From Oceanobacillus iheyensis HTE831 (lineage in GTDB: Bacteria; Bacillota; Bacilli; Bacillales; Amphibacillaceae): a stretch of 64,000 nt of DNA. Position 1 is the stretch's first letter; every line of letters starts with the position of its first letter. Where the stretch lies: contig NC_004193.1 in the NCBI RefSeq assembly GCF_000011245.1, forward strand, positions 2,582,501 to 2,646,500. Reading direction: 5' to 3'. Positions 1 to 64,000 of the stretch are shown here, piece by piece. Under the pieces are notes generated by a model, which was given only the letters and a program-made list of their open reading frames with translations, was not told the origin of the DNA and did not search any database. Made by a program: the position numbers and the translations under genes.

Positions 1-20
1 CGAACTCGCTTCATACGCAA
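1..20 (-). CDS. 5' end of a gene running off the left edge
   Basis: On the minus strand AGGGAGG is followed after about 7 nt by TTG CGT ATG AAG CGA GTT, so a gene probably starts at 20 (TTG) or 14 (ATG) and continues outside the window. Only six codons are visible and no function can be given. It follows two TasA/CalY-like genes on the same strand; a SipW-type signal peptidase would be a natural neighbour, but nothing here shows it. Confidence 0.35.
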
Positions 21-37
21 ATCAATCCCTCCCTGGT

Positions 38-96
38 TAGCTATACTTTGGTTTAATAATTATTAGCTGGAATGATTAGTAAACCAAAATATACTA
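38..96. promoter_or_regulatory. Imperfect inverted repeat before the left-edge gene
   Basis: The arms TAGCTATACTTTGGTTTA (38-55) and TAAACCAAAATATACTA (80-96) are nearly reverse complements and flank about 24 nt. It lies just upstream of the probable gene start at 20 on the minus strand. It could be a regulator site or a leader hairpin. I do not recognise the motif. Confidence 0.3.
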
Positions 97-184
97 AATA
101 ACAAATATCTGTTAAAAACTGATATATGCATCAATTTAATAATAAGTATTTTGTGTACTTCCTAAATATTGGCTGTTTTTGATT

Positions 185-320
185 TCCATTGCAGATTGGG
201 CTATCCACAGGCACGGCCTCAGCTAACTTGAAAAGAAGAACACTCTTCAAGTGAAACTTCAGCTCGTGCTATTCCTGCAGGAGTCGCCGTCTTCCATCAC
301 AATTAAAGCCAAGATACTTC
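185..320. repeat. Dispersed repeat family B fragment
   Basis: The stretch AGCTCGTGCTATTCCTGCAG followed by GAGTCGCCGTC and ACAATTAAAGCCAA recurs at 38638-38701 and, in part, at 33946-33990. The upstream AAGAAGAACACT...TTCAAGT segment is also shared with 38638. No coding frame is convincing in 21-346, so this gap holds the repeat, the inverted repeat at 38-96 and otherwise nothing I recognise. Confidence 0.6.
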
Positions 321-346
321 TATAAATCTTTCAAATAAGTACTTCT

Positions 347-907
347 TTACTCTGCTTTTTCTTGACTTGCATGGAAGATTAGATCGAATTTCAGTTCATC
401 ACCTTGGAACATATTTTGATCTCCTTCATTGTCTTTAAACCAGAAATCAAATTGTAGCTTTGTTGTCGATTCAGACACTTGACCTTCAGCAAGGGTCACA
501 TCTTTTAACTCACTAATTGGGATGTAGTCAGATATAACGTCATCTGAGTCTTTATTCGTTATTTTGACGAAAATATGATCTGCGAAGTCAGCTTTCTTAT
601 TATCATTATGTTTATCTTTAATAGAATAAGTAGAAGTTAGTAGCACATCTTTAAACGTGAGCGATCCTGCATTATGCAGATTTATAGAATAAGTTTTCTT
701 ATCCCCAGGTTTTATATCTTTTAAAGCTATATCCAATTCGCCAGATTCATTTGGAGATTGTAATTCTAAATCCAATGTTCCAGAGACAAATGAATTTTGG
801 GTAGTTTCCGTATCACTAAAAAACGCAAACGTTCCTCCACCTACAAACCCCATTCCTATCATTCCAGCTGCAACACCAATTAAAATTTTCTGCTTGTATT
901 GCTTCAT
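347..907 (-). CDS. TasA/CalY (camelysin) family secreted matrix protein
   Basis: This is a 186-residue exported protein of the TasA/CalY (peptidase M73, camelysin) family. These are SipW-processed proteins that build biofilm fibres in Bacillus. The N-terminus has KQYKQK, a hydrophobic segment and GGGTFAFFSDTE, the typical SipW-type signal peptide end. A beta-rich domain follows, with LDLELQSP and DIKPGDKKTYSINLHNAG. The ATG at 907 was chosen because GGGAGG lies 7 nt before it; the TTG at 913 almost touches that site. It lies 59 nt after a paralogue in the same direction, so the two are probably co-transcribed. Family assignment is firm; the fibre role is inferred from the family. Confidence 0.85.
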   Translation of the reverse strand: MKQYKQKILIGVAAGMIGMGFVGGGTFAFFSDTETTQNSFVSGTLDLELQSPNESGELDIALKDIKPGDKKTYSINLHNAGSLTFKDVLLTSTYSIKDKHNDNKKADFADHIFVKITNKDSDDVISDYIPISELKDVTLAEGQVSESTTKLQFDFWFKDNEGDQNMFQGDELKFDLIFHASQEKAE

Positions 908-966
908 TGCCAAACCTCCCTTATCTATAAATTAAAAGAGAAGGGAGGTTAGCCCTCCCTTAAATA

Positions 967-1596
967 CTATTTTGCTTCGCCTTCAGTTTGATGACCAGTA
1001 AATGTCCAAGTTAGGTTCAATGAGTCTTTTTGATACTCATTTTGGTCCGCTCCATTTTCTACAAATTCAAAGGATACTAGCATTTCATCTGATGTCCCAG
1101 CTTCCAATCCACTAGCTTCTCCTTTAAATATCGTCCACCACTTGTTTAAATTTTCTACCGCATCAGGCGTCATATTTTTAAGGTCATAAAGTGTGGTATA
1201 ACTTATTACATCATTATGATCATAGTCCCAAAAAATTGGATCAAATCCTGTTTTATCAACATTTTCTAAAAAGTTAACCCGGATATGCTTTCCGAAATCC
1301 TCCGAATTATTTCCTCCAACATCATCTACAACATAACTAGTAGAAATATCCACTTTAGAAATATCGAGCGTTCCATCATTTAATAATTCAAAGCTACGAA
1401 TCATAGTATCTCCTGGCTTTAAATTATTTACATCAATAACAACCGACGGTTCTGCTGATAAACTTAATTCTCCTGCAGTAAATTCTCCTGTTGCTTGTGC
1501 TGTATCACTAAAATATGCAAAAGTTCCTCCACCAATAAGTCCTAAACCTAATACTGCAGTTGCAACACCCATACCTAATTTTTTCTTTAATTTCAT
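967..1596 (-). CDS. TasA/CalY (camelysin) family secreted matrix protein, first of pair
   Basis: A 209-residue paralogue of the gene at 347-907. It starts MKLKKKLGMG, with a hydrophobic export segment and the SipW-type junction GGGTFAYFSDTAQATG, then LSLSAEPSVVIDVNNLKPGD, equivalent to the KPGD motif of its partner. The ATG at 1596 was chosen because GGAGGAG lies 6 nt upstream; the apparent TTG at 1611 is inside that Shine-Dalgarno sequence. The upstream 500 bp carry two SinR-like palindromes, which fits the SinR control known for tasA in B. subtilis. No sipW gene is visible in the window. Confidence 0.85.
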   Translation of the reverse strand: MKLKKKLGMGVATAVLGLGLIGGGTFAYFSDTAQATGEFTAGELSLSAEPSVVIDVNNLKPGDTMIRSFELLNDGTLDISKVDISTSYVVDDVGGNNSEDFGKHIRVNFLENVDKTGFDPIFWDYDHNDVISYTTLYDLKNMTPDAVENLNKWWTIFKGEASGLEAGTSDEMLVSFEFVENGADQNEYQKDSLNLTWTFTGHQTEGEAK

Positions 1597-1766
1597 GTTT
1601 TTCTCCTCCAATTCATTATTTAATTTCGCTGTTTAGTTTTTTCCTTTTACTACGATTACTACAATAAAAATAAGTCCTTTTTATCGGGTCCATGCTAACA
1701 TGACCACAGCGATTTTCCCCCTCCCTATGTAATTTTACCTAATTCGTTCGCAATAAGAATCTATAA

Positions 1767-1782
1767 GTTCTTTATAAAGAAC
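1767..1782. promoter_or_regulatory. SinR-like operator, perfect 16-bp palindrome
   Basis: The sequence GTTCTTTATAAAGAAC is two GTTCTTT half sites head to head with a 2-bp spacer. This matches the GTTCTYT consensus reported for SinR of B. subtilis. It lies 171 bp upstream of the first TasA/CalY-like gene and just downstream of a TATACT on the minus strand, a position suited to repression. Whether this genome has SinR cannot be seen here. Confidence 0.6.
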
Positions 1783-1913
1783 GATTAACCTAAGTATAGT
1801 TACTTTCCCTCAATAAGAAAAGGGGTAAATTCTTCCTTTCATTCTATATTAAGAACGTTTTTCTTCTAAATTCTCATTTTTACTTCTGTTTATACAGTTT
1901 TTCATTATTTTTA

Positions 1914-1928
1914 TTCTTTATAAAGAAC
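1914..1928. promoter_or_regulatory. Second SinR-like operator
   Basis: TTCTTTATAAAGAAC repeats the palindrome of 1767-1782, with one intact GTTCTTT half site on the minus strand and ATTCTTT on the plus strand. A weaker AAGAAC half site lies near 1851. Multiple boxes before one promoter are typical of SinR targets. Confidence 0.5.
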
Positions 1929-2004
1929 ATCACTTAAACACTACTTTAATCTACATTAGATGCATAATAAAATAGCTAATATTAAAATAAATTGTCTTTC
2001 CCTA

Positions 2005-2033
2005 TAGACGCTTCCTTTTATTTCCGATATAAT
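2005..2033 (+). promoter_or_regulatory. Possible sigma-A promoter for the LCP gene
   Basis: TAGACG (2005-2010) and TATAAT (2028-2033) are separated by 17 bp. The -10 is perfect and the -35 matches four of six positions. The gene starts 90 bp downstream. Confidence 0.45.
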
Positions 2034-2122
2034 TTATGCAAGATTTGATATTTTTTTAGGTTTAACATCATACAAAAGTCTCAAATTGTCGAAATATACG
2101 ATAAAGATAGCGGGGAATAAAA

Positions 2123-3085
2123 GTGGTTTCTAGAACTGAGCGCAAGCAACATAAAAAACGTAGAAAATGGCCATTCTGGCTTGGGGGAATTTTATTAGTT
2201 CTTCTGTTATTAATTAGTGGCGGAATCTTTCTAATATATAATCAAGTCGGTGCAGTGGTCGACACAATGCATAGTCCATTAAGTCGAGACAGTGATCCTG
2301 ATAGACAAAAAGAAATTAATCAATTATATAAAGAAAAAGACGCAGTGAATATCCTGTTATTAGGTGTAGATGAAAGAGATGGAGATTTAGGCAGATCAGA
2401 CACAATGATACTACTCTCCATTAATCCGAATACCGATAAAATGATAATGTTAAGTATACCGCGCGATACTTATGTGAACATTCCAGGAAGAGGAATGGAT
2501 AAAATCAATCATGCATACCCGTTCGGTATTGTAGATGGTGTCGGTGGGCCTGACTTATCTGTTCAAACAGTTGAAGAAACTTTTAATCTATCGATTCATT
2601 CCTATATCCGTGTTAATATGGAAGGTTTTCAACAGGGAATTGATGCTGTTGGCGGTGTAACTGTTAATAATGCTCAAGCATTCAGTACCGGCGGTTATAA
2701 CTTTGATCAAGGGCAAATTACACTTGACGGTAAACAGGCATTAGAATTTATCCGTATGAGAAAGCAGGATAGTCGTGGAGATTTAGGTAGGAATGATCGT
2801 CAACGTCAAGTAATACAAGCTGCTATGAATGAAGCTGCCAGCTTCTCCAGTATTACCAAAGCAGGAGAGATCTTAGATATATTGGGAAACAATGTACAAA
2901 CAGATTTGGATATGGATAAATTACAAACGCTATTAACCAATTATGCAGGAGCACGTAATAATATTACTACAATGGAAATAGAAGGACATGGTGAAACTAT
3001 AAACGGTATCTGGTATTATATCGTCAGTGATGAAGAGATTAATCGAGTTAATTCTGAAATCACTGGACATATGCAAGAACAATAA
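2123..3085 (+). CDS. LytR-CpsA-Psr (LCP) family cell-wall ligase
   Basis: A 320-residue membrane-anchored LCP protein. Members transfer wall teichoic acid or other anionic polymers from lipid carriers to peptidoglycan. A very basic N-terminus (KQHKKRRK) is followed by one membrane helix at about residues 18-40, so the catalytic domain is outside. LCP hallmarks are NILLLGVDERDGDLGRSDTM, LSIPRDTYVNIPG, KINHAY and ALEFIRMRK; the conserved Arg and Asp residues that bind the polyprenyl phosphate are in these. The GTG start at 2123 follows GGGGA by about 8 nt. It stands alone, with its own promoter candidate and a terminator. Which of TagT/U/V it equals cannot be told. Confidence 0.88.
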   Translation: MVSRTERKQHKKRRKWPFWLGGILLVLLLLISGGIFLIYNQVGAVVDTMHSPLSRDSDPDRQKEINQLYKEKDAVNILLLGVDERDGDLGRSDTMILLSINPNTDKMIMLSIPRDTYVNIPGRGMDKINHAYPFGIVDGVGGPDLSVQTVEETFNLSIHSYIRVNMEGFQQGIDAVGGVTVNNAQAFSTGGYNFDQGQITLDGKQALEFIRMRKQDSRGDLGRNDRQRQVIQAAMNEAASFSSITKAGEILDILGNNVQTDLDMDKLQTLLTNYAGARNNITTMEIEGHGETINGIWYYIVSDEEINRVNSEITGHMQEQ

Positions 3086-3088
3086 CAT

Positions 3089-3128
3089 AAAAGGTCACCT
3101 GTTTTAGCGAGCAGTGTGACTTTTTCTT
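3089..3128 (+). terminator. Intrinsic terminator after the LCP gene
   Basis: AAAAGGTCAC pairs with GTGACTTTTT with one G-U pair, followed by a T-rich run. It lies 3 nt after the stop codon. Confidence 0.7.
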
Positions 3129-3215
3129 TTATGCTCATCAGAGGGAGTTTGATACATCTATTGACGTAGAAAAAATGCTATACTTAAAATGAGTAGATTT
3201 TATGGGGGTCTAATT

Positions 3216-5228
3216 ATGTTTAAAAGATTATTAATGTTTGGAGTAATGATTTTTATATTATCGGCTTGCTCCGATGATCAAGTTACACCAAATGAAAGGT
3301 TAGAAGATTTTACAAGTAAGATGCAAGAACAAACGTATGAAGGCTTGTATGATTATCTAACTCCAGAAGCTCAGGATACATATTCAGAAGAGGATTCAAC
3401 GTTACGTACAGAAAATATTTATACAGATTTAAATGTAACCGATTTAACATTCGAAATTGAATCATTAGGTGAGGATGCCTTAAATAAAGCTTTTGAAGAA
3501 AAATCAGCATCTGTACCTTTTAAGGTTTCAATGGAAACAATGGCTGGGCCGGTTGAATTTGATTATGAAGCAAATTTAAAACTTCTTGGTGAAGAAGACG
3601 AAGAAAATTGGTATATCGATTGGAATCCTGGTTTTATTTTCCCAGAACTAGCAGATGGCGGGGATTTAGGGATTTCTTCAACTCTTCCTAAGCGCGGCGA
3701 GATATTAGACCGTAATAATATTCCCTTAGCGATGAATGGAGAACTATATGAAATCGGTTTGGTTCCAGGTGAACTTGGGGAAAGTGCAGAAGAGAACAAG
3801 GAAAACGTAGCTGATTTACTTGGTCTTTCAGTTGAACATATTAATGAAACATTAAATGCCTCTTGGGTTACCGATGATGTGTTCGTCCCATTAGCAACCA
3901 TTATGACAGACAAAGAAGAGCTTTTTCAAGATTTAATGGCAATTGATGGAGTAACTTACCGAGAAATCACTGGAAGAATTTATCCAGGAGAAGAAGCTAG
4001 TGCACATTTAGTTGGTTATATACGGGATGTAACTGCAGAAGACCTAGAAGAATTAGATCCGGGTGAATACAGTGCCAATGATAAAATTGGATCACGCGGT
4101 TTGGAAAGTCTATACGAAGAAAAATTGCGTGGTAAGAAAGGTACTACTATATATGTAGAACAAGATGGGCAGGACAACACTATAATTGCAGAAAAACCTG
4201 TTGAGAATGGAGAAAATGTTCAAGTCACGATTGATATAAATGTACAAGAAAAAATATTTGATCAATTTAATGGCAATCCAGGTAATGCTACAGCAATAAA
4301 TCCCTCCACTGGAGAGACAATGGCATTAGTTAGCAGTCCATCTTTTGATCCAAATGAAGCACTATATGGAACTTCTGAAAATTTCTGGGGTGATCTAGAA
4401 GAAAACGAGCTTAATCCTGTATTAAATCGATTTTCTGCGACTTTCGCTCCTGGGTCTGTGATAAAGCCTGTAACTGCAGCAATAGGGTTAGACAACGGAT
4501 CGATTTCCTATGGTGATGGAATTGAAATAAACGGATTGAAATGGAGTAATGGCGAAAATTGGGGTGACTATGAAGTTACTCGTGTATCCACTTCTAACGT
4601 TCCTGTAGATGTCGACGATGCATTAATAAGGTCTGATAATATTTTCTTTGCGATGAAAGCAGTAGAAATGGGTGCAGATGCTTATGTTGATGGTCTTCAT
4701 TCTTTTGGAATAGGTGAAGAATTTCCTTATGAGTATCCCGTTCCTGATTCAACAGTATCATCGAGTGGAGATTTAAACGATGAAGTTTTATTAGCCAACT
4801 CAAGTTATGGTCAGGGCGAACTTGAAATGAGTGCTATTCATCTTGCATCTACGTATACAACTTTTCTTAACAATGGTAACATGCTAAAACCAACTTTATT
4901 AATCGATGAAGAAAATAGTCAAGTATGGAAAGAAAACTTAGTAACAGAAGAACAAGCAAATGACATAAAAGATTCGCTTCGTAAAGTAGTCACAGAAGGC
5001 ACAGGTAAAGCTGCCCAAGAAGCTAACTTACCTATCTCTGGTAAAACAGGTACAGCGGAATTAAAGCTCACAAGTGAAGATAGCGGTGACGAAAATAGTT
5101 GGTTTGTTGGATATCCAACCGAAGAACAAGATGTTTTACTATCTTTAATGATAGAAGGAACTAAAAATCATGACAGACCATCTGCTGTAGAAGTAGCTAC
5201 CGAAATATTTATAAAGCTATATGAATAA
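3216..5228 (+). CDS. pbpC: Penicillin-binding protein 3 (PbpC), lipoprotein class B transpeptidase
   Basis: A 670-residue class B PBP that cross-links peptidoglycan outside the membrane. It begins MFKRLLMFG and has lipobox LSAC, so it is likely a lipoprotein. Next come a MecA-type NTF2-like N-domain (about 25-140), a dimerisation domain with PKRGEILDRN, and the transpeptidase domain. Active-site motifs are SVIK (Ser414), SDN (Ser473) and KTGT (Lys610). Length and order match B. subtilis PbpC (668 aa). The ATG at 3216 was chosen because GGGGG lies 7 nt upstream; the ATG at 3189 would put the signal peptide internally. PBP2a-type N-domains suggest low beta-lactam affinity is possible, but this is not shown. 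Its stop abuts a dispersed repeat. Confidence 0.92.
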   Translation: MFKRLLMFGVMIFILSACSDDQVTPNERLEDFTSKMQEQTYEGLYDYLTPEAQDTYSEEDSTLRTENIYTDLNVTDLTFEIESLGEDALNKAFEEKSASVPFKVSMETMAGPVEFDYEANLKLLGEEDEENWYIDWNPGFIFPELADGGDLGISSTLPKRGEILDRNNIPLAMNGELYEIGLVPGELGESAEENKENVADLLGLSVEHINETLNASWVTDDVFVPLATIMTDKEELFQDLMAIDGVTYREITGRIYPGEEASAHLVGYIRDVTAEDLEELDPGEYSANDKIGSRGLESLYEEKLRGKKGTTIYVEQDGQDNTIIAEKPVENGENVQVTIDINVQEKIFDQFNGNPGNATAINPSTGETMALVSSPSFDPNEALYGTSENFWGDLEENELNPVLNRFSATFAPGSVIKPVTAAIGLDNGSISYGDGIEINGLKWSNGENWGDYEVTRVSTSNVPVDVDDALIRSDNIFFAMKAVEMGADAYVDGLHSFGIGEEFPYEYPVPDSTVSSSGDLNDEVLLANSSYGQGELEMSAIHLASTYTTFLNNGNMLKPTLLIDEENSQVWKENLVTEEQANDIKDSLRKVVTEGTGKAAQEANLPISGKTGTAELKLTSEDSGDENSWFVGYPTEEQDVLLSLMIEGTKNHDRPSAVEVATEIFIKLYE

Positions 5229-5580
5229 GAACAAAAGCGCAAGCGCTCGTTTATCACCGTATGTCCTGCGCCCCTGTTTTTGAAGGGGTGGTTCGACTGG
5301 TCGAGCTTCTTTATTTCTTTGAGATAAAGGAAACACGATAAGCGTATGCGAATCGATGTTGACTTTCACCGCACAGGTATAAGTGCGACTATGCCTCATA
5401 AAGAACATTCGGCAGTCTTCTTTTCACCATGGCATAAGTGCGACTATGCCTCATAAAGAACATTCGGCAGTCTTCTTTATCGTAAGGAGGTTTCCGGAAG
5501 GACAATAGGTGATGGGAGCTGGAACTGGACGTGGATAAATAACTTAGTTGTTTTTCCACAGCCCCAAAATTTTATAATTT
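5229..5580. repeat. Dispersed repeat family A, copy 1, with tandem 55-bp module
   Basis: This begins directly after the pbpC stop with GAACAAAAGCGCAAGCGC and ends in TTTTATAATTT. The same ends occur at 9836-10030 and 62335-62686. Inside, a 55-bp unit (aagtgcgactatgcctca...ttcggcagtcttctt) is present twice; its two AAGTGCGACT marks are at 5381 and 5436. It fills the 397-bp gap to the next gene apart from a terminator. The short open frames here have no ribosome sites and are not called. Confidence 0.7.
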
Positions 5581-5593
5581 CCTAGATAATCAT

Positions 5594-5627
5594 AAAAGAA
5601 CTCCACCATTTTGGTGGAGTTCTTTTT
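5594..5627. terminator. Bidirectional intrinsic terminator
   Basis: AAAAGAACTCCACC pairs perfectly with GGTGGAGTTCTTTT around a 6-nt loop. It reads as a terminator in both directions and ends the minus-strand gene at 5626-6069. Confidence 0.85.
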
Positions 5628-6069
5628 ACAATAAACTAGATAATTTTATAAACATATAATAATCATGTTGATCTAATGCTTTGTCGATCAATCGTTTAAT
5701 ATTATTTATTTCTAATTCTTTTATAATCCGATGTACTTCTTTTTGTTGATCGGTAATAGAAGTTGATTCTTCCGTTAAGTAATAAGATTCCGCAATTCCG
5801 TGTAACTGCTCTAAAAATTCAGGAATAGATATCAATTGAGACATAGATATAGTAATAATATCTTTTCCATTTTGGAAGGCAAAGACAGCATCCGTATTGA
5901 CGATCCGCTTTGTTTTCCGGTCAATTCTAATCTCATTCGCCTCAACAGGAATGAATTGATACACTTTCTTATTCATCATTACCGAGAAATATTGATACGC
6001 CAAGATAATTCGGACAAACTTTTCTTCTGTCTTTACATAGTATGGCTTTAACATTTTAACTGTAACCAC
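5626..6069 (-). CDS. IDEAL-domain protein of unknown function
   Basis: A 147-residue cytoplasmic protein. The last 25 residues, IKRLIDKALDQHDYYMFIKL, are an IDEAL domain (named for Ile-Asp-Glu-Ala-Leu), a short C-terminal module found in several Bacillus proteins such as YpiB. The N-terminal 100 residues form a predicted alpha/beta region that I do not recognise. The start was set at GTG 6069, since GGGAGG lies 8 nt upstream of it and overlaps the GTG at 6078. It stands alone with a strong terminator. The function is unknown. Confidence 0.7.
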   Translation of the reverse strand: MVTVKMLKPYYVKTEEKFVRIILAYQYFSVMMNKKVYQFIPVEANEIRIDRKTKRIVNTDAVFAFQNGKDIITISMSQLISIPEFLEQLHGIAESYYLTEESTSITDQQKEVHRIIKELEINNIKRLIDKALDQHDYYMFIKLSSLL

Positions 6070-6179
6070 CTGTTCCACCTCCCAATAATATCTAACATGA
6101 ATCTAAATTTTCAGTTAATTTATTTTACACGACTTTTTATAGAATTACAAGGGTATTTCTATCTAGCATTTTTCTGGAA

Positions 6180-6212
6180 GTCGTCAAATTCTTCATCGAT
6201 GAATTTGACGAC
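6180..6212. terminator. Hairpin downstream of the DUF779/aldehyde dehydrogenase pair
   Basis: GTCGTCAAATTC and GAATTTGACGAC form a perfect 12-bp stem with a 9-nt loop. On the minus strand, the direction of the genes that end at 6219, it is not followed by a clean T run, so it may be a weak terminator or an mRNA end-stabiliser. Confidence 0.5.
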
Positions 6213-6218
6213 TCTTTA

Positions 6219-6578
6219 TTATATTTGCAGTTCCGCTTTTTCTTCTTCTGTGAAAACCCTGGATCTTGTTAAAAATCGTTTTCCTTCTGGTCCCTCTAAG
6301 GAAAACATTCCTCCCCTCCCGTCAACTGCATCTATAATTAACTGTGTATGCTTCCAATATTCATATTGATCTTTGGAAATATAAAAAGGAATATCTCCTG
6401 GTAAATTTCCTAATAAAATATCCGATTCACCCGTTCTTAATTCATCTTTTGGGTAACACATTGGAGAACTTCCATCACAGCATCCTCCAGATTGATGAAA
6501 CATTAATGGTCCATGAATATCGATCAGTTTTTTCATTAACTGCTCCGCTTCTTTTGTCGCAGTTACACGTTCAACCAT
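6219..6578 (-). CDS. DUF779 protein, aldehyde-dehydrogenase partner
   Basis: A 119-residue DUF779 protein, typically encoded beside acetaldehyde dehydrogenases. It keeps the family marks GPLMFHQSGGCCDGSSPMC and DAVDGRGGMFSLEGPEGKRF. The Cys pair and third Cys suggest metal or redox chemistry, but the family's activity is unknown to me. The ATG at 6578 was chosen because AAGGAG lies 8 nt upstream; the GTG at 6587 is inside that spacing. It starts 15 nt after the aldehyde dehydrogenase stop, so the two form an operon under the cre box at 8133. Confidence 0.85.
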   Translation of the reverse strand: MVERVTATKEAEQLMKKLIDIHGPLMFHQSGGCCDGSSPMCYPKDELRTGESDILLGNLPGDIPFYISKDQYEYWKHTQLIIDAVDGRGGMFSLEGPEGKRFLTRSRVFTEEEKAELQI

Positions 6579-6592
6579 TATGCACACTCCTT

Positions 6593-8113
6593 CTAGAATA
6601 ATCCGGCTGTTCCTTCACCATAGCTAATAAGTAGATTTTTTGTTTGTTGATAATGACCAAGCATCATGAGATGATTTTCACGACCAATTCCTGATTTTTT
6701 ATATCCGCCAAAAGCAGCGTGTGCAGGATATTGGTGATAACAATTGGTCCAAACACGACCAGCTTCAATACCTCTGCCGAACCTATAAGCAGTATTTATA
6801 TCTCTTGTCCATATTCCTGCACCTAATCCGTATAAAGTATCGTTAGCAACTTCCATTGCCTCATCTTTATCTTTAAACGTAGTAACAGATAAAACTGGAC
6901 CAAATATCTCCTCTTGGAAAATACGCATCTTATTATTTCCCTTAAATATGGTTGGCTCTACATAGTAACCCGCAGCTAATTCTCCTTCTAGTGCATTAAC
7001 ATTTCCACCAGTAAGAACTTCTGCCCCTTCTTGTTTTCCGATATCAAGATATGATTTTATTTTTTCCATTTGTTCTTGTGATGCTTGTGCACCCATCATC
7101 GTATCCGTATCTAATGGATGACCTATTTTTATTTGATTTACGCGTTGAATTACTTTTTCCATAAATCGATCATAGATAGATTCATGTACTAAAGCACGAG
7201 ATGGACAAGTACATACTTCTCCTTGATTTAGGGCAAACATAACCATGCCCTCAATTGCTTTATCTACAAATGCATCATCTTTATCCATTACATCTTCAAA
7301 GAAAATATTTGGTGATTTACCACCTAATTCTAAAGTTACAGGAATTATATTTTCAGAGGCATATTGCATGATTAATCTTCCTGTGGTTGTTTCACCAGTA
7401 AATGCGATTTTTGCAATACGACTATTTGATGCTAATGGTTTACCAGCCTCTACACCAAATCCGTTTACCACATTTAATACACCATCCGGTAGTAAATCCT
7501 TAATTAAATCAAGTAAAACATGGATGGAAGCAGGTGTTTGCTCTGCTGGTTTAAGTACTACGCAATTTCCAGCTGCTAGTGCCGGCGCTAATTTCCATGT
7601 TGCCATTAAGATTGGAAAATTCCACGGTATAATCTGACCTACAACGCCTAAAGGTTCATGAAAATGATAAGCGACTGTATCTTCATCAATCTGACTTAAC
7701 GTACCTTCCTGTGCTCTTATAACACCTGCAAAATATCTAAAATGATCAACAGCTAAAGGAATATCTGCAGCAAGTGTTTCACGTACCGCCTTCCCATTAT
7801 CCCATGTTTCTGCAACTGCAAGTTTCTCTAAATTCTCTTCGATTCTGTCTGCAATCTTATTTAGGATTACCGCTCTTTCTGCAACAGATGTCTTTCCCCA
7901 AGCGTCTTTAGCAGCATGAGCTGCATCAATTGCTGCATCCACATCTTCTTTCGTTGAACGTGCTATTTCACAGAATACTTCACCAGTTACAGGACTAACA
8001 TTTTCGAAGTAATTTCCGTTTATTGGAGGCTGATACTTTCCACCAATAAAGTTATCATACCTTTTTTCAAAATTTACGATTGCATCTTGTTTATTTGGAT
8101 TTGCGTACCTCAA
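6593..8113 (-). CDS. Aldehyde dehydrogenase (acetaldehyde dehydrogenase II type)
   Basis: A 506-residue NAD(P)-dependent aldehyde dehydrogenase of the ExaC/AcoD-like group, probably oxidising acetaldehyde to acetate in the cytoplasm. It shows the Rossmann PWNFP and LKPAEQTP motifs, catalytic Glu262 in LELGGKSP and the nucleophile Cys301 in [11 protein letters not shown]. The start is TTG at 8113, with AAAGGAGG 8 nt upstream. It is followed by DUF779, the usual partner of this subgroup. A perfect cre box lies 20 bp before the start, so carbon catabolite control is likely. The exact substrate is inferred from the DUF779 link. Confidence 0.9.
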
Positions 8114-8132
8114 AATAGTTTCCTCCTTTTAG

Positions 8133-8146
8133 TGTAAGCGATTACA
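8133..8146. promoter_or_regulatory. CcpA cre box before aldehyde dehydrogenase
   Basis: TGTAAGCGATTACA matches the cre consensus TGWAANCGNTNWCA at every position. It lies 20 bp upstream of the TTG start, so bound CcpA would probably block transcription. Confidence 0.75.
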
Positions 8147-8351
8147 TTTAGCTGTTGGTATCTAAGCTACTTTTATATGTGAATTATATCAGATATCCAC
8201 ACACTTTTCCAATAATTCAATTTATTAGCAATAATGATCTCGACAAATTAATGAATAGCTTTTTTGCATTTTATTTCTCAGGCTTAAAAGTATTGAAGTA
8301 TATGGTATTGCTACCGATTACATACAAAACCTACCTAAATAAATGCAACGT

Positions 8352-8388
8352 AAAAAAGACCCTTCTCTTTTTGTGGAGGGGTCTTTTA
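8352..8388 (-). terminator. Intrinsic terminator of ydjO
   Basis: GACCCTTCT pairs with GGAGGGGTC and is flanked by A and T runs on both sides. It lies 42 nt downstream of the minus-strand gene at 8430. Confidence 0.75.
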
Positions 8389-8429
8389 CAAAAAAATCAT
8401 AAAGATTTGTGTGCTTAATAGAGATACTA

Positions 8430-8615
8430 CTACTTTTTCATTTCAGGAATTACACGAACTTCTTTTTCCATTGATGAGTCACACAGCGGACATGTCGGTT
8501 CTTCTTCAAAGCTAAACGACTCTCTCATCCAACCCTGGCAGTCTCCACTCGTACATGACCACACATTCGTTTCAACCTCTTGTACCGGTTCTTTCGGTCC
8601 TCTTGAAAAAGACAT
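8430..8615 (-). CDS. ydjO: YdjO-like small zinc-ribbon protein
   Basis: A 61-residue protein of the YdjO (cold-inducible related) family. It has four Cys in a ribbon pattern, WSCTSGDCQGW and EPTCPLCDSS, likely binding one zinc ion. AAAGGAG precedes the ATG at 8615 by 7 nt. It is a single gene with its own terminator. The cellular role of the family is not known. Confidence 0.75.
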   Translation of the reverse strand: MSFSRGPKEPVQEVETNVWSCTSGDCQGWMRESFSFEEEPTCPLCDSSMEKEVRVIPEMKK

Positions 8616-8989
8616 TAAAGCATCTCCTTTCTTCTACATCTTCTATTATACGCTTTATTTGGCAGAAAGGTAAGGGCATTAATGAGAAGAAAAATTTTAT
8701 TACTAAGATTCAAAACTATAGCAATGCAGATAGTAGAAGGTCTTTATTAAAGTCTATGTAAAAATGGTAATAATATACATAACTAGATACATTTATGCTT
8801 ACGTACTTTCTAATCACTATAATATCGAACTCAATCAACTAAAGTAGATAAATTAGTTTCAATAAGTATAGCCTGTTAAGAGATTTAACATGGTTGAAAT
8901 TGACTTACTTATTAAATTATATAAAAAAAGGAATTCCACTCTAACAATGAGGCGAAAATTCCCTTTCATTTATCGTAATTCATCTTTTG
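8616..8989. other. Intergenic gap without recognised gene
   Basis: This 374-bp AT-rich stretch has no open frame with a plausible ribosome site on either strand. Only the terminator at 8922-8966 is recognisable. Confidence 0.5.
8922..8966 (-). terminator. Terminator of the HAD phosphatase gene
   Basis: On the minus strand AAAGGGAATT and AATTCCTTTTTTT pair around a loop of about 20 nt and end in a T run, 24 nt after the stop. Confidence 0.55.
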
Positions 8990-9730
8990 CTATAATGCAT
9001 ATTTTTCAATTGCTATTCCTACACCATCTTCTTCATTCGTATCAGTTGTATAGTTAGCAACTTTTTTTATAGCTACTTGGGCGTTCCCCATAGCTACTCC
9101 GACTCCTGCTTCTTGTATCATTTTAATATCATTTAAACTATCGCCTACTGCCATCACATTATCCATTGTAATCCCTATCTTCTCACATAAGAATTGTAAT
9201 GCTTGTGCTTTACTAACACCTTTTGGATTTATCTCTATATTTGTAGGTAATGAGTTAGTTAATTCCAATTCATCATTATAAGATAATTCCTTTATCATTT
9301 GATCCAATTTATTTTTATCTTCAGAGGCACAACCGAATTTTAACCATTGGTGGTCATACAAGTTATCTGGAGCATGCCCTCTAAAAACCTTTTCCGTGGA
9401 AATCATCCAACAATGCATATTTTTTTCTTTAGCAAGCAAATACATTTTTTCCACCGTTTCTGTCTTAAGTAAATGCTGTTGTAATAGTTCTTTTTCAACG
9501 GTCCAAATCTGTCCCCCATTAGCAGTAATAAGGTAAGAAGTCAAACTTAATTCTTCTGCAAATGGGAAGCAAGTATCCCAGCTTCTTCCTGTGCTTAAGA
9601 TTACATCAATTCCTTGCTCTAAAGCAGTCTGAATTGCCTTTTTATTTCGCTCAGAAACTTCATGTTCCGGGGTTAATAATGTTCCATCCATATCTAATGC
9701 AATTAATTTCACTTGTTGTTTATCCGACAT
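8990..9730 (-). CDS. Cof-type HAD-IIB family phosphatase
   Basis: A 246-residue HAD hydrolase. Catalytic motif I is ALDMDGTLLTPEH (Asp13 nucleophile, Asp15), motif II ILSTGRSW, and motif IV GDSLNDIKMIQEAG. The YidA/Cof C2-type cap lies between about residues 80 and 190. Proteins of this type dephosphorylate sugar phosphates, nucleotides or flavin precursors; the substrate cannot be read from sequence. AGGAG precedes the ATG by 9 nt. It is a single gene with a terminator. Confidence 0.88.
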   Translation of the reverse strand: MSDKQQVKLIALDMDGTLLTPEHEVSERNKKAIQTALEQGIDVILSTGRSWDTCFPFAEELSLTSYLITANGGQIWTVEKELLQQHLLKTETVEKMYLLAKEKNMHCWMISTEKVFRGHAPDNLYDHQWLKFGCASEDKNKLDQMIKELSYNDELELTNSLPTNIEINPKGVSKAQALQFLCEKIGITMDNVMAVGDSLNDIKMIQEAGVGVAMGNAQVAIKKVANYTTDTNEEDGVGIAIEKYAL

Positions 9731-9835
9731 TTATATATACTCCTTTATGCTTCAACTATATTCTATAGTATACGGTAATTGATATATAGAATTCCAATAC
9801 AACACTCTAATCTAGTTTATGCTTACGAATTCTTA

Positions 9836-10030
9836 GAACAAAAGTGCAAGCGTCCGTTTAGAAACGTAGCGAGTGGAACGAATCAACTGAGATAAAGGAA
9901 TCACGGTGAGGTGACGAACCGATGATGACTTATCGTAGGGCGATTTCGTGAAGTCGCCTAGTTTCTGGACGCTAGAGCTGGATGTGGATAAATCAGTTAT
10001 TTTTTACCACAGCATACATATTTTATAATT
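9836..10030. repeat. Dispersed repeat family A, copy 2, without the tandem module
   Basis: It starts GAACAAAAGTGCAAGCG and ends TTTTATAATTTTT, sharing the ends and the GATGATGACTT and TTTCGTGAAGTCGCCTAG segments with the copy at 62335. It lacks the 55-bp units that other copies carry after GATGATGACTT, so it looks like the simpler form. Its right end supplies the stop codon of the truncated DUF1648 gene at 10023. Confidence 0.7.
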
Positions 10031-10400
10031 TTTCAGAACCCATAAAGAGAACTAAAAATAAACCTAATGAAGCTAGCATTAATCTTCCTTCTTTATAAAC
10101 AGGTTCTGCATTTTCCTCTGTTACTTTTAGTGGATAATTACTCACGTATGGAACCTTACCCAAAAAAGAAAAAACGAAAGCAAAGATAGTAGTGATTATT
10201 GGAAATATCCATATTCCTCCCTTTGACATTGTTCTTGTTATCTCACCAGAAAAATTATAATGTGCTGGAATCTGCTCTGGTAGGGAATTATATTGTAACG
10301 CAACAAATAGATATAGTAGACCTAGCAATGTATAAGTTATGATATGTATACTTTTTTCTAATCGTGTTGAAGGTACATTTATCATAGGATTTGCTTTCAT
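10023..10400 (-). CDS. DUF1648 membrane protein, C-terminally truncated paralogue
   Basis: A 125-residue integral membrane protein with a DUF1648 domain (LPEQIPAHYNFSGEITR) and about three membrane segments. It is a close paralogue of the 167-residue gene directly upstream (10437-10940): PAHYNFSGEITR and YNYPLKVTEENAEPVYK-like stretches match. It breaks off after LGLFLVLFMGS, about 40-50 residues earlier than its paralogue. The last codons and the TAA come from the right end of repeat family A. The AGGAGAG site 4 nt before the ATG at 10400 is intact. It may be a degraded gene; function unknown. Confidence 0.65.
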   Translation of the reverse strand: MKANPMINVPSTRLEKSIHIITYTLLGLLYLFVALQYNSLPEQIPAHYNFSGEITRTMSKGGIWIFPIITTIFAFVFSFLGKVPYVSNYPLKVTEENAEPVYKEGRLMLASLGLFLVLFMGSEKL

Positions 10401-10436
10401 TTAACTCTCTCCTATAATCTCAGTATAGTTTAATCC

Positions 10437-10940
10437 CTATTCTAATTTATGTCTTCTTAACCGGATAATAAAATAGAAAAGATGGATGAATATAGAAATT
10501 AGAAGTATGTTAATCCACAAATTAGACATTTGATTATCTGGATTGTTAGCATCATAAATTATATTTAACTCCAATACAGAAAACAAAATTACGATAAGCA
10601 CATTCATAGAGGCCATCATTAATCTACCATCTTTATATACCTTCACTGCATTCTTTTCTGTAACCTTAAGTGGATAATTAAACATATAAGGCACTTTACA
10701 TATGAAAGAAATAGGGACAATTATAAGGACAGAAATTACTGGTAAAATCCATACTACTATTTTTGAATCCATTCTTGTAATCTCACCACTAAAATTATAA
10801 TGAGCAGGTATTTCTGCAGGGAGTTTAGAATATTGTGTACCAATATAAATACACATTACAATTATTCCAAAATAAGTTAGAATGTGCATGATTACTTCTA
10901 ATCTCGTGGGAGGAACTTTAATAATTGGATTAGTTTGCAT
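10437..10940 (-). CDS. DUF1648 domain membrane protein
   Basis: A 167-residue membrane protein with DUF1648 motif LPAEIPAHYNFSGEITR and four hydrophobic segments, ending in a basic RLRRHKLE. Proteins with this domain are related to SdpI-type immunity/regulatory membrane proteins, but the role here is unknown. The ATG at 10940 was chosen because it overlaps the pcp stop as TAATG, implying translational coupling, and because MQTNPIIKVPPTRLE aligns with the start of its paralogue MKANPMINVPSTRLE. Confidence 0.72.
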   Translation of the reverse strand: MQTNPIIKVPPTRLEVIMHILTYFGIIVMCIYIGTQYSKLPAEIPAHYNFSGEITRMDSKIVVWILPVISVLIIVPISFICKVPYMFNYPLKVTEKNAVKVYKDGRLMMASMNVLIVILFSVLELNIIYDANNPDNQMSNLWINILLISIFIHLFYFIIRLRRHKLE

Positions 10941-11539
10941 TAATCTAGACATCCAATGCAAATTTCTATAGCGCGCTGAAGATCCTTTTGCGCAAAACTC
11001 GGGATATTATTTGTTAGTGCTAGCTTGTGGGATGCTGGAATGTGAATAAACCCAGAAAAAATATCTAACTTTTGTTGTTCTATTTCATGCAGTGCACGAT
11101 ACATCACATGATTACATAAATAAGCTCCGGCAGTATTAGATATTTTTGCAGGTATACCGTTATTTTCTAATTCTTTCACCATTTTTTTAATCGGTAACGA
11201 ACTAAAATAACCATCTGGCCCATCACTTATGATTTTTTCGCCATCAGGTTTATAACCTTGATTATCTACAGGGCCGTCATTACAATTAATTGCTATTCTC
11301 TCTGGAGTTATTCGATTACGCCCAGCTGCTAAACCTAATGATATTATTGCGCTAGGTTGTACTTTATGTATCAATTCTACTAAATGATCTCCGGTTACGT
11401 GAAAATCTACAGGAAGTACTTCTCCTACAACTTCCCATCCATTCACACTTTTTTTATGTAGTCCTTGAACAATCTCTTCAGTTGGGTTAATTGGGTTATC
11501 TAAAAAAGGTACAAACCCAGTTAACAATATTTTTTTCAT
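10940..11539 (-). CDS. pcp: Pyroglutamyl-peptidase I (pyrrolidone-carboxylate peptidase)
   Basis: A 199-residue cytoplasmic cysteine peptidase of family C15 that removes N-terminal pyroglutamate from peptides. The family signature GFVPFLDNPINPT is at residues 8-20. The catalytic triad is visible as Glu80 (ITPERIA), Cys142 (NTAGAYLCNHVMY) and His166 (GFIHIP). Length is normal. It heads an operon with the two DUF1648 membrane proteins, the first one being coupled by a TAATG overlap. Confidence 0.93.
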   Translation of the reverse strand: MKKILLTGFVPFLDNPINPTEEIVQGLHKKSVNGWEVVGEVLPVDFHVTGDHLVELIHKVQPSAIISLGLAAGRNRITPERIAINCNDGPVDNQGYKPDGEKIISDGPDGYFSSLPIKKMVKELENNGIPAKISNTAGAYLCNHVMYRALHEIEQQKLDIFSGFIHIPASHKLALTNNIPSFAQKDLQRAIEICIGCLD

Positions 11540-11721
11540 GACATTGCCCCTCTCTTCATTTACTTTAATTCTATCAAAATAATGAATTAATTTCGACGAT
11601 TTAAATTTTAATTATGACGGTATTTTGAACGAGTCTGATATGTAAACGCAACCAAATTTTGTTGTGTGATTTTTTATATGCATGTATAATTTGAATAAGT
11701 CTGAAAAAAGGGGGAGTTTTT

Positions 11722-13380
11722 ATGTTACATGCAACGTGGTATTGGATGTGGGAGAAACATGATCAAGTCAAGGACCTGTTTCGTTTATTTGTGAACCCAA
11801 ATGAAATTATCGAAAAGAATAAAAAAGATAGTACTCCATCATCCACAACGAGTAATAGTAATAACGGGGATGATGGTGGAAATAATCGTCAATATAACAA
11901 AGCTCAACTAATCGGATTATTTCTTGGACCAATTTCATTTATATTAACGCTGTTATTCTTTTCCCCAGAAGGATTAAGCAGTGAAGGTCAAGCAGTACTC
12001 GCGAGTACCATCTGGATAGCTATTTGGTGGATGACAGAAGCCATTCCAATTCCTGCTACTGCATTATTACCAATAATCCTTTTTCCACTCACAAATGGAT
12101 TAGACATTGGAGCAACAACATCTGCCTATGGCAGCGATACCATTTTCCTATTCATGGGAGGATTTGTCATAGCGCTTGCGATGGAACGATGGAATTTACA
12201 TAGAAGAATTGCTATTAGCATTATATCCGTAATTGGCACCAATACCGATCGAATTATATTAGGATTTATGGTAGCTACTGGGTTTCTATCCATGTTTATT
12301 TCTAATACAGCTACTGCAATGATGATGGTACCTATTGGATTAGCAATCATTTATCAAGTTTCTGATACGCTAAAGGAACAAGGGGGATTTGATACCAGCC
12401 CAGAAAACTTTTCATTTGGGAAGTCATTAATGCTGGGGATCGCCTATTCAGCTTCAATCGGTGGAATGGCAACATTAATTGGAACTCCACCAAACGTAAT
12501 TTTTGCAGGTACAATTAATACTATGTATGGTATTGAAGTTTCTTTTGCATCTTGGATGATGTTCGGTGTACCTTTTGCATGGATATTTATATTCCTGACA
12601 TGGTTCTATCTATCGAAAATAGCATTCAAACTAGAAGTTAGCCATATTCCTGGTGGCGCAAAGATAATCAAAGAAGAAAAGAAAAAGCTTGGGAATGCTT
12701 CTTATGAAGAAAAAGCTGTATTTGTCGTATTTATCTTAGCTGCGATCGCTTGGATTTCTCGTGAATTTTTATTAGGCCCTTATGTAAGCGAGAATATCAA
12801 TGATGCAATTATTGCCATTACAGCTGCTTTAGTACTATTCTTAATACCTGCCAAGAATAAAAAAGGTGATTTTCTTATGAATTGGGAAAGTGCTATAAAA
12901 CTACCATGGGGAATCCTGTTACTATTTGGCGGAGGTTTAGCTATTGCTGCAGGTTTTACCGATTCAGGACTATCAGATTGGATTGGGGAACAACTTACTG
13001 GCTTAGAAAATGTCGCACCTATTATTATTATTCTATCTATTGCAGCACTTGTAATCTTCTTAACTGAAATCACATCTAATACAGCAACAGCTACGATGAT
13101 GTTTCCGATTATGGCAGCATTAGCAGTCGCAGTGGGAGTTCATCCGTTTATTCTAATGATTGCTGCAGCATTAGCAGCCTCCTGTGCATTTATGTTACCA
13201 GTTGCAACACCCCCAAATGCTGTTGTATTTGGATCTGGGTATTTAAGAATACCAGATATGGCAAAGGCTGGTTTTTTCCTTAATATTGTTGGGATTATAC
13301 TAGTAACATTAACCGTATATTTCCTTGTACCAATGGCACTAGGGATAGATATTAACGAAATCCCTGCCTATGTAGAATAA
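11722..13380 (+). CDS. SLC13/DASS family sodium:di- or tricarboxylate symporter
   Basis: A 552-residue inner-membrane transporter with about 11 hydrophobic segments, related to SdcS of Staphylococcus. Twin substrate/sodium motifs are SNTATAMMMVPIG with GTPPNVIFAG, and SNTATATMMFPIM with ATPPNAVVFGSG, which are the inverted-repeat Ser-Asn-Thr sites of the family. It probably imports succinate, malate or fumarate with sodium. The first 60 residues form a soluble extension with a Ser/Asn/Gly-rich linker (TPSSTTSNSNNGDDGGNN), longer than in SdcS. AAGGGGGAG lies 6 nt before the ATG. It is a single gene with a terminator. Confidence 0.9.
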   Translation: MLHATWYWMWEKHDQVKDLFRLFVNPNEIIEKNKKDSTPSSTTSNSNNGDDGGNNRQYNKAQLIGLFLGPISFILTLLFFSPEGLSSEGQAVLASTIWIAIWWMTEAIPIPATALLPIILFPLTNGLDIGATTSAYGSDTIFLFMGGFVIALAMERWNLHRRIAISIISVIGTNTDRIILGFMVATGFLSMFISNTATAMMMVPIGLAIIYQVSDTLKEQGGFDTSPENFSFGKSLMLGIAYSASIGGMATLIGTPPNVIFAGTINTMYGIEVSFASWMMFGVPFAWIFIFLTWFYLSKIAFKLEVSHIPGGAKIIKEEKKKLGNASYEEKAVFVVFILAAIAWISREFLLGPYVSENINDAIIAITAALVLFLIPAKNKKGDFLMNWESAIKLPWGILLLFGGGLAIAAGFTDSGLSDWIGEQLTGLENVAPIIIILSIAALVIFLTEITSNTATATMMFPIMAALAVAVGVHPFILMIAAALAASCAFMLPVATPPNAVVFGSGYLRIPDMAKAGFFLNIVGIILVTLTVYFLVPMALGIDINEIPAYVE

Positions 13381-13387
13381 TATATAT

Positions 13388-13423
13388 AAAAGGTGATCGA
13401 GAGTTACTCCCGATCACCTTTTA
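13388..13423. terminator. Bidirectional terminator between SLC13 and MFS genes
   Basis: AAAAGGTGATCG pairs with CGATCACCTTTT around 11 nt. It serves the convergent genes ending at 13380 and 13421 and overlaps the stop codon of the latter. Confidence 0.85.
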
Positions 13424-14638
13424 TATAGCAGTTTTTTTATTTTCGCGCTTTTGATCAACACGAAATTGTACATATTGTTTCACTATAATATAGATAAGAG
13501 GTAACAATAATGCTGTCGTCACAATTCCGCCCCATCCAAATATATTCCACACAGGGCCTGCAGAACTGCCCAATGTTACGCCAATATAATAAGATACTAA
13601 GTATAAACTAGACGCACTTCCTTTATGATGCGTAGCTCTTTCTGTTACAGAAGCTGCTGTCAATGAATGAGTAGTAAAGAAACCTAAACAAATCACACAT
13701 AGTCCTATTACAATAATTGATACTGAACTACTAAACGTAAGGGCAATTCCAAGGCATAAAACCACAATTCCACCTACTTGAACATTCGATATTCCAAGTC
13801 TACTAGCTAACCATCCTGCAATTGGTGCTCCAATAATTCCTAATCCGTATGCGTAGAATGTGTTAGAAATTCCTTGTAATGACATAGAGAAACCATCTGA
13901 TTCAAGGTGAAAGGGTAAAAATGTCCAAATAGACGTAAAAGCATATTGTAGTATTACTCCCAACCCAAAAACGACAATCATCGATGGGTCCTTTAAATGA
14001 TAAGCCATTCCTTGTAAATCTTTACCTATACTAACTTTACTAGATTGAAAGAATTTTGACCTCGGTAATAATAGAGTCATAATAATAAAAATAATAACAC
14101 CTAATCCTGCCAATACATAAAACCCTATTTCCCATGAAAATTCAGCAGCTAGCGATCCTGTTAATACTCTTCCAACCATTCCTCCTAATGCGTTACTAGA
14201 TATATAGAGAGCAGTTGCAATACTAGCACTTCGCTGATCTATTTCTTCGCTAATATAAGCAAGTGCTGCAGCCGGCAATCCAGCAAGCAGCAATCCCTGT
14301 ACAAAACGAAGCATAATAATTAATATAAAATGATCTACCATTGGTATTAATAAGAAGGGAATAGCAGCACCGATTAAGGATAACTTTATAAATATTGTTC
14401 TGCCGATTCGATCTGAAATAAAACCAAAAATAATTAAACCAATAATCAATCCAACAATATTCATAGAAATAGTTAAAGTAGATTGAGAGACTGAAACTTG
14501 AAACTCTCGTACAAACACACTTGATAAAGGTTGTACGGCATAGAGACTAGCAAAGATAAAGAACGATCCTAACGCTAAAGCAAATGATATTCTCCAAAAA
14601 TAGATGTCCTTTACACCGTACTTATTGTCTTCTTTCAT
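13421..14638 (-). CDS. MFS transporter, YnfM-like exporter
   Basis: A 405-residue major facilitator with 12 hydrophobic segments, closest in memory to E. coli YnfM and arabinose-efflux-type proteins. Landmarks are the MFS loop motif GFISDRIGRTIF between helices 2 and 3, and SLYLVSYYIGVTLGSSAGPV near the C-terminus. The substrate is unknown. The ATG at 14638 was chosen because AAGAAGG precedes it by 7 nt and the usual KYGVKDIYFWRISFALALG start follows. The 24 residues encoded upstream do not look membrane-compatible. A 7-codon leader frame with a stronger ribosome site lies 73 nt upstream, so translational attenuation is possible. Confidence 0.85.
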   Translation of the reverse strand: MKEDNKYGVKDIYFWRISFALALGSFFIFASLYAVQPLSSVFVREFQVSVSQSTLTISMNIVGLIIGLIIFGFISDRIGRTIFIKLSLIGAAIPFLLIPMVDHFILIIMLRFVQGLLLAGLPAAALAYISEEIDQRSASIATALYISSNALGGMVGRVLTGSLAAEFSWEIGFYVLAGLGVIIFIIMTLLLPRSKFFQSSKVSIGKDLQGMAYHLKDPSMIVVFGLGVILQYAFTSIWTFLPFHLESDGFSMSLQGISNTFYAYGLGIIGAPIAGWLASRLGISNVQVGGIVVLCLGIALTFSSSVSIIVIGLCVICLGFFTTHSLTAASVTERATHHKGSASSLYLVSYYIGVTLGSSAGPVWNIFGWGGIVTTALLLPLIYIIVKQYVQFRVDQKRENKKTAI

Positions 14639-14710
14639 ATGAATGACCTTCTTTGTATAGAATATTCGGTTCCTTCCAATAATTACTATAACACAAAAAT
14701 ATAAGTTCAC

Positions 14711-14734
14711 TTAATGAAGATTTAAACTACTCAT
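14711..14734 (-). CDS. Possible 7-residue leader peptide before the MFS gene
   Basis: ATG AGT AGT TTA AAT CTT CAT TAA encodes MSSLNLH. It has GGAGGAG 7 nt upstream, a better site than that of the transporter itself, and stops 72 nt before the transporter ATG. Leader peptides of this size control some drug-efflux and resistance genes by ribosome stalling. I see no clear pair of alternative hairpins, so this is a candidate only. Confidence 0.35.
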   Translation of the reverse strand: MSSLNLH

Positions 14735-14888
14735 ATTTATACTCCTCCGTTATACTTAACTGTCTTTGAAAATTAGGATTCTTACAAACAGGATTCAACT
14801 AACTTTTGGAAAGAACTACAAAAATTGTTGCTTCTACATATATGGACAATATAATCATTTAATCTACATATTTCCTGGGAAATAAAAA

Positions 14889-14923
14889 AGCTTCTAGCAG
14901 ATTATCGAATCCTTCTAGAAGCT
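14889..14923 (-). terminator. Terminator of the mot-che operon
   Basis: AGCTTCTAG and CTAGAAGCT form a perfect 9-bp stem. On the minus strand it is followed by TTTTTTATTT, 14 nt after the cheW stop. Confidence 0.85.
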
Positions 14924-14936
14924 ACTTTAAATTCAA

Positions 14937-15404
14937 TTAAATTTCTTTTTCCAATACTTCCTTTAGTTCATTAGATTCTTCAAAGTTAATAATTTGTTCT
15001 AATTGAAGAATTAATAACAATCGTTCATCAACCTTTGCTACACCTTTTAAGAATGTATCACGAACTTTCCCAACTAACTTCGGTGGCTCTTCAATCATTT
15101 CTTGATCAATATCAATTACTTCTGTCGCAGCATCCACTACCATCCCAATTTGCATCCCATTAACATGTACAACTAGTATTCTTGTGTTATCTGTCTCTTC
15201 TAATTTAGTTAGCAGTAATCGTTCTCTTAGATCAATAACAGGAGTCGTTTCTTCACGTAGCTTAGTTACACCTTTTATAAACTCAGAAGTACGTGGTACT
15301 TCAGTGATTGTCTGCATTCTTTCAATTGATATAATTTGTTGAACATTTACTGCAAATATTTGCTCATGTAGTTTAAAAAGTATATATTTCTTAGACTCTA
15401 CCAT
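14937..15404 (-). CDS. cheW: Chemotaxis coupling protein CheW
   Basis: A 155-residue CheW that links chemoreceptors to CheA. It is a single CheW-like SH3 double-barrel domain with KYILFKLHEQIFAVNVQQI, EVPRTSEFIKGVTKLREETT and PVIDLRERL. The usual end is extended by about 10 acidic residues. TAAGGAGGAG lies 4 nt before the ATG and the gene starts 11 nt after cheA, so they are co-transcribed and end at the terminator at 14889. Confidence 0.93.
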   Translation of the reverse strand: MVESKKYILFKLHEQIFAVNVQQIISIERMQTITEVPRTSEFIKGVTKLREETTPVIDLRERLLLTKLEETDNTRILVVHVNGMQIGMVVDAATEVIDIDQEMIEEPPKLVGKVRDTFLKGVAKVDERLLLILQLEQIINFEESNELKEVLEKEI

Positions 15405-15415
15405 CTTGCTCCTCC

Positions 15416-17452
15416 TTATTTGACTAATGCATTGGAATCAATAATCAACGCTACTTCTCCATCACCTAATATAGTTGCTCCTGAGATTGCAAACACTTCT
15501 CCCAGATAGTTCCCTAATGATTTTAGAACAACTTCTTTTTGTCCAATGAACCCGTCAACGATTAGTCCTGTTAATTTTTCTCCTTTTTTCACAACAACGA
15601 TGGAGTAATCTTGATGGTCTTGATTATCCATTGATGGAACTTTAAATATGGAAGCTAATGAAACAATCGGAATTACTTTCCCTCTGAAATCCATTACTTC
15701 TTTTCCATGTGCAAGCATTACCTTGTTCTTAGGTAATACAACCGTTTCTATTATTGAAGAAAGTGGTATGGCATATGTTTCCTTTTGAACAGACACAAGT
15801 AAAGTAGCAATTATTGATAACGTTAAAGGTAGCTGGATGGAAAAAATACTACCTTTTCCCGCACTTGTTTCAATAGAAACTTGACCTCCAAGTGATTCAA
15901 TTTTACTTTTTACGACATCTAAGCCTACTCCGCGTCCTGAAATATCTGAGACAGCATCAGCAGTACTAAAACCAGAGGACATAATAAAGCTAGCTATTTG
16001 GTCATCTGTTAATAATTCTGCTTCTTGCTCCGTAATTAAGCCATTATCAATCGCCTTAGACTGTACTTTATCTCGATTAATACCAGCACCATCATCTTCT
16101 ATTTCTATAAAAACATGATTCCCGCTATGGAAAGCACGAAGAATAAGTTTCCCCTCTTCCGGTTTACCATTTTTTCTGCGTTCTTCTGGTATCTCAATCC
16201 CGTGATCGACTGAATTTCGAATAAGATGTACTAAAGGATCACCAATTTCATCAATAACTGTACGATCCAATTCCGTATCTGCACCGATAATTTCAAGTGA
16301 AATTTGTTTATTCAAATCTTTGGACAACCCTCGAATCATACGTGGAAAACGATTAAATACTTGCTCAATCGGAACCATTCGCATTGCCAAAATAAGAGAC
16401 TGCATATCTGAGGAAACTCTACTCATATGTTCTACAGTTTCCTTAAGATCTGTATCTTCGATTGTTTCAGATATTACTTCTAAACGGCTGCGATCTATTA
16501 CCACTTCTTCGAATAAGTTTAATAAATCATCAATCTTTTCTAAATTGACACGAATTGTTCTTGATGAGGATGTTCTTTTTTCCGATCTGTTTTTATCTTT
16601 TGGTTCGTCTTCTTTCTTTGAAACAACTTCTTCCCTTTTTTCCAATTGATTATCTTCTATAATTTCTTTTTCACTAACAATTGGATTCAACGTTTTTGAA
16701 AACAGTTGTATATTTGCTTCTTTTACTTCAGATACCTTTTCAATAATTTCTTTAATGGTATTTGGAGTACCTCCTGTTAGTAGCGTTAATTGGAATGATT
16801 GCCCAAAGTTGCCATCTTCAATTTCCTCCACTGTTGGTGCTGTTTGAATTATTTCTCCATGACTTTCTAAAGCTTCAAACACCATATAGGCTCTTGCACC
16901 CTTAAGTATACATTCATCAGTTAATTCCACTGTTATTTGATATGGGTCAAATCCTTGTTCTTTCGCTTGTTTTAAAATTGTTAATTGAAATTCATCTAAA
17001 TCTAAATTTTCTACATCTACTGTGCTTACTTGCTGCTCTTGATTAACTATTGTTTCAGTTGCAGCTGCTACCTCACCTTTTTCGATTTGTTCTAGACGTA
17101 CCAGAAGAGTATAAACATCTTTCTTACCATCATTACCTTCACTAATAGACTGAACCATTTCTTCCAAATACTCTATTCCTAAAATAATGCTATCAATTAT
17201 TTCAGAATTAACCGTTAACTGTTGGTTACGAATTAAATCTAATACATTCTCCATTTTATGTGTTAATGAAGCGATATCTTCAAATCCCATTGTAGCTGCC
17301 ATTCCTTTTAACGTATGTGCAGATCGAAATATTTCATTGACGATATGAATATCTTCCGGTTCTTTTTCTAATCGTAAGATATTATCATTAACTATTTGAA
17401 GGTGTTCTTTACTTTCATCTAAAAACATATCTAAGTACTGCTCTGTCTCCAT
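15416..17452 (-). CDS. cheA: Chemotaxis histidine kinase CheA
   Basis: A 678-residue CheA. Domains in order are P1/HPt with the phosphorylated His46 (FRSAHTLKGMA), a P2-like region (about 160-255), a charged linker with KKEDEPKDKNRSEKR, the P3 dimerisation helices, the P4 ATPase with NSVDHGIE, EDDGAGI and GRGVGLDVV, and a P5 CheW-like domain from about 545. It phosphorylates CheY/CheB in response to receptors. It lies between motB and cheW. AAAGGA precedes the ATG by about 10 nt. A perfect SigD -10 octamer sits 123 bp upstream, in addition to the promoter before motA. Confidence 0.95.
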   Translation of the reverse strand: METEQYLDMFLDESKEHLQIVNDNILRLEKEPEDIHIVNEIFRSAHTLKGMAATMGFEDIASLTHKMENVLDLIRNQQLTVNSEIIDSIILGIEYLEEMVQSISEGNDGKKDVYTLLVRLEQIEKGEVAAATETIVNQEQQVSTVDVENLDLDEFQLTILKQAKEQGFDPYQITVELTDECILKGARAYMVFEALESHGEIIQTAPTVEEIEDGNFGQSFQLTLLTGGTPNTIKEIIEKVSEVKEANIQLFSKTLNPIVSEKEIIEDNQLEKREEVVSKKEDEPKDKNRSEKRTSSSRTIRVNLEKIDDLLNLFEEVVIDRSRLEVISETIEDTDLKETVEHMSRVSSDMQSLILAMRMVPIEQVFNRFPRMIRGLSKDLNKQISLEIIGADTELDRTVIDEIGDPLVHLIRNSVDHGIEIPEERRKNGKPEEGKLILRAFHSGNHVFIEIEDDGAGINRDKVQSKAIDNGLITEQEAELLTDDQIASFIMSSGFSTADAVSDISGRGVGLDVVKSKIESLGGQVSIETSAGKGSIFSIQLPLTLSIIATLLVSVQKETYAIPLSSIIETVVLPKNKVMLAHGKEVMDFRGKVIPIVSLASIFKVPSMDNQDHQDYSIVVVKKGEKLTGLIVDGFIGQKEVVLKSLGNYLGEVFAISGATILGDGEVALIIDSNALVK

Positions 17453-17480
17453 AGGTCATATATCCTTTCCTTGTTTCATC

Positions 17481-17744
17481 CTATTCTTTTTTATATGAAT
17501 CAATTTCAAACTTGGTAATTATGAAATTGACTTTGTTATGTATTGAATTTATTAGAACTATTTCCCTAGTATTTATATCGGCACTTCTTTGTATATATAA
17601 AGTGTTATTGGTAGATAAAGAAATAGTTTTACTATAAAAAAAGAGGTCGCACAAACGTTTTATTAAAGAAGGAATGAAGCCAACAGTACTAGTCGATAAG
17701 TTACTTAGTATATTGTTCATCCCCTTTAATTTAACTTTGTCCAA
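17481..17744 (-). CDS. Doubtful small ORF between motB and cheA
   Basis: An 87-codon open frame from a TTG whose only GAGG is 1-2 nt away; the internal ATG (M9) also touches its AAAGGGG. The residues show no signal, membrane helix or motif that I recognise. It overlaps the perfect SigD -10 octamer at 17575-17582, which argues that the stretch is promoter rather than gene. It is listed only because it fills a 310-bp gap in an operon. Confidence 0.2.
   Translation of the reverse strand: MDKVKLKGMNNILSNLSTSTVGFIPSLIKRLCDLFFYSKTISLSTNNTLYIQRSADINTREIVLINSIHNKVNFIITKFEIDSYKKE
17575..17582 (-). promoter_or_regulatory. SigD -10 octamer upstream of cheA
   Basis: On the minus strand GCCGATAT is the exact SigD -10 consensus. 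The -35 position (15 nt upstream) reads TTTA rather than TAAA, so the promoter would be weak or need help. It lies 123 bp before cheA. Confidence 0.4.
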
Positions 17745-17763
17745 ACCTCAACAACCACAAATA

Positions 17764-18537
17764 TTATTCTGGCACTTGAATATCATAGTTAGGTAAAATT
17801 AATACCTCTACACGTCTGTTTTTTGCTCTGTTTTCTGCACTCGTATTCGGTACAATTGGTTGAAATTCTCCGTATCCTTTTGCACTAAACAAAGTAGGAT
17901 CTAACTCTTCGTTCTCTAAGATTAATGTCATAAAGTTAATTGCTCGTGAGACACTTAATTCCCAGTTTGAATTATATTCTTCTGTTTCAATTGGTACATC
18001 ATCTGCATGTCCACTAATCACTACTTGATGTGGTGGCTCTGTGTATAATAAATTGGATACGTCATTTGCTATTTCTTTGCTAGTTTCTTTTACTTCTGCA
18101 CTTCCCGAATCAAAAAATACTTCATTAACCAACGTTATCATTAATCCTTCATCCGTTAATTCCGTACCTAGTTGTTCTGTCAGCTCATGCTCTTGTATAA
18201 AATGATTAATTTGTGTCTGTAATGCTTGTAAGTCTCTTAATTCACTCTCACTTTTACTTAACTGTTCATCCTGTTCTTCACTATCCTCGTTTTCATCTAC
18301 TTCTTCTTGTTCTGGAGGGGGTACAGGAATTTCTTGATGATCAAGGACTCCAGAACCTGCATTAGAAAATTCACTTCTAAATACACTAGCTAATTGTTCG
18401 TATTTTTGTATATTAATATCACTCATTGCAAACAAAACGATAAACAAAGCAACTAGTAGCGTAAGTAAATCTGCATAAGGAAGTAACCAGGATTCATCCA
18501 TATGTGACTGGCTTTTCTTCTTCCCTCTTCTACTCAT
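17764..18537 (-). CDS. motB: Flagellar stator protein MotB
   Basis: A 257-residue stator protein with one membrane helix and a C-terminal OmpA-like peptidoglycan-binding domain. The ion-carrying Asp23 is in WLLPYADLLTLLVALFIVLF. The anchor domain shows ISGHADDVPI, NWELSVSRA and NRRVEVLI. A 40-residue acidic Pro/Glu-rich linker follows the plug region. Overall it resembles B. subtilis MotB (proton type) more than MotS, but ion choice cannot be settled by reading. Its start overlaps the end of motA by 8 nt. Confidence 0.93.
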   Translation of the reverse strand: MSRRGKKKSQSHMDESWLLPYADLLTLLVALFIVLFAMSDINIQKYEQLASVFRSEFSNAGSGVLDHQEIPVPPPEQEEVDENEDSEEQDEQLSKSESELRDLQALQTQINHFIQEHELTEQLGTELTDEGLMITLVNEVFFDSGSAEVKETSKEIANDVSNLLYTEPPHQVVISGHADDVPIETEEYNSNWELSVSRAINFMTLILENEELDPTLFSAKGYGEFQPIVPNTSAENRAKNRRVEVLILPNYDIQVPE

Positions 18538-19315
18538 TCGTATATCCCTCTTTTATTGAAGCAATATCTTTTGAAGGAAGTAAAGAACCAAGTTTCTCTT
18601 GCACGATCAATCGAGAATCTCCAGTAGTAATGGATAATATTCCTTCAACTATTATTTCCTTTTGAAGAACTTCTCTTTTAGATTTTTCACGTAATTTATT
18701 CGCAAATGGATGCCATAGAACATATCCAGTAAATATACCTAATAATGTCGCAATAAATGCAGCTGAGATTGCAGCACCCAGTGCATCAATGTCTGACATG
18801 TCTCCCAATGCAGCTATCAATCCAATAACTGCTCCAAGAACCCCTAATGTAGGAGCATATGTACCAGCTTGGGTAAAGATAGCTGCACCTTCCTCATGAC
18901 GCTGTTCCATAGCCTCTATCTTTTCCAGCATAATATCTTTAATAAAATCTGGAGACTGTCCATCTATAGCAAGTTGTAAACCTGATGATAGAAATGAATC
19001 ATCCACTTCGCTAATTTGTTGCTCTAATGACAATATCCCTTCTTTTCTTGTTTGATCCGCCCAATCGCTAAACATTTCAATTATTTCTTTCGTGTTTGCT
19101 TGCTTCGATTCAGTAAATATAATCTTAAAAAGTGCAGGTATCTTCTTTAAGGCACTTCCAGGAAATGCTATGGTAACTGCAGCTGCAGTCCCTAATAAAA
19201 TAATTAAAATCGCTGCTGGGTTAATAAGAGCTTCCAGTCCAACCCCTTTTAATACCATTCCGATTCCAACGGCAATGAGGCCTAATATTAATCCAATAAT
19301 TGATGTCTTATCCAT
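18530..19315 (-). CDS. motA: Flagellar stator protein MotA
   Basis: A 261-residue membrane protein that forms the stator ring with MotB. It matches B. subtilis MotA closely: MDKTSIIGLILG at the start, AIFTQAGTYAPTLGVLGAV, and FIATLLGIFTGYVLWHPFANK. Four membrane helices and the large cytoplasmic loop that contacts FliG are present. AGGAGG lies 6 nt before the ATG. It is the first gene of motA-motB-cheA-cheW and has a SigD-type promoter 36 bp upstream. Confidence 0.95.
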   Translation of the reverse strand: MDKTSIIGLILGLIAVGIGMVLKGVGLEALINPAAILIILLGTAAAVTIAFPGSALKKIPALFKIIFTESKQANTKEIIEMFSDWADQTRKEGILSLEQQISEVDDSFLSSGLQLAIDGQSPDFIKDIMLEKIEAMEQRHEEGAAIFTQAGTYAPTLGVLGAVIGLIAALGDMSDIDALGAAISAAFIATLLGIFTGYVLWHPFANKLREKSKREVLQKEIIVEGILSITTGDSRLIVQEKLGSLLPSKDIASIKEGYTNE

Positions 19316-19350
19316 TGATATCCTCCTATTAACAAAAGTTGCTAATCTTT

Positions 19351-19377
19351 TTATCGGTAATTTTTATAACTTTTGTA
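19351..19377 (-). promoter_or_regulatory. SigD-type promoter of the motA operon
   Basis: On the minus strand TACA, a 15-bp spacer and ACCGATAA match the SigD pattern TAAA-N15-GCCGATAA at 10 of 12 positions. It is at the right distance before motA, and motility genes are classical SigD targets. Confidence 0.7.
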
Positions 19378-19808
19378 GAAATAGAGATATACTTTTTTCA
19401 TTTATAAGAAGGAAATCTAAATTTTCGTAATGAGTATAATTTAATTGTTGTTTTTTTGTAAACCTGTATTATTTCTGAAATTTTTTGTTATAAAAAAACA
19501 GTCCTAAGTTACCGCAACTTATGTCTCATCTCAAGAAAATCACCTGTTTTATCCGTGATTAATCCTATATTATGTTATCAATTTTCTCTACACGGAGTAT
19601 AACTATTAGTTAATATAGCCTAATTTATTTCTGATGTTTATTTCACCAGTAAAATAATCATACTAAATACCTATTAATAGACTAGGTAAAATGCAATTAG
19701 TAAAAATTGTAAATTTTCAATATAATATACAAAATTAACCATATATTGGTTGTGAACAGGTCCTTTATTTTGCCTTTATCACAATATAGAAGGGAGGAGA
19801 GAATTAGG
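19378..19808. other. Divergent intergenic region between motA and sigO
   Basis: This gap of about 430 bp is very AT-rich. Besides the SigD promoter at its left side I see no gene. AATATAATATAC near 19721-19732 could be a -10 region for the sigO operon, but no good -35 accompanies it. Confidence 0.45.
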
Positions 19809-20429
19809 ATGAGTAATCAAGGAGTATCACCTGAAGAAATTCGCCACTTTCATTGTGCACAGAAATTTGTCAAAGATAATGAGCTAATTTTTCGTAATGC
19901 TTTACTTCAGTCATTTATGCAGTCTCCGGAACATTGGGCGTTATTAGAAGAATCTCTAAATTGTCCGAGCTCTGATGCCACAAGATTGTTAGATAAAAAG
20001 TTTAAAGAACACTTCTCAGAAATATCACTAATTAGTCTTTTATCGAATGAAATTCGCAGGTTTGCTATCCGCTATGATCAACGCTATCGTCGTAATACAA
20101 AAAGACAGATGCTCATTCTCGACCGGCCACGATATCACGACTCCCAAGTAACCACTTGGATGGAATTAATTCCATCTAAACAAACATTAGAACAAGAAGC
20201 TTTTCAAACGGAAGGACGTTTAGAAAATAGAGTGGAAAACCCGATTATTCATAAAGCAATAAACCAATTAACAGCCAGACAGAAATTCATTCTAGAAGCA
20301 GCATATATTCATGAGTGTACCGATACAGAAATTGCCCAAATAGATGGTGTCTCACAACAAACAATTAGCAAAACAAGGAAAAAAGCGTTGCAAAACATTT
20401 ACTCGTTTTTGCAAAGGGAGGGAGAATGA
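19809..20429 (+). CDS. sigO: SigO (YvrI)-like split sigma factor, region 4 subunit
   Basis: A 206-residue sigma-factor-like protein resembling YvrI/SigO of B. subtilis. The C-terminal half has a region 4 helix-turn-helix (TDTEIAQIDGVSQQTISKTR) for -35 recognition. The N-terminal half lacks an obvious region 2, which fits a sigma factor that needs the separate RsoA subunit. The ATG at 19809 has GGGAGGAG upstream; the ATG at 19746 would add 21 residues without a ribosome site. It overlaps yvrJ, which overlaps rsoA, so all three are coupled. Identity rests on the neighbourhood plus the domain pattern. Confidence 0.75.
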   Translation: MSNQGVSPEEIRHFHCAQKFVKDNELIFRNALLQSFMQSPEHWALLEESLNCPSSDATRLLDKKFKEHFSEISLISLLSNEIRRFAIRYDQRYRRNTKRQMLILDRPRYHDSQVTTWMELIPSKQTLEQEAFQTEGRLENRVENPIIHKAINQLTARQKFILEAAYIHECTDTEIAQIDGVSQQTISKTRKKALQNIYSFLQREGE

Positions 20430-20602
20430 TGAGCGATATTTCAATCATGACCTATCTTACATCCTTGTTAGAAAATGTTGGATTCCCTGTTATGGTCACC
20501 TTATTCTTATTAATTCGATATGAAATCCGAATTAAACAACTTGAAGAACATTCAAAGGATCTATCCGATCTTATTAGAGATTTAAGGAGGGATATGACAT
20601 GA
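20429..20602 (+). CDS. yvrJ: YvrJ-family small membrane protein
   Basis: A 57-residue protein, MSDISIMTYLTSLLENVG and onward, with one hydrophobic segment (FPVMVTLFLLIRYEIRI) followed by a charged helix (KQLEEHSKDLSDLIRDLRR). This is the YvrJ family pattern, encoded in the sigO-rsoA-oxdC neighbourhood of B. subtilis. GGAGG lies 7 nt before the ATG at 20429; an ATG three bases earlier is also possible. It overlaps the sigO stop and the rsoA start (ATGA). A role as membrane sensor or regulator of the sigma pair is inference. Confidence 0.7.
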   Translation: MSDISIMTYLTSLLENVGFPVMVTLFLLIRYEIRIKQLEEHSKDLSDLIRDLRRDMT

Positions 20603-20865
20603 CTAAACTAATTGAGTTAACCAAACGTGTTCAACTTGATAATGACCTAGATTCCTTAGAAACCATCCTTCATTTATTCGAACCAAAAATGAAACAATCG
20701 CTTCTACAAACAAATTATCAGGAACGAGAAGACTTATTACAAGAATTACAAATTAAAACGATTGATATTATAAGGAATTATGATTGGACAAAGGGATACA
20801 CCTTTTGGGAATATACGGAAAAAATACAGTCTGAGTTCTATTCAACCTATCAAGAAGCAAATTAA
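20599..20865 (+). CDS. rsoA: RsoA-like sigma region 2 subunit
   Basis: An 88-residue protein resembling RsoA (YvrHa), the co-sigma factor that supplies a region 2-like domain to SigO. It has QEREDLLQELQIKTIDIIRNYD and GYTFWEYTEKIQ, similar to the core-binding and -10-binding helices of sigma region 2. AAGGAGGG lies 8 nt before the ATG, which overlaps the yvrJ stop by 4 nt. A hairpin without a T run follows at 20882. The oxalate decarboxylase genes controlled by SigO in B. subtilis are not in this window. Confidence 0.72.
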   Translation: MTKLIELTKRVQLDNDLDSLETILHLFEPKMKQSLLQTNYQEREDLLQELQIKTIDIIRNYDWTKGYTFWEYTEKIQSEFYSTYQEAN

Positions 20866-20881
20866 AGTTAGATTCCCAATT

Positions 20882-20910
20882 CCAACACCATCTTATTCTG
20901 ATGGGGTTGG
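20882..20910 (+). terminator. Hairpin after the sigO operon
   Basis: CCAACACCATC pairs with GATGGGGTTGG (one mismatch) around 7 nt, 17 nt after rsoA. It lacks a T run, so it is a weak terminator at best. Confidence 0.4.
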
Positions 20911-21078
20911 CTTACATAGAATTATCCACTAACCATCTCAAAACTCCTTCACTTTAATATATCCTCTAACTAATATTATTCTTTCTCTATTTATTTGCTA
21001 TTCGTATTTATTAGAATTATAGTATGGTATACGTGTGTATAAATTGTAATATGGCATTTTTAAAGGGGGAGAAATAAA

Positions 21079-22404
21079 TTGAAAACGGTAACTTCTTTTT
21101 TTGACAGAATGGTTCAACGGTATCTGCCAGATGCTTTTTTATTCGCCATCATCTTAACCATTATCGTATTTTTTATTGGGTTGTTATTTCCTGATAACGG
21201 ACCACTTGAAATGGTTCAATTTTGGGGTAATGGATTTTGGGGATTATTAGAATTTGCAATGCAGATGTCACTTGTCGTAATTACTGGATACATCCTAGCA
21301 AGCACCAATGTGGTCAAAAGATTTTTATCTAGGCTGAGTAAACTAGCAAACACACCTGCTCAAGCAATTATTTTAGTTACTTTTATTGCATTAATCGCAT
21401 GTTTTATCAATTATGGTTTTGGACTCGTAGTAGGGGCTTTATTTGCCACTCATGTTGCAAAACAAGTTCCTTCCGTTGATTATCGGTTATTAATCGCCAG
21501 CGCTTATAGTGGTTTTCTAATTTGGCATGGTGGATTTTCCGGATCTGTACCATTAACTATCGCTACAGCTGGTCATTTTCTGGAAGGACAAGTAGGTATC
21601 ATTCCTATTACAGAAACATTATTTAGTCCTTATAATTTGTTTATTGTTATCACTTTATTAGTGGCACTACCATTATTTAATCGCTACCTTTTAAATGGAA
21701 TTGCAGATAATAATACTTACTTTGCAGAAAAAATTCAACAAACAGAGCAAAAACCAAATGTTGATGCTAATAGTATACCAACAACACCTGCTGAAAAATT
21801 AGAAAATAGCCCAATCGTCTCGATGATAATTGGAATTTTAGGCTTAAGTTTTATCGTGTATTATTTTGTAACTAACGGATTTAATTTAAATATTAATATT
21901 GTTAATTTTATATTTTTGTTTCTGGGAATAATTTTACACCGGACACCGAGACAATTTCTTGATAATGTCAGTCAAGGAGTTAAAAATGCTGGCGCGATCA
22001 TTATCCAATTTCCATTTTATGCCGGAATTATGGGAATGATGGTTGATTCAGGTATTTCAGAGGCATTGTCTTTGTGGTTTGTAAATATTTCTACTGAGTA
22101 TACACTCCCATTTCTATCTTTTATTAGTGCGGGTATCGTAAATTTCTTCATTCCATCTGGTGGTGGTCAGTGGGCAATACAGGGTCCAATTATGATTGAA
22201 TCTGCACTTGAATTAGGGGCAGACACAGCTAAAACAGCCATGGGGATTGCATGGGGAGATGCATGGACAAATATGATTCAGCCTTTTTGGGCACTTCCAG
22301 CACTTGCTATTGCAGGCTTAAAAGTGAGAGATATTATGGGATTCTGTGTCATGATTTTAATATTTAGCTTTATCCCCATATCAATTGGACTGTTATTCTT
22401 TTAA
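21079..22404 (+). CDS. atoE: AtoE-type short-chain fatty acid transporter
   Basis: A 441-residue membrane protein of the AtoE (short-chain fatty acid permease) family, about 11 helices. Marks are DRMVQRYLPDAFLFAI at the start, NYGFGLVVGALFA, LIWHGGFSGSVPL and IPSGGGQWAIQGPIM. It probably takes up acetoacetate, butyrate or similar acids. The start is TTG at 21079, 9 nt after AAGGGGG. No CoA-transferase or ato enzymes are next to it; it stands alone. Confidence 0.87.
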   Translation: MKTVTSFFDRMVQRYLPDAFLFAIILTIIVFFIGLLFPDNGPLEMVQFWGNGFWGLLEFAMQMSLVVITGYILASTNVVKRFLSRLSKLANTPAQAIILVTFIALIACFINYGFGLVVGALFATHVAKQVPSVDYRLLIASAYSGFLIWHGGFSGSVPLTIATAGHFLEGQVGIIPITETLFSPYNLFIVITLLVALPLFNRYLLNGIADNNTYFAEKIQQTEQKPNVDANSIPTTPAEKLENSPIVSMIIGILGLSFIVYYFVTNGFNLNINIVNFIFLFLGIILHRTPRQFLDNVSQGVKNAGAIIIQFPFYAGIMGMMVDSGISEALSLWFVNISTEYTLPFLSFISAGIVNFFIPSGGGQWAIQGPIMIESALELGADTAKTAMGIAWGDAWTNMIQPFWALPALAIAGLKVRDIMGFCVMILIFSFIPISIGLLFF

Positions 22405-22417
22405 AAATATTAAAAAA

Positions 22418-22440
22418 GGCTTTCTTCTATGAAGAAGGCC
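22418..22440. terminator. Bidirectional terminator after atoE
   Basis: GGCTTTCTTC and GAAGAAGGCC form a 10-bp stem with a 3-nt loop. On the minus strand a TTTTTT run follows, so it mainly ends the coiled-coil gene at 22451. Confidence 0.75.
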
Positions 22441-22450
22441 TATAAAAGAA

Positions 22451-22690
22451 TTACCCAACATGTCGAGTGTTTATAGTCTCCTTCGCCTTATCTATTACTG
22501 AGAAAAATCGGTCGTTTAATTGATTCGCATTTTTTTCAAGATCATCTATATTTGTTTCCATATTTTCTATTTTTGATTCTAATTCTTTCACTAATTCATC
22601 CATTTGATAGCTATTTTCCTGAATGTTTTCGACTTCGTTTAAAAGTTCTGTAATATTCAATAGTAATCGATCTATCATTTCGGGTGTCAT
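22451..22690 (-). CDS. Small coiled-coil protein, unknown
   Basis: A 79-residue protein, almost entirely a predicted coiled coil with heptads of Leu/Ile (DRLLLNITELLNEVENIQEN, LVKELESKIENMETNIDDLE). There is no signal or membrane helix. AAAGGAGG lies 7 nt before the ATG at 22690, which I prefer to the ATG 57 nt upstream. I do not recognise the family. It has its own terminator. Confidence 0.6.
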   Translation of the reverse strand: MTPEMIDRLLLNITELLNEVENIQENSYQMDELVKELESKIENMETNIDDLEKNANQLNDRFFSVIDKAKETINTRHVG

Positions 22691-22875
22691 CGATTTCCTC
22701 CTTTTCTGTTTCATCATACTTGTGAACGTATTTACAAACAAGTGCATATCGTATGAATTTAAAATAAAAGTCAGGACTATATATGCAGGAATTCCTCATC
22801 AATGATGGATTAGTTGGATATTTTTTACAGATAAACGTAGACAAAGAGATTGTAATTTAACAGATGTATCGGTGT

Positions 22876-22945
22876 CAGCCCCCGAAACCTAATCATTCGG
22901 AGACTCACTAGCCGCTACTGGGTTAACAGAGTTTCTTTCTAAGAC
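22876..22945. repeat. Dispersed repeat family B fragment
   Basis: CAGCCCCCGAAACC...CATTCGGAGACTCACTAGCCGC matches the GC-rich core of the element at 34142-34360 (GAGCCCCCGGAATTCGG...GGAGGCTCACCAGCCGCC). It stands out from its AT-rich surroundings. It lies just after the ureohydrolase gene that ends at 22969. Confidence 0.5.
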
Positions 22946-22968
22946 GGATTTAAAATAATTATCCGTAT

Positions 22969-23931
22969 TTATAGGTTTTCTTTTTTATCATGAATTAACT
23001 TACCAGCTAATGCATATAAAACAGCATAAGTAACAAAATGAGATGAGTTATCGTTAGCATCTTGTTGTGGATAGACTTCTACATAATCCATTCCATTTAT
23101 CCCCATCTGGGAAAATTCCAGAATAAGTTCCAACAACTCATATGAAGTTAATCCATTACCATCTACTGGTCCACCAGGGTTGAATGCGAAATCCAAGACA
23201 TCACTACAAATACTTAAGTAAACAGCTTCTGTACCTTCACTTGCAATTTCATATGCTTTTTTTGCCAGATCATGCAGCTGATTGTTCGCTTGTTTAATTT
23301 CACGAACTGAAATGGTAGTTGCTCCTACTTCATTTGCATACTTTCCTGTTTCTGGTTTATTTCGTGGGCCATGTATTCCCATATGAACAATACTTTGATT
23401 ACGAACGCTTTCACTCTCATAAATGCGATGAAAAGGTGTACTTCTTGCATAAAGATCACCATGATAATCCGGATGATTATCATAATGTGCATCTAGATGA
23501 ATAATACCTACTTTCCCTTCTACTTCATTACTTAATGCTTGTACAATTGGATACGTAATACCATGGTCACCGCCAAATGCAATAGGGAATTTCCCTGTCT
23601 TCCAAACTTCCTTAGCAAATTGCTCAATTCTCCGCATTGTTTCAGGAGAATCTGCAGGTACCACATCTACATCACCCAAATCCCCGAATGAGTAGTGCTG
23701 TAATACATCGATATCATTTAGTTCTGGTAAATAACCGGAATATCGCTCTGAATTTAATCTAATTGCTTTGGGGCCTAATTCACACCCAGTATAATCTCCC
23801 CATGTAACTGCCCCTTCCCATGGAACACCGTAAATAAGAACATCCTTATTCTTATAGGAGTTATCTTGCAAGGATACTTTTTCTCCGTCTAAAAAACATG
23901 GAGTATTACCATAAATATAATTTTTAGCCAA
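22969..23931 (-). CDS. Ureohydrolase (arginase/agmatinase) family protein with altered metal site
   Basis: A 320-residue protein with the arginase fold. Four metal-binding residues are clear: His123 in FGGDHG and Asp147, His149, Asp151 in HLDAHYDNHPD. The second Asp pair, normally SxDxDxxDP, reads SICSDVLDF, so the first Asp is replaced by Cys242 and only Asp244 remains. The change may shift metal use or substrate. Family members hydrolyse agmatine, arginine, guanidino acids or formiminoglutamate; which applies is unknown. The start is TTG 23931, 7 nt after GGAGGAG; the ATG at 23958 has no site. It is alone, downstream of a sugar importer. Confidence 0.8.
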   Translation of the reverse strand: MAKNYIYGNTPCFLDGEKVSLQDNSYKNKDVLIYGVPWEGAVTWGDYTGCELGPKAIRLNSERYSGYLPELNDIDVLQHYSFGDLGDVDVVPADSPETMRRIEQFAKEVWKTGKFPIAFGGDHGITYPIVQALSNEVEGKVGIIHLDAHYDNHPDYHGDLYARSTPFHRIYESESVRNQSIVHMGIHGPRNKPETGKYANEVGATTISVREIKQANNQLHDLAKKAYEIASEGTEAVYLSICSDVLDFAFNPGGPVDGNGLTSYELLELILEFSQMGINGMDYVEVYPQQDANDNSSHFVTYAVLYALAGKLIHDKKENL

Positions 23932-24075
23932 TTCTATTCTCCTCCAATAATAAAACATGTTCTAATACGTATTCCTTTAATGTGAGAAAAACAAACCTAT
24001 TATAAAGGGAAACTTTATTTAGGAATGGATCAATACAAGTTAATCTGAACCCTTATTTATAAATAATTAATTGAG

Positions 24076-24918
24076 TTACCCTTTAATTGCACCTTCCGTC
24101 ATTCCTTTAGCAATCCTTCTTTGAAAAATTGCATATAAAACAATTACGGGAATAATAGCAATTATAAGACTTGCAAATAAGGTTCCCCATGCATTAGTAT
24201 ACTGTGCTTCATTACTTATAAAATCTATCGCTAATGCAAGTGTGTAGTTTTCACTAGAATTCAAGAAAATTAACGCCATAAAATATTCATTCCAGAATTG
24301 AATAGCATTCATAATTGTTACCGTTATGATTCCGGACATACTTAGTGGTGTAATTATTTTCCATAACATACCGTAAGGAGACATTCCATCAATAGAAGCA
24401 GCTTCTTCTAATGATTTTGGAATGGTACTCATAAAGCTCGTCAATACAAATATGGTAAAAGGAAGCTGACTTACACTATAAACAATTGCTAATCCAAAAA
24501 CATTGTCTAGCAGTCCTATATTTGATAATAGAAAGAACAAAGGAATCCAACCTAATACCATTGGAATCATCATCGCTGATACATAGAGTGTAAATAGGAG
24601 TTTACTTCCCTTAAAATTAATTCGTTCAATTGCATAGGCTGTAGGTATCGCCATTAATAGTGTCAATAAGGTACCGACCAGTGTAACGATAAGGCTATTC
24701 CATACACTCGTATCAATATTATAATTTGACCACGCATTCACGTAATTTTGCCAATTCAAGATTTCAGGGAATCCCCAAGGGTTTCGGTAAATTTCTGCAT
24801 TAGACTTTAATGAACCAATAAACATCCAAATAATTGGATATAGAACTGCTATACTCCAAAGAATTAAAGGGATACGTATTCCTGCTCTACCCAATATTTG
24901 TCCTACACTTCGCTTCAA
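24076..24918 (-). CDS. CUT1 ABC sugar importer permease (MalG type)
   Basis: A 280-residue inner-membrane subunit with six helices. The EAA loop that contacts the ATPase reads EEAASIDGMSPYGMLWKIITPL. The start is TTG 24918, with AGAGGAGGT 6 nt upstream; the GTG further up would place this site inside the gene. It is the last of three genes for one importer (binding protein, MalF-type, MalG-type). No ATPase gene is present, which is normal for Bacillus CUT1 systems that share MsmX. The substrate is unknown. Confidence 0.88.
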   Translation of the reverse strand: MKRSVGQILGRAGIRIPLILWSIAVLYPIIWMFIGSLKSNAEIYRNPWGFPEILNWQNYVNAWSNYNIDTSVWNSLIVTLVGTLLTLLMAIPTAYAIERINFKGSKLLFTLYVSAMMIPMVLGWIPLFFLLSNIGLLDNVFGLAIVYSVSQLPFTIFVLTSFMSTIPKSLEEAASIDGMSPYGMLWKIITPLSMSGIITVTIMNAIQFWNEYFMALIFLNSSENYTLALAIDFISNEAQYTNAWGTLFASLIIAIIPVIVLYAIFQRRIAKGMTEGAIKG

Positions 24919-24948
24919 AATAATACCTCCTCTACTCACCCAGCTAAG

Positions 24949-25842
24949 CTAGTATTCTACTTTATCTCTTCGTAAGACAAACTGTAAAAGCAATACAGTA
25001 ATCAACGATAATACTAAAATCATTACGCCAATTGTAGCTCCGTAACCAAAATTAAATTGTACAAATGCTTGCTGATATAAATAGGATCCCATTACATGGG
25101 TAGAGTTATTTGGTCCCCCACCTGTCATTACCTGAACAATAACAAATGAACCATTTAGCGTCGTAATCACAATATACAAAATGGATATCTTCACTTGTGG
25201 CCACACTAATGGAAGGGTTACTTTCCAAAATTTTGTCCATTCACTTGCTCCATCCATATCAGCTGCTTCATAGTAGCTTTTTGATATATTGGATATACCA
25301 CCCATTAACATCAACATAAATAAGCCAATACCAGCCCAAATAGATGGTAAAACTAAGCTTGGCAATGCCCATGTTTCACTTCCTAACCATGGTTTCGCCC
25401 AATCACCTAACCCTAGCATTTCTAATCCAGAATTGACTAACCCCATGGTTGGATTATAGATAAACATCCACAGTATACCTATTACAACTACTGACATAAT
25501 ATTCGGAAAAAAGAACACGATACGATAAAAAGGTGCTTCTTTAATTTTTAATTGTGTAAGTGCAACTGCAAAGAACATTGCCATTATCATAATTCCAATC
25601 ACTTTTGTAACAACTAAAAAATAATCATGAACGATTGTATCCGGGACAATCACATCATTAAATAATTGGATATAATTATCTAGTCCAATAAAAGTCTTGA
25701 CTTGAGAAGAACCCGACCATTCAAAAAATGAATAATACAATCCACTAAACAATGGATAGAGTGTAAAAATGCAAAACATGATGAATGTTGGGAGAAGACA
25801 AACAGCTAGAAATGTATATTTTTGCTTTTTGGACTGAACCAT
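24949..25842 (-). CDS. CUT1 ABC sugar importer permease (MalF type)
   Basis: A 297-residue permease with six helices and EAA loop YEAADMDGASEWTKFWKVTLPL. It pairs with the MalG-type subunit 30 nt downstream. The ATG at 25842 is chosen over the TTG just before it; the ribosome site (GAGAGTGG) is weak. A strong hairpin lies between this gene and the binding-protein gene, which may lower permease expression relative to the binding protein. Confidence 0.87.
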   Translation of the reverse strand: MVQSKKQKYTFLAVCLLPTFIMFCIFTLYPLFSGLYYSFFEWSGSSQVKTFIGLDNYIQLFNDVIVPDTIVHDYFLVVTKVIGIMIMAMFFAVALTQLKIKEAPFYRIVFFFPNIMSVVVIGILWMFIYNPTMGLVNSGLEMLGLGDWAKPWLGSETWALPSLVLPSIWAGIGLFMLMLMGGISNISKSYYEAADMDGASEWTKFWKVTLPLVWPQVKISILYIVITTLNGSFVIVQVMTGGGPNNSTHVMGSYLYQQAFVQFNFGYGATIGVMILVLSLITVLLLQFVLRRDKVEY

Positions 25843-25869
25843 CAAACCACTCTCTTCTTAAAAATATAC

Positions 25870-25906
25870 TGAATGAGGCTGGACAATAATGTCCGAGCCT
25901 CATTCA
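25870..25906 (-). terminator. Hairpin between binding-protein and permease genes
   Basis: TGAATGAGGCT-GGAC pairs with GTCC-AGCCTCATTCA around a 6-nt loop, with one bulged base. It begins 9 nt after the stop of the binding-protein gene. There is no long T run, so partial termination or 3'-end mRNA protection is likely. Confidence 0.7.
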
Positions 25907-25914
25907 CACATATG

Positions 25915-27243
25915 CTATCGGTAAGCTTCAGCCGCTTTCTCTGCTTCCTCTACAAATTGTTCAGCCGTAGCATTTCCAAGCATTAATGACATTAACGCAT
26001 TACCTATCGGCGTCTCTAAATCTGCACTCATAGGGTGTGGCTTATTGTAAATTTGTACAATAGAAGGATCATTAATCATTTCATTTGCTTCTGTCAGATA
26101 GACAGGAACTTTATCACTTTGCGTTAAATCTACCTCTGTCAAATTCATGATCGCTCCAGTATGTTCCGAGAAGGATACCGCATACTCTCTTGTAAATACA
26201 AACTCGACGAATGCTTTTGCTGCTTCCGGATTCTCTGCATTCTCAGCTATTGCTAAAGGTCGTAAATCTGGAACAATCGCATATGGCTCTCCTGCCTCTT
26301 GCATTGGTGATGGGATAAATCCAAAATCAAATCCTTCCGGTATATCATTAGCCATCTCATTTGGTAGCCAGAATCCTACTGGTATAAATGCATTATCATG
26401 TAATAAGAAATTCATTTGTGATTGTGTATGATTTAACGCTCCCAAACCAGCATCAATCATCCCTTCATCAACCATCTGTTCCACGTTCTTCATAATTTCT
26501 AACGTTTCTTCACTACTCCAGGCTCCTGCTTCACCTTTTATTAAGTCAGATAGATATTCTTCTCCACCAGCAGCAGCAAATGCAGGGAATAACATCCCAC
26601 GAATAAAATAATACGGATGCTGACCGCTCGTTACAAAAGGCTCTATACCTTCACCATCTTTAATCTCTCTCATCGACTCCATAAATGATTCAAAATCTGT
26701 AGGAACTGCATACCCTTTTTCTTCAAATAATGCACGATCATACCAAGTTCCCCACGTGTCGAACACAAGAGGTAATGTATAAATTTCTCCATCATAATCA
26801 GACGGATTTACAATAAAACTCTCCTGTAACTTATCTCCACCTTCCAGTTCAATTCCATCTAACCATTCTGTAAGATTCATTAATTGACCATCTTCCACCA
26901 TTTGCGTTTCATTCGATCCTGCTCCATCAATATAAACAACATCTGGTGGATCATTAGAAACCCAACGTGATCGCATCTCTTCATTAATATTTGGACCGGC
27001 ATGCTCAACTATTTTCACATCGGGATATTCTTCTTGGAAATCTCCTATTACTTCTTTCCACCAAGCGTCCCCATATCCACCAACAAAATATTGTATTTCT
27101 AACTCTCCAGCAATCTCACCAGTTTGAGCTTCCCCTGTATTTCCATTATCTCCATCTTCTTCACTTTCTTCATCTGAGTTACAAGCTGCCAGTAAAAGCG
27201 AAATTACTAGTATTAAAATTAGTAAATACCAGCTTTTCTTCAT
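25915..27243 (-). CDS. CUT1 sugar-binding lipoprotein
   Basis: A 442-residue lipoprotein with a signal peptide and lipobox LLAAC, followed by an acidic linker and an extracellular solute-binding fold of the family 1 type (IVEHAGPNINEEMRSRW, WYDRALFEEKGYAVPTDFE, GAIMNLTEVD). It captures an oligosaccharide or sugar for the permeases downstream. The ATG at 27243 follows AAGGGGGAAG by about 8 nt. The preceding gene encodes a BadF-type hexosamine kinase, so an amino sugar is possible, but a terminator separates them. Confidence 0.87.
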   Translation of the reverse strand: MKKSWYLLILILVISLLLAACNSDEESEEDGDNGNTGEAQTGEIAGELEIQYFVGGYGDAWWKEVIGDFQEEYPDVKIVEHAGPNINEEMRSRWVSNDPPDVVYIDGAGSNETQMVEDGQLMNLTEWLDGIELEGGDKLQESFIVNPSDYDGEIYTLPLVFDTWGTWYDRALFEEKGYAVPTDFESFMESMREIKDGEGIEPFVTSGQHPYYFIRGMLFPAFAAAGGEEYLSDLIKGEAGAWSSEETLEIMKNVEQMVDEGMIDAGLGALNHTQSQMNFLLHDNAFIPVGFWLPNEMANDIPEGFDFGFIPSPMQEAGEPYAIVPDLRPLAIAENAENPEAAKAFVEFVFTREYAVSFSEHTGAIMNLTEVDLTQSDKVPVYLTEANEMINDPSIVQIYNKPHPMSADLETPIGNALMSLMLGNATAEQFVEEAEKAAEAYR

Positions 27244-27280
27244 CTGAAACTTCCCCCTTTTAATAAATAATCTATGAAAC

Positions 27281-27298
27281 ACATGGACCAACCCATGT
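27281..27298. promoter_or_regulatory. Palindrome upstream of the sugar importer
   Basis: ACATGG and CCATGT flank ACCAAC, a perfect 6-bp inverted repeat 38 bp before the binding-protein start. It could be a regulator site; no regulator gene is next to this importer. Confidence 0.3.
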
Positions 27299-27385
27299 AA
27301 TTTCCAATAATTTACAAAAATAGCTACTCAGGTTTTTATGTAAATCTAATAAAGTATACTTAGCTTATCTAATATTTATACTAAA

Positions 27386-27422
27386 AAAAGCTAGCAAATT
27401 ATTTCTAATTTGCTAGCTTTTC
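27386..27422 (-). terminator. Terminator of the BadF-type kinase gene
   Basis: AAAAGCTAGCAAATT pairs perfectly with AATTTGCTAGCTTTT around 6 nt and overlaps the stop codon at 27413. It separates the kinase from the importer genes. Confidence 0.85.
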
Positions 27423-28399
27423 TCCTTTAATTGATCAAAGGACTGCTGTATGTGTTGTCGAAATTCTTCTGTCAATTCATTATCAACTAATATTTGGGCA
27501 CCGATAATTGCTCCACCTACAGGAGGAAGACTTGGCTTTATCAATTCAATGGAAGAATTAGCAGCCAGCATTTCTTTTAAGTAAGTTTGGAGTAATTCTG
27601 CTTGAAATAACCCTCCACTTAAGATTACAGGAATGGGATTATCTTCACCTGAGTATAATTGATTAACGACAGTTTCAATCGACAGCGCAAGTTCATTTGC
27701 AGCTTCATATATTAATTGTTTTGCTAGTTGATCTTCCCTTATGGCTGCTTGGAATACCAATGGCGCAATCTTTGCTACTTCTTGTTTTACCTGATTAGTT
27801 TGATAGATAGTCGAAATAATTTCTTGTGGATCATCTGTTTTATAATGTTCTTGGAGCAACTCCAAAAGAATAGTAGGTTCTCCTCTACCATCAAAATAAC
27901 GTAGTGACACTTGTAGTGCTTTCATTCCTAATGCAGCACCACTACCTTCATCTCCAAATAAATATCCCCATCCACCTACACGTACTTCTTTTCCAGTCGG
28001 ATTAATTCCATAAGTTACCGAACCTGTTCCTGCTATTTGCACAATTCCTGATTCACCTAAAGTACCTGAATATAATGCATTTATCATATCAGGCAACACT
28101 AATTTTTTTTCAACGTGTGGTAATAATTCAAGTAACAAATTTTCCATCCAATACCTATTTTTCTCATATCCTGTTCCAGCAATTCCTGCAAAAACGGAGA
28201 TGATTTGGCTTACCTTTCCTCCACCCTGCATTTCTAATTTTTGGATTAACTGTTCAAATCGATCCTTAATTTCATCAGGTGAAGTAGCTTGTAAGTTAGA
28301 AGGTCCACCTTGAACGTGAGCAACAATATTCCCTCTATTATCAGATATTGCCATCGTGGTTGTTGAACCACCTCCATCAATTCCCAAACAATAGCTCAT
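27413..28399 (-). CDS. BadF/BadG/BcrA/BcrD-type kinase, probably N-acetylhexosamine kinase
   Basis: A 328-residue sugar kinase of the ASKHA fold. Phosphate-binding motifs are GIDGGGSTTTMAI (residues 6-18), AGTGSVTYGI and VGGWGYLFGDEGSGAALG, as in N-acetylglucosamine and N-acetylmuramic acid kinases (MurK/NagK). It would phosphorylate the imported amino sugar in the cytoplasm. AGGAGGAG lies 5 nt before the ATG. Its position before a CUT1 importer suggests amino-sugar uptake, yet no deacetylase or etherase is nearby. Confidence 0.82.
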   Translation of the reverse strand: MSYCLGIDGGGSTTTMAISDNRGNIVAHVQGGPSNLQATSPDEIKDRFEQLIQKLEMQGGGKVSQIISVFAGIAGTGYEKNRYWMENLLLELLPHVEKKLVLPDMINALYSGTLGESGIVQIAGTGSVTYGINPTGKEVRVGGWGYLFGDEGSGAALGMKALQVSLRYFDGRGEPTILLELLQEHYKTDDPQEIISTIYQTNQVKQEVAKIAPLVFQAAIREDQLAKQLIYEAANELALSIETVVNQLYSGEDNPIPVILSGGLFQAELLQTYLKEMLAANSSIELIKPSLPPVGGAIIGAQILVDNELTEEFRQHIQQSFDQLKEKS

Positions 28400-28469
28400 T
28401 CGAACTCCTCCTTTGCTTGGTTAATCTTATGCTTATCCCTGTTCAAATTATGTCAGTAACATAGGATGC

Positions 28470-28560
28470 TACAGTTAACTTAATAAGAAGAGCACTGTCA
28501 AGCACTGTTATTCTAAGAAGAACCCGCCGTTTTCTACTACAATCAACTCTATGTTTTACT
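28470..28560. repeat. Degenerate family B repeat fragment
   Basis: AATAAGAAGAGCACTGTCAAG and CCGCCGTTTTCTACTACAATCA resemble the AAGAAGAACACTTTTCAAG and TCGCCGTCTTCCATCACAATTA parts of the copies at 38638 and 226. It is clearly decayed. The rest of 28400-28690 shows no gene. Confidence 0.35.
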
Positions 28561-28647
28561 ACAACCCAAATATTTTTTCATAAATTAGCATTAAGCTAAA
28601 ATACTTCGTTTTTGGAGGAACCAGCCAAATATGAATTTGACTCAAAT

Positions 28648-28685
28648 AAAAAAATTGCCGAAAAAGTTATACTCGACAATTTTGA
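28648..28685 (-). terminator. Terminator of the alpha-glucosidase gene
   Basis: AAAATTG-CGA pairs with TCG-CAATTTT, with A and T runs outside; it ends 6 nt before the stop of the minus-strand gene. It closes the mdx operon. Confidence 0.65.
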
Positions 28686-28690
28686 TTTGT

Positions 28691-30349
28691 TCATTTTTTA
28701 GTTATTTGATAGACTCTTGCTTCATATGGCTGTAATTCTCCATTAACTGCTGCTTCATAATTACTTAATAGTAATGACCTTTCCATCTTAGCTAAAGAAG
28801 ATGGTAGTTCAAAACTACATTTTTCAGGAAATAAGTTAATAAAAACAACGAATTGTTTCTCATCCAATGTTCTCGTATAAGCGTAAATTTGCGAATGATT
28901 CTCTAAAATTAAATCATAACCACCATAAATTAGCGTTTCATGTTGTTTTCGTAGTTCAATCAATTTACGATAATAATGATATATTGAATCTAAATCATTC
29001 AATTGCTGTTCAACATTTATACTAGTATAATTATCATTCACTTTTAACCAGGGATTCCCACTGGTAAACCCAGCATTTTTGGAATTATTCCACTGCATTG
29101 GAGTACGAGAATTATCTCTCCCCGTCTTCCATATAATCTCAAGTACTTCTTTGGAAGACGCTCCCTCTTGCATCATTTCTTCATAAAGATTTTTAGCATC
29201 TATATCATCATAATCTTCGATGGAAGGATAGTGGACATTTGTCATACCAATTTCTTGTCCCTGGTAAATAAACGGTGTACCTTGCATAAGAAAATAAAGA
29301 GTAGCCAATGCTTTCGCAGATTCTATATGATATGTCTTTGGGTCACCCCAACTAGAAATTGATCTTGGTTGATCATGATTTTCTAAAAATAATGCATTCC
29401 AACCGACAGATTCTAGACCTTTTTGCCATTTGGTTAACGTTTCTTTTAAAGCTTTCAAGTCTAATCCATTATCCGTATTTTTTCCCCATAAGTCCAAATG
29501 TTCAAATTGAAATATCATATTGAATACACCATTATCCTCGCCAACCCATTCATCCGCCTGTGAAATAGATACCCCATTTGCTTCCCCAACAGTCATAATA
29601 TCATAGTTATCTAATGTCTTTTCTTTAAATTCTTGCAAGAATATCTGTATTCCATCACGATTCATATGGCCTTCAAAGGAAGGAACATACTTTTTATTTT
29701 CTGGATTAGGAAGATTTGGAAAGTCAGCTGTCTTTTTAATATGAGAAATAGCGTCTACTCGGAAGCCATCGATTCCTTTGTCTAACCACCAATTTACCAT
29801 ATCGTATAACTCTTCTCTCACCTTTGGGTTTTCCCAATTAAGGTCAGGCTGTTTTTTGGAGAAAATATGCATAAAATATTCATCTGTCTTTTTATCATAT
29901 TTCCAAGCAGAACCTCCAAATATAGAAGCCCAATTATTCGGTTCCAGATTGTTTTCACTTGAACGCCAAATATAATAATCACGATATGGATTATCTTTAG
30001 ATGATCGAGATTCTATAAACCAAGGATGCTCATCAGATGTATGGTTAATCACTAAATCCATTATCAGACGCATGCCACGATGATGAACTTGTTCTAATAG
30101 TTCATCAAAATCCTCCATGGTGCCAAACTCATCCATAATGTCTTGATAATCACTGATATCATATCCATTATCATCATTAGGTGATTCATAAATAGGACTA
30201 ACCCAAATAACATCAATACCAAGGCCCTTAATATAATCTAACTTTGAAATAATTCCTTGTATATCACCAATACCGTCACCGTTTGAATCCATAAAGCTCC
30301 TTGGATATATTTGATAGGTAACTGCTTCTTTCCACCATATTTTATTCAT
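28691..30349 (-). CDS. malL: GH13_31 alpha-glucosidase (MalL-like)
   Basis: A 552-residue cytoplasmic glucosidase of the oligo-1,6-glucosidase/alpha-glucosidase group. Catalytic residues are Asp199 (GFRVDAISHI), Glu256 (VGEANGV) and Asp326 (LENHDQPR); TYQIYPRSFMDSNGDGIGD opens the barrel. The residue after Asp199 is Ala, where isomaltase-type enzymes have Val, which suggests preference for alpha-1,4 links. The ATG at 30349 has AAGGAGG 9 nt upstream; the ATG 69 nt earlier does not. It is the last gene after mdxR and splits imported maltodextrins to glucose. Specificity is inference. Confidence 0.88.
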   Translation of the reverse strand: MNKIWWKEAVTYQIYPRSFMDSNGDGIGDIQGIISKLDYIKGLGIDVIWVSPIYESPNDDNGYDISDYQDIMDEFGTMEDFDELLEQVHHRGMRLIMDLVINHTSDEHPWFIESRSSKDNPYRDYYIWRSSENNLEPNNWASIFGGSAWKYDKKTDEYFMHIFSKKQPDLNWENPKVREELYDMVNWWLDKGIDGFRVDAISHIKKTADFPNLPNPENKKYVPSFEGHMNRDGIQIFLQEFKEKTLDNYDIMTVGEANGVSISQADEWVGEDNGVFNMIFQFEHLDLWGKNTDNGLDLKALKETLTKWQKGLESVGWNALFLENHDQPRSISSWGDPKTYHIESAKALATLYFLMQGTPFIYQGQEIGMTNVHYPSIEDYDDIDAKNLYEEMMQEGASSKEVLEIIWKTGRDNSRTPMQWNNSKNAGFTSGNPWLKVNDNYTSINVEQQLNDLDSIYHYYRKLIELRKQHETLIYGGYDLILENHSQIYAYTRTLDEKQFVVFINLFPEKCSFELPSSLAKMERSLLLSNYEAAVNGELQPYEARVYQITKK

Positions 30350-30628
30350 ATAATTGATCCTCCTTGGATATGAAATAGTAAAATTAATTCGAAGTTGAAG
30401 GAATGGTGTTACGTACATGTTATCACGAAGTCAAATCAATCCATCAATTATAGTAAAACTTTATCAACGGGAGTTTTCGTTCTTGCCCTGAATGTTCATA
30501 ACTTGCAGTTACTAGTGTTCTAACTTTTCTTCTTTCCTTAATACGCATTGTCTTAAAATGGGATATTACTCCCCAGTACTGCGAAAAAAATGGAGAGTGC
30601 ATACACCCCCCTTCTTTCAACTATTCTT
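30350..30628. other. Gap between mdxR and the alpha-glucosidase gene
   Basis: This 279-bp space has no gene. TTGATAAAG...TATAAT occurs on the minus strand near 30450 but with a spacing too short for sigma-A. No hairpin that would stop transcription from mdxR is clear. Confidence 0.4.
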
Positions 30629-31645
30629 TTATGAATTTCTTTTTACAGAATCTCGATAGATAATATAATGCGGAATAATGATTCGTTTCGGATCATCTAT
30701 CCCAATTTTTTTTTCGATAATAGCCTTTGCTGATTCTACGCCAAGTTTATAGATTTGAATATCTATCGTTGTTAAAGCAGGATGAATTATTTCTGAAAGA
30801 TAAGCGTTATTAAAACTTACTAAGGAAATATCCTCTGGTACACTTAATCCCGACTCTTCTAACATTCCAATTACACCAATACTAATTAAATCATCACTTA
30901 CTACGACTGCATCAGGTCTCTCAGGTAAACGAAGAATTTTTTCCACTGCTTCTTTTCCACCAGATTTTAAAAACTCTGTATGAATTAGATACTCTTCTAA
31001 TATTGGTATATCCGCTTTTTTAAGTGCATTAGTATAACCTTGCATACGATCTATAGTAACGACTAAATCTTTTGCGCCACCAATAAAAGCGATTCGATTG
31101 TGACCAGTCTCAATTAAATGGGAAGTGATATCTTCTCCAGCCTGAATGTTATCATTATCTACATATGTGATTCTATCATTAAGCTCTTGAGGTTTACCTA
31201 CAATTACAAATGGGAAGCCTTTTTCCACTAGGAATTGAGTTACCCGATCATTCAAACGAGAATATAACAATATAATTCCGTCTACATAACTCCCTAATAC
31301 AATTCTTTGTACTTCAGCATAAATCTCTTCTTCTGTTTGACCAGAGGAAAGCATCATAGAATATTGAAGTTTATGTGTAACAGATCCAATTCCTCGTAAT
31401 ATTTCTGAGAAAAATGGGTTTTGTAATGATTTATCTGCAGAAGAAGGTAATATCACCCCAATTGTTTTTGTTGATTTAACTGCTAAATTACGTGCAGTCA
31501 TATTAGGAAAATAACCTAAATCCTCCATCGCTTTTCTTACCTTTGCCTTTGTTTCTTCACTAATACGTGAATTATCAGCAATTACTCTTGAAACTGTTGA
31601 TGGGGATACACCTGTCGCTTTGGCAATATCTTTTATCGTAACCAT
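30629..31645 (-). CDS. mdxR: LacI-family maltodextrin regulator (MdxR/MalR)
   Basis: A 338-residue LacI/GalR regulator. The N-terminal helix-turn-helix is [20 protein letters not shown], with the hinge helix ending near LAVKSTKTIG, then a periplasmic-binding-like sugar domain. It matches the MalR/MdxR type by its setting directly after mdxG. AGAAGGTG lies 6 nt before the ATG. The palindrome GCAACCGGTTGC before mdxE is the likely operator. Confidence 0.85.
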   Translation of the reverse strand: MVTIKDIAKATGVSPSTVSRVIADNSRISEETKAKVRKAMEDLGYFPNMTARNLAVKSTKTIGVILPSSADKSLQNPFFSEILRGIGSVTHKLQYSMMLSSGQTEEEIYAEVQRIVLGSYVDGIILLYSRLNDRVTQFLVEKGFPFVIVGKPQELNDRITYVDNDNIQAGEDITSHLIETGHNRIAFIGGAKDLVVTIDRMQGYTNALKKADIPILEEYLIHTEFLKSGGKEAVEKILRLPERPDAVVVSDDLISIGVIGMLEESGLSVPEDISLVSFNNAYLSEIIHPALTTIDIQIYKLGVESAKAIIEKKIGIDDPKRIIIPHYIIYRDSVKRNS

Positions 31646-31698
31646 TCTTTCACCTTCTAGCTGTTATTTACAACATATACTTCGTATATTACTCTATT

Positions 31699-32538
31699 CT
31701 ACCCTTTTGTTCCACCTGCTGCTAACCCTGATATGAGATAACGTTGCAAAAATAAATAAATTACTGCTATTGGAACTGCTACCAAGACAGAACCAGCCGC
31801 AAAACGTGTAAAGTTATTCGAGAATTGGTCATTAATGAAGTTATATAGACCAACTGCTAATGTGTAATTTTCTTCACTCGAAAGTACGATAGATGGGAGT
31901 AAAAAGTCAAATAGCGGTGCCATGAAATTAAATAAAGCTACTACTGCCAAGATTGGTTTTGCTAAAGGTAGCATGATACTCCAAAATACTTTCAGGTGAC
32001 CTGCTCCATCAATTCTTGCTGCCTCATCTAATTCTCTTGGAATTGTATCAAAATACCCTTTCACTAACCAAGCATTGAATGGTATTTGTCCTCCTAAATA
32101 GATAAGAATTAGTCCAAATAAAGAATCTAATAAACCAATCATATTTAAAAAGATATATAATGCCACCATTGCCATCATTACAGGAAACATTTGCAATAAC
32201 AGAAATACATACAAACCATTTTTCCTACCTACAAATTGATATCTTGAAAAAGCATATGCAACCAATGCTGTTAAAACAACACTACCGATTGCGTTAGCAA
32301 TAGACACAATAAGAGAATTTTTATACCATAATAAATAATCACTCTCGGGGCTAAATAGCCATTTATAATGATCTAAAGAGAAATTTTCTGGAATAATACT
32401 AGATGAGTATAGACTCGTACTTTGGTTAAATGACATTCCAATTGTCCAAACTAAGGGATAAAAGATAATTGCTGCTACAATAGCGATAATCAAGTAAATA
32501 CCGGTTACCTCTAATTTTGATTTTCGACTTGAGTTCAT
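31699..32538 (-). CDS. mdxG: Maltodextrin ABC permease MdxG
   Basis: A 279-residue permease of the MalG type, with six helices, EAA loop DEAARIDGAGHLKVFWSIMLPL and the usual C-terminal GLAAGGTKG. It forms the channel with MdxF. Its ATG shares a base with the mdxF stop (TAATG), so translation is coupled. It keeps the mdxF-mdxG-regulator order of Bacillus maltodextrin clusters. Confidence 0.9.
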   Translation of the reverse strand: MNSSRKSKLEVTGIYLIIAIVAAIIFYPLVWTIGMSFNQSTSLYSSSIIPENFSLDHYKWLFSPESDYLLWYKNSLIVSIANAIGSVVLTALVAYAFSRYQFVGRKNGLYVFLLLQMFPVMMAMVALYIFLNMIGLLDSLFGLILIYLGGQIPFNAWLVKGYFDTIPRELDEAARIDGAGHLKVFWSIMLPLAKPILAVVALFNFMAPLFDFLLPSIVLSSEENYTLAVGLYNFINDQFSNNFTRFAAGSVLVAVPIAVIYLFLQRYLISGLAAGGTKG

Positions 32539-33860
32539 TATATTTCACCCTCTTCTTTAAACGATCTTGTCTTCCTAAACTGGTAAAAAGCAAAGGCAGA
32601 TACAATTAACCCCATGATGATAGATATCACAGCTGCCATCGAGTAATTATTTGTATCAAATGTTAGTTTATATACCCAAGAAATAAGTATATCGGTCCCA
32701 CCTGCATTTTGTCCTCTTACTGGAGGACCTCCTTCATTAAATAGATAAATAATGTTAAAGTTATTAAAGTTCTGCGCATATTGCATAATTAATAGCGGTG
32801 CAACAGCAAACATTACATGCGGAAATGTGATGTTTTTAAATTTTTGGAAACGAGAAGCTCCGTCAATGTCAGCAGCCTCATACCAATCTTTTGATACACT
32901 TTGCAGAATTCCTGTAATTAAGGCAAAGATAAACGGAAATCCTAGCCATGTTTGGATCATTATAATCGCAATCCTACTGTAGAATGGATCACTTAACCAA
33001 GCAATGCCTTCTCCACCAAATAACGGAATAATTATGTCTCTGTTAATTGCTCCAAAATCATCATTGAACATAGCTGCAAATACTAATATTGTTACAAAAG
33101 CCGGAACCGCCCATGGTAAAATCAATATTGTTCTAATTAATTTTTTAAATTTGACACGAGGATCATTTACTAATACAGCTAAGAAGAATCCTAGAGCAAT
33201 CTGTAATGTAGTTGCAACTACTGTCCAAACAATTGTCCATGAAAAAACACTTAAGAATGTATCCTGCCAAATTGGTACAGTAAATAAATTTTTAAAATTA
33301 TCTAACCCTACCCAATCTACTAAATTACGTGGAGGTGAATTATATAAATCATAATTTGTAAAAGCTAATAAAATCGAAAATAACAAAGGAAAAATAACGA
33401 CAAAAATCATTAATATTAATCCGGGGAAAGTCATTAAATATGGAAAAGAATAATCATAGATTTCTTTGATAGATTGACGGAACTTGAGTGGCTTCCATCC
33501 TGATCTAACTTTTTTAGCTTGTTTTCTTGCATCTATAACATTAAATACATACAAGGTTATTACGATAATTGTTACAATTAATGATAAAACCCCTAATACT
33601 AACAAACGAATAGAGTGATCCGTTCCTGGTATAGTTCCTAATGTTCGTAATCCCCATAACCCAAAGTTAATTGTTTCCAACGATGTAATGATAAAGGCAA
33701 TTTCTATCACCATAAAAGAGATACCTTTTAAAAATCGACGATTATATAATTGACCTAGACCAGCAAAGAGAATAGATAATATCATCGCTACGGTAGGATT
33801 ATGTTTATTATATTTTTTTTCCTTTTTCTCGTGATTCTGAGGTTCTGATGGATCAAACAT
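32538..33860 (-). CDS. mdxF: Maltodextrin ABC permease MdxF
   Basis: A 440-residue MalF-type permease. The first 120 residues carry extra helices beginning PTVAMILSILFAGLGQLYNR, an N-terminal extension that B. subtilis MdxF also has. The core has EAA loop YEAADIDGASRFQKFKNITFPH. AGGAGGG lies 7 nt before the ATG. It is separated from mdxE by a 499-bp region with an inverted-repeat element. Confidence 0.9.
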   Translation of the reverse strand: MFDPSEPQNHEKKEKKYNKHNPTVAMILSILFAGLGQLYNRRFLKGISFMVIEIAFIITSLETINFGLWGLRTLGTIPGTDHSIRLLVLGVLSLIVTIIVITLYVFNVIDARKQAKKVRSGWKPLKFRQSIKEIYDYSFPYLMTFPGLILMIFVVIFPLLFSILLAFTNYDLYNSPPRNLVDWVGLDNFKNLFTVPIWQDTFLSVFSWTIVWTVVATTLQIALGFFLAVLVNDPRVKFKKLIRTILILPWAVPAFVTILVFAAMFNDDFGAINRDIIIPLFGGEGIAWLSDPFYSRIAIIMIQTWLGFPFIFALITGILQSVSKDWYEAADIDGASRFQKFKNITFPHVMFAVAPLLIMQYAQNFNNFNIIYLFNEGGPPVRGQNAGGTDILISWVYKLTFDTNNYSMAAVISIIMGLIVSAFAFYQFRKTRSFKEEGEI

Positions 33861-34141
33861 TCAATTTCCCTCCTTATAGACTAAATTTCTATGTGAATGA
33901 ATCAATTTCATAATAAGATTTTGATGTGAAATCCATCTCTTGTTATGCTTGCTGGAGTCGCCATCTTTCATTACAATCAAAGCCAAAGAATTGCTAAAAC
34001 TAATACTAATATATAAAGAACACTGAAATGTTCGTTTTTTAAATAAAACTTAGCAGTTATGAATTAATTCAAGTAACATTAAATAATGTATTTTATTCCA
34101 CTGAATTCACTCAATATTTCATTTTTTATGCTTGCATCTAT
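33861..34141. other. Left part of the mdxE-mdxF gap
   Basis: No gene is seen. At 33946-33990 CTGGAGTCGCCATCTTTCAT and ACAATCAAAGCCAA match the family B fragment at 270-313. The rest is AT-rich sequence without recognised signals. Confidence 0.4.
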
Positions 34142-34360
34142 GAGGTTGGAACATAACAAAAAGTTTTAGTCAAAAGTCCAATGAAAGCTAGAATAAGCGT
34201 AAGAAATATACGGAGACTACTATGGAAAAAAAACTAGGCGAGCCCCCGGAATTCGGAGCATCCGGAGGCTCACCAGCCGCCTTAGAATAAGAGCAGTATA
34301 TTTCTGAAGCGGGATTTTCAATACCTATTCACCTATAAGTAAATACTTTTTCTCAACCTC
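34142..34360. repeat. Inverted repeat element (family B) between mdxE and mdxF
   Basis: The element opens GAGGTTGGAACATAAC and closes TTTTTCTCAACCTC, so the ends are inverted repeats. The middle carries a GC-rich core, GAGCCCCCGGAATTCGGAGC...GGCTCACCAGCCGCC, also seen at 22876-22945. Its right arm abuts the stop codon of mdxE. A related element lies in the same place in the importer operon at 45560. Confidence 0.65.
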
Positions 34361-35637
34361 TAGTTACTGCCACCACTTGCATCAATATTTGTTTGAACCT
34401 GTTCTAGTGCTTCTTCCAGTACTGTTTTAGGATCTTCTCCTTCAGCCAGGAATTGTAAAGCATTATTCATCGGCTCCCAAACTTGTGCCATCTCTGGAGC
34501 ACTTGGCATAGGAAACCCATGTTCAATCTGCTCAGCAAATGCAGCATAAATCGGGTCTTCTATATTACTTAAAGCTTTTGCATTTGGCGGTAATTCCCCT
34601 GCAATCTCAAAATACTCACCTTGATTTTCTTCATTCGTCATAAATACCGCTAATTCTTTTGCCCACTCTTTATTCTCAGAGTAATAAGATACCATCCAAG
34701 ATTTCACACCAACAAACGTTTCTGTTGGTTGATCATTAATCATAGGAAATGGTGCGAATCCTAAATCTTCACCTAACGCTTCCTTATAGCCAGGAACGCT
34801 CCATGGACCACTAATTACTGAACCAACTTTTCCTTCTGTAAATAATCCATCGATTACATCACCAGTAGTTGAGGTCGGAATCTTACCTTCTCCAAAGAAG
34901 GATTGATACAATTCTGCTCCCTCAATTGCACCATCATTTGCTAACCCAATGTCTTCTATATCATAGTTCCCAGTATCTCCTCCAAAGATATAAGCGCCAT
35001 AATTTTTAAAGAATGGAAAATTAAAATATAAGTCATTTGGACGCATTAAAAATCCAAATTGATCTTCTGAAGGATTTGAATTTTCTTCTAGAACTGTAAG
35101 TAAATCTTCAATTGTTTCAGGAGCTTCTTCTTGTAATGCTTTATTGTAAAAAATCCCATAAGTCTCAATTACTGCAGGTATTCCATAAATGTTTGTATTT
35201 CCATCATACGTATACGTAACTGCTTCTACTGCAGTATCTACATACTCATTTAATTGTTCATCTGTCAGGTCTACAGGCTCTGCTAAACCTTGAGCAACAA
35301 TATTTCCAATACGGTCATGAGGCTGAAAAAATAGGTCTGGACCATTTCCTTCTGGACCAGCTAATGATAATTCTTGCATTTGATCAAGCATTGATTTTGT
35401 TTCTAATTTAACTTGAATTCCTTCTTGTTCTTCAAACTTCTGAGTAATATTCTCTATCGCTTCAATTTGTTCTTCTTGATCATTTACCCAGATTACTAAT
35501 TCATCTGGTTTTTCAGCAGCTTTTCCACTGCTATCTCCTTCACTACCTGCTTCTTCGTCTCGTTCAGGTGCACAAGCAACCAACAAAATAGATAAGCCTA
35601 GAATTGCAATTAATAAAAACCTCAAGTTTTTCTTCAT
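34360..35637 (-). CDS. mdxE: Maltodextrin-binding lipoprotein MdxE
   Basis: A 425-residue lipoprotein with lipobox LLVACAP and a MalE-type binding fold (ELVIWVNDQEEQIEAIENIT, GNTNIYGIPAVIETYGIFYN, VGSVISGPWSVPGYKEALG). It presents maltodextrins to MdxFG. AGGGGGAG lies 6 nt before the ATG. Upstream are a TATAAT at 35681-35686, a LacI-type palindrome and a cre box, so it is probably induced by maltodextrin and repressed by glucose. Confidence 0.9.
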   Translation of the reverse strand: MKKNLRFLLIAILGLSILLVACAPERDEEAGSEGDSSGKAAEKPDELVIWVNDQEEQIEAIENITQKFEEQEGIQVKLETKSMLDQMQELSLAGPEGNGPDLFFQPHDRIGNIVAQGLAEPVDLTDEQLNEYVDTAVEAVTYTYDGNTNIYGIPAVIETYGIFYNKALQEEAPETIEDLLTVLEENSNPSEDQFGFLMRPNDLYFNFPFFKNYGAYIFGGDTGNYDIEDIGLANDGAIEGAELYQSFFGEGKIPTSTTGDVIDGLFTEGKVGSVISGPWSVPGYKEALGEDLGFAPFPMINDQPTETFVGVKSWMVSYYSENKEWAKELAVFMTNEENQGEYFEIAGELPPNAKALSNIEDPIYAAFAEQIEHGFPMPSAPEMAQVWEPMNNALQFLAEGEDPKTVLEEALEQVQTNIDASGGSN

Positions 35638-35680
35638 TCGTACTCCCCCTATTATTGTTTAATCCAATGTACGACTCCGT

Positions 35681-35705
35681 ATTATACGTTTGCGCAACCG
35701 GTTGC
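35681..35705 (-). promoter_or_regulatory. mdxE promoter -10 and MdxR-type operator
   Basis: The palindrome GCAACCGGTTGC (35694-35705) is a typical LacI-family operator. On the minus strand TATAAT (35681-35686) lies 7 nt downstream of it, so the operator covers the -35 region of mdxE. No good -35 is visible. Confidence 0.65.
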
Positions 35706-35746
35706 ACATTGTTTACAATTTAATTTTATACGAAACCAAATTTTTA

Positions 35747-35760
35747 CGCAAGCGCTTTCA
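35747..35760. promoter_or_regulatory. cre-like box between mdxE and neopullulanase
   Basis: On the minus strand TGAAAGCGCTTGCG keeps the cre core TGAAAGCGCT but differs at the last positions from TGWAANCGNTNWCA. It lies between the divergent promoters and could control both. Confidence 0.55.
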
Positions 35761-35779
35761 CAAAATATTTTTGAATTTA

Positions 35780-35808
35780 TTGACTTTTAACAAATTTTAT
35801 GTACTAAT
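35780..35808 (+). promoter_or_regulatory. Possible promoter of the neopullulanase gene
   Basis: TTGACT (35780-35785) is followed after 17 bp by ACTAAT. The -10 is imperfect. The start codon is 110 bp further on, leaving a leader that contains a hairpin. Confidence 0.4.
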
Positions 35809-35826
35809 AGATATAGTACAATTTAA

Positions 35827-37671
<1,845 letters not shown>

Positions 37672-37689
37672 CCGGTATATTTTTTTCAA

Positions 37690-37805
37690 AGAGGCTGGGA
37701 ATTTAAAGATAAGTTTTAACTTTACCATAGGCGGCGACTTCAGCGGGGATGGGAGCTTTTTATATTGACGGATTGTGGCCATTCCCTTGGAAAACGCCTC
37801 CTTTT
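37690..37805. repeat. Family B repeat fragment
   Basis: GAGGCTGGGAATTTAAAG opens like the element ends at 45560 and 34142. It is followed by GGCGGCGACTTCAGCGGGGA and GGAAAACGCCTCC, GC-rich pieces out of character with their surroundings. With the fragment at 38638 it brackets the DUF624 gene. Confidence 0.45.
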
Positions 37806-37824
37806 ATAAGGTAGTAATAACGTT

Positions 37825-38511
37825 TTATTTTCCCTCTTCCTTTACACGTAAAAACAATCGATAAAAAGCAGAAAATGTAATAAAAGCAATTAGACTTCCC
37901 GTAAAGAAAGGTATAATTATAGGCAACGTTTGTATACTTACAAGCAGTATTATTCCTGTCACTATCATGATCGAGAAAAATAACGCCGGACTTCCAACAG
38001 TTAAAATAAATGCCTTTTTTAATAATGTTTTCCAACCTAAATCATAATGTACAATTACACTAAAAAATAATAGTGTAAACACATATAAAATTAACCCCAT
38101 AATGAGAAAAGCAAACATGAGTACCGTATTCTCTTTTTGAAAATAATAATAATCCACAGCCCAAACAATCCATATAAGGCCGAAAATCCAACCTGCTTGC
38201 ATACTTTGCTTATAGTTATCTCGATAATATATCCAATACGAACCTATTATTGATGATTTCTCCTGATCAATTATCCAATCTCTTACAAGGGCAAACATAG
38301 CTGATGTTGCTGGAAACAAGCAAAATGGAAAACATAGAAGTAGAAAAGGTATTAATATAATTGCATCTTGAATACTATTCATAAATAATATGCTTAGCCC
38401 AATAAATATTAACGGAATATTAAATAGAACCCATAATAAATTCGTTACAGAAAAGCGCATTATCCATTCGCATATAGTATAAATATTTCCCATTAATCCC
38501 GACTCCCGCAA
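37825..38511 (-). CDS. DUF624 (YesL/YvdJ-like) membrane protein
   Basis: A 228-residue membrane protein with five or six helices. YTICEWIMRFSVTNLLWVLF at the N-terminus is typical of DUF624 proteins, which accompany ABC sugar-uptake operons in Bacillus (YvdJ/MdxH, YesL). The start is TTG 38511, supported by AGGAGG 8 nt upstream. It could belong to the maltodextrin system on its left or to the operon on its right, which runs in the same direction. The molecular role of the family is unknown. Confidence 0.78.
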   Translation of the reverse strand: MRESGLMGNIYTICEWIMRFSVTNLLWVLFNIPLIFIGLSILFMNSIQDAIILIPFLLLCFPFCLFPATSAMFALVRDWIIDQEKSSIIGSYWIYYRDNYKQSMQAGWIFGLIWIVWAVDYYYFQKENTVLMFAFLIMGLILYVFTLLFFSVIVHYDLGWKTLLKKAFILTVGSPALFFSIMIVTGIILLVSIQTLPIIIPFFTGSLIAFITFSAFYRLFLRVKEEGK

Positions 38512-38637
38512 GTAAAATACCTCCTGATGAATAACATTCTGATTCGATTCAATTCAATTCATAATAAGATAAGTTGTGTAGAAACCGAATTTAATTGCAG
38601 ACGAACGCTTTCTGCAGTCACAGCACTTTAACTAATT

Positions 38638-38701
38638 AAAAAAGAAGAACACTTTTCAAGTCAATCTTTAGCTCGTGCTGTTCCTGCAGGAGTCGCCGTC
38701 T
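38638..38701. repeat. Family B repeat fragment
   Basis: AGAAGAACACTTTTCAAGTC and AGCTCGTGCTGTTCCTGCAG plus GAGTCGCCGTC match the copy at 226-294 almost base for base. It lies between the isomerase-like gene and the DUF624 gene. Confidence 0.6.
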
Positions 38702-38710
38702 CAAATCTTA

Positions 38711-39679
38711 TTATGCCCACCACATTGTAGCTGGAGATTCTTCGATATTTACTGCTTTTAAATTCTTAACAGCTGCTTGAAACCCTTCGTCAATCGACAT
38801 AATTGGATCTTCATGTTCAATACTAATTACATAGTCATAACCATAAGTTCTTAATGCACTTACAATATTAGACCACTCTTGAATACTATGACCATAACCT
38901 ACAGAACGAAAACTCCATGCTCTCGTTTGCACATCACCATAAGGTTGCATATCCGTTAAACCATACATATTTACATTATCTTGATCGATGTAGGTGTCCT
39001 TTGCATGAAAATGATGGATTGCTCCTGCTTTGCCTAATATTTTTATCGCAGCAACTGGGTCAATTCCTTGCCACCAGAGGTGACTTGGGTCTAAGTTCGC
39101 ACCAATTGCATCATTCGTAGCTTCTCGCAACTTCAATAAGGTGTAAGGTGTATGAACCAAAAATCCTGCATGTAATTCTAGACCAATTTTTACTCCATGA
39201 TTTTTAGCAAATTCTGCTTGTTCTTTCCAGTATGGAATAAGTTTTTCTTCCCACTGCCACTTTAATATATCAGAGTACTCTGTTGGCCAAGGTGTTACTG
39301 GCCAATTTGGATATTTCGAACCCTCATGTGAACCTGGAGTCCCTGAAAAAGTATTAACTACTGGCACTTCTAATAATTCTGCTAGACGTACCGTTTTTCT
39401 AAAATCATCATGAGCTTTTTGAGCATGTTCTTTATTTGGAGAAATTGGATTATCGTGACAGCTTAATGCACTGATGGTTAATCCTCTTGCATCAATTTTT
39501 TCTTTAAACTGTTTACGTTTTTCTTCATTGTCCAATAATTCATCCACATTACAATGTGCTGTTCCAGGATTTCCACCAGTCCCAATCTCTACTGCCTTCA
39601 AGCCCGACTCTTGCACATAATCTAGCATTTCATCGAATGATTTTTCTCCAAATAGAACAGTAAAAACACCTAGTTTCAT
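38711..39679 (-). CDS. Sugar phosphate isomerase/epimerase-like TIM barrel protein
   Basis: A 322-residue protein of the xylose isomerase-like/AP endonuclease 2 barrel family. Metal-site candidates are in IGLELHAGF, ANLDPSHLWWQGID, HFHAKDTYID and ISIEHEDPI. Related proteins isomerise or eliminate 3-keto sugars or act on inositol derivatives. The ATG at 39679 has GGAGGG 7 nt upstream. It follows two Gfo/Idh/MocA dehydrogenases, which supports a role in converting their oxidised product. Confidence 0.85.
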   Translation of the reverse strand: MKLGVFTVLFGEKSFDEMLDYVQESGLKAVEIGTGGNPGTAHCNVDELLDNEEKRKQFKEKIDARGLTISALSCHDNPISPNKEHAQKAHDDFRKTVRLAELLEVPVVNTFSGTPGSHEGSKYPNWPVTPWPTEYSDILKWQWEEKLIPYWKEQAEFAKNHGVKIGLELHAGFLVHTPYTLLKLREATNDAIGANLDPSHLWWQGIDPVAAIKILGKAGAIHHFHAKDTYIDQDNVNMYGLTDMQPYGDVQTRAWSFRSVGYGHSIQEWSNIVSALRTYGYDYVISIEHEDPIMSIDEGFQAAVKNLKAVNIEESPATMWWA

Positions 39680-39823
39680 TAAAAATCCCTCCAAAATTAT
39701 TTCCCTCTATCTCGGGAGTAATATATCCACTTTAAGAATCAAAATTAATCAACAAGGATAATGTCGTACATGTCCGTCTCTAAAAACAGCAAAAACGAAA
39801 ACTCCGCTGAATGAAGTTTCATA

Positions 39824-40858
39824 TTATTGTATGTTTACGCTTCTCCCAGATGTACTAGATTCATAAATGGCATCAATTAATTGTGTTACTTGTAAAGACT
39901 CTTTGGGTGTACTGATCAGTTCAGCATGTCCTAAACAACTTTCTATGAAGTTCTTTGCTTGTAATATTCCTGCTTGATGTTGATCATTTTGCACATAAGC
40001 ACTACTAGTTGTGAATGCCCCATTTTTTGAAGTGTAGAATTCAAATGGAAATACTTGAAGTCCTCCATCTACACCAGAAATGCTGATTTGGGTAATATCA
40101 TCCTTAATATTTGCTGCCCAAGAGCATTCAAACAACATGGTACTATGGTCATCAAATCGTATGTATGCGGTAACATGATCATCTACATCGAACGTATCAT
40201 GATCAAATGCTCCCCATTCATTAATTTGATTTGGTGTTTTTGATAATTGATTGTATATCTGTCCATTTACTTCAATTGGCTTTCGTTTATCTAGCATCCA
40301 TAAAGCTGCATCTAACAAATGACAACCCCAATCAATTAAACTTCCTCCGCCTTGCAAGTCTTTATTTGTAAAAACTCCCCAACCAGGTACTTTTCGACGA
40401 CGCATCGCTTGTACCCTTGTAACTAGAGGATCTCCTACCTCATCCATTGTTTTCTTAGATAATTGTACAGATTCCACAAATCGATAATGATAAGCAATCG
40501 ATAGTTTCTTACCATTTCTTTTAGAAGCTTCTAACATCAACTTCGCCTCTTTAGCATTCATTGCCATCGGCTTTTCACAAAGAACGTGAAGTCCAGCATC
40601 TAATGCTGATATAGCAATTTCAGCATGAAACTTATTCGGTGTACAGATCGTTACGGCATCTACATTAGAAAACATAGCATGGTAATCATCATAAACTTGT
40701 GCTATCTCAAATTTATTAGCCACTTCTTTTGCTCGGACTGGATTCACATCACATACAGCCGTAACTTCAACTATTTCATTAAGATAAAGATAAGCAGGTA
40801 TGTGTCTACTCTCTGCAATGCCTCCAACACCAATAATCCCCATTTTTAACCTAGTCAT
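39824..40858 (-). CDS. Gfo/Idh/MocA family NAD(P)-dependent sugar dehydrogenase
   Basis: A 344-residue oxidoreductase with an N-terminal Rossmann fold (MGIIGVGGIAESRHIPAY), the family motif CEKPMAMNAKEA with the conserved Lys, and a C-terminal sugar domain with GGGSLIDWGCHLLDAALWML. It likely oxidises or reduces a sugar hydroxyl. The start is uncertain: GTG 40867 overlaps the previous stop as GTGA but GGAG is too close, so the ATG at 40858 is given. It is translationally linked to the next paralogue upstream. Confidence 0.86.
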   Translation of the reverse strand: MTRLKMGIIGVGGIAESRHIPAYLYLNEIVEVTAVCDVNPVRAKEVANKFEIAQVYDDYHAMFSNVDAVTICTPNKFHAEIAISALDAGLHVLCEKPMAMNAKEAKLMLEASKRNGKKLSIAYHYRFVESVQLSKKTMDEVGDPLVTRVQAMRRRKVPGWGVFTNKDLQGGGSLIDWGCHLLDAALWMLDKRKPIEVNGQIYNQLSKTPNQINEWGAFDHDTFDVDDHVTAYIRFDDHSTMLFECSWAANIKDDITQISISGVDGGLQVFPFEFYTSKNGAFTTSSAYVQNDQHQAGILQAKNFIESCLGHAELISTPKESLQVTQLIDAIYESSTSGRSVNIQ

Positions 40859-40863
40859 CGTTT

Positions 40864-41895
40864 TCACTTCTCCATTTGAAAAATTTGCTTCGTCTCTACA
40901 GAAGACAATGCTGCTAAAATTACGTTAAGCGACTTCATTCCTTCGTATCCATCAATAAGAGGTTGTTGATTAGTAGTAACTGACTCAATAAAGTGATCAA
41001 TTACATGCGTAGTCGTTTGTCCGCCTTCTTCATTCGATTGAATCCCACCAAGTTCATACTTTACTACTTCACCATTTGTGTACTGTACAATCATCGAATA
41101 GTTTGGATCATCTTCTAAGCGAACTATTGCATTTTCAGCAAATATAACAGTTGAATTATCCTCTGCAGCATTATAAGCCCAACTAGCTGCCAATGTACCG
41201 ATAATGCCACTTTCTGATTTCATGACTAACGTGGCATTGTCATCCACGGTTGCTGTTTGTTTTGCGCTTGTTTCAACAAAAGCTGCTACCTCTACAAACT
41301 CTTCATTCAATAAATAACGCATTAAATCTGCTTTGTGCACACCTAAATCACCCATTGCACCCACAAAAGCTTTCTCTTTCTTAAAAAACCAACTATCAGC
41401 TCCATCTGCACTCCAGCCTTCAGGGCCACCATGACCGAAAGTTGTCCGGAAACTATAGATTTTTCCTAGTTCTCCACTTTCAATAAGCTGTTTGGCTTTC
41501 TGATGAGATGCAACAAAGCGTTGGTTATGACCAATCATTAGTTTGCGATTATTTTTCTCCGCTGCCTGGATCATTTCTTCCGCTTCTTCTTTTGAAGTGG
41601 CCATCGGTTTTTCACATAAAACGTGACAACCTGCTTCTAGAGCAGCAATACTTACAGGAGCGTGTAAATAGTTTGGTAAACATACACTCACTGCATCAAC
41701 TTCTTCTTCTTTTAATAACTGTTTATAATCCGTATAGGCTTTGGCATTATGTAATTCTGCTGCTTGTCTTGCCCTACCTTCAACAATGTCACAAACTGCT
41801 ACAATATCTACTTGATGATTAGCGCTATATTCTTTTAAATGACGATTTTTTGCAATGCTCCCACACCCAATTACTGCTACACGTACTTTCACCAT
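40864..41895 (-). CDS. Gfo/Idh/MocA family sugar dehydrogenase, second paralogue
   Basis: A 343-residue oxidoreductase with VAVIGCGSIAKNRHLKEY, CEKPMATSKEEAE and GAMGDLGVHKADLMRYLL. It is homologous to its neighbour at 39824 but clearly diverged, so the two may work on different steps (for example oxidation of the disaccharide and reduction of the product). AGGGG lies 5-6 nt before the ATG. The gene starts 16 nt after the ThuA-like gene. Confidence 0.86.
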   Translation of the reverse strand: MVKVRVAVIGCGSIAKNRHLKEYSANHQVDIVAVCDIVEGRARQAAELHNAKAYTDYKQLLKEEEVDAVSVCLPNYLHAPVSIAALEAGCHVLCEKPMATSKEEAEEMIQAAEKNNRKLMIGHNQRFVASHQKAKQLIESGELGKIYSFRTTFGHGGPEGWSADGADSWFFKKEKAFVGAMGDLGVHKADLMRYLLNEEFVEVAAFVETSAKQTATVDDNATLVMKSESGIIGTLAASWAYNAAEDNSTVIFAENAIVRLEDDPNYSMIVQYTNGEVVKYELGGIQSNEEGGQTTTHVIDHFIESVTTNQQPLIDGYEGMKSLNVILAALSSVETKQIFQMEK

Positions 41896-41911
41896 TTTAT
41901 CCCCTCCATTA

Positions 41912-42628
41912 CTACTTTTTAATATCTTCTAAAGGTTGTGCATTTCCATATTGATGAACTGGTGTATCTGTATTTTTCGCCCATTTAACAGCATTCACAA
42001 TTACTTGTTGCACTTCTTTTTGATAGTACGTAGGATAAGTTTCATGTCCAGGTCGGAAATAAAAGATTTTTCCTCTTCCTCGCTTAAATGTTGCTCCACT
42101 ACGAAATACTTCCCCACCTTCAAACCAACTGATAAACAATAGCTCATCTGGAGTTGGTATATCAAAGTGTTCTCCATACATTTCTTCTTGAGGAATTTCA
42201 AAATACTGACCAATCCCTTGAGTAATTGGATGCGTTGGGTCTACATTCCATACACGTTCTTTCTCACCCGCTTCTCTCCATTTCAAATCACAGCCAGTAC
42301 CCATTAGACTCTTAAACACTTTTGAAAAATGGCCAGAGTGTAACACTATTAATCCCATTCCATCTAACACTCGTTGTTTTACTTTCTCCACAATTTCTTC
42401 ATTTACTTCTTCGTGAGCTTTGTGTCCCCACCAGATAAGCACATCTGTCTCTTTTAGTAAATCATCAGAAAGACCGTGATTTGGTTCATCAAGCGTTGCT
42501 GTTTTCACTTGAAATTCTGCATTCTTTAAAAAGTCTGCAATCGTACCATGAATTCCTTCTGGATAAATTTTAGCTACATTTTCATTTTGTTTTTCATGTC
42601 GATTTTCATTCCAAACAACTACGTTCAT
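41912..42628 (-). CDS. ThuA-like (trehalose utilisation) domain protein
   Basis: A 238-residue protein of the ThuA fold, related to class I glutamine-amidotransferase-like domains. It shows [41 protein letters not shown], and [18 protein letters not shown]. In rhizobia, ThuA and the Gfo/Idh/MocA protein ThuB are needed for trehalose and related disaccharide use through 3-keto sugars. The ATG at 42628 has AAGGAGAGG upstream. Its exact chemistry is unknown. Confidence 0.83.
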
Positions 42629-42684
42629 TTCTAACCTCTCCTTATTGATAATTAATGCATGCGCTATCAAAATAAAAAATATTA

Positions 42685-43707
42685 TTACACTTTTAATACC
42701 TTCTGATGTGAATCATTTACCTCTATGACTGTAGGTATAATCACGCTTCGTTTAAACATTTCGGGTTCATTGATTAGCTCTATTAAACATCTGGATGATT
42801 CATAACCTAATTGATATGTTTGCGTATTGACCGTTGTTAATGATGGTATCGATAATTCCGTAATAAACGTTTTATTGAATGTCACGATACTAATATCATC
42901 AGGAACACGATAACCTATTTCATGCAATAATTTTAATATACCAATAGCTTGAATATCAGAAGAAATAACAAGTGCAGTTGGAGTAATCTCTTGATTAAAT
43001 AATTCCGTAACGATTTTCCGATTATTATTATCATCTACGTATTTAATGTATTCATCACGATAAAATAAATCGTTTGATAACAAAGCTTCTTTAAATCCAT
43101 TCATTCTATCTTGAATAACTTGGAAATCTGGATTATCTCCAATAAAACCTATTTCTTCATGACCAAGATCGATAAGAAATTCAGCTGCTTCTTTTCCTGC
43201 TTGAACATTATCATTATCAACATACATAATTTCATTTGTATGCTCCATTGGCTTCCCAATGACAACAAAAGGTACTTGTTGTTCTATCAAAAACGGTACA
43301 ACTTTATCATCTTTCTTTGAATAAAGTACGATGATGCCGTCTATTCGTTTTCCGTGTACCATCTTCACTACCTCTTTATAGATAGATTCCTCTGATTCTC
43401 CGGTAGTTAAAGAAATACTATAATCTAGTTTGTGACAATAGGTACTAATCCCCCTTAACACTTCAGGAAAAAATGGATTATGCCAAGAATGAGTAGCTGA
43501 GTGTTTCATCACAATTCCTATTGTTTTGGTAGATTTTTGAACAAGTACTCTCGCATTGTAATTAATATGATAACCTAATTCATTCATAACTTTTCTTACT
43601 TTTCTTTTCGTCTTTTCACTTATCTTATCACTATCAGAAAGAACTCGAGAAACGGTAGAAGGCGATACATTTGCTTCCTTTGCGACGTCTTTTATAGTAA
43701 CCGACAC
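42685..43707 (-). CDS. LacI-family regulator of the ThuA operon
   Basis: A 340-residue LacI-type regulator, helix-turn-helix [20 protein letters not shown], hinge near [10 protein letters not shown], then the sugar-sensing domain. It is closely similar in layout to MdxR at 30629. The start is GTG 43707, 9 nt after AAAGGAGG. It sits inside the operon between permeases and ThuA. TGCAAACG motifs before the binding-protein gene are candidate operators. Confidence 0.87.
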
Positions 43708-43723
43708 GGTAATCAGCCTCCTT

Positions 43724-44560
43724 TCATTTATTTCTAGGGATTACCTTAACAGCTCCATCTGATACTCCTTTAATAATATGTTTCTGTGCAATAAAGTAAA
43801 TTATAATGACTGGAATTATTGCTATAGTAAGACCAGCTAATGCTAAATGCCATTGTTTCGTATATTGTCCAAAGAAGAAGAACATTTTCAATGGAATAGT
43901 TGCTTCATTCGCACTTAATACGAGAGATGGCAAAAGATAGTCATTCCAAATCCAAATTAAGTTCAAGATCATTACAGTAACAGATATTGGCTTTAACATT
44001 GGGAAAATAATCTTCCAAAATAATTGCCACTTGTTCGCTCCATCAATGGTAGCTGCTTCATCTAATGATTTAGAGATTCCCGTCATCGCACCATGATATA
44101 AGAAAATGGACAGACTAGAACCAAATCCAAGATACATAAATATTAATCCCCAACGATTTAGCATTTCAACTTGACCAAAGATAGATACAAGTGGAATCAT
44201 AACAGACTGGAATGGAATTAACATTGCAGCTACAAAAATCATAAACAAGAACGCACTTAATTTACTTGTATTCCTAGCAAGTGCGTAACCAGCCATTGAA
44301 GAAAAGATTATTATAATTCCGACACTTAATAAACTAATAAGTATGGAGTTAAATAGTGAGTTTGCAAAATCTAAATCTATAAAAGCTTGAATAAAATTGT
44401 CAAATGTCCATTCTGTAGGAAACCCTAAGATATTCGTAAAAATATCATTCTTCGTTTTAAATGCATTAACAAACATTAAGTAGAATGGAGATAACCACAA
44501 TAACATGAGGATTAGACCTAGAATCAGTAATAATATTCTATTTCTTTTTTTCGCTTTCAT
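43724..44560 (-). CDS. CUT1 ABC sugar permease (MalG type) of the ThuA operon
   Basis: A 278-residue six-helix permease with EAA loop DEAATIDGANKWQLFWKIIFPM. Its ATG shares a base with the previous stop (TAATG). It works with the MalF-type subunit at 44560 and the binding protein at 45718. No ATPase is encoded here. Confidence 0.88.
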   Translation of the reverse strand: MKAKKRNRILLLILGLILMLLWLSPFYLMFVNAFKTKNDIFTNILGFPTEWTFDNFIQAFIDLDFANSLFNSILISLLSVGIIIIFSSMAGYALARNTSKLSAFLFMIFVAAMLIPFQSVMIPLVSIFGQVEMLNRWGLIFMYLGFGSSLSIFLYHGAMTGISKSLDEAATIDGANKWQLFWKIIFPMLKPISVTVMILNLIWIWNDYLLPSLVLSANEATIPLKMFFFFGQYTKQWHLALAGLTIAIIPVIIIYFIAQKHIIKGVSDGAVKVIPRNK

Positions 44561-45420
44561 TATAGGTCAACCTCCCTCTTCTTATTATAATACACTTGTG
44601 TCAAAGCTACAGCTGCCACTAGTATAAAAAATATAACAGCTTTTGCTTGAGCAAATGCCATATCATAATCACTAAAAGCAGTATTATAAATATCCATTGC
44701 AATCATTTCCGTTGATTTGAAGGGTCCTCCTCCGGTTAATGCGAGGTTTTGATCGTACATTTTGAATGCGTTAGACAATGTTAAAAACATACTGATCGTA
44801 AATGCAGGTGCCACTAATGGAAATGTAACCTTCCAAAATCGTTGAAAAGGATTTGCTCCATCAATTTCAGATGCTTCCATTAATTCTTGTGGAACTGCTT
44901 CAAGATAGGCAATGTATATAATCATAATATAGCCGCCATATTGCCACGCATTTAAAATAACTAACCCCCAGAAACCAGTGGTAGCATCAGAAAGCCATCC
45001 TTGCAAAAATTCCAGTCCTAGTAATTGTCCAGCACTATTGAATGCACTTACAAAAATAAACTGCCAGATAAAACCTAAAATCAAGCCACCTATTAAATTA
45101 GGCATAAAGAATACTGTTCTAAATAAATTACTCGTCTTTAACTTTTGTGTAACTAATAATGCAAGCCCTAAACCGATGACATTTACAAGAACAATAGATA
45201 CAACTGCGAACTTAATTGTAAACCAAATTGCATTTAAAAAGTGTTCTTCCTGAAATAGACGGATATAGTTTTCAAAGCCTAGAAAACTATTTGCTTGTAA
45301 TCCGTTCCAATCGGTAAAGGAGTAAACAAATCCATAAATAAATGGTACAAACACTACCAACCCTAGAGCAACTAATGTCGGAGTCATAAATAACCAGAAA
45401 GATAGACTTCTATTTTTCAT
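44560..45420 (-). CDS. CUT1 ABC sugar permease (MalF type) of the ThuA operon
   Basis: A 286-residue six-helix permease with EAA loop MEASEIDGANPFQRFWKVTFPL and GGGPFKSTEMIAMDIY. GGAGGGG lies about 9 nt before the ATG. It follows the binding-protein gene after a 297-bp gap filled by an inverted-repeat element. Confidence 0.88.
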   Translation of the reverse strand: MKNRSLSFWLFMTPTLVALGLVVFVPFIYGFVYSFTDWNGLQANSFLGFENYIRLFQEEHFLNAIWFTIKFAVVSIVLVNVIGLGLALLVTQKLKTSNLFRTVFFMPNLIGGLILGFIWQFIFVSAFNSAGQLLGLEFLQGWLSDATTGFWGLVILNAWQYGGYIMIIYIAYLEAVPQELMEASEIDGANPFQRFWKVTFPLVAPAFTISMFLTLSNAFKMYDQNLALTGGGPFKSTEMIAMDIYNTAFSDYDMAFAQAKAVIFFILVAAVALTQVYYNKKREVDL

Positions 45421-45559
45421 GACGTAATCCCCTCCTTTGTAATACTTCTAATAAAATAAGACTTCATTGTATTTTGGTCTTCATTCTTGCTCACCGAGGT
45501 TACTACCTCAAAAGCATGACCACAGGTTTTTGAATAGAATCTGCGGGATAAATAAGTAT

Positions 45560-45709
45560 GAGGCTGGGAGATAACAGTTCACTCAAAATCTGAACGATAA
45601 TTGGTTAAACCTAGGATGAGTTGTCTTAGCAAAGCATCTCTGTGAAACAGGCTCTCATCACCAATTCATTCTAATTTGTTTTTTGAGTAACTATTTTTGT
45701 CCCAACCTC
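45560..45709. repeat. 150-bp inverted repeat element between binding-protein and permease genes
   Basis: The ends GAGGCTGGGAGATAACAGTT and AACTATTTTTGTCCCAACCTC are inverted repeats of about 29 bp (with mismatches). Inner pairs AATTGGT/ACCAATT and GATGAG/CTCATC extend the fold, so the transcript could form one long hairpin. It lies 8 nt after the stop of the binding-protein gene. Confidence 0.7.
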
Positions 45710-45717
45710 ACTATAAG

Positions 45718-47016
45718 TTACTGTCTAGCGTTTTCCCAATCTGCAGCTGATTGCTCAATTACTTCTTCCCATGAAATGTCGCCACTTAAATAACGTTGCA
45801 TATTTACTGCCATCGTATCTTCTTGCCAACCTACAGGCGATGCCATAAAGACCCACCCAATAGTGTCACCTTCTTGAGAATAACGATAAACTTCTTGAGA
45901 AAGAGGATCTGCAATACGTTCTGTATCATAACCTTCATATGCTGGGATAAATTTAAATTCATCTAGTACGAAGTCTTTACCAGCGTCAGATGTATATAAC
46001 CAGTCCAGAAAATCTTTTGCAGCTTGTTGTACTTCTTCACCTTTTTGACTATTTACTACCCAATACTGAGGAACACCTACTGGTAATTGGCCTTCCATGC
46101 CATCAACAGGAATTGGAATCATTCCGATATTGTTTTCGGCAAATTCTGCATCCATTTGCTCGACAGTTGGATAAATCCAATTACCTTGTTGAATAACAGC
46201 TACTTTACCTGTAGAGAATAATTGTTCTACTTGTTGAGAATAATCTAAGCTCAGTACAGGTTGTACTGAATATTCATTCTGTAAATCTAGCATACGTTGT
46301 AATTCATCCGCTTTAGAGAAAGGAATTGTTGAAGCTTCATATGCTTCCATGATGTCATTATTAAAATCTGGAGCAATATACGTATTTGCTAAGTGATTCC
46401 CCATTACCCACAACTCTTTGGCAGGTAATGCCATTACTGCTTCAAGTCCTAGATCTTCTTTTTGGCTATCAATTGTAGCAAATGCTTCCTCTAAAGCTTC
46501 ATAAGTAGTAAGTTCTTCTGGATTAATACCAGCTTGTTCAAAAATTTCTTTATTATAAATATATCCATAACCTTCTTGGCTATATGGTAATCCTAATACT
46601 TTATCATCTTCCATTACACCTGTTAATGTGCCTTCTAATGCTGCTTCGGCCGCTTTTGTATCAGAAAGATCTGTTAAATAGTCACGATATTCTTCTACTT
46701 CCGTTGGTCCCCCAACATTGAAAATGGCAGGTTCGTTACCCGCAGCAAATGAAGATTTAAGTGAAGCAGCATAATCATTACCTCCACCTACTGTTTGTAC
46801 ATCAATTTTCACGTCTGGGTTTTCTTCTTCATATTGTTTAACAATTTCTTCAAATTGTTCTTTAAATTCTACTTTAAACTGGAAAATATCTACTACCGTT
46901 TTTCCATCTGCTGATTCTTCATTTTCATCACCAGAAGAACAACCAGCAATAATAAGTACAGCAACTAACATAATTGCAATAAACCCTTTTGTAAGAAACA
47001 ATTTGTTTCTTTTCAT
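45718..47016 (-). CDS. CUT1 sugar-binding lipoprotein of the ThuA operon
   Basis: A 432-residue lipoprotein with lipobox IIAGCSS and a family 1 solute-binding fold (EFKEQFEEIVKQYEEENPDV, GYIYNKEIFEQAGINPEEL, AVIQQGNWIYPTVEQMDAEF). It probably binds a disaccharide. The ATG at 47016 was chosen because AGGGG sits 8-9 nt upstream and the signal peptide starts MKRNKLFL. It is the first gene of a nine-gene operon and has cre-like boxes upstream. Confidence 0.87.
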   Translation of the reverse strand: MKRNKLFLTKGFIAIMLVAVLIIAGCSSGDENEESADGKTVVDIFQFKVEFKEQFEEIVKQYEEENPDVKIDVQTVGGGNDYAASLKSSFAAGNEPAIFNVGGPTEVEEYRDYLTDLSDTKAAEAALEGTLTGVMEDDKVLGLPYSQEGYGYIYNKEIFEQAGINPEELTTYEALEEAFATIDSQKEDLGLEAVMALPAKELWVMGNHLANTYIAPDFNNDIMEAYEASTIPFSKADELQRMLDLQNEYSVQPVLSLDYSQQVEQLFSTGKVAVIQQGNWIYPTVEQMDAEFAENNIGMIPIPVDGMEGQLPVGVPQYWVVNSQKGEEVQQAAKDFLDWLYTSDAGKDFVLDEFKFIPAYEGYDTERIADPLSQEVYRYSQEGDTIGWVFMASPVGWQEDTMAVNMQRYLSGDISWEEVIEQSAADWENARQ

Positions 47017-47059
47017 GAACCCCACCCCTATTAATATTTTTTAGAAGACTATGAAAAAT

Positions 47060-47073
47060 CTATAGCGCTTTCA
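47060..47073. promoter_or_regulatory. cre-like box before the ThuA operon
   Basis: On the minus strand TGAAAGCGCTATAG matches the cre core but not its last two positions. It lies 44 bp before the first gene. Confidence 0.5.
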
Positions 47074-47114
47074 TAGTTTTCTATTAATATAGGACATATA
47101 ATTTATGTCCTAGC

Positions 47115-47138
47115 ATGCAAACAAGGAAAACGTTTGCA
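47115..47138. promoter_or_regulatory. Inverted repeat and cre/LacI-type box
   Basis: TGCAAAC (47116-47122) and GTTTGCA (47132-47138) form an inverted repeat. On the minus strand TGCAAACGTTTTCC fits WTGNAANCGNWWNC. A third TGCAAACG lies at about 47294-47301. These may bind CcpA or the LacI-type regulator at 42685. Confidence 0.5.
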
Positions 47139-47389
47139 TTAATATATCTGAATAATATCATAAGCATGTAAAATCAACAACCCTTTTTTTATTTTTAGAT
47201 TATTAAAGTTAACGAATCATGAGATTAAAACTTGCTATTTCAACATTTAAGCAATAAAAACTCAATATCTAAATTATTTATTTATTTTATTAAATCGTTT
47301 GCATAAATTATGCATATTGGACTGATAATTCGTTAAAATAGTGTTAGACAACCATCAGCAGTACTAGATTCGAGATCGAGCTTTCTTTC

Positions 47390-48130
47390 AAAGAATCAAA
47401 ACCACCAGTGTGAACTGGTGGTTTGCTCTGCGGCTGGAAGCCTCTGTTGCCGGCCTCGGCCTAAAAGGCCCACTGAATGGTTTCCCCTTCTGCACCACAC
47501 TCACTCACTGATTCTAAAAGAATCTCTTATTTCTTTTTATTTTTCTTTCCGGTGAACGGATCAAATTCTTCAAATAAAGTTAACTGATCACTCATATAAT
47601 CCTCTTTAAGCTGATTTCGTATATATTCTTGGATTTGATTTTTATTCCTTCCCACCGTATCTACAAAGTAGCCTCGACACCAGAACTTTCGATTGCCATA
47701 TCTATACTTTAAGTTAGCGTGACGGTCAAAGATCATTAAACTACTTTTTCCTTTTAAGTAACCCATAAATTGAGATACACTCAGTTTTGGTGGTATACTC
47801 ACCAACATATGGACGTGGTCTCTGCATGCATTTGCTTCGTGTATTTCAACATCTTTTCTTTCGCAGAGTTCTCTAATAATTTCTCCTATACTCTTTTTAT
47901 ATTTTCCATAGATAATTTGTCTTCTATATTTTGGGGCAAAAACTAAATGATACTTACATCTCCATTGCGTGTGTGCTAAACTATTCTTGTCCTTCATTGG
48001 ACACGCCTCCTTCTATGGTGAGATTTGGTGGTCGGGAAACCAACCTTACCTTACCATGAAGAGAGGCTTTTTTTTACCCCACGCTAGAAGCTTTCTGGAA
48101 CCCCTGGCATAGCCAGGGGTTTTCTAAGAC
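47390..48130 (-). mobile_element. IS200/IS605-family insertion sequence with single tnpA
   Basis: Hairpins typical of IS200/IS605 ends flank the transposase: AAACCACCAGT/ACTGGTGGTTT (47399-47424) and AACCCCTGGC/GCCAGGGGTT (48099-48121). There is no tnpB. The space between the left hairpin and tnpA holds a GC-rich stretch with its own potential folds, as in IS200. Exact ends cannot be fixed because this family makes no target duplication. It separates the rbs operon from the ThuA operon promoter. Confidence 0.8.
47527..47997 (-). CDS. tnpA: IS200-type Y1 transposase TnpA
   Basis: A 156-residue HUH transposase that moves single-stranded IS DNA. The metal-binding His-x-His is His61/His63 in CRDHVHMLVSIPP, and the catalytic Tyr is Tyr125 in NQIQEYIRNQL. 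Length is normal and no frameshift is seen, so it may be active. The lysine-rich tail FTGKKNKKK is usual. Ribosome site: GGAGG lies upstream of the ATG at 47997. Confidence 0.93.
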   Translation of the reverse strand: MKDKNSLAHTQWRCKYHLVFAPKYRRQIIYGKYKKSIGEIIRELCERKDVEIHEANACRDHVHMLVSIPPKLSVSQFMGYLKGKSSLMIFDRHANLKYRYGNRKFWCRGYFVDTVGRNKNQIQEYIRNQLKEDYMSDQLTLFEEFDPFTGKKNKKK

Positions 48131-48133
48131 CAT

Positions 48134-48177
48134 AAAAATAGTGGGCAAAGTCATCCGTCGATGACCTTACCCACTAA
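48134..48177 (-). terminator. Terminator of the rbs operon
   Basis: On the minus strand AGTGGGTAAGGTCATC pairs with GATGACTTTGCCCACT (two mismatches), followed by ATTTTTATGG. It lies 16 nt after the rbsB stop, next to the IS end. Confidence 0.8.
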
Positions 48178-48192
48178 ACTTTTGTTTAAAAA

Positions 48193-49104
48193 TTATTCCT
48201 TTGTTTTTAGCTCTAATGGAACAGGAATTACTTCGTCCACTTCGTTGCCATTCAATACGGCTTTAACTGTAGCTATTGCTTCTTCTCCCATTAGGTTTGG
48301 TTGTTGTGCAATCGTTGCAGTTAGTTCTCCTGCCTCAACAGCTGCAATAGCATCATCTACTCCATCAAAACCAACAACAACAATATCCTCACCAGAAGCT
48401 TTAATAGCTTCAATAGCTCCTAAAGCCATTTCATCGTTATGCGCAAATACAGCATCAATACCACTATAACCTTGTAATGTATTCTCCATCACGGTTAATC
48501 CCTCTGTCCGATCAAAATTTGCTGGTTGAGATACTAATACATTCAGACGTTCTTCAGCAATATTATGGAATCCTTCACCGCGTTCCCTTGTAGCTGAAGC
48601 TCCCGCAATACCTTGCAGCTCTACTACATTCGCATTCTCTCCCACTGTGTCGGCGATAAATTCTGCTGCCATTTCTCCGCCTGATATATTATCCGAAGTA
48701 ATTAATGTTTCTACTTCTCCTTCATCCGCTGAACGGTCAATAGTAATAACAGGAATACCTGCAGCATTAGCAGACTGTACCGCTGATGAAACAGCCGCAG
48801 AATCGGTTGGGTTTATAAGAAGTATATCTACCTGTTGTTGAATCAAGTCTTCTATCCCGCTGATTTCAACGGAAGCATCATCTTGCGCATTTACAGTTAC
48901 TATATCCATATCTTGTTCCTTTGCTTCTTTCACAATAGTATCATGTAACGTTACAAAGAAAGGGTTTTCCATTGTGGAAATACTCAGACCAATTTTTATA
49001 TTATCGTCGTCATCAGAATCATTATTTACAAACGGACTTTCCATTGAACATGCTGCTAAAAAAATAATAATTATAGCTATGAATACAATCTGGAATTTTT
49101 TCAT
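48193..49104 (-). CDS. rbsB: D-ribose-binding lipoprotein RbsB
   Basis: A 303-residue lipoprotein with lipobox LAACS and a two-lobed periplasmic-binding fold: IGLSISTMENPFFVTLHD, NPTDSAAVSSAVQSANAAGI, FAHNDEMALGAIEA and VVGFDGVDDAIAAVEAG. It is the last gene of the rbs operon. The ATG at 49104 is chosen; the GTG 9 nt earlier overlaps the GAGG site. The binding fold and operon make ribose the substrate. Confidence 0.93.
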   Translation of the reverse strand: MKKFQIVFIAIIIIFLAACSMESPFVNNDSDDDDNIKIGLSISTMENPFFVTLHDTIVKEAKEQDMDIVTVNAQDDASVEISGIEDLIQQQVDILLINPTDSAAVSSAVQSANAAGIPVITIDRSADEGEVETLITSDNISGGEMAAEFIADTVGENANVVELQGIAGASATRERGEGFHNIAEERLNVLVSQPANFDRTEGLTVMENTLQGYSGIDAVFAHNDEMALGAIEAIKASGEDIVVVGFDGVDDAIAAVEAGELTATIAQQPNLMGEEAIATVKAVLNGNEVDEVIPVPLELKTKE

Positions 49105-49117
49105 TACATTCACCTCA

Positions 49118-50056
49118 TTAGGATTTTTTACGATCTAGTAGCACTGCGATTAAGATAACAACACCTTTTACTACTTGTTGATAGAAAGAGGAAATTCCAA
49201 GTAAGTTCATTCCATTATTTAAAATACCGATAATTAATACTCCGATAAACGTACCTGCTATACGACCTTTCCCGCCAGCAAGGCTTGTACCACCTAGAAC
49301 TACTGCCGCAATAGCATCCATTTCATAAGAAGTACCTGCAGTTGGTTGAGCAGAATTAAGGCGGGAAGTAAGAATCATTCCTGCTAGAGCTGCCATCATT
49401 CCACTAATAGAATAAATAAAGATTTTGACACGATCTACTTTTATACCTGAAATTTTTGCCGCCTTCTCATTTCCGCCGATTGCATATGTTTTACGCCCAA
49501 ATGACATTTTATGAAGTAAAAACCAAAGAATTACAAATGCAATGATCATCGTTACTGCTGGTACTGGTATTCCTAAAAAGTATCCTTTACCAAATAATTG
49601 AAAAGCATAGGAGTCTCCTAATCCAGTTATCGGTTTTCCATCTGTAAATACTAATGTTAACCCTCTAAATATCGTCATTGTTGCTAATGTAACGATAAAC
49701 GGTGCTAAGTTACCTTTTGAAACCAAAATACCATTCAATGCACCAAATACTGCACCTAATAATACACCTATAATTACTGCTAAAATTGGATCAATGCCCG
49801 ATGTCATCATTATTGCAGCTAAAGCACTAGACAATGCAAGAATAGATCCTACCGATAAATCAATTCCACCTGTTAGAATTACAAAAGTCATACCAAAAGC
49901 AATTAATCCATTAATGGAAATTTGTCTTAGTAGATTCATAATATTAGCTGGATCTAAAAATGCCGGGTTCATGATCGTAACAGTGATTATTAGCAATACT
50001 AAAGCTATTAACGGGATTACTTTTTGCCACATCGAAGCCATTTTATTATTATTCAT
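49118..50056 (-). CDS. rbsC: Ribose ABC permease RbsC
   Basis: A 312-residue membrane protein with eight to ten helices: RQISINGLIAFGMTFVILTG, GGIDLSVGSILALS, and AIAAVVLGGTSLAGGKGRI, all conserved in RbsC. The ATG at 50056 has AGGAGGG 7 nt upstream and overlaps the rbsA stop by 8 nt. Confidence 0.94.
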   Translation of the reverse strand: MNNNKMASMWQKVIPLIALVLLIITVTIMNPAFLDPANIMNLLRQISINGLIAFGMTFVILTGGIDLSVGSILALSSALAAIMMTSGIDPILAVIIGVLLGAVFGALNGILVSKGNLAPFIVTLATMTIFRGLTLVFTDGKPITGLGDSYAFQLFGKGYFLGIPVPAVTMIIAFVILWFLLHKMSFGRKTYAIGGNEKAAKISGIKVDRVKIFIYSISGMMAALAGMILTSRLNSAQPTAGTSYEMDAIAAVVLGGTSLAGGKGRIAGTFIGVLIIGILNNGMNLLGISSFYQQVVKGVVILIAVLLDRKKS

Positions 50057-51539
50057 GTCCATTCCCTCCTGTAGCATATGTCATTATTTTTTCTTGCGTC
50101 GCCTCTTCTCTAACTAATTCTCCTGAAATCTCTCCTTCGTGGATAACCATTATTCGGTCACTCATTCCGAGTACTTCAGGCAAATCAGAAGAAATCATTA
50201 TGATAGCTAAGCCTCTCTCTGTTAATTCATTCATTAACTGATAAATTTCTCGCTTTGCACCAACATCTATTCCTCTGGTAGGCTCGTCCATGATCAATAC
50301 TCTAGGAGATGTGCCTACCCATTTTGCTATAACAACCTTTTGCTGATTTCCTCCAGATAAGTTTCCTACAGGCAGCTCTTGGGTCTGTGTTTTAATTTGT
50401 AACCGCTTTATCATAAGCTCAACAAAATCTTTTTCGTCTTTACCTTTGATAAATCCCTTATTAGAGAAACTGTTTAAATTCGACAATCCAATATTCTCTC
50501 TAATCGAAAAGTCTAAAACAAGTCCTTCATCTTTCCGATTTTCTGTAATAAATGCCAATCCTGCTTTCATCGCATCTGTCGGATCTTTAATGGTAAGTTT
50601 CTTTCCATCAAGCAGTATTTCTCCTTGATCTACTTCATCTATTCCAAATATGGCTCGCATAATCTCTGTACGGCCAGCACCCATCAGTCCGGATACACCA
50701 AGTATTTCTCCTTCTCTTACGGAGAATTTTATATCGTTAAAATAACCTTTACGACTAAAATTGTTTACTTGTAATACGGGCTTACCAAATGTTGGCGTTC
50801 GTTCTGGGTAACGTTCATCCAATTCTCTTCCTACCATTTGTTTTACAATCTCGTTATAATTTGTATCTTTAATCCACGAAGTCTTGACCGATATCCCATC
50901 TCGCATTACTGTAATTCGATCACAAATCGCAAAAATTTCTTCCATACGATGCGAAATATAAACCAATGCAACACCTTGTTGTGTAAGCTCTTTCATAATT
51001 TCAAATAACTTATCGATTTCTCTATCCGTTAGAGCAGCAGTTGGTTCATCCATGATAATAATTTTGGCATCTAACATCAGCGCTTTTGCAATTTCAATTA
51101 GTTGTTGTTCCCCAACAGAGCATTCGCCTGCTTCTTTGTCAAATGGAATTGAAAAGTCTAATCTACTAAATACCTCTTCAGCTTTTTCCTTCATTACTTT
51201 TTCTCGTAAAAATCCAAATGAATTAGTCATTTCTTTACCAATAAATAAATTCTCTAATACTGTCATCTGTGGCAAAATATTTAACTCTTGTCGAATAAAT
51301 GCAATTCCTGCTTGCTCCGATTCCTTAGAATCTTTATATTGAGTTTTTACGCCATCTATCGTTATTGAACCTTGATTTGAAGGGAATAGACCAGTAAGAA
51401 TATTCATTAATGTAGACTTTCCGGCACCGTTCTCCCCCATTAATGCATGAATCTCTCCTGGTTCAAGTGAAAAATCTACACCTTCAAGCACGTTATTGGA
51501 GCCAAAAGATTTATGAATATTTTCCATGACAATCTTCAT
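50049..51539 (-). CDS. rbsA: Ribose ABC ATPase RbsA
   Basis: A 496-residue double ATPase. The first half has Walker A GENGAGKSTL, CSVGEQQLIEIAKAL and Walker B IIIMDEPTAAL. The second half has GLMGAGRTEI in place of a standard Walker A, LSGGNQQKVVIAKW and LIMDEPTRGIDVG, the usual RbsA asymmetry. AAAGGAG precedes the ATG. It energises RbsC. Confidence 0.95.
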   Translation of the reverse strand: MKIVMENIHKSFGSNNVLEGVDFSLEPGEIHALMGENGAGKSTLMNILTGLFPSNQGSITIDGVKTQYKDSKESEQAGIAFIRQELNILPQMTVLENLFIGKEMTNSFGFLREKVMKEKAEEVFSRLDFSIPFDKEAGECSVGEQQLIEIAKALMLDAKIIIMDEPTAALTDREIDKLFEIMKELTQQGVALVYISHRMEEIFAICDRITVMRDGISVKTSWIKDTNYNEIVKQMVGRELDERYPERTPTFGKPVLQVNNFSRKGYFNDIKFSVREGEILGVSGLMGAGRTEIMRAIFGIDEVDQGEILLDGKKLTIKDPTDAMKAGLAFITENRKDEGLVLDFSIRENIGLSNLNSFSNKGFIKGKDEKDFVELMIKRLQIKTQTQELPVGNLSGGNQQKVVIAKWVGTSPRVLIMDEPTRGIDVGAKREIYQLMNELTERGLAIIMISSDLPEVLGMSDRIMVIHEGEISGELVREEATQEKIMTYATGGNGHE

Positions 51540-51556
51540 TATTAATCACTCCTTTT

Positions 51557-51952
51557 TCAGAAAAAAACACCCGATTGTAATATGCAATTTGCGTAAGGAG
51601 TTATTTCTCCCGTACGTATAATTGCTTTTGCTTGTTTACTTAACGCTTTAAATTGTTCATGGGTTACATACGTTATTGGTATATCGTTGATCACTTCCTG
51701 TATTTGCTTGTGATTTTCTGTATTATCTACTTTTATCTCACGAGCTAATGTTACTCCTTCAATGACCATATCCGCTTTTACTGCCTTTAGTACGTCGAGA
51801 AAAGATGGAGTACCAGGGGTCAAAGCTACATCAATCTTTGTAACCCCTTCTGGAACAGGTAAGCCTGCATCGGCAATAACAATTTGATCGGTATGTCCCA
51901 AATCTGATAAAACTTTTGATATTTCGCTGTTTAACATACCTTTTTTCTTCAT
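51557..51952 (-). CDS. rbsD: D-ribose pyranase RbsD
   Basis: A 131-residue enzyme that converts beta-pyranose to beta-furanose ribose so RbsK can use it. It shows [20 protein letters not shown] with the catalytic His, [12 protein letters not shown] and [18 protein letters not shown] lies about 11 nt before the ATG. It is between rbsK and rbsA, the Bacillus order. Confidence 0.95.
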
Positions 51953-51957
51953 ATACT

Positions 51958-52830
51958 TTATTCCTCCATCTCTGTTCGAGTTGGCATCCCGCCTTGTGCA
52001 CCAAATTTTGTAATTGATATCGATGCAGCCTTATTCGCAAAACGAATTGCATCCTCTAAGGATCTTCCTTCTGCAATCGCTATTGCGAAAGAAGCATTGA
52101 AAGTATCTCCTGCACCTGTTGTATCTACTGGTACTACTTCATAAGAAGGAATAACTATTTCTGCTTCACCATCAAAGTAACGTACACCATTTTTCCCCTC
52201 GGTAATCAATAATTTATTGGGATAGCGTTTTAATACGTCGCTTCTATTCTCATTGCCAAACATAATCGAAAATTCATGTTCATTTGGAGTAAGATAAGTG
52301 GTACGTTCTATTACTTGATTGGACACTTCTCTTGCAGGAGCTGGATTTAATAAAATTGGAACTTCGTATGTATGACAAGTTTCAATTACAAACTCTACCG
52401 TCTCTTCAGGAATTTCTTGTTGAATTAATACAATGTCCGCATTTATCAACTTATCCAGCGATTTTTTTATATAGTCTGGTGTAACATAATCATTCGCACC
52501 TTTTACAAAAATAATGCTATTATCATCTTCTGCTAACGTAATATGTGCAGTTCCTGAAGCAACATCGGTAACCGGTTCCACATATTCCACAGAAACTTTA
52601 TTTTCTTGTAAATTGCTTAAAATTTCTTCGCCAAACGTATCCTTTCCTACTCTACCAATCATAGATACATTCGCTCCTAATCGAGATGCAGCTACTGCTT
52701 GATTTGCACCTTTACCACCTGGCACCGTTTGAAAATCATCACCAATAATCGTTTCTCCGGCTTTAGGTCTTGTTGGAGCTGTTACGACTAAATCTATTGA
52801 TGAGCTTCCCACTACAGTTATGTTTACCAT
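51958..52830 (-). CDS. rbsK: Ribokinase RbsK
   Basis: A 290-residue PfkB-family kinase that makes ribose 5-phosphate. Marks are [17 protein letters not shown] near residue 37 and the anion hole [15 protein letters not shown], whose Asp is the catalytic base. It starts 1 nt after the rbsR stop, with GGAGG 7 nt upstream. Confidence 0.95.
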
Positions 52831-53814
52831 CTATATTCCTCCATTTACTGTTGAATTTCTTTCTTTTATGAAAACAGGTAATTGTTCATGTATCGTATTT
52901 AGTTTTTCTTTGCTGATAAGTTTTATAATCATTTCTGCTGCTTTCATTCCCATCTCGTACGTTGGCTGATGAATGGTAGTAAGACTCGGATGAACAATCT
53001 CACTGATCGTTATATTATCGTACCCGATTACTTGTAAATCAGTTGGTACGCTAATTCCTCTTGTTACAGCCTCATGTAAAACTGCAGCAGCTACTAAATC
53101 ATTACAAGCAATAATACCATCTGTATCAGGGAATTGATCAAATAGTTCTTTTGCTTTCTGTCTCCCATCTTCAAAAGATAGCTGACAATCTAAATAATGG
53201 AAGGAAACATTATTCTCACTTAAATATTGTGTCGCTGATTGAAATCGGTCATATAACGGTTTTGCGTCTTGAGGTCCTCTTAAAACAACTATTTTTTCAC
53301 AAGCCGATCGTACTAATTTTTCTGCAGCTAATCGTCCTCCTGATTTATGGTCTGCATACACTGCAGGAAGCTCTTCGGTAGTACGATCGACTGTTACAAC
53401 CGGCACACGTAAATTAGTTAGCACTTCATGATGTAAACGATCAACAGAAGCTATTAATCCAACCACGTTATGTTGTAAAAATGTATCAATATAGTCCATT
53501 TCCTTTGTAGCATCACCATCCGTATTCCCAAAAATAACGCGATAGCCTAGCTGTTGGAGCTTGTCTTCCACCCCTCTTGCTAATGCAGGAAAAAAAGGAT
53601 TGGTAATATCAGGAAGTACAAGCCCAATTAACTTAGAAGTACGTTTATATAACGATCGCGCCACTTCATTAGGCTTATATTGCAAATGATTAATCGCTTC
53701 CATGACTGCCTTCCGAGTATCTTCATATACATACCCACTATTATTTAGTACTCTAGAGACTGTAGCAGCTGATACACCAGCTTCTTTAGCTACATCTTTG
53801 ATGGTTACTGTCAT
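52831..53814 (-). CDS. rbsR: Ribose operon repressor RbsR
   Basis: A 327-residue LacI-family regulator with helix-turn-helix [20 protein letters not shown], hinge region VARSLYKRTSKLIG and a sugar-binding domain. It is the first gene of rbsRKDACB and probably represses the operon until ribose is present. Two LacI/cre-type boxes lie 26-67 bp upstream. Confidence 0.92.
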   Translation of the reverse strand: MTVTIKDVAKEAGVSAATVSRVLNNSGYVYEDTRKAVMEAINHLQYKPNEVARSLYKRTSKLIGLVLPDITNPFFPALARGVEDKLQQLGYRVIFGNTDGDATKEMDYIDTFLQHNVVGLIASVDRLHHEVLTNLRVPVVTVDRTTEELPAVYADHKSGGRLAAEKLVRSACEKIVVLRGPQDAKPLYDRFQSATQYLSENNVSFHYLDCQLSFEDGRQKAKELFDQFPDTDGIIACNDLVAAAVLHEAVTRGISVPTDLQVIGYDNITISEIVHPSLTTIHQPTYEMGMKAAEMIIKLISKEKLNTIHEQLPVFIKERNSTVNGGI

Positions 53815-53839
53815 TTTTATTCATTCCTTCAATAAAATA

Positions 53840-53853
53840 TGGAACCGGTTTCA
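53840..53853. promoter_or_regulatory. LacI/CcpA-type operator of the rbs operon
   Basis: On the minus strand TGAAACCGGTTCCA matches TGWAANCGNTNWCA at 13 of 14 positions and is nearly palindromic around CCGG. It may be the RbsR operator or a cre box, 26 bp upstream of rbsR. Confidence 0.6.
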
Positions 53854-53867
53854 GATAAATATTATCA

Positions 53868-53881
53868 TGAAAGCGTTTTGA
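53868..53881. promoter_or_regulatory. cre box upstream of rbsR
   Basis: TGAAAGCGTTTTGA matches the cre consensus at 13 of 14 positions. It is 14 bp from the other box and lies in the gap shared with the divergent yyaL gene. Confidence 0.6.
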
Positions 53882-53979
53882 TAGCAATAGAAAATATCCC
53901 CTGTTATTGTGAAGTTTCTGGAAATCTTATTCTCTATTTCGTATGATAGAAGGTAGACGATTAAAAAGGTGGAGTCCAC

Positions 53980-56055
53980 ATGAAATTCTCAAGACACCAT
54001 AATCATTTAATTAATGAAACTTCTCCCTATTTACTACAACATGTAAATAACCCAGTAGATTGGTATCCATGGGGAGAAAAAGCATTTAATAAAGCAAGAA
54101 AAGAACAAAAACCTATTTTTTTAAGTATCGGTTACAGTAGTTGTACATGGTGCCATAACATGAACCGGGAATCCTTTATGGATCAAGAAGTTGCTGCATT
54201 ATTGAATCAGTATTATGTCTCTATCAAAGTAGATCGAGAAGAAAGACCTGATATCGATGGACTATATATGAAAGCATGCCAAATGATGACTGGACATGGT
54301 GGTTGGCCATTAACCATTATTATGACGGATGATCAAGTTCCTTTCTTTGCCGGAACTTATTTTCCAAAGCATCAAAATTATGGATTACCGGGATTAATGG
54401 ATATATTACCTACAATCGCAAAAAAGTATGCTGAAGATCCACAACAAATAGCAGAATATATGAAAAAAGTTGAAGATGCATTACAAGATACGCTTAGTAA
54501 AAAAAGTAACGAGTCACTTACTAGCGAAGATTCAGTAAGAACGTATCAACAGTTGAACGAATTATTTGATTATCCGTATGGGGGTTTTTATAAAGAGCCT
54601 AAATTCCCTTCACCACATAATCTATCTTTTTTAATTCATTATTACTACAAAACCGGAGACAAAAATGCATTAAAAATGGTAGACATGACATTAAAGTCAA
54701 TTTTTCAAAGTAGCACATGGGATCATGTAGGATTCGGGGTTTTCCGTTATGCTACTGATAGAAAATGGATGTTTCCTCATTTCGAGAAAATGCTTTATGA
54801 CCAAGCATTTTTATTAGATGTTAGTGTGGATATGTTTCTCATCACAAAAGATCCATTTTATCAATTAAAGGTTAACGAAATTATCCAATTTGTAAAAAGA
54901 GAAATGACAGCTGAAAATGGTTGTTTTTATGCTTCATTAAGTGCCGATTCAAACGGAGAAGAAGGAGCATATTATCTCTGGTCACTGGAAGAAATATATT
55001 CCATATTGGGTGAGGATGAAGGAGATTTGTTCGCTGAAGCTTATGGAATTGTCCCTGTAGGTGTTCACCAAGGAAAGAATCTACCTTATCGTAGTGGTAT
55101 TTCTTTAGAGTCACTTGCATCCACTTATGGAATTCAGGTAGAGAAAGTAAAAACAACATTGACTAAGAGTGTAGATAAATTACAAAAAGCAAGATTACTC
55201 CGCACAGCACCTGCAACAGATGATAAAATTCTTACGAGTTGGAATGGGTATATGATTGCTGCACTCGCTAAGGCAGGAAGCGTTTTCCAAGAAGAAAACT
55301 GGATTAATCATGCTATAAATACTATGAAGAATTTAAGCGATATATTAATAAAAGATAATCGATGGTTTGCAAATTATCGACAAGGAAAAACAAATACGAA
55401 AGGATTTCTTGATGACTATGCAGCTATCCTATGGGGCTATATCGAGTTACATCAAGCTACGATGGAAATAGATCACCTTAAAAAGGCAAAAACAATTGCT
55501 AACGATATGATCAAGCTTTTCTGGGATAGTAACGATGGTGGTTTCTTTTTTGTAGCGAATGATGCGGAGCAATTAATATCCAGGGAAAAGGAAATCTACG
55601 ATAGTCCTATACCATCAGGCAATAGTCTTGCTAGCATTCAACTATCAAGATTAGCAAACCTAACTGGAGAGATGAGTTATTATTCGTATGTTGATACGAT
55701 GATGTATACTTTCTATAGAGAACTTCAGGATGAACCTAGTGGAGCCTCTTTCTTTATGCGAAATCTATTTTTACAACAAGATCAAACAAAGCAAGTCATT
55801 ATCATCGGGGAAAATACGGAAGCATTCTTTAATCATATTAGAAAGCGTTATCTACCAAATATCCATATTATCTCGGCAACAGAGTCTAGCTCTTTAGCCA
55901 CGTTATTACCTAATGGGGAGAATTATAAAAAAGTTAATGGACAAACAACCTATTATGTATGCTCCAACTTTCACTGCAATCGACCTACTACTTCTATCCA
56001 AAAAGCTTTAGAAGAAGTAATCACAGAGTCAAAACAAAAAGGAGAGTTATTATGA
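53980..56055 (+). CDS. yyaL: YyaL-like thioredoxin-domain protein (DUF255)
   Basis: A 691-residue cytoplasmic protein. The N-terminal thioredoxin-fold domain (about 1-165) contains [20 protein letters not shown], the Cys55-Cys58 pair ([14 protein letters not shown]) and [11 protein letters not shown]. The remainder resembles an alpha/alpha six-barrel glycan-handling fold with QAFLLDV and [13 protein letters not shown]. The residue between the cysteines is Thr where His is usual (CHWC). The function of the family (SPATA20/YyaL) is not established. It is divergent from the rbs operon and overlaps a small gene at its end. Confidence 0.85.
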
Positions 56056-56189
56056 AAGTAAAAATGAATGTACAGACTGCTTATCATGGAGAATTATTAC
56101 GTGCGGGAAAAGTATACGATGTTGATGAGGAAACAGCAAAACGTTGGATTGCCAGTAAGCTAGCAATAGAAGAAGAGAATGAAACGTAA
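56052..56189 (+). CDS. Small protein, phage-tail-completion-like fold, unknown
   Basis: A 45-residue protein whose ATG overlaps the yyaL stop as ATGA, with GGAGAG 5 nt upstream. The pattern [20 protein letters not shown] followed by [18 protein letters not shown] is a short beta-hairpin plus helix module common in small phage and Bacillus proteins (YqbF N-terminal-like). Function is unknown; coupling to yyaL suggests co-expression. Confidence 0.6.
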
Positions 56190-56190
56190 C

Positions 56191-56237
56191 AAAAACCGCA
56201 AGCGCACGTTTTCCTATAAACTGCGCTTGCGGTTTTT
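56191..56237. terminator. Bidirectional terminator with 15-bp stem
   Basis: AAAAACCGCAAGCGC pairs perfectly with GCGCTTGCGGTTTTT around 17 nt. It separates the convergent yyaL and ferredoxin genes. Its CGCAAGCGCACG start resembles the left end of repeat family A. Confidence 0.88.
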
Positions 56238-56242
56238 ATTAT

Positions 56243-56482
56243 TTATCTATTGGCGAAAAATTCTTCTGCCTCTTCTAAATATTTTTCTTGATTAGGAGTT
56301 AGATCATATTCCTCTTCAATGGCAGATACAGGACATACTGCTTTACAAGCTCCACAATCAATACAAATATCCGGATCAATGTAAAACTGTTTTACGCCTT
56401 CTTCTATACAATCAACAGGGCATACACTAACGCATTCCCCTGCTTTTTCACCTCTACAAGGGTCAAGTATGACAAAAGCCAT
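56243..56482 (-). CDS. 7Fe-type bacterial ferredoxin
   Basis: A 79-residue ferredoxin with eight Cys: Cys9-x7-Cys17-x3-Cys21-P-x2-Cys25 and Cys40-x2-Cys43-x2-Cys46-x3-Cys50. The 7-residue gap in the first set points to one [3Fe-4S] and one [4Fe-4S] cluster, as in Bacillus schlegelii ferredoxin. The ATG at 56482 gives the family's MAFVILDPC start; AAGGAGG is 11 nt upstream. It is a low-potential electron carrier; the partner is unknown. Confidence 0.88.
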   Translation of the reverse strand: MAFVILDPCRGEKAGECVSVCPVDCIEEGVKQFYIDPDICIDCGACKAVCPVSAIEEEYDLTPNQEKYLEEAEEFFANR

Positions 56483-56572
56483 AGATGGATTTACCTCCTT
56501 ACTCATTAAACAATGTTCACTTTAAATGATAAGGGTTTTCAAAAAAGAAGTAAACCATTTCATTACTTATCG

Positions 56573-58087
56573 TTAAACATTTACATCTACACCTGGTCCA
56601 AATGGAATACCAGCAAAGTAAAAAATTAGTAACATGATAGTAAATGTAATTAAGAAGAAAATAGTATATGGAAGCATCAATGCAATGATTGTTCCTAGTC
56701 CAGCTTTTTTATCATACTGTCGAACAAAACCTAATACGATAATCATATATGGATTCATTGGAGTGATTACGTTTGTAGAAGAATCAGCAATACGATAAGC
56801 TGCTTGCACGAATGCTGGACTGTATCCTAAATAATAGAACATCGGTACAAAAATTGGTGCTTCTAAAGCCCATTGTGCCGAACCACTAAATACAAACAAG
56901 TTAAGAATCGCAGTAAATAAAACAAATGCTAGTATTACTATAATTCCTGTCATTCCAATAGATTGTAAGAATTCAGCACCACTAATTGCTATCCAGGCAC
57001 CCATATTCGTCCAACTAAAGTAAGCAATAAATTGAGAAGCTGCAAATACTAATACGATAAAACCAGACATATCTTTCATTGATTCTCCCATAAAAGAACC
57101 TACGTCTCTGGATGATTTTATTTTTCCAACCGTAACCCCATACGTAACACCTGCAACAACAAATAGTAATAATAGAATTGGTACGATTCCAGTTAAGAAT
57201 GGCGAAGGAACAATACTTCCATCTTCACCAGTTAAAGGAGAATTTGGAATCAAAATTGCAATAACCAGTAATGCAACAAAGATCACACAAGCGATAATCG
57301 AATTTCTCAAACCTCTTATTTCTAAAGAAGTAGCTTCTTTTACTTCTTCTCCAGCACTTCCTTCATATTTTCCTAATCGTGGCTCGACAATTTTTTCTGT
57401 TATGAAACCACCAACAAACGTTAAAATAAATGTACATGCCATCATGAAGTACCAGTTATCAACTGGAGTTACAGATATATTCTCATTTACCGTTCGAATT
57501 GCTTCTGTCGAAATCCCAGCTAGCAACGCATCGGTTCCTGTTACAATTAAATTGGAAGTGAATCCCGCTCCAACACCAGCGAATCCAGCTGCTAGTCCTG
57601 CAAGTGGATGGCGACCGAGATTATAAAACACCATTGCTGCTAGAGGCGGGATAATAACAAAAGCCGCATCGGAGGCTATATTACCTAAAATACCCGTAAG
57701 TACAATCGCATACGTAACAAGTGATTTCGGTGCTTTTAATATGGTGCTTTTTATTCCTGTTTCAATAAGTCCTACTTTATCTGCTAATCCAATACCTAGC
57801 ATCATTGTTAATACAATACCTAGAGGTGCAAATCCAACAAAATTATTTAATGTATCTGATAAAATATATTGAATTCCTTCAGTAGAAAGAAGGCTCTTAA
57901 TTGCTAATTCCTCTGACTCATCACCAGGCACTACAAAAGTTACATCAAATAATGAAATTACCCATGAAGCTACAACAACAAGAGCTGCCAATGCAATAAA
58001 TAAAATAAATGGATCAGGAAGTTTATTACCTATTCGTTCAACTCCATTTAAAAATCTTGTCATTCCTGTGTTCTTTTTCTTAGCCAA
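56573..58087 (-). CDS. abgT: AbgT-family p-aminobenzoyl-glutamate transporter
   Basis: A 504-residue membrane protein with about 12 helices, family AbgT. Motifs include NGVERIGNKLPDPFILF, SDAAFVIIPPLAAMVF and SSTNVITPMNPYMIIVLGF. Members import p-aminobenzoyl-glutamate or export sulfonamides. The start is TTG 58087, 6-7 nt after GGGGG. It is downstream of abgA and a regulator in one operon, which favours folate-breakdown product uptake. Confidence 0.9.
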   Translation of the reverse strand: MAKKKNTGMTRFLNGVERIGNKLPDPFILFIALAALVVVASWVISLFDVTFVVPGDESEELAIKSLLSTEGIQYILSDTLNNFVGFAPLGIVLTMMLGIGLADKVGLIETGIKSTILKAPKSLVTYAIVLTGILGNIASDAAFVIIPPLAAMVFYNLGRHPLAGLAAGFAGVGAGFTSNLIVTGTDALLAGISTEAIRTVNENISVTPVDNWYFMMACTFILTFVGGFITEKIVEPRLGKYEGSAGEEVKEATSLEIRGLRNSIIACVIFVALLVIAILIPNSPLTGEDGSIVPSPFLTGIVPILLLLFVVAGVTYGVTVGKIKSSRDVGSFMGESMKDMSGFIVLVFAASQFIAYFSWTNMGAWIAISGAEFLQSIGMTGIIVILAFVLFTAILNLFVFSGSAQWALEAPIFVPMFYYLGYSPAFVQAAYRIADSSTNVITPMNPYMIIVLGFVRQYDKKAGLGTIIALMLPYTIFFLITFTIMLLIFYFAGIPFGPGVDVNV

Positions 58088-58107
58088 TCTAATTTCCCCC
58101 TTTATTT

Positions 58108-59418
58108 CTATATTTCATTTTCTTTAAAACTAAAAACTCTACGTGGTCTGCCACGTATTCCAGATTGGATTTCACCACATTGTTCGATGATATTCGCTTT
58201 TTCTAACAATGTAATAATCCTTCTCGCATTTCGATCTGTTCCTTTTAGCCATCGTGATAAATCTTGAGCTGTAAATTGCTCATGATTATATCGCTTGCTA
58301 TAGGAGAATATTCTATGGACTACACCTGGACTTACACCTGTATGTTGGATTTTAGTGCGCCAGCTCTCCCCTAATTCGATAGTTTTATAGGAAACAGATG
58401 TATCGTCTCCATGTTTCACTGTGATAGTTTCGTCTTCATCAATGATGACAATAGAGGCAATGTGTTGATCTTTTTGATGATGAAATCCTTTACGAACATG
58501 CTGCTCCGCCTGGGAAACCGTTTCTCCATAACCAATTGTAATCAATAGTTCCATATCTTCTTGTTCTTTTACATCATGAATTACACTTAATAATTCCGCC
58601 TCCGATTGTGGTCCAATTTCACCTCTGGTAGTGAATATTAAGAATAATCCATCTCCAATTTGCAATAATGAACCATGAACTTTTTCGGTAATAAATAAGA
58701 GCGTTCTTCGAAGTTCTATTTCTTTATGTTTCATTCGAAATGAATAATGAATGTCTTCGACTGATGTACTCATATTTACTTGACAGCCAATTACTGCTAG
58801 TTGTGCATTTTTATAACGAGAGGTTTTTGCCCGTTCAATTAATATCCGAAAAGTTTGCTCGATTGATAAATAAGAGGGGGTTACACGGAATACTGGAATA
58901 CCTTTTCTTTTTAGCTCATTGTATGTTTCCCATATAAAAGTTATCGCAATATCGGTTTTGCCTTGTTTAAATAATTCTTCATGAAACTCTACCTCATCAT
59001 TTTGACCTGCATAGGATTGAAATGGACGATTAAAATAATTTATTTCTTCCAGTCGATAATAAGAAACTATTTTCTCTACTTCTTCATTGGTGATCGTATC
59101 CATACTAATACGTTTATACACTTGATTGTTTTCTAATTGCGCCTCTAATAATGTACCAAAGAAAGTTGATCCACTCATATTTGGATATAAAGCATTATGA
59201 TACGAAACAAAATTCTTTTCAATGGCATAACTGTAATTTAAAATACCTGAAAAAAACCATTGATCCACCCGTACATCATTTTCTTGAATAATGGTTTGTA
59301 TATCTTCTAAATGATTATACGTAAAAGGGGTAATTTCAGTATTTGGAAATTCTTTTGCCACAGCCATTATTTGATTCACGGAATCGGAAGGTCCAATAAC
59401 TCCAATTTTTATTTTCAC
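58108..59418 (-). CDS. Three-part regulator with degenerate GGDEF-like and winged-helix domains
   Basis: A 436-residue cytoplasmic protein. Residues 1-200 form an alpha/beta sensor-like region (KIKIGVIGPSDSVNQIMAVA). Residues 210-340 look like a GGDEF-type fold with GDGLFLIF where GGDEF would be and the tail ITIGYGETVSQAEQHVRKGF, so no cyclase activity is expected. The last 75 residues look like a winged helix (FTAQDLSRWLKGTDRNARRI, SGIRGRPRRVFSF). It starts GTG, 1 nt after abgA, and precedes abgT, so it probably controls this operon. The assignment as regulator is inference. Confidence 0.6.
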   Translation of the reverse strand: MKIKIGVIGPSDSVNQIMAVAKEFPNTEITPFTYNHLEDIQTIIQENDVRVDQWFFSGILNYSYAIEKNFVSYHNALYPNMSGSTFFGTLLEAQLENNQVYKRISMDTITNEEVEKIVSYYRLEEINYFNRPFQSYAGQNDEVEFHEELFKQGKTDIAITFIWETYNELKRKGIPVFRVTPSYLSIEQTFRILIERAKTSRYKNAQLAVIGCQVNMSTSVEDIHYSFRMKHKEIELRRTLLFITEKVHGSLLQIGDGLFLIFTTRGEIGPQSEAELLSVIHDVKEQEDMELLITIGYGETVSQAEQHVRKGFHHQKDQHIASIVIIDEDETITVKHGDDTSVSYKTIELGESWRTKIQHTGVSPGVVHRIFSYSKRYNHEQFTAQDLSRWLKGTDRNARRIITLLEKANIIEQCGEIQSGIRGRPRRVFSFKENEI

Positions 59419-59419
59419 A

Positions 59420-60730
59420 TTATCTACCTCTATTCAGCACATACGTATTTTCTTGTTCTATTATTCTAGTAAACGTATCAACAGCAACTGGTAATACCTC
59501 TTCCTGAAAATCAAAAGACGGATGATGATGCGGATAATCTAATTTGGTACCAAACAGCATATATGTTGCTTGTCCACCATGTTTTTGTACTTCATTCATC
59601 ATAAAACTAGCATCTTCAGATCCAGAAACCGATGTTTCTGATATGACATTTTTGACATACTTACTTTTTTCACAAGCATTTTTAATATCATTTATTATGG
59701 ATGAACTACAACTCATTTTCTCTGTTGATCCAACAGTAGTTATTTCACATTTCGTATCATGCATTTCAGCAGCAGCATTTATGATTCTTTTGGCATGATC
59801 TGCCATATAATTATTTAATTCTTTTGTCTCTCCGCGCACCTCGATCTCCATAAAAGCTTCATCAGGAATTATATTTCTACCAATTCCCGCTTCTAATTTA
59901 CCAACATTTACTCGAGTTGTTCCTGCACTATGTCTAGGTATACCATATAGATGTATTGCCGCTGATGACGCAGAAAGTAGTGCATTTTTTCCTGCTTCCG
60001 GATTTATTCCAGCATGTGATGCATTTCCATGATAACGAACATTCAGTTTAGTAGAAGCAAGAAATCCTTTAACAGTTGCAGCAACAGTTCCAACCGGCAT
60101 TTCTTTTATTCCAATATGACCAGCATAAAAACGATCAACACCCGCTAACCAGCCTTTTTTCGTCATCGCTAATGCTCCTCGACCGCCCTCTTCGGCCGGT
60201 TGGAATAAGAAGGTAAATTTCCCAACTAACTGACTCTGATGTTCATAGATATACTTGGCAACACCTAACCCAATCGTTATATGGCCATCATGACCACATG
60301 CGTGCATCACTCTTGAATTTATGGAATTAAACGCTTCGCTTGCTGGTATATGAGATTGATGTGTGGATTCATTTATTGGTAAAGCATCTATATCAAATCG
60401 AAGAGCAATATGTTTGCCTGGTCTACCAGTATCAAAGGTAGCTACTAGTCCCGTATTTCCACCAGTCATTTTACAAAGCCAAGAATCTTCTACACCATGC
60501 TCTTTTGCCTTTTGTTCAAAATGAGTTAGTAAGGTAGTATTTGGTATACCTACTCGAGCATCAGAATCAAGAGCTTCTTTACCAACAAACAACGAATAAT
60601 TCCATTCCTCTAACATTTTTCCTATGCGGTAAGTAGTTAAATATTCTGTAAATCCAAGTTCTGGATAAGAATGAAACATTCTACGCCATTGAGCTAATTG
60701 TTGAGTTAGATTGTGAATAAATTCAGACAT
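59420..60730 (-). CDS. abgA: p-Aminobenzoyl-glutamate hydrolase subunit A (AbgA)
   Basis: A 436-residue M20D-family amidohydrolase, the same length as E. coli AbgA and similar throughout: WRRMFHSYPELGFTEY, VMHACGHDGHITIGLG (metal ligands), FLFQPAEEGGRGA with the catalytic Glu, and SGSEDASFMM. It cleaves p-aminobenzoyl-glutamate, a folate breakdown product. AGGAGG lies 6 nt before the ATG, which overlaps the end of the upstream M20 gene by 8 nt. Confidence 0.9.
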   Translation of the reverse strand: MSEFIHNLTQQLAQWRRMFHSYPELGFTEYLTTYRIGKMLEEWNYSLFVGKEALDSDARVGIPNTTLLTHFEQKAKEHGVEDSWLCKMTGGNTGLVATFDTGRPGKHIALRFDIDALPINESTHQSHIPASEAFNSINSRVMHACGHDGHITIGLGVAKYIYEHQSQLVGKFTFLFQPAEEGGRGALAMTKKGWLAGVDRFYAGHIGIKEMPVGTVAATVKGFLASTKLNVRYHGNASHAGINPEAGKNALLSASSAAIHLYGIPRHSAGTTRVNVGKLEAGIGRNIIPDEAFMEIEVRGETKELNNYMADHAKRIINAAAEMHDTKCEITTVGSTEKMSCSSSIINDIKNACEKSKYVKNVISETSVSGSEDASFMMNEVQKHGGQATYMLFGTKLDYPHHHPSFDFQEEVLPVAVDTFTRIIEQENTYVLNRGR

Positions 60731-61928
60731 AATCTTCCTCCTGCTTCAACTCCTTTAAAGCATCGAGTGCTAATTGAACTAACAATTTGGTCCCTTTTGG
60801 TAATGCTCGCTCATCAATTTGGAATTTACTGTCATGGAGTGGTGCTTGTTCATTTTCATTCTCTATTTGAGTACCTAACCAAATAAAAGCTCCTGGATAC
60901 TTTTGTAAAAACCTCCCAAAATCTTCTCCAGCTAGAGCCGGATTCAAATCTGGTGTTGCAGATTCGCCATACACTGTTTGAGCAGAACGGCGAGCAATTT
61001 CCGCCCATTTTGGAGTATTAATAGTTGCAGGATATCCTTCCTGATAATCAATTTCAGCTTTCGTCCCAAATGCTTCAGCTATTTGATTGGTAATTGCAAA
61101 AAAGCGTTCTTTTAATCGTTTTTGAATATGTGGTTGAAATGTGCGAATAGAACCTTGTAACGTAACTGTTTTTGGAATGATATTCGGAACACTTCCCGCT
61201 TCTAACATACTAATCGTAACTACGGAGGCTTCCATAGGATCTAAATTTCTACTAACGATCGTCTGTAGAGAAGTAATTAAATGGCCAGCTGCAATTACAG
61301 CATCACTGGTTTGATGTGGCATACTTGCATGTCCACCCTTACCTTCAAGTGTTATCTTAAAACGATCTGATGCACCCATCACTTCTTTATCATGCACCCC
61401 AACTAATCCAGGCTTTAAAAATGGCCATACATGTTGAGCGAATATTACATCTGGCTCATATGTAGAAAATACTCCGCTATCAATCATTGCTTGTGAACCA
61501 CCTATTGGAGCATCTTCTTCTGCAGGTTGGAATACAAGAAGGATTGTTCCTTCTAAATCTTTTTGCATTTGTTTTAAAATATACCCCGCTCCTAGCAACA
61601 TAGCTGTATGTGCATCATGTCCACATGCATGCATGATATCTGCTTTTTTTGATTTAAAAGATACATCGGTTTCCTCTTGAATAGGAAGTGCATCCATATC
61701 AGCTCTTAATGCAACTGTTTTTCCAGGTTTGTTACCTTTTATAATTCCTAAAACGGCATATCCAGAAAAGTCTGCCTCAAAGTTAATACCATACTCGTGT
61801 AATTTACGCTGTACAAAGGCTGAAGTTTCCTTCTCATTATGACTCAGCTCGGGATTTTCATGTAAAAACCTTCGATTGCTGATAATTTCATCCGTTAAAT
61901 CCGATAGTTGTTGATTTATATCTATCAT
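60723..61928 (-). CDS. M20D amidohydrolase (YxeP/hippurate hydrolase-like)
   Basis: A 401-residue metallopeptidase with ADMDALPIQEET, MHACGHDAHTAMLLG, VFQPAEEDAPIGGSQAM and LAGEDFGRF. It resembles N-acyl amino acid or hippurate hydrolases such as B. subtilis YxeP rather than E. coli AbgB. It may take the place of AbgB in the abg operon or process a different N-acyl amino acid. The ATG at 61928 has GGAGGG 7 nt upstream. It is the first gene of the operon. Confidence 0.87.
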   Translation of the reverse strand: MIDINQQLSDLTDEIISNRRFLHENPELSHNEKETSAFVQRKLHEYGINFEADFSGYAVLGIIKGNKPGKTVALRADMDALPIQEETDVSFKSKKADIMHACGHDAHTAMLLGAGYILKQMQKDLEGTILLVFQPAEEDAPIGGSQAMIDSGVFSTYEPDVIFAQHVWPFLKPGLVGVHDKEVMGASDRFKITLEGKGGHASMPHQTSDAVIAAGHLITSLQTIVSRNLDPMEASVVTISMLEAGSVPNIIPKTVTLQGSIRTFQPHIQKRLKERFFAITNQIAEAFGTKAEIDYQEGYPATINTPKWAEIARRSAQTVYGESATPDLNPALAGEDFGRFLQKYPGAFIWLGTQIENENEQAPLHDSKFQIDERALPKGTKLLVQLALDALKELKQEEDYV

Positions 61929-62119
61929 TCTGCATCCCTCCATTATTAACGGAAAATTTCCTTTAATGTTCCTTTTTGAGAATTATATAGGAAAATCTTA
62001 AATTTGTATATATTTATTTGAAAATTAGTTCTAATTATCAATGGTTACCTTTTTCGTTTAATGATAGTTATATATGGGTATATTTTAACTAACTTCATAG
62101 ATTAAAGGAGAATTATTTG

Positions 62120-62326
62120 ATGAGATTATATACTGTAACACCAAACGTAGATGCAACTGGATGGTTTATAAAATTAGAAAATGTAGCACCCGAGGAATTA
62201 TATGATTCGAAAGACGAAGCGGTTAGTGCTGCAACGCAAATGGCAAAGGAAAACACACCTAGTACAGTGCAGATATTAGATGGTGATAATAATGTAGAAG
62301 ATGAGTATCATTACAAAGGTGTCTAA
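62120..62326 (+). CDS. DUF2188 small protein
   Basis: A 68-residue protein of the DUF2188 type: WFIKLENVAPEELYDSKDEA followed by AVSAATQMAKENTPSTVQIL, a small alpha/beta fold seen in YdaT-like stress proteins. AAGGAG lies about 10 nt before the ATG at 62120. It is a single gene; repeat family A begins 8 nt after its stop. The role is unknown. Confidence 0.7.
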   Translation: MRLYTVTPNVDATGWFIKLENVAPEELYDSKDEAVSAATQMAKENTPSTVQILDGDNNVEDEYHYKGV

Positions 62327-62334
62327 ATATAAAC

Positions 62335-62686
62335 GAACAAAAGCGCAAGCGCCCGTATAGAAAACGAAGGGAGCGCGCCCCTATTCTTTAGGGGGTGGTT
62401 CGACGGATGTCGAACTTCCTCTTTCCTTTGAGATATAGGAATCACGGTGAGGCGACGAACCCGATGATGACTTTCACCATGGCTTAAGTGCGACTATGCC
62501 TCACAAAGAACATTCGGCAGTCTTCTTTTCACCATGGCATAAGTGCGACTATGCCTCACAAAGAACATTCGGCAGTCTTCTTTATTATAGGGTGATTTCG
62601 TGAAGTCACCTAGTTTCTGGGCGCTGGAGCTAGACATGGCTAGATAACTTCGTAAGTTTATACACCGCTGCTTAATTTTATAAATT
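62335..62686. repeat. Dispersed repeat family A, copy 3, with tandem 55-bp module
   Basis: It opens GAACAAAAGCGCAAGCGCCC and closes near ATTTTATAAATT. The 55-bp unit is present twice (AAGTGCGACT at 62486 and 62541), inserted after GATGATGACTT, the point at which copy 2 continues without it. It fills most of the gap between 62327 and 62847. Confidence 0.7.
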
Positions 62687-62699
62687 AACATAAGATAAT

Positions 62700-62731
62700 G
62701 GGCTAATCTTAACTGATTAGCCCTTTTCTTT
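62700..62731 (+). terminator. Intrinsic terminator after repeat copy 3
   Basis: GGGCTAATC and GATTAGCCC form a perfect 9-bp stem with 6-nt loop, followed by TTTTCTTT. It probably ends the DUF2188 transcript. Confidence 0.8.
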
Positions 62732-62803
62732 GGTTTGAAGCTATTTAGATTTTTACCTATTTCTATTATAGTTGAGTAATTCCCCCTTACCTTCTATTAC
62801 ATT

Positions 62804-62834
62804 TTTCTCTATACATAAATATAGAGAAATTTTT
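62804..62834 (+). promoter_or_regulatory. Terminator-shaped leader hairpin just before a ribosome site
   Basis: TTTCTCTATA pairs perfectly with TATAGAGAAA around 6 nt and is followed by TTTTT and then directly by AAGGAGG. It could be an attenuator for the His/Cys-rich gene at 62848 or an upstream terminator. Confidence 0.5.
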
Positions 62835-62847
62835 AAGGAGGATTAAA

Positions 62848-62997
62848 TTGAATAACCACAACGATAATAGAAGAAATCAAGACAAAATTTATTATTCAAA
62901 AAGGCGAAATTCTCACCATCATTCTTCAAATCATCATAATCATAAACCCGACTCTCATTGTAATTGTATATATGAATGTACATGTTTTGGCCGTTAG
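62848..62997 (+). CDS. His/Cys-rich 49-residue miniprotein
   Basis: TTG start at 62848, 6 nt after AAGGAGG. The product begins MNNHNDNRRNQDK, has a His-rich middle (NSHHHSSNHHNHKPDSH) and ends CNCIYECTCFGR, with four Cys as two CxC pairs. This composition suggests metal binding or a spore/surface role. There is no signal or membrane helix. Its stop codon lies at the truncated end of the group II intron fragment, so the C-terminus may have been altered by that event. The family is not recognised. Confidence 0.45.
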   Translation: MNNHNDNRRNQDKIYYSKRRNSHHHSSNHHNHKPDSHCNCIYECTCFGR

Positions 62998-63367
62998 CAT
63001 TACTATGACCTCTGCTGACTTCTTGTGATTCACTAAGATGTCACCATCTTGGTTGTGCTGGTTCGTTATCATTCAACTCCCACTGCACCTTCACAAGACC
63101 TCCCCCGGTAAGAGTGAAAACTTTCCTCCCGTATAACTGTTAGATTTACTGTATAGGTTTCGGGCAGTATTGGACTTTGTCTTGATATGCAGACTTATCC
63201 GACCTAATCCAGCCTTCTATCTAATTTCTGTTCGTCAGTTCAGGAGTTTGCGTCCGGCTTCCTTCAGCCACTACCTCACGATAGCCACCTTGCCTTTCGC
63301 TAACAGTTCCTACTGCCAAGCCTGTAGTGGACTTTCACCACCAAGTTTCCTCCCCTGCAGGGCACAC
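62998..63367 (-). mobile_element. Group IIC intron, 5' fragment (domains I-III)
   Basis: On the minus strand the sequence starts GTGTGCCCTGCAGGGG, the group II 5' end, and continues with TGAAAGTCCACTACAG, GGAACTGTTAGCG, TGAAGGAAGCCGGACGCAAA, TACCGGGGGAGGTCTTGTG and AAGTCAGCAGAGGTCATAGT. These match the layout of the Oceanobacillus iheyensis group IIC intron. It breaks off at about 62998, before a reverse transcriptase and domains V-VI, so it cannot splice. It lies directly downstream of a terminator, the usual IIC target. No protein gene is called in it. Confidence 0.8.
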
Positions 63368-63371
63368 ATAG

Positions 63372-63409
63372 AAAAAATGACCACTCATTCTTGAAAGTGG
63401 TCATTTTTC
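63372..63409 (-). terminator. Terminator of the TPR/glycosyltransferase gene and intron target
   Basis: AAAATGACCACT pairs with AGTGGTCATTTT around 10 nt and on the minus strand runs into TTTTTTCTAT, immediately followed by the intron 5' end GTGTG at 63367. Confidence 0.88.
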
Positions 63410-63442
63410 TGTTTAACTACTTATTTTTCTTTAAGTGAGACT

Positions 63443-64000
63443 TCATTCAGTAGGGCGGGTTCTCTCACTGTCTGTTACACAAGTGTTTAAAAGCTGTTCA
63501 TTTGATAAAATTCTTTTATCATTAGGTCGGTATTCTTTTGCTTTTCCGTTATGATATTTCGAAAGGTCCTTATCCCCAGTATACCAATAACAAACACATA
63601 ATTGTAAATGAGGATACCAAGTAGAGTAGTCCTTCAATTGAAAACCCATATTATTCTCAGCTTCCTTCTCCAGGGCTAGCTTATACCAAACAATCGCTTT
63701 TTGATATTGCAATCTCTCTTTATACAAATCTCCTAAACGACAAGAAACCTCTGGCCTCGGTATATCAAATGCCAAAGATTGTAGGAGACAATCAATTTCT
63801 CTCTCGGGATTTTCAAGTATTCGATAACAATTTGCCATATAAATGCATGCACGAATATTATCTTCTATCCAACCTTCTCTTGTCATTAGAAATTCTAAAT
63901 ACTTATCAATCGCTTCTTGAAAACGTTTATGATCTTTCAATTCGTTTGCAAAATAAAATAAATCCCTCGCCGTAAACTCAATTTCACTTTTTTCATTTTC
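63443..64000 (-). CDS. C-terminal TPR region of a probable family 2 glycosyltransferase (partial)
   Basis: The frame is open to the right edge, so the N-terminus is missing; at least 185 codons are present. FTARDLFYFANELKDHKRFQ and the following helices (EAIDKYLEFL, CYRILENPEREIDCLLQSLA, CRLGDLYKERLQYQKAIVWY) are tetratricopeptide-like repeats. This pattern is typical for the tail of Bacillus family 2 glycosyltransferases with TPRs, but the catalytic part is outside. The stop is followed by a strong terminator. Confidence 0.65.
   Translation of the reverse strand, partial: ENEKSEIEFTARDLFYFANELKDHKRFQEAIDKYLEFLMTREGWIEDNIRACIYMANCYRILENPEREIDCLLQSLAFDIPRPEVSCRLGDLYKERLQYQKAIVWYKLALEKEAENNMGFQLKDYSTWYPHLQLCVCYWYTGDKDLSKYHNGKAKEYRPNDKRILSNEQLLNTCVTDSERTRPTE

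Follow-up and report, generated by a model that had tools for sequence, protein, structure and literature searches.

The closest described counterpart of the locus considered here is SigO-RsoA (YvrI-YvrHa) of Bacillus subtilis, in which sigma region 4 and sigma region 2 likewise reside on separate proteins and which is known from one oxalate/acid regulon. A further system with some likeness is megacin A-216 of Priestia megaterium, reportedly a UV-inducible phospholipase A2 bacteriocin, whose induction is said to need a sigma-like protein of 188 aa and at least one further gene; no paper on this sigma-like gene was found in the literature searched. In B. subtilis, oxdC is a documented SigO-RsoA target (PMC8103513), and an AND gate has been assembled from separate sigO and rsoA cassettes together with PoxdC, its toolbox including a plasmid that deletes the native divergent regulon; no yvrJ cassette is named in the portion of that paper available (PMC10028694). 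In Clostridium, the UviA-UviB-endolysin-Bcn5 modules combine a sigma factor with a small holin of one helix, an amidase-type endolysin and a leaderless bacteriocin (PMC9527704). The BhlA/TpeE holins (PF10960), of which BhlA has 70 aa (PMC9527704, PMC5100339), resemble YvrJ in having a single membrane helix at the N terminus, followed by a charged tail.

The window, i.e. the whole stretch of 64,000 nucleotides of Oceanobacillus iheyensis HTE831 that was analysed (C1:2582501-2646500 of a genome searched as one contig of 3,630,528 bases), contains an operon of the SigO-RsoA kind. It differs from the B. subtilis system since its yvrJ lies between the two halves on the same strand, no OxdC was detected in the genome and the equivalog cut-off of the RsoA profile NF041489 is not reached. 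Several relatives of the window's module share the parts list of the UviA/UviB modules; however, the latter have a one-piece sigma factor and a BhlA-family holin, whereas the window's kind has a split sigma factor and YvrJ, and no endolysin or bacteriocin-like gene was found near the window's operon. Our preferred reading, which we consider fairly probable, is that SigO-RsoA and YvrJ constitute the regulator-and-holin core of SOS-controlled lysis/bacteriocin-release modules, of which the window would carry a reduced, autoregulated version. The features of the locus are the following:

19748..19779, + strand: candidate SigO-RsoA-type (autoregulatory) promoter, with GGTTGT at 19748-19753, an 18-bp spacer and GCCTTTAT at 19772-19779
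19790..19800, + strand: sigO ribosome-binding site aagggaggaga, read from the sequence
19809..20429, + strand: sigO-type gene, 206 aa, with sigma region 4 at residues 143-205
20429..20602, + strand: yvrJ-type gene (PF12841), 57 aa, with a single membrane helix and a charged C-terminal tail
20599..20865, + strand: rsoA-type gene, 88 aa, with a sigma region 2 fold

The three frames overlap by 1-4 nt, as a sequence-only reading of this DNA had described, and both their coordinates and the + strand are confirmed: the sigO stop and yvrJ share 1 nt (4 nt if yvrJ starts at the alternative ATG at 20426, giving 58 aa), and yvrJ and rsoA share 4 nt. On the 3' side of rsoA, at 20870-20910 of the window, an inverted repeat (CCAACACCATC / GATGGGGTTGG) without a clear T run is a possible weak terminator.

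The SigO protein of the window matches Sigma70_r4 with 31.6 bits over residues 150-197 (Pfam cut-off 24.1), and the same profile search gives no Sigma70_r2 match in it; all of 19 SigO relatives match sigma region 4, and the 25 families listed for them, out of 39, do not include Sigma70_r2. The protein had been called region 4-only, which holds for these Pfam matches and is slightly overstated in view of TIGR02937 (NCBIfam), which covers residues 72-198 (profile positions 50-162); the first ~140 residues show conservation across the family but are modelled with low confidence. The 88-aa protein reaches 26.6 bits with HTH_16 (Pfam cut-off 22), which we take to be the Pfam family of RsoA, and stays below the cut-off with Sigma70_r2 (17.1 bits, cut-off 24) and with NCBIfam NF041489; since the latter gives 38.5 bits against an equivalog cut-off of 100, the protein is a relative of RsoA and is not called its equivalog. 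Thus, in the profile check that had been proposed for the locus, Sigma70_r4, HTH_16 and PF12841 score above cut-off, and the matches of both proteins support the suggested distribution of region 4 and region 2 over separate polypeptides, i.e. an operon encoding a split, two-subunit sigma factor, in which RsoA would supply region 2 and SigO region 4. A table in one review gives sigma2 and sigma3 to SigO and sigma4 to RsoA (PMC10141391), the reverse of other sources and of the present results.

Of 147 genomes searched, 36 (that of the window among them) gave matches to SigO; within the genus, 11 of 28 genomes match and 10 of 28 hold the window's kind of module. An RsoA profile is matched at E<=1e-3 in 181 of the 397 genomes that represent the order. 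The loci compared are 121 with the window, 40 of them coming from the SigO search and 80 from the RsoA-profile search, the latter hand-picked for spread over genera with neither YvrJ nor LexA as a criterion. They give 120 sigO-rsoA rows, equivalent to 119 modules: L205 is counted twice, since its sigO appears as two fragments, there are two modules in each of L148 and L211, and L073, L188, L193 and L217 have no sigO-rsoA pair. The order sigO-yvrJ-rsoA recurs in 55 of the 120 rows, so that the overlapping trio is more than a chance arrangement; a divergent yvrJ followed by sigO-rsoA is found in 27 rows, yvrJ is last in 18, five have other layouts, and in 15 sigO-rsoA has no YvrJ inside 3 kb. 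YvrJ lies inside this distance in 104 of 119 modules, and its place varies. On a SigO tree of 113 rows (SigO proteins shorter than 150 aa were dropped), midpoint-rooted, with weak deep branches and 41 of 110 inner branches open, at least 24 changes of layout are required. On this tree the window groups with L034-L042 in one clade (support 100), and these 10 loci are hereafter named the clade; the window's SigO is 43-52% identical to those of eight other members and 96% to that of the ninth.

The layouts bear on two alternative roles of YvrJ. It might be a small chaperone or tether, coupling translation or assembly of the sigma subunits and having no pore function, as the coupled overlaps in the sigO-yvrJ-rsoA order could suggest; however, that order is not conserved, yvrJ is on the opposite strand in the 27 divergent rows, and the B. 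subtilis AND gate was built from separate sigO and rsoA cassettes with no yvrJ named in the accessible text (PMC10028694), so that we regard such a role as very improbable. The sequence-only reading had instead made YvrJ part of the switch, for example as a membrane sensor or anti-sigma factor, which would hold SigO or RsoA until a signal arrives, the coupling of the genes fixing the stoichiometry. As a rule, an anti-sigma gene shares a transcript with the cognate sigma gene, and both the overlaps and the central position of yvrJ in 55 rows agree with this proposal, whereas the rows in which it is divergent, last or absent inside 3 kb do not; furthermore, the negative regulator in B. subtilis is YvrL.

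The YvrJ protein of the window reaches 54.1 bits with PF12841 (gathering cut-off 29.5), well in line with the family to which the 57-aa protein had been assigned. The GFP motif and one Leu are invariant in the family alignment; in 104 sequences with GFP (or GYP) an uncharged core of 12-15 residues surrounds the motif, the mean charge is -1.3 on its N side and +0.2 on its C side, and the tail behind the helix has a median length of 26 residues (range 8-38), which is short for an anti-factor. The charge pattern weakly suggests an N-out, C-in topology. A holin family, phrog_4898, is matched by 22 of 27 diverse YvrJ sequences at E<=0.1 (best 2.3e-7), the window's own YvrJ giving a weak E of 0.13, and does not appear in the 25 families, out of 46, that are listed for nine control small proteins, which include one TatA-like and two BhlA-like; this likeness, too, speaks against an anti-sigma function. 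YvrJ thereby differs from the BhlA/TpeE holins, since the PHROG that it matches is another one, and the BhlA family was rejected for this system, PF10960 having no match in the window's genome and being present in 5 of 58 genomes searched. A phage origin was rejected as well: in a tblastn search of 50,697 phage records, the YvrJ of a relative gave nothing at E<=0.01, which together with the weak match of the window's own copy counts against the holin reading, and SigO gave two partial matches, over region 4. We infer that YvrJ permeabilises membranes or exports proteins in a holin-like manner. In the literature searched we found neither a role for YvrJ, although the family is widespread, nor a paper that connects it with holins.

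The window's genome has a second YvrJ gene (L003, C1:2175556-2176487), placed behind two small genes, presumably of the DUF1659 and DUF2922 type, and adjoining a lytic-transglycosylase-like gene. No sigma gene was seen beside this copy, so that YvrJ is not tied to the SigO-RsoA switch everywhere, a further point against an anti-factor.

Upstream of sigO, GGTTGT and GCCTTT are exactly 24 bp apart in all 10 clade loci, the block lying directly upstream of the sigO ribosome-binding site. A wider motif, RGTTGW-N18-SYCTTTA, derived by eye from the comparison of yvrJ upstream regions, occurs outside the clade in 27 exact copies at spacing 18, 3 at spacing 17 and 2 at spacing 19, against none for the reversed pattern at spacing 18. 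In the clade it precedes sigO; elsewhere it is found ahead of sigO, yvrJ, oxdC and signal-less cell-wall hydrolases, and also of phospholipase-A2-like proteins, glutaredoxins and subtilases. A matrix trained on the 27 exact sites and then run on the same loci gives, above a score of 15, 118 sites over all loci, compared with 6 when the sequence is reversed, and 106 in the 1.52 Mb of the 109 non-clade module loci against none in 0.40 Mb of control regions (20, at round coordinates of 20 genomes, about one quarter of the module sequence). Above a score of 13, the figures are 162 against 27 in reversed sequence and, outside the clade, 146 against 3 in the control regions, i.e. 96 against 7.5 per Mb. 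Since the matrix was trained inside module loci, a fair check is provided by oxdC in L187 and L214, which it finds at 15.0 outside the training set. The motif stands at sigO (score >=11.5) in 50 of 109 non-clade modules, 42 of which also have a LexA box, and upstream of yvrJ itself at 8 sites (score >=13); these sites make YvrJ fit an output gene, and a sigma-driven yvrJ promoter would fit negative feedback by an anti-factor too. Judging from sequence conservation, SigO-RsoA probably uses this motif as its promoter.

Perfect copies of RGGTTGT-N18-GCCTTTAT in 26 genomes of the genus stand at sigO in seven and are divergent from sigO in G006 and G013; one is found in G018, a genome with no SigO match. 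In L035 and L036 a second perfect SigO-type promoter lies ~140-180 bp upstream of sigO on the opposite strand, facing away, and degenerate versions of it are seen in some other clade members.

Apart from sigO, yvrJ and rsoA, 54 genes follow a site scoring >=13 (51 outside the clade and 3 inside), of which a minority is expected by chance, because the controls at score 13 are not clean. By a crude test, an N-terminal hydrophobic segment is present in 2 of these 54 putative targets, compared with 496 of the 1348 remaining genes of >=100 aa, membrane proteins included. Among 30 targets put through Pfam, 11 carry wall-cutting domains (Amidase_2, Amidase_3, M15, M23, Phage_lysozyme, Hydrolase_2 and, in two cases, Rv2525c glycoside-hydrolase-like); there are also two subtilases, one glutaredoxin, one cupin (OxdC), two DUF3238 proteins and one with LysM only, while two phospholipases A2 (weak) and one NAGPA stay below cut-off and nine have no match. 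Homologues of eleven target hydrolases occur in 33 of 109 module loci (the queries come from module loci themselves, and 10 of the 33 hold one), in 1 of 20 control regions and in none of the 10 clade loci; 39 of the 42 hits in module loci lack an N-terminal hydrophobic segment, and the match in the control region is not leaderless. Glutaredoxins are found in 15 of 109 module loci (one holds the query) and subtilases in 12 (two hold a query), both in 0 of 20 control regions, the latter also in 8 of 10 clade loci.

The likeness to megacin A-216 lies in 18 phospholipase-type ORFs with a CCxxHDxC motif, found in 12 of 109 module loci and in none of the 20 control regions or the 10 clade loci, and mostly below the Pfam phospholipase cut-off; a looser pattern searched in six frames gives a weaker contrast than the ORF count, 34 against 3 (22.4 against 7.5 per Mb). 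On plasmids of Bacillales, the YvrJ of L043 matches 42 records and the phospholipase-type protein of L048 matches 16; at least 14 of these also occur in the list of 30 records given for YvrJ. A Priestia megaterium plasmid has the order S8 peptidase, hypothetical protein, sigma, YvrJ, helix-turn-helix, glutaredoxin, further genes and a weakly phospholipase-type gene, the helix-turn-helix gene standing in RsoA's place. The leaderless lysins beside the modules, together with the promoters at yvrJ, the match to a holin family and the repeated changes of layout, indicate that a sensor or anti-factor is not the best reading of YvrJ, and we judge it unlikely.

The SOS link of the preferred reading, the regulator-and-holin core, comes from perfect GAAC-N4-GTTC sites, which we take to be the LexA half-site pair of Bacillus, counted where they fall between -220 and +60 relative to the operon or to sigO. 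Of the rows outside the clade, 82 of 110 have one (81 of 109 modules), compared with 17 of 1393 for the remaining genes of >=100 aa in the same loci, which served as controls; being related by the tree, on which the LexA state changes at least 17 times, these counts are not independent events. LexA probably binds these boxes upstream of the sigO operons, and DNA damage would then start most of the sampled modules. No box is found in the 10 clade loci, in 18501-20900 of the window, or in the oxdC-bearing clade (L187 and L214, with L055, L154 and L155). In the window's genome, GAACRNNYGTTC has 9 sites, one of them upstream of lexA, and its reversed control also has 9, so that most of them, the lexA site excepted, may be due to chance; the stricter CGAACRNRYGTTYG has none. 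The midpoint rooting of the tree does not itself set the direction of change in LexA state, and we infer that LexA control was lost in the window's clade, not gained elsewhere. No paper that links RsoA to LexA or the SOS response was found in the literature searched, and the LexA and megacin links may be partly known already.

One-mismatch LexA-like sites, perhaps remnants of lost LexA control, lie upstream of sigO in five of the 10 clade loci (L035, L036, L037, L039 and L040, not the window), where they adjoin the SigO-type promoter on its upstream side. Two loci of the window's own genus, L065 (G009) and L067 (G001), belong to a different, LexA-box-bearing SigO-RsoA module outside the clade, and G001 holds both kinds, L067 and the clade module L041.

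The search for SigO-type promoters that had been proposed was run on the whole genome of the window and returned one perfect copy, at sigO itself (19748-19779). A wider regulon was rejected, sites with mismatches being 10 against 13 in reversed sequence and those of a looser motif 55 against 87. A search of this genome for OxdC homologues at E<=1e-5 came back empty, an outcome that is weak evidence and, as far as tested, supports the earlier remark that the regulon may differ from that of B. subtilis; in the window there is neither a homologue of the tested cell-wall hydrolases nor a CCxxHDxC ORF nearby. An orthologue of the sigO-near subtilase gene of the 8 clade loci is present in the genome, and it was rejected as a SigO target because the motif is missing upstream of it; subtilase promoters in the clade score 15.7 in L039, 13.4 in L041 and 12.2 in L042, and most others share a different upstream block. 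Since no LexA box, lysin homologue or phospholipase-type ORF was found by the operon in the window, and no second perfect promoter in the genome, the lysis/export role is drawn from its relatives.

The operon of the clade could then be a stranded remnant, an autoregulated loop with no functional regulon. The single perfect promoter copy, the absence of OxdC matches and of a LexA box near sigO, and the presence of this kind of module in just 10 genomes of the genus are all consistent with this explanation. Nevertheless, the three frames are open while SigO has diverged to 43-52% identity from eight clade members, the spacing of the promoter block is identical in all 10 loci and YvrJ keeps the GFP motif, and we think a remnant distinctly unlikely.

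In the regulator-and-holin reading, which starts from the split sigma domains, motif, LexA boxes and neighbours found by computation, SigO-RsoA would transcribe its own operon from GGTTGT-N18-GCCTTTAT in a positive loop and hence make YvrJ, a holin-like single-helix membrane protein that would be the output of the switch. In the full system, YvrJ would let leaderless cell-wall hydrolases leave the cytoplasm together with a cargo of phospholipase-A2-like, presumably bacteriocin proteins, subtilases and OxdC. With the box absent and cargo not evident, the window's clade would be left with a reduced sigO-yvrJ-rsoA unit that activates itself and has YvrJ as its visible output. A broader proposal, on which we are evenly divided, is that throughout the order SigO-RsoA-type split sigma factors act as master switches, turned on by the SOS response, for releasing bacteriocins and lysins in a suicidal or holin-assisted way, YvrJ being the dedicated holin; the acid-stress oxdC system of B. 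subtilis and the bare clade operon would be derived forms that work without LexA control, and OxdC, like the lysins, a leaderless cargo exported with YvrJ. The studied B. subtilis case would then be untypical, because the oxdC-bearing clade, like that of the window, has no LexA box. This would give SigO-RsoA and YvrJ a common, testable purpose that connects DNA damage, a split sigma factor, a holin-like protein, lysins and bacteriocins, and the sharp promoter consensus makes the regulons readable from genomes.

Some genes near the modules fall outside the classes described so far. An ECF-type sigma gene is found near L043, L047, L063, L069 and L275, in some cases with an anti-sigma-like gene, and its recurrence suggests further layered control. 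Directly under SigO-type promoters in L145, L195, L184, L203, L209, L149 and L205 there are proteins of unknown kind, namely two DUF3238 proteins, a hydrophobic protein of 153 aa and others with no Pfam match, which are candidates for new bacteriocins or release factors. Finally, a Cys-bearing protein of ~60-70 aa recurs beside the modules of L051, L157, L065, L069 and L048, and stands under a SigO-type promoter in L051 (score 13.6) and L157 (16.9).
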